From contig CANJUD010000017.1 of NCBI GenBank assembly GCA_947477885.1, positions 1 to 42,892 of the forward strand: a stretch of 42,892 nt of DNA. Direction: 5' to 3'. The translations under genes and the position numbers were made by a program. Positions 1-42,892 of the stretch are shown here, one piece after another. This DNA comes from Bacteroidota bacterium (GTDB lineage Bacteria > Bacteroidota > Bacteroidia > UKL13-3). The notes under the pieces are model-generated. The model saw nothing but the letters and a program-made list of their open reading frames with translations. It was not told where the DNA came from and ran no database searches. Numbering within the stretch: position 1 is the first letter of the stretch; every line of letters starts with the position of its first letter.

Positions 1-1
1 C

Positions 2-1639
2 GACAGCTCGATGCTCACTGCTAAAGGCGGAAGTGCAAATAACTACCAATGGTTATTTAATAATACTGTTATACAAGGAGCGAACGATTCAATTTATTAT
101 GCCACAGCATCGGGTAATTATTCAGTAGTAGTACAAGATAAAACTTCGGGTTGTGCAGCATTATCAAGCTCATCCAAACTTACAGTTTATACAAGCCCAA
201 CAGCGGTTGTATCATACGTGGGTAGTGGCGTTAAATGTGTTGGTGATAGTTTGAAATTGAGCTCAAACCCAAGTAGCGGACTCACCTATCAGTGGATGAT
301 GAATAGCAGCAATATTACTGGAGCAACTGATTCTATATATTATGCAAAAGCAACAGGCGGCTATCAAATAGAAATTACCAATAGCAATGGTTGCAAAACC
401 CTTTCTAGTGTTTCAAGTATTTTGGTAGATTCATTGCCAAGCAGCTTGGTGAACATGACTGGTAACCCAACAGCTTGTGGTATGGATACTGTTTATATGA
501 ACACAACCAACAACGCCACCTGCACCTATCAGTGGATGGAGAGCGGTAATGCAATTAGCGGTGCTAACAGTAGCAGTTTGGTGGTTTACACCAATGGTTC
601 TTATACTGTAAAAGTAACAAATGCGAATGGCTGTAATAGCACCTCTGCAGCTACAAAAGTGGCTTATAAACTAATACCAACCATCCCAATATTAAATGGC
701 AATGCAACTACTACTATTTGCCCTGGCGATAGTATGAGGATAAGCGTTTCTGCTCAGGATACTGGCTCCTTCACTTATCAGTGGAAGATGAACGGTACCA
801 ATATTACCGGCATCACTGATTCCTTTATGTATGTGAGTGCAGCGGGTGCCTATACTGCAGAGGTGATTAACAATGGAGGATGCTCAGCAACTTCAAGTAG
901 TAGCATCAATGTAACAACATACACCGCCCCCTCGCCTACGCTTACCGCCATTGGAGCCAACACTATCTGTGCTGGCGACTCAGTTGGTATTACAGCAAGT
1001 AATGCGATAACAGGTATCAATAGCATTTCATGGATGCTTAATAGCACCGTGCTAGGCACCACAGCCAATCCAATATATGTAAAAGCATCAGGACCTTATA
1101 CCGCTAAAATAACCGACAACAACGGATGCAAAGCAACCACTGCTGCGGTTAATGTGTTCGTAAATCCATTGCCAACTCCAGTTATATCGCAAGACATACC
1201 TAACAATGAACTCTCAACAGGCGTATATGCTAGCTATCAGTGGTACAAGAATGGTGTCTTGATTCCAGGAGCTACAGCGCAGAAACTGAAAGTATACTCA
1301 AACGGCAACTACACTGTTGAAGTGATTGACGCAAATGGTTGCAAGGCTATTTCAGCTGCTAGCACAGTAACATGGGGTGGCGTTGCTTCAACCAACAAAG
1401 AAGCAAATGTAAAAGTATATCCTAACCCATCAAACGGTATGTTCTTGGTTGAACTCCCAACAGGAACCGATATGAACCAAATACGTATCACCGATGTGGC
1501 AGGCAAACTGGTACAAGCTTTCACACAAGCAAAAGGCAGCAGCTTCACTGTTGATTTGACCGATAAAGCTACAGGTGTATATATACTTAATATGATACAG
1601 GGAGCTAATAATATGCAAGTGAGATTGATTAAGTATTAA
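2..1639 (+). CDS. Secreted Ig-like repeat protein with T9SS sorting domain (5' partial)
   Basis: The frame is already open at the left edge, so the N-terminus and any signal peptide are missing. Seen: about six related repeats of 60-90 residues, each with C-x-G-D-S near the start, a YQW core, and a closing N-G-C (roughly residues 1-58, 75-140, 150-217, 230-305, 318-388 and 398-455 from the first visible Met). The sixth lacks the first Cys. The last ~85 residues begin around VYPNPSNG and end in VRLIKY, which fits a type A Por secretion tail. From the family: such proteins cross the outer membrane through the type IX system and are anchored or released, often as adhesins. The substrate or partner is unknown. 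A strong terminator follows, so this is the last gene of its transcript. Confidence 0.9.
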   Translation, partial: DSSMLTAKGGSANNYQWLFNNTVIQGANDSIYYATASGNYSVVVQDKTSGCAALSSSSKLTVYTSPTAVVSYVGSGVKCVGDSLKLSSNPSSGLTYQWMMNSSNITGATDSIYYAKATGGYQIEITNSNGCKTLSSVSSILVDSLPSSLVNMTGNPTACGMDTVYMNTTNNATCTYQWMESGNAISGANSSSLVVYTNGSYTVKVTNANGCNSTSAATKVAYKLIPTIPILNGNATTTICPGDSMRISVSAQDTGSFTYQWKMNGTNITGITDSFMYVSAAGAYTAEVINNGGCSATSSSSINVTTYTAPSPTLTAIGANTICAGDSVGITASNAITGINSISWMLNSTVLGTTANPIYVKASGPYTAKITDNNGCKATTAAVNVFVNPLPTPVISQDIPNNELSTGVYASYQWYKNGVLIPGATAQKLKVYSNGNYTVEVIDANGCKAISAASTVTWGGVASTNKEANVKVYPNPSNGMFLVELPTGTDMNQIRITDVAGKLVQAFTQAKGSSFTVDLTDKATGVYILNMIQGANNMQVRLIKY

Positions 1640-1698
1640 AACTAATGTGGTTGGTGATGGTTCGACTTCGTTCACCACTACCGCAGGCAAATTATAAT

Positions 1699-1734
1699 AA
1701 AAAAGGCGGTTGCTAAGTGCAATCGCCTTTTTTT
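1699..1734 (+). terminator. Rho-independent terminator of the Ig-repeat gene
   Basis: Stem GGCGGTTGC (1705-1713) pairs with GCAATCGCC (1719-1727) with one G-U pair and a 5-nt loop. It is preceded by an A-run and followed by seven T. Confidence 0.9.
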
Positions 1735-1780
1735 GTTTTATACGGGAGCTCATAAATGTCAGGAAAATTTTTGCATCCCG

Positions 1781-1920
1781 CAATGTTTCGTCCTTTGGGC
1801 AGGAGGGCTCTGCTTTACCAATGTTCCTTCCCTGTGGGACTTTCGTAACTATCCTTTTTTTCTGTACCGATATTTCATCCCTCTGGGACTAAAGCATAAG
1901 TCCCAGAGGGACGTGATGTT
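1781..1920. repeat. REP-like palindromic repeat array
   Basis: Most of the gene-free stretch 1640-2007 is repeat. Three degenerate copies of a ~22-nt unit, CAATGTTCCTTCCCTGTGGGAC-like, start at 1781, 1819 and 1868. The last runs into a perfect 13-bp inverted repeat, TCCCTCTGGGACT (1878-1890) and AGTCCCAGAGGGA (1899-1911), with an 8-nt loop. This resembles the repetitive extragenic palindromes that some Bacteroidota carry in many copies. No transposase is nearby. A separate 19-nt motif at 1659-1677 recurs between ftsA and ftsZ. Confidence 0.7.
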
Positions 1921-2007
1921 AAATGCATATATAAATCTTGCGAACGCCTGCGGGCACAATGGCGTCAGCATGGGGAACCACTTTTCGCAGAACAGCGACA
2001 ACCTAAC

Positions 2008-2376
2008 CTACTCCAACACCCTACACCTCAGCGTAAAATCATTAGGGACAGCCTTGCCCACACATTCCACAGTGATATTTTCTTTTACATTGTCGAACCT
2101 TACCACAATGGGGCTGCTGTTCTGCACAAGGTAGAATATGCCCATTACGGGCTTGGGCATGCCTGCGGCGGTAAGGGGTATAATAATGTTTTCTATCGCC
2201 CTTCTGCCTGTGTAACGGTCTTCGGCAATCCAGCTGAAGGAGAGTGATAGGTATTTGCCATTCGTGCTGTCGCCGTAAGCTCTGTCGAGTTGTATGGCTT
2301 TGCACAGGGGCAAATGTTTTTTGTTGGTGGCTTTGGGGTGTCTTTTGGGGTCGCGGCCAATTTCAATCGAGAGCAT
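2008..2376 (-). CDS. Hypothetical protein or gene remnant in a GC-rich island
   Basis: I do not recognise this protein. The ATG at 2376 gives 122 residues; the frame stays open upstream to a stop at 2458-2460, and a TTG at 2400 would add 8 residues. Seen: no signal peptide, no membrane segment, no catalytic motif, and a basic N-terminal part rich in Lys/Arg/His. The composition is protein-like and the open run is about 150 codons. Base composition is clearly more GC-rich than the flanking genes, as in the neighbouring repeats. It lies between the REP-like array and the SRAP cassette. It may be a small orphan gene, the 3' remnant of a larger mobile gene, or non-coding repeat sequence that happens to be open. 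Confidence 0.35.
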   Translation of the reverse strand: MLSIEIGRDPKRHPKATNKKHLPLCKAIQLDRAYGDSTNGKYLSLSFSWIAEDRYTGRRAIENIIIPLTAAGMPKPVMGIFYLVQNSSPIVVRFDNVKENITVECVGKAVPNDFTLRCRVLE

Positions 2377-2507
2377 AATCAGTTTATAAGTATCCTGCAA
2401 AACTAGATTGAGGCTGGGGGCGTGGGTATGACGGTTGGCAGGAGGTGGGGATGTTCTTTATCATGTTGAGTGCTTAGAATACATCGCGGTTACAAGCCTA
2501 AGGCTTT

Positions 2508-2535
2508 TGCGAGACTCCGCCGCGGCGAAGCAAAT
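2508..2535 (+). repeat. Left copy of a 28-bp inverted repeat flanking SRAP
   Basis: Matches the reverse complement of 3334-3361 at 27 of 28 positions. It contains the nearly self-complementary core CTCCGCCGCGGCGAAG. It ends 52 nt before the SRAP start. Confidence 0.85.
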
Positions 2536-2575
2536 CTTATAGAAATGGGTAATTTTTATACATCAACTTTTATCC

Positions 2576-2583
2576 TATTTTTG
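2576..2583 (+). promoter_or_regulatory. TAnnTTTG -7 box of the SRAP gene
   Basis: TATTTTTG matches the Bacteroidota -7 consensus and ends exactly 4 nt before the ATG, so the transcript would start at or beside the start codon (leaderless). No convincing -33 TTTG is seen. Confidence 0.55.
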
Positions 2584-2587
2584 TCCT

Positions 2588-3313
2588 ATGTGTTATTATG
2601 TTTCCTCAAAATTAAATGATTTAAAGAAAGTATACCTTGAGCATCAATTTGGCAGTAATTGGGGTGAAGAAAATATGGATGATTACTATGCTGTTTCAGG
2701 TTTCAGTCATCCAAAGTTGCCAGCAATTACCGCTGATGGACAGTTCAAAAAACTACGATGGGGTTTGTTGCCACCATGGGTAAAATCGTGGGATAATGCA
2801 AGGAAGTTACGAATTCAAACACTCAATGCGGTTGGCGATACAATTGATTCCAAACCATCATTTAGGGGGGCAGTAAAAAATGGAAAGTTTTGCATTATAC
2901 CCGTAAACGGATTTTATGAGTGGCATCACCACGAAAATGGAGAAAAATACCCGCATTATATATATCCCAAAAGTGATACAATGTTTTTTTTAGGAGGGTT
3001 GTATGAGCAATGGATAAATAAAGAAATTGACGAAGTGCATGATACATTTGCCATTGTTACCACACAAGCAAATGAGCGTATGGAATGGATTCACAATTCA
3101 AAAAAAAGGATGCCTGTTGTTCTTAGTATAAACGATGCAAAACTTTGGTTAGATAACTCATTACCATTTGCTGAAAAGAAAAAACTGATAACACCTTATG
3201 ATGACGAATTAATGGCCGACTATACAATAAGCAAATTAATAACTTCAAGAAAAGAGAATTCAAATGTACCTAGTGTTTTCGAACGGTTTGAATATTCTGA
3301 GCTGGTCAATTGA
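2588..3313 (+). CDS. yedK: SRAP family abasic-site-processing protein (HMCES/YedK-like)
   Basis: 241 residues, near the usual SRAP length. From the family: SRAP proteins cross-link through Cys2 to abasic sites in single-stranded DNA and shield them until repair. Seen: Met-Cys2 at the very N-terminus, which fixes the start; Asn80 in LNAVGDT; Glu111 in GFYEWH; His169; and RMPV at 174-177, in the order and spacing of the known active-site Cys, Asn, Glu and His. The family NAR motif after the Asn is NAV here, so a DNA-contacting Arg seems to be absent or displaced. No other DNA-repair gene is adjacent. The gene lies between 28-bp inverted repeats, 52 nt from the left and 20 nt from the right copy, which suggests it may have arrived as a cassette. 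Confidence 0.92.
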   Translation: MCYYVSSKLNDLKKVYLEHQFGSNWGEENMDDYYAVSGFSHPKLPAITADGQFKKLRWGLLPPWVKSWDNARKLRIQTLNAVGDTIDSKPSFRGAVKNGKFCIIPVNGFYEWHHHENGEKYPHYIYPKSDTMFFLGGLYEQWINKEIDEVHDTFAIVTTQANERMEWIHNSKKRMPVVLSINDAKLWLDNSLPFAEKKKLITPYDDELMADYTISKLITSRKENSNVPSVFERFEYSELVN

Positions 3314-3333
3314 CGCTACCTTGACCCACAAAT

Positions 3334-3361
3334 ATTTGCTTCGCCGCGGCGAAGTCTCGCA
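3334..3361 (-). repeat. Right copy of the 28-bp inverted repeat flanking SRAP
   Basis: Contains the perfect 16-bp palindrome CTTCGCCGCGGCGAAG and is the inverted partner of 2508-2535. Confidence 0.85.
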
Positions 3362-3754
3362 CAGGGAAAGCGGTTTGAAACTGCAATATACATTTATCAC
3401 TTAATTAATATTCCCACGGTGGTTTGCAAACCCAAAACCCTTTTCTAAACGATTATAAATCGACTCGGTTCTAGTCGTCGTCCAATTTGGTTGGCGATGG
3501 TTCTTCTTCTAGTTGTCGCCGTTGCCCTCAGCAGTGACCATCTATAGAAACCGCTCTGTGAACGGCGTTGGCAAACACTTTCTTGAAAGATATTACACAC
3601 TGTGCCGGATAGCATCCGGTTCGGCGGACTTGATTATATTAAAAGTTCCCTTTTGCAGAACGGAAGGAACAATAGTTGAAATCGACGGCAGTAGGTCAGG
3701 CGTTAGCTCATCGTATGTCTTACTCGTCGCGGCGAGGTACATCGTAAATTTCCC
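3362..3754. other. Gene-free stretch with several short palindromes
   Basis: No gene can be supported here. Seen: GCGGTTTGAAACTGC (3370-3384), the perfect palindrome GGTTTGCAAACC (3421-3432), a hairpin CCGGAT-AGC-ATCCGG (3605-3619), and CTCGTCGCGGCGAG (3723-3736), which resembles the core of the SRAP-flanking repeat. A forward open frame from 3513 runs into antisense murB sequence and shows no family features. The stretch looks like decayed repeats. Confidence 0.5.
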
Positions 3755-4774
3755 CTACACCAAATTTACCTCCGGTGTCAATACAACTCCAAATTTTTCC
3801 TTCACACTTGCAATAATATCCTGGGCAAGTTTAAATATTTCATCGCCCGTGGCATTGCCATAGTTTACCAATACCAAGGCTTGGAACTTATGCGAACCTG
3901 TATTCCCCACAACTTTGCCTTTCCAGCCGCATTGCTCAATAAGCCACCCGGCAGGTATTTTTAGATGGTTGAACGCTGTGCCTTTATATGAAGGTAGAAG
4001 GGGATATTGCAACTGCAATTGCTCATGTTGTTCTTTAGGTATTTCGGGGTTCTTGAAAAAACTACCCGCATTGCCAAGTTCAGCAGGATTGGGCAGTTTG
4101 CTGCTGCGTATTTGAATTACCGCATCGCTTATGGACTTGACGGTGGGCTCCATAATTTTCATATGCTCTAAGGTGGTTTCTATAGCCCCGTAGGAAATAT
4201 TATAGGTGGGTTTTTTGTGCAGTTTTAAAGTGATAGAAAGTATCAAAAATTGGTTTTTGGATTTGTTTTTGAAAACGCTTTCACGGTATCCGAACTCACA
4301 ATCGGCATGATCGAATAGCTGTATTTGGTTTGATTCAAGATTTAATGCTTCTAGGCTTATAAATACATCTTTCAATTCAACACCATAGGCCCCGATATTT
4401 TGCATAGGAGCAGCCCCACAAAGCCCTGGGATAAGAGATAGATTTTCTATGCCTCCCCAGTTGTTTGCCACCGCATATAATACCAATTGGTGCCATATAG
4501 TTCCTGCACTTGCCTTAACCCATACATATTCTTCGTCTTCTTTAATTATTTCAATGCCAAGGATATTATTTTTAATAACAATACCATCAAAGTTTTGGGT
4601 GAACAGAATATTACTACCACCGCCCAGTATCAATCTCTTTTCTGAATTAAATTTCCTTTCAGCAAAAAATGATTGAGCAGAATCTGAAGAATCTATTTCG
4701 ACAAAATATTTGGCAAAAGCGTTGATTCCAAAGGTGTTTAGCAGTTTTAAGGATTTGTCTTCTTCTATCAGCAT
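3755..4774 (-). CDS. murB: UDP-N-acetylenolpyruvoylglucosamine reductase MurB
   Basis: 339 residues, the length of the type I (E. coli-like) enzyme. It reduces UDP-GlcNAc-enolpyruvate to UDP-MurNAc in the cytoplasm with FAD and NADPH, the second committed step of peptidoglycan precursor synthesis. Seen: FAD-binding GGGSNIL (51-57), PG-x-x-GAAPMQNIGAYG (116-131), YRESVFK with Arg164, GNAGSFFKNP with the proton-donor Ser238, and the C-terminal PEVNL with Glu335. These match the three catalytic residues of the family. It is transcribed alone, divergently from the sigma-factor gene, and apart from the dcw cluster at 12.9 kb. A TATTTTTG box ends 4 nt before the ATG. Confidence 0.97.
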   Translation of the reverse strand: MLIEEDKSLKLLNTFGINAFAKYFVEIDSSDSAQSFFAERKFNSEKRLILGGGSNILFTQNFDGIVIKNNILGIEIIKEDEEYVWVKASAGTIWHQLVLYAVANNWGGIENLSLIPGLCGAAPMQNIGAYGVELKDVFISLEALNLESNQIQLFDHADCEFGYRESVFKNKSKNQFLILSITLKLHKKPTYNISYGAIETTLEHMKIMEPTVKSISDAVIQIRSSKLPNPAELGNAGSFFKNPEIPKEQHEQLQLQYPLLPSYKGTAFNHLKIPAGWLIEQCGWKGKVVGNTGSHKFQALVLVNYGNATGDEIFKLAQDIIASVKEKFGVVLTPEVNLV

Positions 4775-4778
4775 GGGG

Positions 4779-4786
4779 CAAAAATA
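4779..4786 (-). promoter_or_regulatory. TAnnTTTG -7 box of murB
   Basis: Reads TATTTTTG on the minus strand, followed by CCCC and the ATG. The same 4-nt spacing as at SRAP suggests a leaderless murB mRNA. Confidence 0.6.
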
Positions 4787-4809
4787 ACTGAACCTGCAAA
4801 AAAATCATT

Positions 4810-4817
4810 TATTTTTG
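4810..4817 (+). promoter_or_regulatory. TAnnTTTG -7 box of the ECF sigma gene
   Basis: TATTTTTG, 50 nt before the sigma-factor ATG, giving a leader of about 45 nt. It lies back-to-back with the murB box. Confidence 0.55.
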
Positions 4818-4867
4818 TAACAAAGAAATTTTAGTGGCGTACAACAAGTCAAAATCACCAACTCTAA

Positions 4868-5356
4868 ATGACCGCGACAGAATTTAACAAATGTGTCGAT
4901 TTGCATTCTGACGGTGTCTATCGTTTTATCCTCAAAAATATAAGGGATGAAGACAAAGCGAAAGACATCGTTCAGGACTCGTTTGAAAAAATGTGGTTGA
5001 AAAACGACATCATCGAGTTCGACAAATGCAAATCGTATTTATATACTACAGCATATCATACTATGATAGACTTGATAAGGCGAGATAAAAAGAAAGCAAA
5101 CTGGGATGAAGTGAATGAGTATGAGCATACCCATATGCCCAATCATTACACTGGCGTTAAGGAAATTGTGGACCAAGCAGTTTCAGCGTTAAGCGATGTG
5201 CAACGCTCAGTAATTTTACTCAGAGATTACGAAGGCTACAGCTATGAGCAAATAAGTGAAATGACCAACCTTACCTTATCGCAAGTAAAAGTATATATAT
5301 TCCGTGGAAGACAAGCGTTGAAAGAGAAATTGGGAAAATTTGAAGAACTATTATAA
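4868..5356 (+). CDS. ECF-type RNA polymerase sigma factor
   Basis: 162 residues, the size of an extracytoplasmic-function sigma factor. It has region 2 at about residues 10-75 (including DIVQDSFEKMW, the -10-binding helix area) and region 4 at about 105-155, with a helix-turn-helix around YSYEQISEMTNLTLSQVKV. No region 1.1 or region 3 is present. It directs core polymerase to a small regulon, usually for envelope functions. The next gene starts 15 nt downstream and encodes a membrane protein with anti-sigma-like repeats, followed by an outer-membrane protein, so the three probably form one regulatory operon. Its ECF subgroup cannot be told by eye. Confidence 0.93.
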   Translation: MTATEFNKCVDLHSDGVYRFILKNIRDEDKAKDIVQDSFEKMWLKNDIIEFDKCKSYLYTTAYHTMIDLIRRDKKKANWDEVNEYEHTHMPNHYTGVKEIVDQAVSALSDVQRSVILLRDYEGYSYEQISEMTNLTLSQVKVYIFRGRQALKEKLGKFEELL

Positions 5357-5371
5357 TATAAATATAACAGT

Positions 5372-6646
5372 ATGACAATAACTTTAGAAAATTATATTAT
5401 ATACATTGTCGACTATTATGATGGCATATTGAGTCCTAGCGAGCAAAAATCTTTGTTTGCTTTTTTGGAACATAATCCCATACAAAAAGAAGAGTTTGAC
5501 AGTTTTGGGAATAGCAAAAGAATTGATTTCCCAGAGCAGAAGATAGGTAATGATTTCAAGCATCAGCTCAAAAAGATATGCTCAGAACCGATGGGTAGGG
5601 TTACTCGCAACAATGTAGAATTATATTTAACTAAAGAAGCAGAAGGTGAATTATCGCAGATAGAAAAAATAGAACTTGCTGATTTTATTAAACAAAATCC
5701 ATTATTCCAGCGTGACAGGAACTTATATAAGTTGGCAAAATTGGAGGCCGATGAACATATAGTTTTAAGTAAGCACGATAAGCAAGCCGTCAGAAAAATT
5801 GCTACTATAGTAACAGGAGGAATAAACCAAAATAATATTGATGATTGGATGATATTGTATTGCGAACGCCAACTTACTTTATCGCAAGAAAAAGATTTAT
5901 TATTATTTATATCTCTAAATCCTGCATATCAAATCGATTTAGAATTATACAAACACACTTATCTAGTTCCAGATAAAAAAGTAGTATATAAAGATAAAAG
6001 CAAGCTATATTTAAAAGCAATTAGGCCATTGTATGTTCGATTGGCACCTTACCTGTCAGCAGCGGTAGCAGCCTGCTTAGTTATATATTTTGCATATAAT
6101 AATACTGGTAACGTTGAAAGCACGATTCAAACACCAGGTGCTAAAATAGAACTATCAAAACCTAGCAAGGTTGAAGATAAAGAATTGCCAAGAACCAACC
6201 CGACGTATGCAACCTTTGCTAGTCAAACTCCTGCTCGAAATGGTATAGCACATCATGCAAATTTAGTTAGTTCAACACTTGCTACCACAGATAATAATGG
6301 GAGTAATATATTAACTCAGGCTGATACAAATAAGCCCGTTGAGTTTAATGTGGTAAGGTTAGAAAATACCGCAAATAGTGAGGAGGACATTGCATTAGAG
6401 AATAGAATAAAACAAAAATTAATTGAACAAGAATTCCAACAGATGCCTACTGAGCAAGATGAACGAATGGTGCAAGTAAATGGACTTTCCAATGCAAAAG
6501 TAAACTGGGACCAAGTGGCTAAAAGGGCCAGCGGCTGGGTTAATAAAAACACCAGATTTAGGGTAAACGTAAGTAAAAATATACCTCAAAATGTGAATGT
6601 GAGACCTGTAAAAATTGGTAACACAGTTTTGTTTGGAGGGTTTTAA
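5372..6646 (+). CDS. Membrane protein with three anti-sigma-like helical repeats
   Basis: 424 residues with one membrane segment at about 221-242 (LSAAVAACLVIYFAY). Before it lie three copies of a ~42-residue helical module with the pattern N-x3-Y ... G-x-L-S-x2-E-x4-L-x2-F-x3-NP (about residues 6-45, 80-124 and 155-198). This pattern is typical of the cytoplasmic part of Bacteroidota anti-sigma-type proteins. The part after the membrane segment (~243-424) is polar and should be periplasmic. Inferred role: membrane-bound partner that holds or senses for the sigma factor encoded 15 nt upstream. There is no zinc-finger HC3 motif and no FecR domain, so the assignment rests on the repeats and on position. 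Confidence 0.65.
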   Translation: MTITLENYIIYIVDYYDGILSPSEQKSLFAFLEHNPIQKEEFDSFGNSKRIDFPEQKIGNDFKHQLKKICSEPMGRVTRNNVELYLTKEAEGELSQIEKIELADFIKQNPLFQRDRNLYKLAKLEADEHIVLSKHDKQAVRKIATIVTGGINQNNIDDWMILYCERQLTLSQEKDLLLFISLNPAYQIDLELYKHTYLVPDKKVVYKDKSKLYLKAIRPLYVRLAPYLSAAVAACLVIYFAYNNTGNVESTIQTPGAKIELSKPSKVEDKELPRTNPTYATFASQTPARNGIAHHANLVSSTLATTDNNGSNILTQADTNKPVEFNVVRLENTANSEEDIALENRIKQKLIEQEFQQMPTEQDERMVQVNGLSNAKVNWDQVAKRASGWVNKNTRFRVNVSKNIPQNVNVRPVKIGNTVLFGGF

Positions 6647-6690
6647 AATAGCAAATAGATAGATATAATATACTATAATACATTAACAAG

Positions 6691-7563
6691 ATGAAATACT
6701 TTAATATCATACTAATTTTCACTAGCATTTTTATATACAATCATGCAGTTGCTCAGGCGGACAAAGTAAATCCAAAAAAGGAAGTATATAAAAAACACGT
6801 GGTAATATCTAAAGATGGGAAGCTGATTTATGATACAACAATAACTATAGAAAGTAATAGTAATTTATTGCTAGATACTTTAAATAAATATTTCTTCAGC
6901 ATGCAAAGAGAAAAACATGTATATAGAAGTGTGTGGGATGGGTTTGATTTGGGATTTAATTTTGTGGGCTCAAATATGGCGCAAATGTCATTAAAGCCAG
7001 ATACCAAATACCTAAGTAATGACATAGGGAAATCACTTAATTGGAAAATAAATTTATTTGAAAATGTAGTTTCAAATGATAAAAAAAGAATAAGTTTTAT
7101 ATCAGGTTTGGGTTATGAACATTCAGCCATTCGATTGAATGATGAATCAGTGGTGCTAAATATTGACAAAGCTAACAATATGCTTGTTCCCCAATATGAT
7201 AGTACATTGCAATATACTAAAAATCGTGTGATCAACCATTCTCTAAATGTTCCAGTAATGATTAAGTTTGCAGTTGGCCCGCGGAAAATTAGTCCTGAAG
7301 ATGCTTTTCAAGTTGCTATGGGCGTTATTGGATGCTGGCGTTTTGCTTCGAAACAAAATGTAGAATATAATAAAGACGGAATTAATTATTATGTAAACCG
7401 TTGGAGTAATTTGAACCAATCAACCTTTAATGTGAAAGCAACTATTCGTGTTGCATATAAGTTTATTCGTTTGTGGGCAGAAACATCTCTGATGCCTTTG
7501 TTGAATAAAAATCAAGGGTCAAATGTATATATAACTTCTGTGGGGATTTCGTTAGTACATTAA
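6691..7563 (+). CDS. Outer-membrane beta-barrel-like protein of the sigma operon
   Basis: 290 residues with a clear signal peptide (MKYFNIILIFTSIFIYNHAVAQ, cut after AQA or AVAQ). The rest alternates polar and aromatic residues in strand-like runs, for example ISFISGLGYEHSAIRL and FNVKATIRVAYKF, and ends with a short hydrophobic strand, as porin-family/PorT-like barrels do. No enzymatic motif is seen. It starts 44 nt after the anti-sigma-like gene and is probably the third gene of that operon, perhaps a sensor or a target of the sigma factor. It ends facing the reverse-strand operon with only 21 nt between, and no clear terminator lies there. Confidence 0.6.
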   Translation: MKYFNIILIFTSIFIYNHAVAQADKVNPKKEVYKKHVVISKDGKLIYDTTITIESNSNLLLDTLNKYFFSMQREKHVYRSVWDGFDLGFNFVGSNMAQMSLKPDTKYLSNDIGKSLNWKINLFENVVSNDKKRISFISGLGYEHSAIRLNDESVVLNIDKANNMLVPQYDSTLQYTKNRVINHSLNVPVMIKFAVGPRKISPEDAFQVAMGVIGCWRFASKQNVEYNKDGINYYVNRWSNLNQSTFNVKATIRVAYKFIRLWAETSLMPLLNKNQGSNVYITSVGISLVH

Positions 7564-7584
7564 TGTGATTTCTCCCCCAGTCAG

Positions 7585-8304
7585 CTAAATCAAAATTCCG
7601 ATATTGAAATAAGCAAATAGCAGATTTCTGCCAAACATATATGATGCGGGTTTCAATTCTTTTATGGGTTGATTAAGAATGTTTACTTGGCCATTAAAAT
7701 AAAATGGAGTACAACGTAATCCATAATCTAAAATTATATTATCGCCCAATACTCTTGTTTTGCCCCAAGTGATTGACATAGCAGATAGAGATTTTGTCAT
7801 CATTGTATTGCCTTCCTTTCCTGCAGCCCAGCCTTTAACAGTGCTATAGTTTAATCCCACACCCAGGTATGGCCCGAGTGGGGCTAGACCACCATTATTT
7901 CCAAAAAAGAATTTAAACAATACCTCATATCTGTGCGAAACCACATTGTAATCCTGATTGTATTGATAAGAATTAACGTTTCCAAAACTGTCGGTTATAT
8001 CAATAGATTCTATACCTTGATAACCCCCACGTTGATAGTTATAATTAAAATTCATTGATATATATCGATCTATTACTCGTTCGTAAAATATATTAAAGGC
8101 AGACTTGTATCTAAAATTACTAAGGCGGAATGAACTATCATCCCATTTAGGGACATAAGGGGTAGTAGTGTAGCCGTAATTTTTATAAGAAGGGAACCAT
8201 TGTGCACCAATGCCAAAACTATTCTTTTTACCTAGATAGCCTGGAACTTGAGCTGCAGTGCTAAAGCATATTAGTAAGGTACATATATAAAGCAATCTTT
8301 TCAT
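7585..8304 (-). CDS. Outer-membrane beta-barrel-like protein
   Basis: 239 residues. The signal peptide MKRLLYICTLLICFSTAAQ is followed by many aromatic amphipathic strands (NFNYNYQRGGYQG, RYEVLFKFFFG, GPYLGVGLNYS) and a terminal strand LLFAYFNIGILI. This fits a small 8-10-strand outer-membrane barrel. It is the last gene of the minus operon and starts 3 nt after the stop of the M48-like gene, so the two are translated together. No specific family name can be given. Confidence 0.6.
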   Translation of the reverse strand: MKRLLYICTLLICFSTAAQVPGYLGKKNSFGIGAQWFPSYKNYGYTTTPYVPKWDDSSFRLSNFRYKSAFNIFYERVIDRYISMNFNYNYQRGGYQGIESIDITDSFGNVNSYQYNQDYNVVSHRYEVLFKFFFGNNGGLAPLGPYLGVGLNYSTVKGWAAGKEGNTMMTKSLSAMSITWGKTRVLGDNIILDYGLRCTPFYFNGQVNILNQPIKELKPASYMFGRNLLFAYFNIGILI

Positions 8305-8307
8305 AGG

Positions 8308-10515
8308 CTAATAAGATAATTGGTATAGAATGTCATATATATGAGCTTTCAACATATCTCTTTTAAAAGGAATATAATCATCGTTTGCATTTTGATATAC
8401 TTTATGCCCCGTTTTGAAATCTATAATATAATATTCAAAAAGAAATTTTTTGCTAGGAACAAGCACATTGAACAAATCTACTAGTAATAAGCAATTGGTA
8501 ATACTACAACTGTTGCATTCATCTCCATTAGAAGAAGACTCTTTATGGTATATTTTTTTTGTAAACTTGCCAGTAAACAAATACGGCGTTTTCTTCGACA
8601 AAGAAAGTTGATATGCTTGGAATTGCGTGGCAGAATAATTTGTTCTGTATCCCAGTAAATTGCTCCCAATTTCATATATATAATCATTGACCATTACCTC
8701 ATCGTTCCACATTTGAGCATTATTCAGTTTTATTTCTTCAACACTCATGTTTAGCACTTTTCCTCCCAACATTTTGTCGTATTTGTTAAATAGGTTTTCT
8801 ACTTTTACTTTTTCTTTGTCAGGAATTATTTCCCTTAGCGGGTCTTGGTCATCCTTCAATAGATTGAGATAGTCAAAATCAAGTGATGATTGTAGTATTT
8901 TAGTGCTTATTTTAAATTTCTTGTTTGGACTGGTTTCCAAATCGCTGAAAATATAATCAAAATTTGTAACAGCATTTTTATACTCTCGGGTAAAAATAAA
9001 ATCTGAAGTAATATCCATCATAGCAGTTTGGGTATATGCGTCAGGAATATTTTTATAAATATTATCTATTACTTTTGGTTTTTTTATTCTGGCATATTTG
9101 TTAACGGTAATAGGGTCTTCTATTTTGATAGGCGCATCAGTTTTAATATCATTCGTTGAGAAAACAAAATACTCACGTTTCATATTGGTATTATTATAAA
9201 GATAGGCCATCAAATAATCGCGGAAGCTATTTAGATAAGCAGATTTCGGGTTCTGTACAGCCCATTCCCAGCATTTGCGAAGTGCTAATACCAGTATATT
9301 ATTGGCATTATTTGCCTTTATTTTATATAATACTTTTATGCAAGTGTCTACTGGCGTAATTCCAGCTTTTTTAAATTCATATTCGGCAAGTTTGGCTATT
9401 TTTTTTTCAGCCCAAAGTCCTTTTAGGTAATTCTCTACATCCGCATCCTTATTAATAGAGAAACCAAATAATGCTTGAACAAAAATCTCTTTAGCTTGCA
9501 TATTGCCTGTATCTTGTTTAATGACGCAGTATGAATTATATAATGCATCATTATACTGTTTGCGGATTAATTGTTGTTTACAGGTTTCTAGTTTTGCAAG
9601 CTTTATTATATAATTGAAAGTTACAACTTCAATAGTATGCTTTTGTGAAGTCTTAGGTTTGGAGCTGCCCAGTAACTCTTTGCGTTTGGCATAGTCATCG
9701 TATATTGGTGATTCAGATTGGGCTATTTCTTCACTTTGTGTAACAAGCATCACAGTATCCTTGTCAAACTCTGCAGGGATTTTAAAATGGGCACTTTCAA
9801 AAAATTCTTTGTCGAATTTAATATATTCAAATGGGAATTCTGCATTGAGCAATATGTCGAAATATAATAGAGCTTCACCGATATCGAAACCTGCATCTTT
9901 GGTTAATTCTAATGCAGTTTTATCATACTCATAAGTGTTGCCTGTTTCTACCAAAACCTGGTCGGTAAATTCGTGAAAATAGGTATTATAAGATTTTACA
10001 TCCCCACCTTTGTTCAATAAAGTGATATCAAGACTTTGTATATAACCGCTTTTATATTTTGTAATTTCTCTAGCTATAGCAAATGCAAGCTGCGATTCAT
10101 CAGTTGTCTGGGCAATAAATCCCGTGGATATAAAAATCATCCCGTCAGGTGAAGAGAAATTTATAGCATAATCATTTTTGCATAAATATATTTTTATATT
10201 GTTAGCAACTGTTTTGTCTTGGTCGAAAAATTTGTGTGCAATTTTATCAATCTGAAAACTGATAGTGTCATTGAATAATACTTGACCGCTTCTTAAATAT
10301 CCTTGAAACAAGATGATTTCCTCTTTCAATAGTGCATCATTAAAGGTAATATTTAACGCTTTCAGATGAGCTCTGGCTTTGGCTAGTCGTTCATCCACAC
10401 TTAGGTTAAATTCCTTGGGGAGGGGGGCTTTGCTTTGTAATATATAATTATTTTGTGTAAATGCTTTGCTGGCAGTTAGGGTAATAGTAATATATAAAAT
10501 GAGTCTCAGTTTCAT
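8308..10515 (-). CDS. M48-like secreted protein lacking the zinc-binding histidines
   Basis: The chosen ATG at 10515 starts with a signal peptide (MKLRLILYITITLTASKAFTQ); an ATG at 10536 would add 7 residues inside the upstream gene. The protein has 735 residues. Residues ~122-136 (SPDGMIFISTGFIAQ) match the P-x-G-x-IF-x-T-x-GL strand of M48 peptidases. The next helix reads AIAREITKY where the family has HEXXH, so both histidines are replaced (R149, K153) and only Glu150 stays. Further on, EYDKTALELTKDAGFD resembles the E-x-AD-x-AGYD segment. Inferred: an inactive M48 relative with a chaperone or binding role, followed by a long unassigned C-terminal part. It sits between the symporter and a barrel protein in one operon. 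Confidence 0.6.
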   Translation of the reverse strand: MKLRLILYITITLTASKAFTQNNYILQSKAPLPKEFNLSVDERLAKARAHLKALNITFNDALLKEEIILFQGYLRSGQVLFNDTISFQIDKIAHKFFDQDKTVANNIKIYLCKNDYAINFSSPDGMIFISTGFIAQTTDESQLAFAIAREITKYKSGYIQSLDITLLNKGGDVKSYNTYFHEFTDQVLVETGNTYEYDKTALELTKDAGFDIGEALLYFDILLNAEFPFEYIKFDKEFFESAHFKIPAEFDKDTVMLVTQSEEIAQSESPIYDDYAKRKELLGSSKPKTSQKHTIEVVTFNYIIKLAKLETCKQQLIRKQYNDALYNSYCVIKQDTGNMQAKEIFVQALFGFSINKDADVENYLKGLWAEKKIAKLAEYEFKKAGITPVDTCIKVLYKIKANNANNILVLALRKCWEWAVQNPKSAYLNSFRDYLMAYLYNNTNMKREYFVFSTNDIKTDAPIKIEDPITVNKYARIKKPKVIDNIYKNIPDAYTQTAMMDITSDFIFTREYKNAVTNFDYIFSDLETSPNKKFKISTKILQSSLDFDYLNLLKDDQDPLREIIPDKEKVKVENLFNKYDKMLGGKVLNMSVEEIKLNNAQMWNDEVMVNDYIYEIGSNLLGYRTNYSATQFQAYQLSLSKKTPYLFTGKFTKKIYHKESSSNGDECNSCSITNCLLLVDLFNVLVPSKKFLFEYYIIDFKTGHKVYQNANDDYIPFKRDMLKAHIYDILYQLSY

Positions 10516-10517
10516 AT

Positions 10518-11879
10518 TTAAATTTCTTTTTCCCATTTAGCTACAACAATTGTTGCTATACAGTTTCCTGTTACGTTAACAGCGGTACGAGCCATATCCA
10601 TAAAAGCATCAACTGCAAGTATTAAAAAAGCTTTTTCTTGGTCTAAACCCATAGCAGTAACCGTGCCAAGCAACACTATAAATGAAGCTCCTCGAACACC
10701 CGCAACACCTTTACTTGTGAGCATGAGCGTGAGACACATAGTTGCCTGCTGCCCAATAGTTAAATCCACCCCACACATTTGTGCCACAAAGACAGACGCC
10801 ATAGAAAGATATAATGTGGTACCATCCAAATTGAAACTATAACCTGTAGGCAGAACAAAGGAAACAACGTGTTGTGGCACCCCATATTTGTTCATGTTTT
10901 CCATAGCTTTTGGTAAAGCTGCTTCACTACTAGCAGTTGCAAATGCTAATGAAACAGGCTCACGAATTGCTGCCCAAAACTTTTTTAAATCCGCTTTAAT
11001 TAAAATGAGAATGGGGATAAATACGAGTATCACAAATACTATGAGTGCACCATATAGTGTGCCCACCAATTTTGCTAAATCCATTAAAACACCTACACCA
11101 TTTTTTGAAACCGTGGAAGCTAAAGCACCAAATACAGCAAGGGGAGCAACATACATTACAATATCTGTTACTTTAAACATCACATCGGCCAATGCCTGGC
11201 AGCCATTCAGCATAATTTGTTTTGAATTGTTTTTTACCAGAGCCAATCCCATTGCAAATAACAAACTGAAAATTACTACTTGTAATATTTTATTTTCAGC
11301 AACCGCTAATGCTATATTCTCGGGAAAAACTTCTAGTAAATGATCTGCTTCTTTTTTATTATTTATAATATCGGTAGCTTTTTTAACTACATTTTCATTT
11401 GCTTTAACATGAACGCCTATACCAGCTTCTGTGAAGTTAATAGCACCCAATCCAATAAATAAAGCAAGGGTGGTTACTATTTCAAAATATATAATAGCCT
11501 TTAATCCCATACGGCCTACTTGTTTCAAATTGGAGTGGCCGGCAATACCAACTACTAAAGTAGAAAATATAAGCGGAGCTATAATAGTTTTAATTAATCG
11601 GACAAATATTTTGCTCAACTTTTCGAGTGCAATTACAAATTCGTTTTGCTGAAAATCGTAACCACATACAATTCCTGCAACCATCGCTGCGACTATCCAA
11701 GCGGTTAATTTTTTGGTAGCGAATGCATATAATATAATAGTGCCTACCAAGGCCCATCTCAGTGCTAAATAGAATATGGGCTCAACATTTATATTACAAT
11801 ATTGTATGAAGCCCAATACTGCTAATAAAGAAACCAGTATGATATTCGCTATTAATATTTTTTTTGCAAATTTTTTCAT
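10518..11879 (-). CDS. Dicarboxylate/amino acid:cation symporter (DAACS family)
   Basis: 453 residues with many hydrophobic segments and the family's transport core: the SSEAALPKAME re-entrant loop (usually a Ser-rich stretch), PTGYSFNLDGTTLY, KGVAGVRGASFIVL in the second hairpin, and DAFMDMARTAVNVTGN in the last helix. These carry the cation and dicarboxylate sites in GltP/DctA/GltPh. It imports glutamate, aspartate or C4-dicarboxylates with Na+ or H+; which one cannot be told. The start overlaps the TPR-lipoprotein stop by 4 nt (ATGA), so the genes are coupled. The N-terminal ~70 residues hold two extra-looking hydrophobic segments before the usual core. Confidence 0.93.
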   Translation of the reverse strand: MKKFAKKILIANIILVSLLAVLGFIQYCNINVEPIFYLALRWALVGTIILYAFATKKLTAWIVAAMVAGIVCGYDFQQNEFVIALEKLSKIFVRLIKTIIAPLIFSTLVVGIAGHSNLKQVGRMGLKAIIYFEIVTTLALFIGLGAINFTEAGIGVHVKANENVVKKATDIINNKKEADHLLEVFPENIALAVAENKILQVVIFSLLFAMGLALVKNNSKQIMLNGCQALADVMFKVTDIVMYVAPLAVFGALASTVSKNGVGVLMDLAKLVGTLYGALIVFVILVFIPILILIKADLKKFWAAIREPVSLAFATASSEAALPKAMENMNKYGVPQHVVSFVLPTGYSFNLDGTTLYLSMASVFVAQMCGVDLTIGQQATMCLTLMLTSKGVAGVRGASFIVLLGTVTAMGLDQEKAFLILAVDAFMDMARTAVNVTGNCIATIVVAKWEKEI

Positions 11880-12610
11880 CGTTTCGGTGGCGATTCCATA
11901 TCACTAACATATTGCTCAAAATGTTGTAATATTTGTTCAACATAATAAAATTCAGGAAATTCTTTGAGGGCCAATTTGTAATTTTCTTTTGTTTCAGTAT
12001 ATTTATGCATAAGTCCCAAGGTAGAGCCTTTTATAAAATATGCCGCAGCTTTGATGGGCACCATTTGAATATATGAATTACGGCCACTTCCAAAACGCAT
12101 TTCGGTACTATCTTTTATCGGCTGTTTAAAATCAATTACTTTTTGTAAGTAATCAAATCCTTTCTTGTCACCCATTTGAATTTTATAATAACCTTGGCGA
12201 TATACATACTTGAGTTTTTCTGTTTTCAAAAATAATTTGTCAGCCATTGCATATGCTGAATCTAGCATATCTAATTTTTCGAAACTTAGCTCTTTAGTCT
12301 CCATCACTTTTTCAGTAAGCGGGTACTTTACTGCGTATTGGTCACATATTTTAATAGCTTGCTGCATTTGTCCTACAGAAATATATAAGTTAGCCAAAGT
12401 GTCCAATAAGTTCGGATTGGTTGAATCGATAGCTATCATATATCGCAGAGAATTGATGGCTGTCGGCAAATCTCCAATATCAGTTGATGCTTTGTAAACT
12501 TTTTTGTGTAATTCCATTTGAGTTGATGAATCGCTGGAGATGCCGTCTTTACAGCTTGTGGCAAGAGTTATGGTTGCCAAAGTCATTAAATAAATAATCT
12601 GTTTTTTCAT
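11876..12610 (-). CDS. TPR-repeat lipoprotein
   Basis: 244 residues. The lipobox LATSC has its Cys at position 20, followed by a Ser/Asp-rich start. Several helix pairs with TPR-like spacing follow (about 40-110: AINSLRYMIAIDSTNPNLLD, LANLYISVGQMQQAIKICD; and 200-235: YTETKENYKLALKEFPEFYY). It is the first gene of the four-gene minus operon and overlaps the symporter gene by 4 nt. Inferred: an envelope lipoprotein used for protein contacts, function unknown. It is divergent from mraZ across a 257-nt gap that carries the dcw promoter. Confidence 0.75.
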   Translation of the reverse strand: MKKQIIYLMTLATITLATSCKDGISSDSSTQMELHKKVYKASTDIGDLPTAINSLRYMIAIDSTNPNLLDTLANLYISVGQMQQAIKICDQYAVKYPLTEKVMETKELSFEKLDMLDSAYAMADKLFLKTEKLKYVYRQGYYKIQMGDKKGFDYLQKVIDFKQPIKDSTEMRFGSGRNSYIQMVPIKAAAYFIKGSTLGLMHKYTETKENYKLALKEFPEFYYVEQILQHFEQYVSDMESPPKR

Positions 12611-12792
12611 GTTTTAAATTTTGTTCAAACCAACACCACAAAAGCCATTTGGACAAATAACAGGGCAAAAAAAATTGTGATTATATGAATTAGAGATAAC
12701 TAAAAAAATATCTCCACTTTCCTCCACCATTATAAAATATTGTAAAACAAATAAATAACTGCTATATTTGTATTTGATGTCTGAATTTTTAT

Positions 12793-12843
12793 CCACAATT
12801 TGCATTTTTGTGGTTTTTTGTGGAGTAAAATGTTTTACATTTG
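12793..12843 (+). promoter_or_regulatory. dcw operon promoter with candidate MraZ operator
   Basis: TACATTTG (12836-12843) fits the -7 consensus TAnnTTTG, 24 nt before the mraZ ATG. A TTTTTTG run (12814-12820) could serve as a -33 element, but with a short spacing. GTGG occurs at 12810-12813 and again at 12820-12823, a 10-nt period, each after a T-run. An upstream CCACAA (12793-12798) pairs with TTGTGG (12808-12813). E. coli MraZ binds TGGG-type direct repeats with about the same period in its own promoter. Confidence 0.5.
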
Positions 12844-12867
12844 TTGCGTTAATTTAAAACACTGGAA

Positions 12868-13335
12868 ATGACTAAGTTCATCGGAGAATTTGAATGTAAG
12901 CTGGACGGCAAAGGCAGGCTGATAATTCCTGCACGCCTCAAAAAACAGCTGCCTCCTGATTCTCAAGACATTTTGGTGATTAACCGCGGCTTCGATAAGT
13001 GTTTGGTATTGTTCACCAAAAATGCTTGGGAAGCAGAGACTGATAAACTCAGTGACTTGAATCTATTCAATCGTAAAGACCGACAGTTTTTCAGGATGTT
13101 TAACAACGGTGCCACTGAAGTTCCGGTGGACGGAAATGATAGAATATTAATCCCTAAAAAATTATTAGAATATGCTGAAATACGTAATGATGTGGTTCTG
13201 TTTGCATACAGTAACCGTATTGAAATCTGGAGTGAGAAGGTTTATAACGAAGAGCTCAGCATGAGTTCCGATGACTTCAGCTCTCTTGCCGAGGAAGTAA
13301 TGCCCAAAAAAGGTAAAAAAGAACCGGAAAATTGA
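12868..13335 (+). CDS. mraZ: Transcriptional regulator MraZ
   Basis: 155 residues with two AbrB/SpoVT-type swapped-hairpin halves: LDGKGRLIIPARLKKQL near residue 11 and VDGNDRILIPKKLLEYA near 88. From the family: it forms rings, binds direct repeats in the dcw promoter and represses the cluster. It is the first gene of the operon, as in most bacteria, and its TGA overlaps the TTG start of rsmH by 3 nt. The C-terminal tail is Lys/Glu-rich. GTGG repeats with a 10-nt period lie upstream. Confidence 0.96.
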   Translation: MTKFIGEFECKLDGKGRLIIPARLKKQLPPDSQDILVINRGFDKCLVLFTKNAWEAETDKLSDLNLFNRKDRQFFRMFNNGATEVPVDGNDRILIPKKLLEYAEIRNDVVLFAYSNRIEIWSEKVYNEELSMSSDDFSSLAEEVMPKKGKKEPEN

Positions 13336-14240
13336 GCATCGTCGCCACATATCATACGCCTGTAATGCTGCATGAGTGCATTGAAGCGTTGAACATCAAA
13401 CCTGATGGAATATATGTGGATGTAACTTTTGGAGGGGGCGGACATTCCCGTGCAATACTCGAAAAACTTGGACCGAAAGGTAAGCTCATCGGATTTGATC
13501 AAGACGACGATGTTAAAAATAACCTGCCTGATGATGCCCGATTTATTTGGGTGAATCATAATTTTAGGTTCCTTAAAAACTTTTTAAAATTACATCATAT
13601 AAATGCTGCCGATGGCATATTGGCCGATCTAGGTGTGTCGAGTCATCAGTTTGATGAGGGCTCGCGTGGCTTTAGTTATCGCAGTGATGCTTTGCTGGAT
13701 ATGCGGATGGATCAGCAATCGAAACCCGATGCCAGGGGAGTAGTCAATACTTACACTGAGGAGCAACTTATACATATATTTAAAAGTTATGGCGAATTAA
13801 AAAATAGTCGAAAAGTGGCACAGACTATTATAGATGCAAGAACACAGAAAAGTATAGAAACTATCAATCATTTTTTGAAAGCTATAGAAAGAGTTACACC
13901 TTTTAAAGATAAATATACTTTTTTGAGTCAGGTGTTTCAAGCTATAAGGATGGAAGTGAACAAGGAATTGGATGTTCTTGGAAAATTCTTAAATGATACA
14001 ACAGAATGTTTATCAAAAGGAGGTCGATTGGTGGTGATGAGTTATCATAGTTTGGAAGATAGGTTAGTTAAAAGTTTTATAGCAAGCGGAAACACAGAAG
14101 GGCATATCGTAAAAGATGTATATGGGAATAGCAATAATCCGCTGAAAGCATTGTCGAGAGCCATTGCGCCTTCAGATGAAGAGATTGAAAAAAACCCACG
14201 CTCACGCAGTGCAAAACTTAGAATAGCTGAGAAACTATAA
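13332..14240 (+). CDS. rsmH: 16S rRNA (cytosine1402-N4)-methyltransferase RsmH
   Basis: 302 residues. It uses SAM to methylate N4 of C1402 in 16S rRNA. Seen: the N-terminal YHTPVML, the SAM-binding loop DVTFGGGGHSRAIL, ADGILADLGVSSHQFD, GFSYRSDALLDMRMD, MSYHSLEDRLVK and the C-terminal NPRSRSAKLRIAEK, all family hallmarks in order. The start is a TTG inside the end of mraZ, in the context ATTGAGC. No ATG exists before the conserved YHTPVML block, so TTG is the best start and translation is probably coupled to mraZ. Confidence 0.96.
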   Translation: MSIVATYHTPVMLHECIEALNIKPDGIYVDVTFGGGGHSRAILEKLGPKGKLIGFDQDDDVKNNLPDDARFIWVNHNFRFLKNFLKLHHINAADGILADLGVSSHQFDEGSRGFSYRSDALLDMRMDQQSKPDARGVVNTYTEEQLIHIFKSYGELKNSRKVAQTIIDARTQKSIETINHFLKAIERVTPFKDKYTFLSQVFQAIRMEVNKELDVLGKFLNDTTECLSKGGRLVVMSYHSLEDRLVKSFIASGNTEGHIVKDVYGNSNNPLKALSRAIAPSDEEIEKNPRSRSAKLRIAEKL

Positions 14241-14250
14241 TATATATAAG

Positions 14251-14592
14251 ATGGAACAAGCCAATACAGATAAAGAAAAAAACAGCAAAAGTCCGCTTGT
14301 AAAAGTATCGGAGTTTAGTTTTTTTATTACACCTGAAAATATAAAAAAGTGGATGCCATTTATAGGATATATGTTTTTGTTGGGAATGATATATATAGCC
14401 AATCAACACTATGCAAATAAAACGGTTGTTAAAATCTCTAGATTAACCAAAGAAAAGGAAGAATTAAGAAGTGAATATATAAGTATTGCCAAAGAATTAA
14501 TGAGCAGAAGTAAACAGTCTGAAGTACTAGCGAGATTGAAAGATACAGATTTAAGGCCGTTATCTGAACCGCCGGTAAAAATAATTAAATAA
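14251..14592 (+). CDS. ftsL: FtsL-like divisome protein
   Basis: 113 residues: a polar N-terminus, one membrane segment at about 34-54 (MPFIGYMFLLGMIYIANQHY), then a coiled-coil-like heptad stretch (VVKISRLTKEKEELRSEYISIAKELM). This bitopic topology, the small size and the position between rsmH and ftsI define FtsL of Bacteroidota, where sequence identity is low. It forms the FtsQLB-type complex that activates FtsW/FtsI. It starts 10 nt after rsmH and is followed by a 140-nt gap that contains an inverted repeat. Confidence 0.85.
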   Translation: MEQANTDKEKNSKSPLVKVSEFSFFITPENIKKWMPFIGYMFLLGMIYIANQHYANKTVVKISRLTKEKEELRSEYISIAKELMSRSKQSEVLARLKDTDLRPLSEPPVKIIK

Positions 14593-14722
14593 TGATTAAT
14601 GATAAAAGGTTAATTAAGAAAAGAAAGAAACATAATTTGATTGGGATTTGCAATCAAGATTTGGATATAATATAAAAGAACATAAAACCACATAATAAAT
14701 TTACCATTTATCATTAACCATT
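14591..14722. repeat. Inverted repeat in the ftsL-ftsI gap
   Basis: Arms 14591-14613 and 14700-14722 are complementary at 20 of 23 positions (core TTAATGATAAA / TTTATCATTAA), separated by 86 nt. The left arm begins in the ftsL stop codon. It looks like an AT-rich mini-repeat and could form a large hairpin in the operon mRNA. Confidence 0.7.
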
Positions 14723-14732
14723 CATCATTGTA

Positions 14733-16823
14733 TTGACTAATAAGAAAATCATATTACTAAGGGTTTATTTAAGCTTTGTTTTTATGGCTTCTTTTGCAGC
14801 TACTATAATATACTACGCCTATAAAATTCAGTTTGTTGAAGGAAGTAAATGGGTAGCTATGCAAACTGAGCAAACTACAGAGTTGCATAATATTTCTGCA
14901 ATACGCGGTAATATATATTCAGCTGATGGTAGTTTGATGGCCACGTCAGTACCTGTATATAATGTGGTGATGGATACTCGTGCCAGTGGGCTTACAGAGG
15001 ATATTTGGAAAAAAAATATAGATTCTTTGGCTCTAATGCTGGCCACCGTAAATCCTGAAAAAAGTAAAAAAGATTATTTAGTTATATTGAATACTGCACG
15101 AAAGGATTTAGATAGGTATGTTCCTTTATTAAAAAAAATCAGCTACAATGAATTAAAAATTGTGAAGAAATTCCCAGTATTCAGATTAGGTCGTAATAAA
15201 GGCGGAGTTATTATTTTGACAGAAAATATTCGTGATTATCCATTTGATAGATTGGCTAAACGTACTATAGGACAAATACCCAAAAGCATAAAAGAAAGAG
15301 GGATAGGATTGGAGGCTGCATATAATGAACAGTTAAAGGGAAGGGATGGGAAAAGTTTAATGCAAAAAATTGTGGGAGGTAATTGGATACCAATAAATGA
15401 TGATAATGATATTGAGCCCTTGAATGGATATGATATATATACTACTATAGATATGAGTATTCAAGATATTGCAGAGAATTCATTAAAGAGTGCACTAATA
15501 AAAGAAAAAGCAAGTTTTGGATGTGTGATATTAATGGAGACAAATACAGGAGCAATAAAAGCAATTTCAAATCTGAAAAGAAATGAAAATGATGAGGTAA
15601 GTGAAGTAGATAATTATGCGATAGCTGAAGCAACTGAACCTGGAAGTACTTTTAAACTTGCATCAGTTTTGGCCTTGCTTGAAGATGGTTACGCGAATGA
15701 AAATGAAACTGTTTCATCAGAAGATGGTTCAACAAGATATGGAGATCGTACTATGTATGATAGTGAGCACGGAGGAAAGGGATTGCTCACATTGCAAAAA
15801 TCTTTTGAGCTTTCATCTAATGTGGGAATTAGCAAATTTGTATGGAATCATTATCATAGTAATCCAACAAAATTTGTGAATCATTTAGTAAACGATTTCA
15901 AGTTTGGTCAAAGTTTGAAATTGGGATTTCCAGATGAGAGAATATATCCTGTACCTACCCCACAAGACAGGAATTGGAGCTCCACAACTTTACCTTGGAT
16001 GTCGATTGGATATGCAATACAAGTTTCACCTATGCAGATTTTAACTTTATATAATGCAGTGGCAAATAAAGGAAGAATGGTAAAACCCATGTTTGTGCAA
16101 AGAGTAGAGCTAACAGGCAAACTCATAAAGGAATATAATACTGAAGTTTTATCTGAAAAAATCGTTTCTGATAAAACTTTGCAAAGGATAATGCCAATGT
16201 TGACAGGTGTTGTGGAGCATGGTACCGCCACCAATATTCGCTCAAAAATATATTCAATAGGAGGCAAAACTGGAACAGCTAAAATAGTGGAGAATCGCGA
16301 ATATGTAGAAAAATACAAATCTAGTTTCTGTGGATTTTTCCCTGCTGACAATCCACAATATACTTGTATGGTTATGATTTTTAAACCTACCAATGGCATA
16401 TATTATGGAGCCTTGGTAGCTGGCCCAGTATTTAAAGAAATTGCCGATAAGGTGTATGCGGCTTCAGTGAATCGTGAGCCTGCAAATATTCAGGATACCA
16501 ATAAAACAAATTATATAACAAGGGCATCGGGTTTTACGAGTGATTTTTATCAGATTACCAATAATAAAACTAAAGTATATAGTACACAAGAATGGTCGAA
16601 TGCTACTACAAATGCTACGCAAATAAAAGTAAGTGAGTTGCAAATTTCTCCAAATAACCAAATGCCGGATGTAATGGGGATGGGTTTACGAGACGCACTG
16701 TACTTGCTTGAAAACAGGGGGTTGAAAGTGCAATATGTGGGTAAAGGGAAAGTGAAATTTCAGAGTATAGACAAAGGGACTAAAATATATAGAGGAGCTA
16801 ACGTAGTAATAGAACTTATATAA
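14733..16823 (+). CDS. ftsI: Septal peptidoglycan transpeptidase FtsI (PBP with PASTA domain)
   Basis: 696 residues. Membrane anchor at ~8-30, then a pedestal domain with RGNIYSADGS (59-67), then the transpeptidase domain: STFK with nucleophile Ser305, SSN (361-363), KTGT (512-515). A C-terminal PASTA domain (~643-696, MPDVMGMGLRDALYLLENRG) is common in Bacteroidota but absent from E. coli FtsI. It cross-links septal peptidoglycan with FtsW. The start is TTG in ATTGACT. A stop lies five codons upstream and the first ATG would cut into the anchor, so TTG is preferred; an ATT two codons earlier cannot be fully excluded. The stop directly abuts the murE start. Confidence 0.96.
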   Translation: MTNKKIILLRVYLSFVFMASFAATIIYYAYKIQFVEGSKWVAMQTEQTTELHNISAIRGNIYSADGSLMATSVPVYNVVMDTRASGLTEDIWKKNIDSLALMLATVNPEKSKKDYLVILNTARKDLDRYVPLLKKISYNELKIVKKFPVFRLGRNKGGVIILTENIRDYPFDRLAKRTIGQIPKSIKERGIGLEAAYNEQLKGRDGKSLMQKIVGGNWIPINDDNDIEPLNGYDIYTTIDMSIQDIAENSLKSALIKEKASFGCVILMETNTGAIKAISNLKRNENDEVSEVDNYAIAEATEPGSTFKLASVLALLEDGYANENETVSSEDGSTRYGDRTMYDSEHGGKGLLTLQKSFELSSNVGISKFVWNHYHSNPTKFVNHLVNDFKFGQSLKLGFPDERIYPVPTPQDRNWSSTTLPWMSIGYAIQVSPMQILTLYNAVANKGRMVKPMFVQRVELTGKLIKEYNTEVLSEKIVSDKTLQRIMPMLTGVVEHGTATNIRSKIYSIGGKTGTAKIVENREYVEKYKSSFCGFFPADNPQYTCMVMIFKPTNGIYYGALVAGPVFKEIADKVYAASVNREPANIQDTNKTNYITRASGFTSDFYQITNNKTKVYSTQEWSNATTNATQIKVSELQISPNNQMPDVMGMGLRDALYLLENRGLKVQYVGKGKVKFQSIDKGTKIYRGANVVIELI

Positions 16824-18287
16824 TTGAAAAATATAAAAGAACTCATATCGAATATTAAAGTTATCCAAATATTGGGTGATACTTCTATATCTATTTCTGC
16901 TGTTGTATCGGATAGTAGAAAAGCAGCAAAAGGCATGATGTTCATCGCAGTGAAAGGAACGCAGACGGATGGCCATAGCTTTATTCCAAAAGTAATAGAG
17001 CAAGGATGTAATATAATAGTTGTTGAGCAGTTACCTGAATCGCTAGATAAAGATATAATATATATCCAAGTTGAAAATACTTCAAAAGCACTTGGAAAAA
17101 TAGCCTCTAACTTTTATGATAATCCATCTCGAAAAGTTAAACTAGTTGCCATTACAGGCACCAATGGCAAAACAACTTGCGCTACCTTGTTATTTAATTT
17201 ATTCAGAGAATTGGGGCATTCGTGCGGATTGCTTTCTACCGTGCAAAATCAAATTAATGAGCAAATTATTCATGCAACACATACTACCCCCGATCCGATT
17301 TCGTTAAACAAATTATTGGCCGATATGGTTGATGTGGGTTGCGAATATGTCTTTATGGAAGCTAGTAGTCATGCAATAGACCAGAATAGAATTGCTGGAC
17401 TTACTATAGTTGGGGCGGCATTTACCAATATCACACAAGATCATTTAGATTATCATCACACATTTGATAATTATATAAAAGCAAAGAAAAAATTATTTGA
17501 CAATTTAGATATAGATGCATTTGCATTATATAATAAAGATGATCGCAATGGTTCAGTAATTGTACAAAATACCAAGGCTGTAAAATATTCATTTGCTTTG
17601 AATGCACCTGCAGATTTTAAAGCAAAAATTATTGAGTGCGATTTTAATGGATTACTTTTAAATATTGATGGAGAAGAGGCATGGTACAGGCTTGTTGGCA
17701 GGTTTAATGCGTATAATATATTGACTGTGTATTCAGTTGCATTTTTGCTTGGAAAAAACAAAGAAGAGATAATCACAGCATTAAGTAATTTGGGAAGCGT
17801 AGCAGGTCGTTTTGATTATATTGTGTCGTCCAAAAAACTGATGGCGATTATTGATTATGCGCATACACCCGATGCTTTGCAAAATGTATTAGAAACAATA
17901 AATGATATCCGTACTAGGAACGAAACATTATATACAATTATTGGATGCGGAGGCAATCGTGATGCAGGAAAAAGACCTATGATGGCAAAGGTTGCAGCAG
18001 AGTTGAGCGATAAAGTAATTTTTACTTCTGATAATCCAAGAGATGAAAATGCAGAAGAAATAATTGATCAGATGCAGGTTGGTGTTCCGGGATTGTATTA
18101 TAAAAAAACACTGAGGATTACCGATAGGAGAGAAGCAATTAAAACCGCAGTGAGCATGGCCAATCCTATGGATATTATTTTGGTGGCTGGTAAGGGTCAT
18201 GAAAATTATCAAGAAATTGGCGGTGTAAAATATGACTTTGATGATAAGAAAATCATTATAGAACTAATAGAAAAACTAGAAAAGTAA
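16824..18287 (+). CDS. murE: UDP-MurNAc-tripeptide synthetase MurE
   Basis: 487 residues. It adds the third stem-peptide residue to UDP-MurNAc-L-Ala-D-Glu using ATP in the cytoplasm. Seen: P-loop TGTNGKTT (111-118), TTPDP (154-158), Lys221 in YIKAKKKLF (the carbamylated-Lys position) and DNPR (403-406), the signature for meso-diaminopimelate rather than lysine. The stem peptide therefore probably contains mDAP. The start is TTG, immediately after the in-frame TAA of ftsI; no ATG lies before the conserved core, so a non-ATG start is forced. Confidence 0.97.
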
Positions 18288-18288
18288 T

Positions 18289-19527
18289 ATGCTATATTAT
18301 TTATTTGAATATCTAAACAAAAATTATCATTTCCCAGGATCGGGATTGTTTCAATTTATTTCAGTGAGAACTGGGGCAGCTATTATAGTGTCTTTGCTTA
18401 TCTCTTTAGTTTTCGGAGGGAAACTAATTAAGATGCTCCATAAACTGCAAGTGTCAGAAACTGTGCGTAAACTTGGTTTGCAAGGGGAAGAAGCCAAGCA
18501 AGGAACACCTACTATGGGCGGACTTATTATTATTGCAGCAATAGTAATTCCTACTTTATTATTTGCAAGGATATGGAATGTATATATTATACTCATGTTG
18601 TTTGTAACAGTTTGGTTGGGGCTTATTGGATTTATTGATGATTATATAAAAGTATTCAAGAAAGATAAAAAAGGACTTGCAGGTAAATTTAAAATAATTG
18701 GTCAGGTTGTATGTGGCTTGGTGGTTGGACTAACGTTGTATTTGCACCCGTCAGTGGTTGTAAAAGATTTTATACCAGAATCTGAACTAACAGAGCATGT
18801 AGGAGAAGGGTTTCATAAGACGGAAGAAAGTATAGATGGCAAAGTATTATATGCTAAAGAATATAAATCAACAGTAACTACAATTCCATTTTTGAAAAAT
18901 CATGAGCTTGATTATGCAGATATTTTTGGAAGTAATTGGGCAGGTTTGATATTTGTTTTAATAGTTATATTTATTATTACCGCCGTTTCAAATGGTGCAA
19001 ACATTACTGATGGTATAGATGGACTAGCAGCTGGTACTTCAGGCATCATGGGTATTACTTTGGCACTGATTGCATACTTAACAGGCAATATAGTATTCTC
19101 GAAATATTTAAACATCATGTATATATCTCATCTAAGCGAGCTCACCATTTTTGCGGGTGCGTTTGTGGGAGCATGTGTAGGCTTTTTATGGTATAATACT
19201 TATCCGGCCCAAGTTTTTATGGGTGATACAGGAAGCTTGGCTTTGGGCGGTATTATAGCAGCTTTTGCCATTATCATAAAAAAAGAATTACTGATCCCAA
19301 TTCTATGTGGAGTTTTTCTTGCCGAAAATTTATCTGTAATGATACAAGTTGCATATTTTAAATATACGAAGCGAAGATTTGGAGAAGGGAAAAGAATATT
19401 TCTGATGTCGCCCATACATCATCATTTTCAGAAAAAGGGTTATCATGAAAGTAAAATAGTTGCCCGCTTTTGGGTAGTTGGAATCATGTTGGCTCTTGTA
19501 ACAATACTCACTTTAAAAGTAAGATAA
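18289..19527 (+). CDS. mraY: Phospho-N-acetylmuramoyl-pentapeptide transferase MraY
   Basis: 412 residues, about 50 longer than E. coli MraY. It transfers phospho-MurNAc-pentapeptide to undecaprenyl phosphate to make lipid I at the inner membrane. Seen: about ten hydrophobic helices, the catalytic Asp pair in [25 protein letters not shown], and [11 protein letters not shown] near the C-terminus. The extra length is a polar insert at ~165-205 (from [15 protein letters not shown] to [11 protein letters not shown]), which is typical of Bacteroidota MraY. It starts 1 nt after murE. Confidence 0.97.
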
Positions 19528-19536
19528 TATATAACA

Positions 19537-20883
19537 TTGAAAAAAAGATTAGTGATATTAGGAGCAGGCGAAAGCGGAACAGGTGCAGCCATACTGGGTG
19601 TAAAGAAAGACTATGATGTTTTTGTAAGTGATGCTGGAGCAATCAAAGGAAAATATATGGATGAGCTGAATCAGTATCATATATCATTTGAGCAAAATAA
19701 ACATACAGAAGAATTAATTTTAAATGCAGACCTTATCATAAAAAGCCCTGGAATTCCTGAGAAAGCTGAAATTATTAAAAAGCTAAGGTCTCTCGATATC
19801 CCTATCATATCAGAAATAGAGTTTGCTGGAAAATATACCGATGCATTTATTATATGTATAACAGGAACAGATGGTAAAACTACTACCACAAGTATTATAT
19901 ATGATATCATGGTAAGAGCAGAGATGAATGTGGGCCTTGGCGGTAATATAGGGAAAAGTTTTGCAAGGCAAGTTGCACTTGAAAATCATGATTATTATGT
20001 TTTAGAAATAAGCAGTTTTCAGTTGGATGGAATGTGTGATTTTAGATCCAACATCGCCATCCTTACCAATATATCACCTGACCATTTAGATAGATATAAT
20101 TATGATATTAATAATTATATAGCGAGCAAATTTAGAATATTGCAAAACCAAACAGAAGAAGACTATTTTATCTACTGTGCAGATAATAAATTCACCACAG
20201 ATAATATAGAAAAATATCCTACGAAAGCTCAAAAATTACCTTTTTCATTTTTCGAAAAATGCGAACCCGGAGCATATAATAATAATGGAGAACTAACAGT
20301 AAAAATCAACCCTTTAAACAACCAAATATTTATTATGAATCTATCAGAATTATCATTAAAAGGCCGTCACAACGCCTACAACTCTATGGCTGCGGCTGTA
20401 GTTGGCGATGTCCTCGAAATCCGTAAAGGGTTAATTAGGGACAGTCTAACACAATTTGTAAACATCGAACATCGTCTCGAAGACTGCGGAAAAGTTGGCG
20501 GAATTGAGTTTGTAAATGACTCAAAAGCTACAACTGTTAATGCGGTGTGGTATGCACTTGAAAGTATGCAAACACCTGTAGTGTGGATTGCCGGAGGTGT
20601 AGACAAAGGCAATGACTATACCCAGTTGAAGTCTTTGGTAAAAGACAAAGTAAAAATTATTGTTTGCCTAGGGTTGGACAATAGGAAAATACATGAGTCT
20701 TTTGGCCAAGAAGTGGATATGATAGTAAATGCTACTTCTATGCAAGAAGCAGTTCATATAGCTTATAAATTAGCTAGCAAAGATGATACTGTTTTGTTAA
20801 GTCCAGCATGTGCTAGTTTCGATTTGTTTGAGGATTATCAAGACAGAGGACGTCAATTCAAGAAAGCAGTTAGAAATTTATAG
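19537..20883 (+). CDS. murD: UDP-N-acetylmuramoyl-L-alanine:D-glutamate ligase MurD
   Basis: 448 residues. It adds D-Glu to UDP-MurNAc-L-Ala. Seen: N-terminal Rossmann-like LVILGAGESGTGAA, P-loop ITGTDGKTTTT (Asp in place of the more usual Asn), ISSFQLDG, NISPDHLDRY, and the C-terminal VNDSKATTVNAVWYAL and LLSPACASFDLFEDYQDRG. The start is TTG in ATTGAAA; the first ATG would remove the nucleotide-binding N-terminus. It follows mraY by 9 nt. Confidence 0.96.
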   Translation: MKKRLVILGAGESGTGAAILGVKKDYDVFVSDAGAIKGKYMDELNQYHISFEQNKHTEELILNADLIIKSPGIPEKAEIIKKLRSLDIPIISEIEFAGKYTDAFIICITGTDGKTTTTSIIYDIMVRAEMNVGLGGNIGKSFARQVALENHDYYVLEISSFQLDGMCDFRSNIAILTNISPDHLDRYNYDINNYIASKFRILQNQTEEDYFIYCADNKFTTDNIEKYPTKAQKLPFSFFEKCEPGAYNNNGELTVKINPLNNQIFIMNLSELSLKGRHNAYNSMAAAVVGDVLEIRKGLIRDSLTQFVNIEHRLEDCGKVGGIEFVNDSKATTVNAVWYALESMQTPVVWIAGGVDKGNDYTQLKSLVKDKVKIIVCLGLDNRKIHESFGQEVDMIVNATSMQEAVHIAYKLASKDDTVLLSPACASFDLFEDYQDRGRQFKKAVRNL

Positions 20884-20931
20884 TTATATATTTCAAAATT
20901 TATCATAAACTTTGAAAATTGTTAATATCTC

Positions 20932-22134
20932 GTGGATAACATACTAAATAAAGCAAAGGGAGACTTGGTGATATGGTTCGTCATCATCATACTGTCTCTA
21001 TTTGGCGTAATGGCTGTATATAGCAGTACGGGTAGTATTGCCTTTACGCAATATGATGGTAATACAGAAGCTAAAATGTTTAAGCATTTCGCTATTCTAA
21101 TATTTGGGTTTTTTTTTATGTATCTGTGTCACCTTATTGATTATAGACATTATTCACGAATTTCATTAATTTTGGTTGTGGTATCGGTCCCATTGTTAAT
21201 ATATACATTAATATGGGGAGTTGATTTAAACGATGCCAAGCGTTGGATAAATTTACCATTGATCAATCAAACCTTTCAGACGAGCGATTTAGCAAAACTT
21301 GCACTGATTATGTTTATAGCTCGACAATTGTCGCGCAGTCAGGATAAGGCAGACGAGATGAAGAAATCATTTATGCCGATACTAGCTTGGGTGGTTGTTA
21401 TATGTGGATTAATTGCACCAGCAAACCTCTCAACCGCAGCAGTTTTATTTGCTACATCATTATTGGTTATGTTTATTGGCAGAATGCCTCTAAAATATAT
21501 ATTTATGATAATTGGAAGTGGTATTATCGTATTACTTTTATTAGCTGCAGTAGCTATGTTCACCCCCGCAAAAGGACGTTTCGAGACATGGAAAAATAGA
21601 ATCGAAACTTATGCAAACGGAGACAATGGTGGAAGCTATCAAAACCAACAAGCAAAGATTGCTATAGCCACTGGAGGCATTACAGGTAAGGGGCCAGGTA
21701 ATAGTACACAAAGGAATTTTTTACCACATCCATATTCCGATTTTATATTTGCAATTATCATAGAAGAGTATGGAATTATAGGAGGACTTGCAATCGTATT
21801 ATTATATTTATTATTTCTATTTCGATGTATACGAATTGTGATAAAAAGTCCGAGAGCTTATGGTGCATTATTGGCAGTTGGATTGGCATTTAGTTTGGTA
21901 ATACAAGCATTTATTAATATGGGAGTAGCAGTTAATGTTTTTCCTGTTACGGGTCTGCCTTTGCCTTTAGTGAGCATGGGAGGAACGAGTATATTATTTA
22001 ATTCTATAGCTTTTGGTATTATATTAAGCGTTAGCAGAAAAGTAGAAGAAGGGAATAAGGAGGAAGAAATAGAAACACCTGTAACAACAAACAAGACAGA
22101 TAATTTAGACAATTTACAAGCACAAACAATATAA
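20932..22134 (+). CDS. ftsW: Septal peptidoglycan polymerase FtsW (SEDS family)
   Basis: 400 residues with about ten membrane helices. It polymerises lipid II at the septum with FtsI. Seen: VYSSTGSIAF after the first helix, DAKRWINLP, QTSDLAKLALIMFIA, the GGSYQNQQAKIAIATGG loop, GKGPGNSTQRNFLPHPYSDF and PLPLVSMGGTSILFN, all SEDS hallmarks. The start is GTG (GTGGATAAC); the next ATG lies inside the first membrane helix. The 48-nt gap to murD is AT-rich without a clear promoter. The C-terminal tail is Glu/Thr-rich and cytoplasmic. Confidence 0.96.
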   Translation: MDNILNKAKGDLVIWFVIIILSLFGVMAVYSSTGSIAFTQYDGNTEAKMFKHFAILIFGFFFMYLCHLIDYRHYSRISLILVVVSVPLLIYTLIWGVDLNDAKRWINLPLINQTFQTSDLAKLALIMFIARQLSRSQDKADEMKKSFMPILAWVVVICGLIAPANLSTAAVLFATSLLVMFIGRMPLKYIFMIIGSGIIVLLLLAAVAMFTPAKGRFETWKNRIETYANGDNGGSYQNQQAKIAIATGGITGKGPGNSTQRNFLPHPYSDFIFAIIIEEYGIIGGLAIVLLYLLFLFRCIRIVIKSPRAYGALLAVGLAFSLVIQAFINMGVAVNVFPVTGLPLPLVSMGGTSILFNSIAFGIILSVSRKVEEGNKEEEIETPVTTNKTDNLDNLQAQTI

Positions 22135-22136
22135 TA

Positions 22137-23228
22137 ATGTTGCCGTTAAAAAAAGTAATCATATCAGGTGGAGGTACTGGCGGACATATATATCCAGCTG
22201 TCTCCATTGCACAAGAATTGAAGAAACAAATTCCAGATTTAGATATCTTATTTGTGGGAGCAAAAGGAAAAATGGAAATGGAAAAAGTTCCGAAAGCTGG
22301 ATTTGAAATTGAGGGATTATGGATTAGTGGATTGCAGAGAAAATTAACAATCGATAATTTATCTTTTCCATTTAAAGTAATGTCAAGTGTATATAAATCG
22401 AATATTATATTAAATAAATTTAAACCACAAATAGCAATTGGAGTTGGTGGATATGCAAGCGGACCTTTATTATATGCAGCAGGAATAAAAGGTATTCCTA
22501 CTTTAATACATGAACAAAATTCGTATGCAGGCCTTACCAATAAATGGTTGAGTAAAAGAGCCAATAAAATATGTGTGGCCTATGAGGGAATGGAAAAATA
22601 TTTTCCAGCGGAGAAGCTTGTATTGACGGGTAATCCCGTGAGACAGGATTTGCAACATATAACAGAAAAAAAGCAAGACGCTTCCAAGTTTTTCGGATTG
22701 AATTTGAATAAGAAAACTATATTATTTATTGGAGGAAGTTTGGGAGCAAGAACCTTAAATCAAACATTAATAAATGATGTTTCAAAATTATCTGATGCAG
22801 GATATCAAGTGATTTGGCAAACGGGAAAACACTATTATGATGATGTAAAGGATTTGCAAAATGATTCGGTAAGAATATATGATTTTATATATCAGATGGA
22901 TTTAGCATATTCCTTAGCTGATGTGATAGTATCACGAGCTGGAGCGAGCTCGATATCGGAGATTGCATTGGTTGGAAAGCCCTTGTTACTAGTGCCTTCG
23001 CCCAATGTGTCAGAGGATCATCAGACGAAAAATGCAATGGCATTGGTGAACAAAGATGCAGCGATGATGGTGAAAGATATAGATGCTAGAATTACTTTGA
23101 TAGATAGTTGTATCTCGTTGATGAATGATATATCATTACAGAATAAACTGTCTCAAAATATAAAACTATTTGCCACACCTGATGCAGCAAAAGATATAGT
23201 TTCAGAAATATTGAATTTGATAAAATGA
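22137..23228 (+). CDS. murG: Lipid II synthase MurG (GlcNAc transferase)
   Basis: 363 residues, the normal length. It transfers GlcNAc from UDP-GlcNAc to lipid I on the cytoplasmic membrane face. Seen: SGGGTGGHIYPAVSIA (the lipid-I-binding G-loop), IGVGGYASGPLL, HEQNSYAGLTNKWLS, the C-domain GGSLGARTLNQ, and SRAGASSISEIALVGKPLLL with the donor-sugar site. It starts 2 nt after ftsW and overlaps murC by 4 nt (ATGA). Confidence 0.97.
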   Translation: MLPLKKVIISGGGTGGHIYPAVSIAQELKKQIPDLDILFVGAKGKMEMEKVPKAGFEIEGLWISGLQRKLTIDNLSFPFKVMSSVYKSNIILNKFKPQIAIGVGGYASGPLLYAAGIKGIPTLIHEQNSYAGLTNKWLSKRANKICVAYEGMEKYFPAEKLVLTGNPVRQDLQHITEKKQDASKFFGLNLNKKTILFIGGSLGARTLNQTLINDVSKLSDAGYQVIWQTGKHYYDDVKDLQNDSVRIYDFIYQMDLAYSLADVIVSRAGASSISEIALVGKPLLLVPSPNVSEDHQTKNAMALVNKDAAMMVKDIDARITLIDSCISLMNDISLQNKLSQNIKLFATPDAAKDIVSEILNLIK

Positions 23229-24646
23229 ATTTAAAGAATATTAAATATATATATTTTTTGGGTGTAGGTGGCATTGGTATGAGTGCACTTGCAAGATTTT
23301 TTAATGGAACGAATATTCTTGTTTCTGGATATGATAAAACGGAAACACCTTTAACAACCGCATTGCAAAAAGAAGGAATTGATATTGTATTCGATGACCA
23401 AATAAAAACTATCAAAAAACAATTAAGCAATTTAGAAGAGCAATATATAAAATACTTTGGAAGAAAATTAAGTATCAGTAAAAACAATATATTGATAGTT
23501 CGTACACCCGCTGTGCCCAAGGAGCACAAAGCATTTAAGTGGTTAGGCAATAATGAATATAATATTATAAAACGTTCAGAATTATTGGGATTGATTAGTA
23601 AGAATTATTATACAATTGCCGTTGCGGGAACGCATGGCAAAACTACAACTTCAACAATGATAGCTCACATACTCAAAAATTCAGGAGTAGATGTGTTGGC
23701 ATTTTTGGGAGGGATTTCAACCAATTATCAATCGAACTTTATTTCCAATACTGGAGAATATCCTTTTGTAGTAGTTGAGGCAGATGAATTCGACCGTTCA
23801 TTTCTGCATTTGAACCCTGATGTATCTGTAATTACAGCAACTGATGCAGACCATCTGGATATATATGGAAATCATGCTGAGATGGAAAAAACATTTATAG
23901 CTTTTTCTAAGAAAACTAAAAAAGATGGTGTGTTGTTTGCCAAAAAAGAAATTCCAGAAATAGCACAATTTAGAAAGCCAAATTCTACCTATAGTATATA
24001 TGTAAATGCGGATATCAATTCAGAAAAAATAAAAGTGGTGAATGGTGATTATATATTTAGTTATAAAGATTCTGAAGTAAAGTGGAACAATATTATATGT
24101 GGTTTGCCAGGAACGCATAATGTGGAGAATGCTACAGTAGCAATAGCTGTATGCAAATATTTAGGGCTGACTGAAAAGCAAATCAAGAAAGGTTTGAAAA
24201 CATTTGCTGGCGTGAAAAGACGTTTTGAGTATATTATTAAAGGAAATAATTTTGTATATATTGATGATTATGCCCATCATCCAGAAGAATTAAAAGCTGC
24301 CATTAATTCGGCTAAAATGTTATACCCCAATAAAAAAATTACAGGAATATTTCAACCACATTTATATAGTCGCACAAGAGATTTTGCAAAAGGGTTTGCT
24401 GAGAGTTTGGATTTGTTGGATGAAGTATTATTGATGGATATATATCCTGCCAGAGAAAAGCCTATGAAAGGTGTAACTTCTCAGCTTGTTTTTGATATGA
24501 TGAAAAATAAAAATAAGCGGCTTGTTACTAAAGAAAATTTGATGAAGGAAATAAAAAAGTACAAGCCAGAAGTATTGATGACATTAGGTGCTGGAGATAT
24601 TGATACGTTTGTCGCTCCGCTCGAAAAATATTATAGCAAAGCATAA
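23225..24646 (+). CDS. murC: UDP-N-acetylmuramate:L-alanine ligase MurC
   Basis: 473 residues. It adds L-Ala to UDP-MurNAc. Seen: N-terminal FLGVGGIGMSALA, P-loop VAGTHGKTTTSTM, EADEFDRSFLHL, ATDADHLDIY, HNVENATVAIAV, and DDYAHHPEELKAA. The gene overlaps murG by 4 nt (ATGA), so translation is coupled. Directly after the stop comes the first copy of a 32-bp duplication that carries a decoy ftsQ start. Confidence 0.97.
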   Translation: MNLKNIKYIYFLGVGGIGMSALARFFNGTNILVSGYDKTETPLTTALQKEGIDIVFDDQIKTIKKQLSNLEEQYIKYFGRKLSISKNNILIVRTPAVPKEHKAFKWLGNNEYNIIKRSELLGLISKNYYTIAVAGTHGKTTTSTMIAHILKNSGVDVLAFLGGISTNYQSNFISNTGEYPFVVVEADEFDRSFLHLNPDVSVITATDADHLDIYGNHAEMEKTFIAFSKKTKKDGVLFAKKEIPEIAQFRKPNSTYSIYVNADINSEKIKVVNGDYIFSYKDSEVKWNNIICGLPGTHNVENATVAIAVCKYLGLTEKQIKKGLKTFAGVKRRFEYIIKGNNFVYIDDYAHHPEELKAAINSAKMLYPNKKITGIFQPHLYSRTRDFAKGFAESLDLLDEVLLMDIYPAREKPMKGVTSQLVFDMMKNKNKRLVTKENLMKEIKKYKPEVLMTLGAGDIDTFVAPLEKYYSKA

Positions 24647-24807
24647 ATTGAATAGGAAAATATATAAAATATCGAAATGGCCCCACCTAGCCTCCCCTGA
24701 GGGGGGGGACTTAAGCGGTGGAAAGAATTGAATTTTTAAAAGTATTTAAACAATATATAATAGATATCATAAAAAAAATTGAATAGAAAAATATATAAAA
24801 TATCGAA
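24645..24807 (+). repeat. 32-bp direct duplication around an inserted palindromic repeat (murC-ftsQ)
   Basis: 24645-24676 and 24776-24807 are identical at 31 of 32 positions. Both hold the murC-end/ftsQ-start sequence, including TTGAATAG. The 99 nt between contain a GC-rich palindromic element (about 24679-24721: CCACC at 24683-24687 against GGTGG at 24717-24721, and inside it CCTCCCC-TGA-GGGGGGGG) and AT-rich filler. The first copy opens a 27-codon frame that stops at 24729-24731; the second copy is the real ftsQ start. Confidence 0.9.
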
Positions 24808-25549
24808 TATAATACTTTGGTGTTTGTTGGTGGTGAACTTGATTGTATTTTTGAGTTTTACTGGAAGCGAGCAGCAACATATTGTTTGTGAGAATGTGAA
24901 TATAGAAATCGACAACCAAGCTAGTGGAAATTATTTTGTGGATAGGGAAGCGGTTGAAAATACCATTACGAACCATCTGCATATACTGTCAATAATAGGC
25001 ACAGCGGTAGAGGATTTGAACCCCTATGTGTTGGAGAATGAGTTGCTAAAAAATCCTTTTATCAAGAAGGTAAAAGTTTATAAAGATATTCCCGGAAATT
25101 TGAATATACAAATTGTTCAGAAACGTCCTTTGGCGAGAGTGTTTACTGATAAATTTGATTATTATATAGATGAGGATGGTGGGAAATTTACTTTTTGTAA
25201 TGGTTATACAGCCAGAGTTCCTGTTGTGAATGGCTACTTTTTCGAGAGCATGGTATATAAAGATTCGATGGTAACACCAGTGGGCAAAATGGTATATAAT
25301 TATCTGAAGGCCATTGATACCAATTCATATTACAAATCGCTCACAGAAGAAATATATATTAATGAAGAAGGTGATTTAACCATCGTTCCCAAGCTTGGTC
25401 CCAATGAGATAATCTTCGGTGACGACCAGGATTTGTCTGATAAACTGAACAAACTACATACTTTTTATTCTAAAGTTCTCAACACAGTAGGCTATAACCA
25501 TTATAAATCAATTAATTTGAAGTTCCATAATGAAGTGGTGTGCAAATAG
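24779..25549 (+). CDS. ftsQ: Cell division protein FtsQ/DivIB
   Basis: 256 residues: a short cytoplasmic N-terminus, a membrane segment at ~9-28 (NIILWCLLVVNLIVFLSF), then a POTRA-like domain (~35-115, with NPFIKKVKVYKDIPGNLNIQ and QKRPLARVF) and the beta domain. It links early and late divisome proteins through FtsL/FtsB. The start is TTG in ATTGAAT; no ATG exists before the membrane segment, so a non-ATG start is forced. A near-identical second copy of the first ten codons lies 131 bp upstream and is out of use. Confidence 0.92.
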   Translation: MNRKIYKISNIILWCLLVVNLIVFLSFTGSEQQHIVCENVNIEIDNQASGNYFVDREAVENTITNHLHILSIIGTAVEDLNPYVLENELLKNPFIKKVKVYKDIPGNLNIQIVQKRPLARVFTDKFDYYIDEDGGKFTFCNGYTARVPVVNGYFFESMVYKDSMVTPVGKMVYNYLKAIDTNSYYKSLTEEIYINEEGDLTIVPKLGPNEIIFGDDQDLSDKLNKLHTFYSKVLNTVGYNHYKSINLKFHNEVVCK

Positions 25550-25585
25550 CATAAACCTTTGATAAAAAAGTTATTATAATATATC

Positions 25586-26914
25586 ATGAGCAAAGAAAAA
25601 ATAGTTGTTGGGTTAGATATCGGTACCACAAAGGTGTGTGCGATAGTTGGCCGCAAAAATGAATTCGGTAAAATTGATATTTTGGGCATGGGGCAGGCCT
25701 TATCCACAGGGGTGAACCATGGTATGGTAACCAATATTCCCAAAACAGAAGATGCCGTGAGCCAAGCTATTGCTGAAGCCAAAGCACGCTCAGGAATTGA
25801 TATAAAAGTAGTACAAGTTGGTATTGCGGGTCAACATATAAAATCAACCCCGAACAGAAGTTTGTTGGTGAGAAATAATATAGATACAGAAATTACGCAA
25901 AGCGATTTGAATCGTTTAGCTGATGATATGTATAAAGTTGCTTTGGCACCGGGCGAGCAAATTATACATGTATTGCCGCAAGATTATACTGTTGATGGCG
26001 AAGCAGGAATTAGTGATCCAGTAGGAATGGCAGGTTTGAGATTGGAAGGAAACTTTCATGTAATCACCGGTCATATCACTGCTGCAAAAAATATATATAA
26101 ATGTGTAACACGTGCAGGATTGCATGTAGAAAATTTGATATTGGAACCACTTGCATCGGCAGATGCTGTGCTAACTGCCGAAGAATTAGAAGCTGGTGTT
26201 GTGCTAGTTGATATTGGTGGTGGAACTACAGATGTTGCTATATTTCATGAGAATGTAATTAGACATACTGCTATTATACCATTTGGTGGAAACGTAATCA
26301 ATGACGATATACAAGAAGGTTGTATGGTAATGAAAAACCAAGCTGAACTTTTGAAAATAAAATTTGGTTCTGCTATCCCAGAAGAGAATAAAGAAAATGA
26401 AATTGTCTGTGTACCGGGATTGAGAGGTAAAGAGCCCAAAGAAATTTCGGTAAAAAATCTTTCGCGTATTATAAATGCACGTATGGAAGAAATTATCAGC
26501 TCAGTAGTATATGAAATAAAAGCATCAGGACTTGAGAAAAAACTAATCGCAGGAATTGTATTAACAGGCGGTGGGTCGCAATTGAAACATTTGCCACAGT
26601 TGGTAGAATTTCATACAGGTTTGGATGTGCGTGTGGGTTATCCTGACGAACATTTAGCCAAAGGAATGGTGGAAGAAGTGAAGAGCCCAGCTTATGCTAC
26701 AGGTATAGGTTTGGTGATGAAAGGATTGAATGCTGTTAATTCACAAAGTAACCCAACTATTGTTCCTGACAAAGTAGATGAAGCACCTGTTGCTGAAGAA
26801 GTAAAAGTTGCAAGATCCAAAGGACCTGGACTAGTTAGTAAGCTTGCCGAATCTTTTAGAAATTTGATGAAGGATGAGGAGTTGGAGGATTATAAGAGGG
26901 AAAACAATAAATAG
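25586..26914 (+). CDS. ftsA: Cell division protein FtsA
   Basis: 442 residues. Actin-like ATPase that tethers FtsZ to the membrane. Seen: phosphate-1 GLDIGTTKVCAIVG, phosphate-2 LVDIGGGTTDVAIF, adenosine motif GIVLTGGGSQLKH, and the SHS2/1C insert with HVLPQDYTVDG. A C-terminal amphipathic helix (GLVSKLAESFRNLMK) should be the membrane-targeting sequence, but it is followed by about 13 more charged residues. It follows ftsQ by 36 nt and is followed by an 80-nt gap with a GC-rich repeat. Confidence 0.97.
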   Translation: MSKEKIVVGLDIGTTKVCAIVGRKNEFGKIDILGMGQALSTGVNHGMVTNIPKTEDAVSQAIAEAKARSGIDIKVVQVGIAGQHIKSTPNRSLLVRNNIDTEITQSDLNRLADDMYKVALAPGEQIIHVLPQDYTVDGEAGISDPVGMAGLRLEGNFHVITGHITAAKNIYKCVTRAGLHVENLILEPLASADAVLTAEELEAGVVLVDIGGGTTDVAIFHENVIRHTAIIPFGGNVINDDIQEGCMVMKNQAELLKIKFGSAIPEENKENEIVCVPGLRGKEPKEISVKNLSRIINARMEEIISSVVYEIKASGLEKKLIAGIVLTGGGSQLKHLPQLVEFHTGLDVRVGYPDEHLAKGMVEEVKSPAYATGIGLVMKGLNAVNSQSNPTIVPDKVDEAPVAEEVKVARSKGPGLVSKLAESFRNLMKDEELEDYKRENNK

Positions 26915-26960
26915 GTGGTTCGACTCCGCTCACCATGGCGGAAGACGGAAGTTAGAGGGT
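26915..26960 (+). repeat. GC-rich repeat insert between ftsA and ftsZ
   Basis: Right after the ftsA stop, GGTTCGACTCCGCTCACCA (26917-26935) matches 1659-1677 at 17 of 19 positions. It lies in a GC-rich stretch unlike the AT-rich gap that follows. It is probably a dispersed repeat fragment. Confidence 0.65.
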
Positions 26961-26994
26961 TACTATTATATATAATAAATTAAATTAAGAGATT

Positions 26995-28464
26995 ATGATA
27001 CAATTTGACATACCAAAAGATAAGCAGAATATTATAAAAGTAATAGGTGTTGGAGGAGGTGGTGGTAATGCGGTGAATCATATGTTTAACCAAGGCATAC
27101 GCGGGGTTGACTTTGTCATATGCAATACCGATATGCAAGCGATTGAGGCAAGTCCTATACAATTGAAATTACAGATTGGTCAGAGTTTGACAGGTGGTTT
27201 GGGAGCAGGATCAAATCCTGATACCGGAGAAAAGGCAGCACAGGAAAGTATAGAAGCTATTGTAGAGTTATTGGGCATTAATACAAAAATGTTATTCATT
27301 ACTGCAGGTATGGGTGGTGGAACAGGAACAGGTGCAGCACCTATTATAGCGCAGACCGCAAAAGATATGGGTATATTAACTGTGGGTATTGTTACTACAC
27401 CATTTAAAGTAGAAGGTAATCGCAGAAGAACCTTTGCTGATAGTGGTTTGCAGCGTATGAAAGATTCTGTTGATTGCTTATTAGTGATTAATAATGATCG
27501 TATCATGGAGTTGCATGGCAATCAAAAATTCAGTGATGCATTTTCTCATGCCAATGATATTTTGACCACCGCAGCAAGAGGAATTGCAGAAATTATTACC
27601 GTGACAGGATATATAAATGTGGATTTTGAAGATGTACGCACTGTGATGACCAATAGTGGTGTAGCCATTATGGGTACTGCAACTGCTGAGGGTGAATGCA
27701 GAGCATTGAATGCTATAGAAGCTGCGATGACGAGTCCGCTTTTGAATAATAATAAGATAAAAGGAGCGAAGAATATATTATTAAATATAACAAGTGGAAC
27801 CGATGAAGCATTGATGACGGAGATAGAAGAAATTACCAACTATGTGCAACGCGAAGCTGAAATTACTACTGATATCATACTTGGACTTACACAGGACGAA
27901 ACGCTTGGAAGCAAAATCTCAGTAACCATTATAGCAACCGGATTTGAGCCTGTAGAAAATAAACCTATTGAACAACAGTGGGTGAAAAGAAATTTGGTAG
28001 ATGAGAATAATACAAATGTTATACAGACAAATCCACAAGTTAAACCTCAGGAGCCTAAACTGAGTGTTGAAGAAAACCAGTTTGAGTTGTTTGATTTGAA
28101 TGCACCTGAGCCCGCAGCAGAAGAGCCTGTGGCCGAACATATAGAAGCACCTATAGAAGAAAAAATTGAAACACCATCCGCAGAAGAATATATAACTACT
28201 GAGATGCGTGAAGATAAAGAACGCGTAGAAAAATTAAAGCAACGTATGGTTGAAATGCGTAAACTTAGCCAAGATATTCGCAACCCGCAGATGGTTGATG
28301 AAATGTATAATGTACCCGCATATATTCGTAAAGCTATAAACCTTGAAAAAGTACCACACTCGTCGGAGAATAATTTGAGCCGTGTTTCTTTGGTAGAAGA
28401 AAAAGAGGAAAAGAAACACGAGCTAAAACAGAACAATTCCTTTCTCCACGACAATGTAGATTGA
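26995..28464 (+). CDS. ftsZ: Cell division GTPase FtsZ
   Basis: 489 residues, longer than E. coli FtsZ (383). Tubulin-like GTPase that forms the Z-ring. Seen: GVGGGGGNAVNHM, the GTP signature GMGGGTGTGAAPI, NNDRIMEL, and the T7 loop NVDFEDVRTVM. After residue ~320 comes a long acidic linker, then VPAYIRK at 440-446 (the usual FtsA/ZipA-binding peptide), then a further 43 residues ending NSFLHDNVD. The last gene of the dcw operon; a terminator follows 38 nt downstream. Confidence 0.98.
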   Translation: MIQFDIPKDKQNIIKVIGVGGGGGNAVNHMFNQGIRGVDFVICNTDMQAIEASPIQLKLQIGQSLTGGLGAGSNPDTGEKAAQESIEAIVELLGINTKMLFITAGMGGGTGTGAAPIIAQTAKDMGILTVGIVTTPFKVEGNRRRTFADSGLQRMKDSVDCLLVINNDRIMELHGNQKFSDAFSHANDILTTAARGIAEIITVTGYINVDFEDVRTVMTNSGVAIMGTATAEGECRALNAIEAAMTSPLLNNNKIKGAKNILLNITSGTDEALMTEIEEITNYVQREAEITTDIILGLTQDETLGSKISVTIIATGFEPVENKPIEQQWVKRNLVDENNTNVIQTNPQVKPQEPKLSVEENQFELFDLNAPEPAAEEPVAEHIEAPIEEKIETPSAEEYITTEMREDKERVEKLKQRMVEMRKLSQDIRNPQMVDEMYNVPAYIRKAINLEKVPHSSENNLSRVSLVEEKEEKKHELKQNNSFLHDNVD

Positions 28465-28502
28465 CGTAAAGTGAAAGACCAAGATATTGGTAAAATAATT
28501 TG

Positions 28503-28524
28503 AAGCCCCAGTAGGGGCTTTTTT
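28503..28524. terminator. Terminator at the end of the dcw operon
   Basis: AAGCCCC (28503-28509), loop AGTA, GGGGCTT (28514-28520), then TTTTA. It lies between two converging genes; an A/T-rich run on both sides allows it to act in both directions. Confidence 0.92.
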
Positions 28525-29380
28525 ATTTTTCAATTCGGCAATATTTATAATAGGATATAGCATTAATAAGTTGTTCTTCAAAAATCAATTTATGTGAACT
28601 GTCTTTTGTGCAAAGTTGAAGTGTATTACTTGAATCCATTTTTTTCTTTTGCAAACGGTAATTTGCTCCATAATAAGTGGAGTCAAAATCATATTTTATA
28701 TCATCTGATTTACAAAATTTTAATTGGGAAGTATCTTGAGGTGAAATTGCAAGTATAATAGGTGGGGCATCTACAATTGTATCATAACCTCCTATTTCAG
28801 TTTTAATATTGTCAATTATTATAATATCGCATTTTTCAAAAAAACCATTAGGCGGAAGTTTTTTGATGCTTGAGTTGACATCTAATTTATAAAAGGTATC
28901 CTTCTTTAAGTAATGCACAGTATATGATTTAACATCTAACATGATTTCATGTTCGCACAAATGAATTTTTTTATTCGGCATAAACCAAGTTCTACCGTGA
29001 GAATTAAAAGCCAATTCTTCTGAATGTATTTTTCCTGAATACAAATTTCCTAATGAGCTTATTAAGGGTGGTAGCTTTATGGAAGTTAATGTAATAGAAT
29101 CTATAATTTTCTTTTTATAGAGATCTTTTAAATAGACTTTACAAGTTCCTAAATGTTGAGCAGAGAAAATATATCCACCCACCCATTCCTCTATCTTACA
29201 AACATTAGAATATAATTCATATCTTGCTGAATCCTTGCTAGGAAATTTTGCTTAAAATGCAACAGCAGCGTATTGATATATAATATTTGTGTCGAATTTA
29301 ATTAGGTGTTTTTGGGCAATAGTAATATTTGATGCAAAAATGCAACAGCATAAAATCAATATCTTGTAAACGGCATTCAT
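28523..29380 (-). pseudogene. Secreted protein interrupted by one in-frame stop
   Basis: The gene starts at ATG 29380 with a signal peptide (MNAVYKILILCCCIFASN, then ITIAQ). After 42 codons a TAA (29252-29254) interrupts it, and the same frame then continues open to 28523; a GTG at 29182 could restart it as a 219-residue fragment. Without the stop it would be 285 residues. No domain is recognised. The C-terminal part is rich in Lys/Asp/Ile and has four Cys, with no membrane segment. A TAAATTTG box lies 54 nt upstream. It is a recent nonsense mutation, a read-through site, or a sequence error. The terminator of the dcw operon overlaps its 3' end. Confidence 0.75.
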
Positions 29381-29434
29381 TTAGCTATATTAGGAACGAA
29401 TATTTTGAGTTTTTATTGTGGCGTTTGTTGCTTG

Positions 29435-29442
29435 CAAATTTA
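29435..29442 (-). promoter_or_regulatory. TAnnTTTG -7 box of the interrupted secreted protein
   Basis: Reads TAAATTTG on the minus strand, 54 nt before the ATG at 29380. Confidence 0.45.
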
Positions 29443-29489
29443 ATCTTTTCTTCAATTCTCTGATTTTATGTTTTCCACCCCTAGATTCA

Positions 29490-29497
29490 TATATTTG
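29490..29497 (+). promoter_or_regulatory. TAnnTTTG -7 box of the GH3 gene
   Basis: TATATTTG, 20 nt before the TTG at 29518 and 50 nt before the ATG at 29548. Divergent from the box at 29435. Confidence 0.5.
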
Positions 29498-29517
29498 CCG
29501 TAAATATAGATAAACAA

Positions 29518-30988
29518 TTGCCTAATCTTAATAATATATTATTTCACATGGCAGCACCTGTTATTTCAAATAGGTTGTTAAAGGTATTGAAAAATATTCC
29601 AGAAACCAATGCGGATATTTTAGCATCTCAGAATAAAGTATTAAATAGTATTGTGGGTCAAATTTCAAAATGTGAATTTGGGAAAAGGATGGGGGTGACT
29701 GCACAAGAAAGGATTGAAGAATTTCAAAACAAACCAGTTACTTCTTACCATGATTATATACTTTATATTGAAAATATAAAAGATGGGAAGCCCAATCAAT
29801 TATGGCCACGTCTTCCATTGTTTATGGCAGAAACATCGGGCAGTACAGCTTCTAAAAAATATATTCCCATCACTCAAGAATTATTACAAAATCAATTGAA
29901 TGGAAGAAGGAATGCCTTGGCTAATGTGATTAGTATATATGGAAGTAGCAGGATATTAAAATCGCCACCTTTAAGTTTTGGAGACGCACCTGTTTTTAAT
30001 CAATATGGGAAAATAAAATCGGCTCCCATTTCTGCAATTTTGGCTTCTCAAATGCCTTGGTGGTCTAAATATTTTTCGCGTCCTTCAATGGCTACACGTA
30101 AAATTCCGCTGTTTAAAGACCGAATTCAATCGATATATAATGAAATATCTCAATCACCTCCGGGCTTTATAGTAGCTATGCCTGCTTGGTTGCGTGATTT
30201 TTTTTTCTACACTTTCTACAGAACAATTGCAAACCATCATTGATGCTAAACCGGTTTTGAATTTGAGCGGCATGAATCCACAACCCTATATTGCATATTT
30301 TAAAAATTTAGTTGGTGATAGTTTTGATTTTGTAGAAACCTATCCAGCATCAGAAGGTTTTTTTGGTTGGCAAGATCGTAAAGGTGAGCAGGGAATTAGA
30401 CTATATATTAATAGTGGAATTTATTATGAAATGTTGTATAATAATGGTACTACAAAGCCGATTGCAGAAACACAAATCGGAGATGCGGGAGAACTTGTAA
30501 TTACTAACAGTAGCGGGCTTTTTAGATATTGTATGGGAGATGTTGTATCTATAGTGTCACACAATCCGATCCGCATTATTATATTAGGAAGGAAGGCTGA
30601 AACATTGTCGGTTTTTGGAGAACATTTACTGAGTTCGGAAACAGATACTGTTATAAAAAATATCGCTGCACATTATCATATTCCTGTATTTGATTATATA
30701 GTATGTCCGGCACCAATAGATTCTACTCATAAATCGCATCATATTTGGTATGTAGAATCTGACCTAGAAAAACTTCCAGAAAATTTACCTCTATATATTA
30801 ATCAAGAACTATCTAAATTAAATATGTGTTATCGAGATTTATATAATGATGGTGTTTTGACCTATCCTGAAATTAGATTATTAAAACCCAATACGATTTT
30901 AAACTATTATAAAAGCAAAGGACGAACTAGTTTACAACAGAAGTTGCCGAGATTGGTTAAGGAAGATTTTGATAAATTACGAATTTAA
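29518..30988 (+). pseudogene. GH3-family acyl-adenylating protein split by a frameshift in a 9-T run
   Basis: Two overlapping frames (29518-30243 and 30194-30988) together make one GH3 protein of about 489 residues. The N-part has ETSGSTASKKYIPIT (the ATP-binding loop of this acyl-adenylate family). The C-part has ETYPASEGFFGWQ and FRYCMGDVV with the adenylation motifs. They meet in a run of nine T (30198-30206). Removing one T joins WLRDFF to STLSTEQLQ in frame, while the raw sequence stops at 30243. The start is TTG at 29518 or ATG at 29548. The bacterial GH3 role is unknown; plant relatives join amino acids to hormone acids. It could be a true pseudogene, a phase-variable gene, or a homopolymer read error. 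Confidence 0.85.
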
Positions 30989-31034
30989 AATTACGAATTA
31001 CGGGGTAAACTAATTCGTAATTGTAAATTCGTAA
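30977..31034. repeat. 24-bp hairpin overlapping the GH3 stop
   Basis: Arm 30977-31000 and arm 31011-31034 are complementary at 23 of 24 positions with a 10-nt loop; each arm itself holds two copies of TTACGAATT or its complement. The left arm includes the last three codons and stop of the GH3 frame. It may act as a terminator-like or insulating structure before the next promoter. Confidence 0.85.
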
Positions 31035-31048
31035 TTCGCTATTCCTAG

Positions 31049-31056
31049 TATATTTG
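31049..31056 (+). promoter_or_regulatory. TAnnTTTG -7 box of the biotin carrier gene
   Basis: TATATTTG, then CAGC, then ATG: the same 4-nt spacing as at SRAP and murB. Confidence 0.6.
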
Positions 31057-31060
31057 CAGC

Positions 31061-31555
31061 ATGAAAGCCAAAATAGGAGACAAGGAACATCACATCGAGC
31101 AAAAGACTGATGGGCTTAAGGTTAATGGACAGGTTGTGCCATTGGAATTGCTGAGCAAAGAGGGCGACAATTATTATTATAACTTAAGGGGCCGCAATTA
31201 TAAAGTGGAGATCGTGGAGTGTGATGCTGACACAAAAGAAATTGTGGTGAAAGTAAATGGAAAAAAAACTACTGTTAAATTGCGAGACAGATATGATGAG
31301 TTGTTGGCCAGCATGGGTTTAGATACCAAGGCGAATAAAAAACAGGGACAAATAAAAGCACCGATGCCGGGCATGGTGTTGAAATTGTTAGCCCAAGAGG
31401 GACAGCAGATTGCCAAAGGCGATAGTCTGTTATTGTTAGAAGCTATGAAGATGGAGAACATCATCAAATCGCCTGTGGATGGGCTGATTAAGAAAATATA
31501 TATTGCAGAAAAAGACAAGGTGGAGAAGAATCAGGTGATGATAGAATTTGGGTGA
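31061..31555 (+). CDS. Biotin carboxyl carrier protein (acyl-CoA carboxylase type)
   Basis: 164 residues. The C-terminal biotinyl domain (~98-164) has the APMPGMV strand and the EAMKMEN hairpin with Lys130 as the biotin site. The N-terminal ~90 residues resemble the linker part of carboxylase alpha subunits (propionyl-, methylcrotonyl- or pyruvate-carboxylase type) rather than the Ala/Pro-rich N-terminus of AccB. It carries CO2 on biotin between the carboxylase and transferase subunits. accD starts 99 nt downstream, but no biotin-carboxylase gene is seen nearby. A -7 box ends 4 nt before the ATG. Confidence 0.9.
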   Translation: MKAKIGDKEHHIEQKTDGLKVNGQVVPLELLSKEGDNYYYNLRGRNYKVEIVECDADTKEIVVKVNGKKTTVKLRDRYDELLASMGLDTKANKKQGQIKAPMPGMVLKLLAQEGQQIAKGDSLLLLEAMKMENIIKSPVDGLIKKIYIAEKDKVEKNQVMIEFG

Positions 31556-31654
31556 CAAATTAACCCATTGTAAATTAGAAAATTACATTATTAAAGAACA
31601 AGTTTGGCAGAAAAAACCGATTTTTGCCCACCATTATAAAATCAATGATAAAAC

Positions 31655-32572
31655 ATGAGTTGGTTTAAACGCGTTAAGGAAGGAATTACCACTTCCACCA
31701 AAGATAAAAAATCCACGCCTGAGGGCTTGTGGCACAAGTGTCCCCGCTGCAAAAAGGTGATGGACGCAAATGACCATACTAATAATAAATGGGTATGTCC
31801 GCAATGTAATTATCATACAAAGATTGGTTCGGCAGAATACTTTGACGTTTTGTTTGGTGAAAATTTCCAGGAGCTTTTCTCCAATATTTTACCAACCGAC
31901 CCGCTCAAATTCAATGACACCAAAAGCTATGAAAATCGCTTGAAGGATACCATAAATAAGACGGGTTTGAACGATGCACTGCGAGTTGCTGTGGGCGATA
32001 TCGGTCGGCATAAGCTGGTAGTGGCTTGTATGGATTTTAATTTCATTGGCGGCTCTATGGGCTCAGTGATGGGAGAAAAAATTGCAAGGGCTATTGACTA
32101 TGGCCGAGAGCACAAAATCCCCGTGATGGTTATTAGTAAATCGGGTGGAGCACGAATGATGGAAGCTGCATTCTCATTGATGCAGATGGCCAAGACCTCA
32201 GCAAAACTTGCATTGCTTGCTCAGGCAGGTGTTCCTTATATATCCTATCTTACTGATCCAACAACAGGTGGCGTTACCGCATCGTTTGCCATGTTAGGCG
32301 ATTTTAATATTGCCGAGCCTGAAGCATTAATTGGATTTGCGGGACCTCGCATCATCAAAGAAGCTATAGGTAAAGATTTGCCGAAAGGGTTCCAAAGTTC
32401 TGAATTTGTATTAGAACATGGTTTTTTAGACATGATAGTGAACCGCTCGGAAATGCAGAGTAAACTGATACAATTATTGGATTTACTTTCGGATATGATG
32501 CCTGAGATTCCTGAGAAAGAACCAGAGGTGAAAGTTGAGGTGAAACAGGAGAAGAAGGAAGAAGTAGATTAG
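31655..32572 (+). CDS. accD: Acetyl-CoA carboxylase carboxyltransferase subunit beta
   Basis: 305 residues. With AccA it moves the carboxyl group from biotin to acetyl-CoA to make malonyl-CoA for fatty acid synthesis. Seen: N-terminal zinc ribbon Cys29, Cys32, Cys48, Cys51 (CPRC and CPQC), then the crotonase-like core with SGGARMMEA, YLTDPTTGGVTASFA, EPEALIGFAGPRII and VLEHGFLDMIV. The C-terminus is a charged Lys/Glu tail. It stands next to a biotin carrier, but accA is not in the window. Confidence 0.96.
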   Translation: MSWFKRVKEGITTSTKDKKSTPEGLWHKCPRCKKVMDANDHTNNKWVCPQCNYHTKIGSAEYFDVLFGENFQELFSNILPTDPLKFNDTKSYENRLKDTINKTGLNDALRVAVGDIGRHKLVVACMDFNFIGGSMGSVMGEKIARAIDYGREHKIPVMVISKSGGARMMEAAFSLMQMAKTSAKLALLAQAGVPYISYLTDPTTGGVTASFAMLGDFNIAEPEALIGFAGPRIIKEAIGKDLPKGFQSSEFVLEHGFLDMIVNRSEMQSKLIQLLDLLSDMMPEIPEKEPEVKVEVKQEKKEEVD

Positions 32573-32624
32573 TAGTTGGTGGGGATACCAACCACAAACA
32601 GTGAACATAAAAAATAATAGTTAT

Positions 32625-32927
32625 ATGGATATTGCAGCAGAAGAATTAAAACAACGCATGGACAGTGGAGAAAAGCTAAACATTATAGATGTGCGGGAAC
32701 AGTATGAATTTGATGAGTTTAATATAGGAGCGAAGTTGATTCCGCTAGGAACGATACAAGGTGCAATCGATGATTTGGCCGAGTGGAAAGATGAGGAAGT
32801 GATAGTGCACTGCAAAGCAGGTGGGCGTAGTGCTGCAGCCCGTGATTATATGATGAAGAATGGATTTACCAATGTGAGAAATTTGGTGGGTGGCATGATG
32901 GATTGGCAGGCTAAGTTTAGCAAATAA
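32625..32927 (+). CDS. Single-domain rhodanese-like protein
   Basis: With the ATG at 32625 it has 100 residues, the size of one rhodanese domain; a GTG at 32601 would add eight residues without family likeness. Seen: DVREQYEFDEFNI (the CH2A region) and the active loop HCKAGGRSA with Cys63. It transfers sulfane sulfur to thiol acceptors, or handles persulfide. It starts 52 nt after accD. A 6-bp hairpin (GTTGGT 32575-32580, ACCAAC 32587-32592) lies in the gap. It is cytoplasmic, having no signal peptide. Confidence 0.9.
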   Translation: MDIAAEELKQRMDSGEKLNIIDVREQYEFDEFNIGAKLIPLGTIQGAIDDLAEWKDEEVIVHCKAGGRSAAARDYMMKNGFTNVRNLVGGMMDWQAKFSK

Positions 32928-32948
32928 ATATATATAATATATCCTGTT

Positions 32949-34874
32949 TTGGCTCAGGCAAAAAATATAGCTTTCGCAGTATTTTTACTTGTAGCATTCA
33001 TGGTTATTTTTTGGTCGTGTGGTGACCATAAAGAAGAAGCCAAAGAAAATTTTCTCTATAGAAATCATTCCGATTCAGCCAAATATTTGGGGAGTGAGGC
33101 ATGCAAAGGTTGCCATGCCGATAAGTATGAAACATTTATGCAAACGGGCATGGGGCAATCGTTTGGACTTGCTACGCCTGAGAAGAGTGCAGGTAAATAT
33201 ACAGGTCATGAAGTAATATATGATAAGGTTTTAGATTTGTATTATATGCCGCATTTTATCGGTAAAGATTTATATATAACTGAATTTAAATTACAGGGTA
33301 AGGATACAGTACATAAACGTGATCAGAAAATAAAATATATAATAGGTTCGGGACAGCATACCAATTCGCATATTATAGAAAATAATGGTTATTTATTTCA
33401 AGCACCGCTTACTTTTTATACGCAGGAGCAGAAATGGGATTTACCTCCAGGATTTGAGAATGGGGCGAATAGCCGCTTCTCACGTATTATAGGACATGAG
33501 TGTATGAGCTGTCATAATTCATTGCCCGATTATGTGGGCGGTTCCGAAAATCAGTTTACAAAAGTTCCATTGGGAATTGGTTGTGAGCGTTGCCACGGAC
33601 CCGGAAGTTTGCATGTGAGTGATAAACAAAAAGGTATTATAGTTGATGTAAAAAAAAATATAGATTATAGTATTGTAAATCCCGGAAAATTGCCTTGGAA
33701 ATTGCAGATAGATGTATGCCAACGATGCCACTTGCAAGGCAATACTGTATTGAAGCAAGGCAAGGACTGGCAAAGCTTTAGGCCTGGTATGAAGTTGAGT
33801 GAGGTGATGGATGTTTTTTTGCCCAGATATGCCGATGATGAGAATAGATTTTATATGGCGAGTCAGGCAGTGAGGTTGCAGATGAGTCCCTGTTTTTTGA
33901 AGAGCAATCCCGATTTGAATGACAATAATAAATTAAAAATGACATGTATTACTTGTCACAATCCGCATGTGAGTACAAGGCAAACAAATAAGGAACAATA
34001 TAATACTGCATGTGAAAATTGTCATACAGAAACTAAGAAAAATACTTGTACAGAAAATATATTAAATAGAAAAAAGGTTTCTGATAATTGTGTGCAATGC
34101 CACATGCCCAAAAATGGGAGTAGCGATATTCCCCACGTTTCAGTTACCGATCATTATATAAGAAAAAAAGCCGGGAATAATACTGCCAACAGCACCAATA
34201 CATTTAAAGGTTTGCGTTGTATAAATAACCGTGAAGTGGCTGATATTGCTGCTGCTGTGGCGTATTTGAATTCTTATGAAAAGGACAATAATAAGATTCA
34301 TACTTTAGATAGTGCCACCTATTATATTGATAAATCAAATACTGCAATATTGCCTGATTTGAAGATAAGACAATTATATATTTCACAACAATATTCTGAG
34401 TTGATAAATTATATACAAACCAATAAAAAAACAAGTACTGATCCATGGACAAACTATAGGGTAGGGGTTGCATTTTTAGAAAAAGGCGATATGAATACGT
34501 CAATAACTTGGTTAGAGAATGCAGTGAAGTTTGCCCCGAAAAAGTTGGAGTTTCAACAAAAACTAGGGATTGTATATATTGCCGCAAATAATGCAGCCAA
34601 AGGAAAAGAAATATTGGAGAAATTGGTTTTGGTAAATCCCGCAATGCCTATTGCATGGTACAACTTGGGCATGCTGGCAGCCAAGGAGAACAATATAACA
34701 CGAGCAGAATCCTGTTTGCAAAAAAGTATTTATTATGATCCGAACTATATACAAGCGTTGATAAATTTGGCGAATATTTCTGAGCAAAAGAATGATAAAA
34801 TGAGTTTGAAGAAATATATATTGAGATTAAAAAAATTGGAACCCAATAACAAACAATGGAATATTGCTTTATAA
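32949..34874 (+). CDS. Seven-haem cytochrome c / TPR lipoprotein
   Basis: 641 residues. The start is TTG; the next ATG (33000) would cut the signal segment. The hydrophobic N-terminus ends in a lipobox-like IFWSC with Cys24. CXXCH haem sites: 52-56, 185-189, 212-216, 257-261, 333-337, 355-359, 381-385, seven in all. After ~480 come TPR-like helix pairs (WTNYRVGVAFLEKGDMNTSI, LGIVYIAANNAAKGKEILE, NLGMLAAKENNITRAES). This fits the multihaem c554-type/TPR proteins of Bacteroidota. It is probably a periplasmic-face electron carrier or redox enzyme; no reductase partner is adjacent. It begins 21 nt after the rhodanese gene, so co-transcription is likely. Confidence 0.9.
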   Translation: MAQAKNIAFAVFLLVAFMVIFWSCGDHKEEAKENFLYRNHSDSAKYLGSEACKGCHADKYETFMQTGMGQSFGLATPEKSAGKYTGHEVIYDKVLDLYYMPHFIGKDLYITEFKLQGKDTVHKRDQKIKYIIGSGQHTNSHIIENNGYLFQAPLTFYTQEQKWDLPPGFENGANSRFSRIIGHECMSCHNSLPDYVGGSENQFTKVPLGIGCERCHGPGSLHVSDKQKGIIVDVKKNIDYSIVNPGKLPWKLQIDVCQRCHLQGNTVLKQGKDWQSFRPGMKLSEVMDVFLPRYADDENRFYMASQAVRLQMSPCFLKSNPDLNDNNKLKMTCITCHNPHVSTRQTNKEQYNTACENCHTETKKNTCTENILNRKKVSDNCVQCHMPKNGSSDIPHVSVTDHYIRKKAGNNTANSTNTFKGLRCINNREVADIAAAVAYLNSYEKDNNKIHTLDSATYYIDKSNTAILPDLKIRQLYISQQYSELINYIQTNKKTSTDPWTNYRVGVAFLEKGDMNTSITWLENAVKFAPKKLEFQQKLGIVYIAANNAAKGKEILEKLVLVNPAMPIAWYNLGMLAAKENNITRAESCLQKSIYYDPNYIQALINLANISEQKNDKMSLKKYILRLKKLEPNNKQWNIAL

Positions 34875-34889
34875 AAGCGAAAAAATATT

Positions 34890-34897
34890 TATATTTG
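34890..34897 (+). promoter_or_regulatory. TAnnTTTG -7 box of mltG
   Basis: TATATTTG, 16 nt before the mltG ATG, with a purine-rich AAGGA (34902-34906) between. Confidence 0.5.
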
Positions 34898-34913
34898 CAG
34901 TAAGGAACTAGAT

Positions 34914-35963
34914 ATGGCAAAGAAAAAATCAAAAAAAAACACGAAGAAACTGATTGTTATTGTCAGTTCGATTGTGGTGGTGATTGCTGTCACTGTTGGG
35001 TTTTTGTATTGGTTCGTATTGTGTAAACCCAATTTAAAATTGGCTAAAGACAAGCAGTTTTTTTATATACATACTGGAACAACGTATGCAATGTTATTGG
35101 ATGATATAGCTCCGCTGTTGCAAGATTCATGGAGTTTTAAATGGGCAGCAGAAGCTATGAAGTATGATGTTTTAATAAAACCTGGACGTTATACTTTAGC
35201 AGATGGAATGGGTAATAAGGAACTCATACAATTGCTGCGTTCAGGCAAACAAGAGCCTGTTAAGATTATTATACAATCGCATAATAGGGTGGCTGATATT
35301 ATCAAAAATATAACAGCAAATTTAGAAACCGATAGCCAAGATTTTGCTAAGGAATTATATAGCGGCACAAAATTAAAACTATATAATATATCACCAGATG
35401 ATATGTTTGAAATATTTATTCCCAATACCTATTTCATTAACTGGGATACTAAGCCTGACAGTGTGATTGGGCGTTTTGTACATGAATACAATAAATTCTG
35501 GACTAGTGAGCGTGAAAGCAAATTAAAATCACGTGGGATGTCAAAAAGTGACTGTGTTACTATTGCATCCTTAGTTGCGAAAGAAACCAATAAATCATCT
35601 GATATGCCCATTATAGCTGGGGTGGTTTTTAACCGACTTCATAAAAACATGAATTTGGAAATGGACCCTACAATTAAGTTTGCACTGCAAGATTTTACGA
35701 TTAATCGTATATATAATAAACATAAAGATGCAGCAGAATCATCACCTTATAATACTTACTCCCACAAGGGACTTCCTCCCGGACCTATCTGTAATCCTGC
35801 TATTGAAACTATAGATGCAGTGTTAAATGCGGACAATAATAATTTTATATTTTATTGTGCGAGTGAGACGAGACCGGGCTATCATAATTTTGCTGTCACC
35901 TTATCGCAGCATATGGCAAATGCGAGGAGATATCAAAGGTGGTTAGATGCGAATGGGTACTAG
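34914..35963 (+). CDS. mltG: Endolytic murein transglycosylase MltG
   Basis: 349 residues: Lys-rich cytoplasmic N-terminus, membrane segment at ~13-34, then the YceG domain with a LysM-like part and the catalytic region ASLVAKETNKSSDMP with Glu224, GVVFNRLHKNMNLEMDPTIKF, YNTYSHKGLPPGPICNP and the terminal FYCASETRPGYHNFA. It cuts new glycan strands near the membrane and sets their length. It works with the peptidoglycan enzymes of the dcw cluster but is a separate transcript. Confidence 0.96.
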   Translation: MAKKKSKKNTKKLIVIVSSIVVVIAVTVGFLYWFVLCKPNLKLAKDKQFFYIHTGTTYAMLLDDIAPLLQDSWSFKWAAEAMKYDVLIKPGRYTLADGMGNKELIQLLRSGKQEPVKIIIQSHNRVADIIKNITANLETDSQDFAKELYSGTKLKLYNISPDDMFEIFIPNTYFINWDTKPDSVIGRFVHEYNKFWTSERESKLKSRGMSKSDCVTIASLVAKETNKSSDMPIIAGVVFNRLHKNMNLEMDPTIKFALQDFTINRIYNKHKDAAESSPYNTYSHKGLPPGPICNPAIETIDAVLNADNNNFIFYCASETRPGYHNFAVTLSQHMANARRYQRWLDANGY

Positions 35964-36009
35964 GGGAGTATAAGGTAGAAAGTATATAGTATAAGGTATC
36001 AAGTATTTG

Positions 36010-36432
36010 TTATCGGCGGGTTTCTTTTCTCCAACTTTCCAGACTAATAATTTTGTCGGTAGTAATATCTAAGTATTTTACTTCGAGGTTGATGGTATCG
36101 ACAAAGAAGTTAAAGTTTGTAACCAAATTAGTTCCATTATCTTCACCTACTTTAATCCAGTAATACTTTTCGTTCGACTCCTCTGGGCGTTGGTTTATCC
36201 AAACTTTCAAGTGATGAATTCCTTTAGTTTCTTTCTCTATATATTTTGCTCTTTCTTTTACTTCAGGTAGAGAATAAATAATATTATATATTTTTTCTTC
36301 AATCTTACTAGGACTTATTACAGTACTAATTTTATTGACTTTATCTTTTGATTTTTGATTGTCAGCATTATTGTTATTTTGGTTGCAAGAAACTAAAATA
36401 AGATATAATAATATGGAAGATGAAAACTTCAT
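36010..36432 (-). CDS. Small lipoprotein, function unknown
   Basis: 140 residues with the lipobox LILVSC (Cys16), then an Asn/Asp/Lys-rich linker. A folded part follows from ~45 that begins SLPEVKERAKYIEKETKG and contains YYWIKVGEDNGTNLVTNFNF. I recall similar sequences as uncharacterised Bacteroidota proteins but cannot name a family. It is transcribed towards mltG, ending 46 nt from it; this gap and the region upstream of its ATG hold AT-rich mini-repeats (AGTATATAGTATAAGGTAT-like). Confidence 0.7.
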   Translation of the reverse strand: MKFSSSILLYLILVSCNQNNNNADNQKSKDKVNKISTVISPSKIEEKIYNIIYSLPEVKERAKYIEKETKGIHHLKVWINQRPEESNEKYYWIKVGEDNGTNLVTNFNFFVDTINLEVKYLDITTDKIISLESWRKETRR

Positions 36433-36506
36433 TTAGTTTTATTTTAATGAGTATGGTAATGCACTTATCAAGAGGGCATTGAGTTGTTTAGTTTTTATAC
36501 TCGGTT

Positions 36507-36527
36507 CCGTCGGCTAAAGCCAGACGG
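36507..36527. repeat. GC-rich hairpin repeat
   Basis: CCGTC-GGCT-AA-AGCC-A-GACGG forms a 9-bp stem with one bulge. It lies between two minus-strand genes without a T-run, so it is more likely a dispersed palindrome than a terminator. Confidence 0.55.
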
Positions 36528-36573
36528 CAATAGATGTGTATTGTCTTTATACTATATACTTTATACTAGTCTT

Positions 36574-37353
36574 TTACCAACTTCCACCTGAACCACCGCC
36601 ACCAAAACTTCCTCCACCGAATCCGCCAAATCCACCGCCACCGCCTCCTGAGCTACCGCCACCAAACCCGCCGCCGCCTGAAAACATAGAACCTAATAAA
36701 AATCCTGATCCCATACTCATACCGCCACCGCCACCTCTTCTTCTTCTTCCAGAAATTATAATTATAATAATGATAATTGCGAATAAAAAAAATAATTTGA
36801 ATTCATTTTTCCCACCTTTGTTTCTTTTCGCATAGTCTGCTGAATTGTATTCACCCTTTGCCAATGACATTAATACATCTGTCCCTTTATCCAAACCATT
36901 ATATCCTTGACCCATTTTAAAGTATGGATTCATTTCATTTTCGCGGATGCTCTTTGTTGTAATATCAGGGATGGCACCTTCTAATCCTTGCCCAACTGCA
37001 ATTTCCAAATATCGCTGTCCTTTGCCACCTGTTGGTTTCACAAGAATTACAATACCATTGTTTTCTTTCTTTTGTCCAACACCCCATTTTCTGCCCAACT
37101 GGGTTGCATAGTCCCAAGGTTCTAATTCTCCAATATCATCTACTATAACAATTACAATTTGATTTGAAGTTGTATTTGCAAAAGTCTGAAGTTTTTGTTC
37201 TAAACGAGCTTGTTCATCGGATGAAATAAAATTAGAAGATGAAAAATTATTAACTAATTTTTGTGGACTTGGTCGTTCAGGAATAACACCAGACTGTGCA
37301 AAAATTGACGATGAGATCAACAACAATATAAATGGGATATATTTTTTTAACAT
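36574..37353 (-). CDS. TPM domain membrane protein with Gly-rich tail (YgcG-like)
   Basis: 259 residues: signal peptide (MLKKYIPFILLLISSSIFAQ), TPM domain at ~30-165 (LEQKLQTFANTTSNQIVIV, then WGVGQKKENNGIVILV and RYLEIAVGQGLEGAIPD), one membrane segment at ~186-201 made almost only of Ile, an Arg-rich turn, and a Gly/Ser/Phe-rich tail to GGSGGSW. TPM domains in this family are periplasmic and have been linked to phosphatase activity or to membrane-protein repair. Operon order is LemA, TPM, TPM. Confidence 0.92.
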   Translation of the reverse strand: MLKKYIPFILLLISSSIFAQSGVIPERPSPQKLVNNFSSSNFISSDEQARLEQKLQTFANTTSNQIVIVIVDDIGELEPWDYATQLGRKWGVGQKKENNGIVILVKPTGGKGQRYLEIAVGQGLEGAIPDITTKSIRENEMNPYFKMGQGYNGLDKGTDVLMSLAKGEYNSADYAKRNKGGKNEFKLFFLFAIIIIIIIISGRRRRGGGGGMSMGSGFLLGSMFSGGGGFGGGSSGGGGGGFGGFGGGSFGGGGSGGSW

Positions 37354-37369
37354 TTATTAATAGTTTAAA

Positions 37370-37807
37370 TTAGTTACCAAAGCTAACTTCGTTGTCAAGC
37401 TCATTGCTGTCATCAGTTTGTAGTGGAAAGTAGGCTTTTAATTTTTCACCTGCCATTCCAATTCCCAAAGTTAATCCTTCAGTAAATTGTTGTAGTTTGA
37501 AATGGTCAAGCATACGATCTTTAATATTGTCCCAAAAATTTTCAGGTACTTTTTCATGTATCCCTTTGTCACCAATAATGGCAAATTTCTGATCGGAAAC
37601 TGCTAAGTAAAATAGAATACCATTTCGCAATTCTGTTTTATCCATTTTTAGTTTGTAAAACATATGTGCTGCCATGTCCAGCACATCACCTTTACATTTG
37701 CTGTCAATATGAACTCGAATTTCTCCCGATGTATTTAATTCAGCAAGATTAATTGCATTTAGAATAGATTCTTGTTGTTCTTCAGTGAAGAATTTTTTAG
37801 GGCTCAT
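37370..37807 (-). CDS. TPM domain protein
   Basis: With the ATG at 37807 it has 145 residues; a TTG at 37840 would add 11 residues without likeness. One TPM domain covers most of the protein: EEQQESILNAINLAELNTSG, EIRVHIDSKC, LRNGILFYLAVSDQKFAIIGDKGI, and MLDHFKLQQFTEGLTLGI. No signal peptide or membrane segment is seen, so it may be cytoplasmic or a soluble partner of the other TPM protein, whose gene starts 16 nt downstream. Confidence 0.9.
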   Translation of the reverse strand: MSPKKFFTEEQQESILNAINLAELNTSGEIRVHIDSKCKGDVLDMAAHMFYKLKMDKTELRNGILFYLAVSDQKFAIIGDKGIHEKVPENFWDNIKDRMLDHFKLQQFTEGLTLGIGMAGEKLKAYFPLQTDDSNELDNEVSFGN

Positions 37808-37897
37808 TTTATTGAAATTTAAAAATGTAACTAAAAGCAATAATGTACAAAATCCATCCTGCTATATTGATGAATTTTCAGAAAAGAAATCTAATAC

Positions 37898-38452
37898 TTA
37901 AAATTTTACCTGTGGGGCTTTTTCAGAACCAGCAGATTCTTTAAATGGTTCCTTTTTTGAGAACGTTTCACTGTTTAAAAACATACTATTAAAAAATCCG
38001 CGAATGTGTGAATTATACTCTTTCACTGCTTCATTGTAATCTTTGCGGGCAACTGCAAGCCTATTTTCTGTTCCTTCCAATTGCGTTTGCAGACCTTGAA
38101 AATTTTCTGTAGAACGGATTTGCGGATAAGCCTCAAAAGCTAGGTTGATAGCAGCATTTATTTTTTTACCGGCTATATCCATATCTTCTGGAGTTTTAGC
38201 TTTTACAATACCAGCACGGGCTTCGGTCACTTGAGTTAAGATACCTCTTTCATTTGCAGCGGCACCTTTTACAGTCTCAACCAATTGAGGAATTAAGTCG
38301 GCTCTACGTTGATAGGTAGCACCTACATCTCCCCATTTTTCATCAACACCTTCCTGCAATTTAACCGCAGTATTATAAGAACCTCTGTACATCATAAAGA
38401 TGATGAAAACTAATAGGAGCAATCCCCCTACGATTAATAAACCTTTTTTCAT
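37898..38452 (-). CDS. lemA: LemA family protein
   Basis: 184 residues: one N-terminal membrane segment at ~3-21 and a long four-helix part with VQLQEGVDEKWGDVGATYQRR-like and RADLIPQLVETVKGAA blocks, then ENFQGLQTQLEGTENRLAVAR and YNSHIRGFFNSMFL, all typical of LemA. Function in bacteria is unproven; it is widely found beside TPM-domain genes, as here. First gene of the LemA-TPM-TPM operon, divergent from the exonuclease gene across 285 nt. Confidence 0.95.
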   Translation of the reverse strand: MKKGLLIVGGLLLLVFIIFMMYRGSYNTAVKLQEGVDEKWGDVGATYQRRADLIPQLVETVKGAAANERGILTQVTEARAGIVKAKTPEDMDIAGKKINAAINLAFEAYPQIRSTENFQGLQTQLEGTENRLAVARKDYNEAVKEYNSHIRGFFNSMFLNSETFSKKEPFKESAGSEKAPQVKF

Positions 38453-38686
38453 TTTTGTTTTAATTTATATTATTTAATGTTTATACAATTAGTCAGGTTA
38501 TGCCTACTCTAGTGGCACGTTGACTGTTTTCAAAGAGTTTACCTAATATAGTCGATAATCTTTATTACGTTCTCTTTTGTAAAACGCTTGCAAATTAATC
38601 TCCTTATTCCATAATAGGAAATAATGGCAGATTATTATTTTAAATATTTGCTTTTCGGATCTCGATATTATTTTTTTTTAACAAAG

Positions 38687-38717
38687 TTGCACAGCAATAT
38701 CAAATGATGTAGGTTTG
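38687..38717 (+). promoter_or_regulatory. Promoter of the exonuclease-ABC operon
   Basis: GTTG (-33-like TTG at 38687-38689), a 20-nt spacer, then TAGGTTTG (38710-38717), 20 nt before the ATG. This is the best-spaced two-part promoter in the window. Nothing else is seen in the 38453-38737 gap. Confidence 0.6.
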
Positions 38718-38737
38718 AAACTTTAAAAACAATAGAT

Positions 38738-39451
38738 ATGTTAGAAAATTTAGACCTAGGTAATGTGATGGCACTTGATATAGAAACTGTGCCTCAATAC
38801 CGCAACTACCAAGAGTTACCTGAACATTGGAAGAAATTATGGGACAAGAAATCAGCGTTGAAATATCCCAATCAGTTGCCCCACGAAAGCTATAATAGTG
38901 CAGGAATTTATGCCGAATTTGGTAAAGTAATCTGTGTGTCTCTGGGATTGTTTAGCAGGTGGGGAAAGGCTTATCAGCTAAAAATAAAATCGTATTATGG
39001 ACAGGACGAGAAAAAATTGTTGGCAGATGTATCAGATGCCCTTGATAAATTTGTGAAATCGCCCATACAATTATTATTGGCACATAACGGAAAAGAATTT
39101 GACTTTCCTTATCTGTCACGCCGCATGGTTATCAATCAAGTAAAGCTGCCTATTGTATTAGATACTGCGGGCAAAAAACCTTGGGAGCTCAATCACTTGG
39201 ACACCTTGGAACTGTGGAAGTTCGGCGATTTTAAAGCATATACATCATTGGAATTATTAGCTGCAGCATTTGATATACCCACACCAAAAGATGATATAGA
39301 TGGCAGTATGGTTTCAGGTATATATTATAATGATGGCGATTTGGAGCGTATCAAAACCTATTGCGAAAAAGATGTTGCAACCTTGGCACGGTTGATGGTT
39401 AAATTTAAAGGCGAAGGTGAAATACCTGATAGTGTAATTACATCAGTATAA
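38738..39451 (+). CDS. DEDDy 3'-5' exonuclease (predicted PolB-like)
   Basis: 237 residues. RNase H-fold exonuclease with the four acidic residues: Asp14 and Glu16 in DIETVP, Asp122 in AHNGKEFDFPYL, and Asp212 with Tyr208 in YCEKDVATLARL, which places it in the DEDDy group. Such stand-alone proteins resemble the proofreading domain of family B polymerases; no polymerase domain is attached here. Substrate is unknown. The ABC ATPase gene starts 1 nt after the stop, so the two are co-expressed although no functional link is evident. Confidence 0.9.
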   Translation: MLENLDLGNVMALDIETVPQYRNYQELPEHWKKLWDKKSALKYPNQLPHESYNSAGIYAEFGKVICVSLGLFSRWGKAYQLKIKSYYGQDEKKLLADVSDALDKFVKSPIQLLLAHNGKEFDFPYLSRRMVINQVKLPIVLDTAGKKPWELNHLDTLELWKFGDFKAYTSLELLAAAFDIPTPKDDIDGSMVSGIYYNDGDLERIKTYCEKDVATLARLMVKFKGEGEIPDSVITSV

Positions 39452-39452
39452 T

Positions 39453-40361
39453 ATGCAAACAAGTATTATAGAAACTCAAAAAGTAAGCAAGCAATATGCT
39501 GCCCATTTGGCATTGGATGAAGTGAGTTTGCACATGCCCAAAGGGCAAATCACTGGTTTGTTAGGACCCAATGGTGCGGGTAAAACTTCGCTCATTAGAA
39601 TTATTACACAAATAACTCGTGCAGATAGTGGAGTAGTTTTATTTGAAGGGCAGCCACTCAAACCCAAAAATATAGAAGGTATCGGGTATTTACCAGAAGA
39701 ACGCGGATTATATAAAAAGATGGAAGTAGGCGAACAACTATTATATCTCGCCCAACTGAAAGGATTGAGCAGGGCCGACGCTATTACACGATGTAAGGCT
39801 TGGGTTGAGAAGTTCGATATTGGCAGTTGGTGGAAGAAAAAGGTGGAAGAACTTTCAAAAGGGATGCAACAAAAAGTACAGTTTATTAGTACCGTTATTC
39901 ATGAACCCACTTTAATAATATTAGATGAACCATTCACTGGTTTCGATCCCAATAATGCCAAATTAATCAAGGACGAAATACTAGCACTCAAAGCTAAGGG
40001 AGCATCTATCATATTCTCTACACACCGCATGGAGTCTGTAGAAGAGATGTGTGATTATATAATATTCATCAATAAGTCGAAGAAGATTTTGGAGGCAGAA
40101 TTACAGGAAGTGAAAAACCAATTCCGCACCCATACTTATGAACTTGTATATAATGGAGAGAATTTGCAAACACCTCAAAATACAGAAATTTTAGACGACA
40201 GAATAGAAAATGGAAGTCATATATGTATTTTGAAACACCCAAGTCCGATGGGACGGAACGAGTTGTTAAAACAGGTGATGCAGCAAGTTGAAGTAGTTTC
40301 GTTTAGTGAAAAAATGCCGGCAATGAGCGATATATTTATTAAACTAACTTCAGAGAATTAA
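39453..40361 (+). CDS. ABC transporter ATP-binding protein (NatA/YhaQ-like)
   Basis: 302 residues. Walker A GPNGAGKTS (38-46), Q-loop near Thr-Gln-Ile, signature LSKGMQQ (134-140), Walker B LIILDEP (154-160) and the H-loop STHR. The ~75-residue C-terminal extension has the DUF4162-like layout of NatA-type exporters. The permease gene expected next to it is missing: the gene downstream is yqgE after a 97-nt gap. The ATPase must work with a permease encoded elsewhere, or the partner has been lost. Confidence 0.92.
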   Translation: MQTSIIETQKVSKQYAAHLALDEVSLHMPKGQITGLLGPNGAGKTSLIRIITQITRADSGVVLFEGQPLKPKNIEGIGYLPEERGLYKKMEVGEQLLYLAQLKGLSRADAITRCKAWVEKFDIGSWWKKKVEELSKGMQQKVQFISTVIHEPTLIILDEPFTGFDPNNAKLIKDEILALKAKGASIIFSTHRMESVEEMCDYIIFINKSKKILEAELQEVKNQFRTHTYELVYNGENLQTPQNTEILDDRIENGSHICILKHPSPMGRNELLKQVMQQVEVVSFSEKMPAMSDIFIKLTSEN

Positions 40362-40450
40362 TAATGTTTGGTAAAATATTTGTCACTTGCAAACTAATAT
40401 GTAATAAAATGCGTTTATTTACGTTATATATATAAGTAGATTAAAACAAA

Positions 40451-40454
40451 TTTG
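40451..40454 (+). promoter_or_regulatory. Candidate TTTG box 4 nt before yqgE
   Basis: TTTG, then CAAT, then ATG. The upstream bases ACAA do not fit the TA part of TAnnTTTG, so this is a weaker example of the 4-nt spacing seen at SRAP, murB and the biotin carrier gene. Confidence 0.3.
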
Positions 40455-40458
40455 CAAT

Positions 40459-41013
40459 ATGAAACCCGAGCCAAACAGAGGAGTCCTTTTATTGAGCGAA
40501 CCGTTCATGATGGACATAAATTTTATCCGCAGTGTAATACTGTTGGTAGAGCACAATGAACGCGGAACCATTGGTTTTGTTTTGAACCAGCCCATTAACC
40601 TAAGCATGCGTGATGCAATGGAAGATTTTCCGAATTGTAATCCCGCATTATTTAAAGGTGGGCCGTGCGAAACGAATACACTACATTATATACATACTGT
40701 TGGTCATTTAATAGAGGGCAGTACCGAGATTATGCAAGGCATATATTGGGGAGGCGATCATGACCAGATGTTGCAATTATTTCGTGAAGGAAAAGTTACT
40801 GAAAAAGATTTCCGTTTCTTTATAGGATATTCTGGATGGACACCCGGCCAATTAGAAAAAGAAGCAAAAAGCAAAACATGGATTACTGCTCCCGCAAATT
40901 TTCAATATTTATTTAATACACCCACTGAAGCTTTGTGGCGTACCATATTAAAAAATATGGGCGACAAATATTCTATTATTGCCGATGCTCCTTTGGATCC
41001 GGGGTGGAATTAA
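40459..41013 (+). CDS. YqgE/AlgH family protein
   Basis: 184 residues, the usual family length. Seen: GVLLLSEPFMMDINFIRSV at the N-terminus, GTIGFVLNQPI, FKGGPCETNTLHYIHT, GIYWGGDHDQM, and FRFFIGYSGWTPGQLEKE, all conserved in the family. The molecular role is not known. It has no signal peptide and is probably cytoplasmic. It has its own short upstream region and ends before a hairpin shared with the converging lipid kinase gene. Confidence 0.95.
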   Translation: MKPEPNRGVLLLSEPFMMDINFIRSVILLVEHNERGTIGFVLNQPINLSMRDAMEDFPNCNPALFKGGPCETNTLHYIHTVGHLIEGSTEIMQGIYWGGDHDQMLQLFREGKVTEKDFRFFIGYSGWTPGQLEKEAKSKTWITAPANFQYLFNTPTEALWRTILKNMGDKYSIIADAPLDPGWN

Positions 41014-41108
41014 GGCACAGTGTTTGAATACGATTTATAGGATTATGGGTTTGACAGGATTATTATAATGCCCAATTCGCGTCATTGCGAGGATGCTTCC
41101 GACGTGGC

Positions 41109-41137
41109 TCCCGATAGAGCTATCGGGATAGTTTTTT
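41109..41137. terminator. Hairpin between yqgE and the lipid kinase gene
   Basis: TCCCGATA (41109-41116), loop GAGC, TATCGGGA (41121-41128), followed by TAGTTTTTT. It is placed between two converging genes. The upstream GCGTCATTGCGAGGATGCTTCC resembles a dispersed Bacteroidota repeat, so the hairpin may be repeat-derived. Confidence 0.65.
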
Positions 41138-41150
41138 ACTCTCCTAAGCA

Positions 41151-42023
41151 TCACACCAATACCTTTAACGCCTTTTGTATAATACTATATTTTATTTCAT
41201 CGCCAGTGTTATAGATTTCTCCATCATAATGAAACACATCTGAGCCGCCTAGTTTGATTGTTATTTCTTTAGCCTTGAAAGCTTCAATTTTCGAACTATT
41301 ATATATATTCTTATTGAATAATCTCAAAGCCAACATGGGAGTGTGATAGAATTTAAAAGGCTTTAATATGGTAATATCAAGTATACCATCTTGCAAATTA
41401 GCCGTGGGTGCAATAAAGGCGTTATTGCCATATTGCGAGGCATTGGCAATAGCAATTAAAAAAGCAGTTCTTTTATACAATTTACCATCAATGTATATAT
41501 TATACTCTTGGGGTTTGTGCGTAAAAAATTCTTGCATACTCAGCCATAAATAGCTGCCAAATCCGCGTCGTTTTGATATGGTAAACAGATGGCTGATATG
41601 TGCATCGAAACCAACGCCTGATGCACAAAAAAAGTATTTTCCATTTACGGTTCCAGCATCAATAATACTAAATTGCGGATGGTCTATTTTATATAATGCT
41701 TTATTTACATTCAATGGGATTTTTAAATCACGAGCTAGCCCATTACCTGAGCCAATAGGGATAATGCCCAATGCAATATCAGTATTTACTAAGCTACTAG
41801 CAACTGCATTCATTGTGCCATCTCCACCAGCGGCTATTACAGCATCGGGTTTTTTATCTTTTGCTGTTTGTATTGCTTGATGAAAATCTTCAACTTCTTC
41901 AGTAAGATATGATTCCACCGTACTATTCCGAAAATTATACTTATTTATTTTATCAAGTAATATTAATCCTCTTCCACTACCGGAATTTGGATTGATAATA
42001 AATATAATTTTTCTTTTTTTCAT
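41151..42023 (-). CDS. Diacylglycerol kinase family lipid kinase
   Basis: With the ATG at 42023 it has 290 residues and starts MKKRKIIFIINPNSGSGRG; a longer start at 42110 would run back into the PAP2 gene. Seen: INPNSGSGRG, the nucleotide loop AAGGDGTMNAVAS, PIGSGNGLARDL, and FCASGVGFDAHI. These are the conserved blocks of DgkB/YegS-type kinases, which phosphorylate diacylglycerol or related lipids at the membrane. It begins 1 nt after the PAP2 stop, so a lipid kinase and a lipid phosphatase share one operon. Confidence 0.93.
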   Translation of the reverse strand: MKKRKIIFIINPNSGSGRGLILLDKINKYNFRNSTVESYLTEEVEDFHQAIQTAKDKKPDAVIAAGGDGTMNAVASSLVNTDIALGIIPIGSGNGLARDLKIPLNVNKALYKIDHPQFSIIDAGTVNGKYFFCASGVGFDAHISHLFTISKRRGFGSYLWLSMQEFFTHKPQEYNIYIDGKLYKRTAFLIAIANASQYGNNAFIAPTANLQDGILDITILKPFKFYHTPMLALRLFNKNIYNSSKIEAFKAKEITIKLGGSDVFHYDGEIYNTGDEIKYSIIQKALKVLV

Positions 42024-42024
42024 C

Positions 42025-42705
42025 TTATTTTTTATCCCATAGATAACGGTGGGTCCAATAGGAGATTTTGGTAGAGAATATTCCGATACCAACTCCAGCA
42101 ACCACATCACATAAATAATGTCGGTTATTGAGCATTCTCATAATACCTACAGAGGTTGCAATTGCATAGCTTGCAAATGGCACCCATTTGTATTTCTTTC
42201 CATACTCTAAACTTAATACCGTAGCCATCGAAAAAGCTTGTATGGTATGGCCTGAGGGGAAAGAGTTGTAGCTGCTTCTATCGGGTCTTAATAGTTTGGT
42301 GGAGTATTTTATTATATTGGAAAGACTATTAGAAATAATCTGACTTTTGGCAATAATCAAAGTGCGTTGTAATATATCATGCCTAGGTTTCATGCCGCAA
42401 AATTCTAGACCATAACTTAATACCAGGGGAGTAAATTCTAAATAATTATCTACTTTCGTTTTAAAGTTTGGATAATGTATATTCCGATAATCTTTAACCT
42501 GATTTTTAAAAGAATTGGCATCCGCAGAAGTGAGCAAGCAACCTGAAATTAAAAAAGTACTCGGTATAATAGTTTGTTGCCAACTGAATTTTAATCGGTA
42601 GTTATCATTTTTGGGGTGATATACTGAATCTTTTTGTGCAAATCCCCCAAGAGGTAAATATATATATAATAGGAGTAGGATTTTTTTCACCTTTTTTGCT
42701 ATCAA
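42025..42705 (-). CDS. PAP2 superfamily membrane phosphatase
   Basis: 226 residues. The N-terminal signal/anchor (KKILLLLYIYLPLGGFAQ) is followed by the three PAP2 motifs: KYSTKLLRPD (motif 1, with Lys and Arg-Pro), PSGHT (motif 2) and RMLNNRHYLCDVVAG (motif 3, with Arg, His and Asp). The substrate could be phosphatidate, undecaprenyl pyrophosphate or lipid A phosphate. First gene of a two-gene operon with the lipid kinase. The 187 nt to the right edge (42706-42892) hold no supported gene. Confidence 0.92.
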   Translation of the reverse strand: MIAKKVKKILLLLYIYLPLGGFAQKDSVYHPKNDNYRLKFSWQQTIIPSTFLISGCLLTSADANSFKNQVKDYRNIHYPNFKTKVDNYLEFTPLVLSYGLEFCGMKPRHDILQRTLIIAKSQIISNSLSNIIKYSTKLLRPDRSSYNSFPSGHTIQAFSMATVLSLEYGKKYKWVPFASYAIATSVGIMRMLNNRHYLCDVVAGVGIGIFSTKISYWTHRYLWDKK

Positions 42706-42892
42706 TAATTTGTATAGTATGTTAAACTATTTATTGCGGAGAGAGAGGTACTCACACCGCATATACTATTTTACTGATTATCAATTAGTTGTCGTTGTTC
42801 ATGACGCGTCAACGTCACAAGTTGCAAAATGTTTTTTGGCAGGGCGACCGTTAATGCCAAAATCCCTCTTGCAACGGTTCAAATTTAGAAAG

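Follow-up and report, generated by a model that had tools for sequence, protein, structure and literature searches.

Duplication of the ftsQ start around a palindrome-bearing insert at the murC–ftsQ junction of one Bacteroidota species

In the window analysed here, a contig of 42,892 nucleotides from a Bacteroidota bacterium, the sequence that ends murC and begins ftsQ occurs twice, which raises the question of how an essential gene came to have its start duplicated around an insert. The preliminary description of this locus proposed that a palindromic repeat had landed in the start of ftsQ and had itself made a long target duplication that kept the gene alive. The geometry underlying that proposal is correct: positions 24645..24676 (+), which hold the murC stop and the ancestral ftsQ start, and positions 24776..24807 (+), which hold the functional ftsQ start, are identical at 31 of 32 positions with a start-to-start spacing of 131 bp. 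Across 200 dinucleotide shuffles of the region the highest 32-mer match was 23/32, so the duplicated pair is not a chance resemblance. An A-run precedes the downstream copy at its left edge, and the duplicated length is thus 30–32 bp. The copies differ in a single codon, AGG upstream (as in the relative G001) and the synonymous AGA downstream.

The gene murC (23225..24646, +) is intact at 473 amino acids, with a TAA stop whose last two bases open the upstream repeat, and a search of a collection of genome contigs gave one orthologue with 90% identity. Directly after this stop, the ancestral TTG at 24648 opens a relic reading frame of 27 codons (24648..24731, +) which runs through the palindrome to a TGA at 24729–24731, translates as LNRKIYKISKWPHLASPEGGDLSGGKN and leaves 47 nt to the true ftsQ start. 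The gene ftsQ itself (24779..25549, +; 256 amino acids) has the TTG of the downstream copy as its sole in-frame start candidate, and its orthologues within the genus are 89% and 85% identical. The frame translations therefore bear out the earlier reading that the upstream copy yields only 27 codons and that the downstream copy restores ftsQ.

Between the copies lies a 99-bp insert (24677..24775, no strand assigned) that is missing from both same-genus relatives. It contains the GC-rich nested palindrome that had been described between the copies (24681..24721, no strand assigned; consensus about CCCCACCYARCCTCCCCTGAGGGGAGG), a dispersed repeat that accounts for less than half of the insert, followed by 54 bp of AT-rich filler (24722..24775, no strand assigned). 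The two ends of the insert match at 4 of 20 bases and form no terminal inverted repeats, and no further copy of the whole 99-bp unit or of a 173-bp unit was found in the genome. Searches of the genome and of G001 and G002 for a source of the filler gave only weak AT-rich matches, not above the AT-rich background. A plasmid origin was considered and rejected, as the matches were weak and none covered 80% of the query. The filler can be aligned in register with the ftsQ start, as if it were a decayed third copy, but 132–153 of 1000 shuffles score equally and this identification was likewise rejected.

The junction was compared with that of two other genomes of the genus, G001 and G002. In each it is uninterrupted, without insert and without duplication; the sequence following the murC stop is CATTGAATAGGAAAATATATAAAATATCGAATATT in G001 and AAAAATATTAAAATAGAAGTTGAACAAAAGAATATATAAAATATCGAATATC in G002, and the distance from the murC stop to the TTG is 2 and 19 nt, respectively, compared with 132 nt here. 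The TTG start of ftsQ is kept in all three species. The G001 junction is also found in the MAG contig JANYDJ010000156.1 (L037), which is labelled Flavobacteriaceae. The comparison with relatives for which the preliminary description had called thus returns an empty site in both rather than a shared layout, and because both are empty the insertion and the duplication are derived in the species of the window: the insertion with duplication is specific to one Bacteroidota species. Measured against the split of the species, the event also looks young, since the two copies are alike at all but one base while the flanking genes differ by ∼16–18% between species. Across 27 further genomes of the family the murC–ftsQ distance is usually within a few tens of bases, with a range from a slight overlap to about 130 nt. 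Another long gap, of 130 bp, is present in G062 (L090), where no duplicated start and no obvious palindrome were seen.

Copies of the palindrome were located by pattern searches, and the copy list may be incomplete. The pattern CCTCCCCTNAGGGGAGG with up to three mismatches occurs at 20 places in the genome, compared with six for the reversed pattern; judged by reading the contexts, about 12–14 recognisable copies are present. The recurring part is only the palindrome of roughly 43 bp, never the 99-bp insert, and the copies are mostly intergenic and occasionally inside coding sequence. Close matches to a 20-nt motif were found in three of 64 genomes of the family and to a 27-nt motif in three of 395 genomes of the class; the palindrome is sparse across the class, yet not limited to the species of the window. 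The ileS gene of the same genome carries an in-frame copy that encodes the peptide VVLPSGEDIGGAAF (L043, ∼1501–1533; G000:C9:123876–123906), at the site of a loop whose length varies among the three species. A second palindrome, TTCGCCGCGGCGAA, adjoins two of the copies (L051, G000:C2:51118; L052, G000:C3:49336), which suggests that the paired palindromes are composite repeat units in this genome. No family matching the palindrome turned up in the literature on Bacteroidota palindromic repeats (open-licence papers).

If the palindrome made the duplication at ftsQ, other copies might carry flanking duplications as well. The best flanking direct repeat was scored at 18 copies (12 in the window genome and six in other genomes) and at 216 control positions. 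The ftsQ copy scores 28, whereas no control position exceeds 11. Scores at the remaining 17 copies (11 in the window genome and six related copies elsewhere) are 6–11, none above the control, in an assay that is blind to duplications shorter than ∼9 bp; the long direct repeat is thus unique to the ftsQ copy among those scored. For short target duplications at the other copies, comparison with the orthologous sites of G001 and G002 found the intergenic flanks too diverged to fix exact edges. A related palindrome, TTCTCCCTAAAAAAGGGAGGATAAAGGTGGG, lies at the same murC–ftsQ junction in G031 (genus g5; L091/L117) without a duplication, and palindromes may enter this or similar gene junctions recurrently. 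The preliminary description had itself named a lack of flanking duplications at other copies as evidence against its model, and this is the pattern found. What stands of that model is the insertion together with the duplication at the ftsQ start, supported by the empty relatives, and the conclusion that FtsQ can be started from the downstream copy alone; what the 17 copies and G031 do not support is the palindrome as a maker of long duplications.

The account that we favour, with confidence a little better than even, is that the murC–ftsQ junction underwent a ‘duplication with filler’, once and in this lineage only, which was kept since one copy starts an essential gene; both the repair-type origin and the single event are what we infer from the layout. 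A break or a stalled fork at the junction would have been followed by repair that copied 30–32 bp of the junction twice and captured 99 bp of other DNA between the copies, including one dispersed Bacteroidota palindromic repeat. The downstream copy would have restored the full ftsQ start (TTG, with an unchanged N-terminus) after a newly formed leader that is A-rich and unstructured, so that the line survived, and the upstream copy would have become the 27-codon relic right behind murC. Survival of the gene follows from the geometry, because the whole start is present in the downstream copy. Although the layout is compatible with one event and with two, the insert abuts the repeats exactly at either edge, which favours one. 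It is on this point that a two-step history fares less well, in which a 32-bp tandem duplication came first and the palindrome and AT-rich DNA later inserted between the two units without duplicating anything, since a later independent insertion would not have needed to coincide with the repeat edge at both of its ends. Such a history would suit the other palindrome copies without long flanking duplications and the palindrome without duplication in the corresponding junction of another genus, and it could draw on the in-register alignment of the filler with the ftsQ start, were that alignment significant; we regard it as rather unlikely.

The model of the preliminary description, in which a mobile palindromic element of ∼99 bp transposed into the ftsQ start, its transposase generating a target-site duplication of 32 bp, is in keeping with the direct repeats that bound the insert exactly and with the empty site in the relatives. 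It had been thought that no described element makes so long a target duplication; this is wrong, as IS1549 and IS1634 generate direct repeats of 8–514 bp (PMC2266710), although nothing ties the insert to either. The model is nevertheless distinctly improbable: a long duplication is found at none of the 17 other copies (those under ∼9 bp being below detection), the copies have only the ∼43-bp palindrome in common and not the 99-bp insert, and the insert lacks terminal inverted repeats. Nor does a palindrome lie beside any of the four Y1 (PF01797) transposase genes of the genome, which were rejected as its source, and enzymes of the IS200/IS605 type do not generate larger target duplications (PMC2817692). 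Three of the four genes encode small Y1 transposase-like proteins (L105, L107 and L108; G000:C8, C6 and C10), none with an adjoining palindrome; by their DHxH and YIxNQxxHH motifs they resemble subclass 1.2, which is listed without REP structures (PMC6006769). A mobile Bacteroidota repeat that sometimes makes target duplications of ∼30 bp by some undescribed mechanism, perhaps involving fold-back or replication, with only the ftsQ copy young enough to show it, strikes us as very unlikely.

Each of the known systems that the locus calls to mind matches it in part. REP elements usually number more than 100 copies per genome. Like REP/REPIN sequences with their RAYT (TnpA_REP), the palindrome is a short, GC-rich, imperfect and dispersed repeat that is mainly intergenic and mostly without long target duplications, but it has ∼12–14 rather than >100 copies, flanks no Y1 gene, sometimes lies in coding sequence and, at ftsQ, has a 32-bp duplication at both flanks. 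The elements of the IS1634 family (IS1634 and IS1549) share the long flanking direct repeats of variable length; they are, however, 1.5–2 kb long with a transposase, whereas the insert is 99 bp without inverted ends, and the flanking-repeat scores give no long duplication at several copies as an IS1634-type element would. For a MITE with a target duplication the empty site is present, and the terminal inverted repeats and the common ends with duplications (of ∼9 bp or more) are absent. Rickettsia palindromic elements are intragenic, and the in-frame palindrome of the same family in ileS is reminiscent of them, but the ftsQ insert stays outside the protein, and there it is the start that is duplicated. 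Short duplications with filler DNA arise by staggered-break fill-in or by template switching in repair. Such one-off local direct duplications on either side of a short mixed-origin insert resemble the ftsQ locus, where a one-off event and the lack of element ends both hold; the filler here differs from the usual in that it includes a recognisable dispersed palindrome, and the donor search gave no match beyond weak AT-rich ones.

Whatever its origin, the insert has probably uncoupled the translation of FtsQ from the termination of murC, as judged from the layout of starts and stops. Ribosomes finishing murC would come upon the relic start, could translate 27 residues through the hairpin and would stop 47 nt short of the ftsQ start, while FtsQ initiation would come from the almost unstructured A-rich leader, independent of murC termination. 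It is a further step to suppose that the insert is maintained as a leader ORF and hairpin that lower FtsQ or decouple it from murC, a functional reading that is compatible with the other accounts. The placement of the relic ORF, from right behind the murC stop to 47 nt before the real start, would suit it, as would a hairpin of −21.2 kcal mol−1 (24677–24722) next to a leader, from 24740 to the ftsQ start, of −1.2 kcal mol−1. The hairpin is, however, no more stable than shuffles of the same composition (z = −0.40), the insert contains no terminator-like site above shuffles and no excess of promoters, it is known from one species only and the murC–ftsQ spacing in other family members already spans a slight overlap to about 130 nt; we consider a maintained regulatory role highly doubtful.

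The ftsQ case alone reveals no new transposition mechanism; as a mutation it is neat but of an ordinary kind. It illustrates in nature how an essential gene can survive an insertion at its start when that start is duplicated, and how two closely spaced genes of the division and cell-wall cluster can become separated. The case further draws attention to little-described short GC-rich palindromes of the Bacteroidota, which enter essential-gene junctions and even coding sequence.
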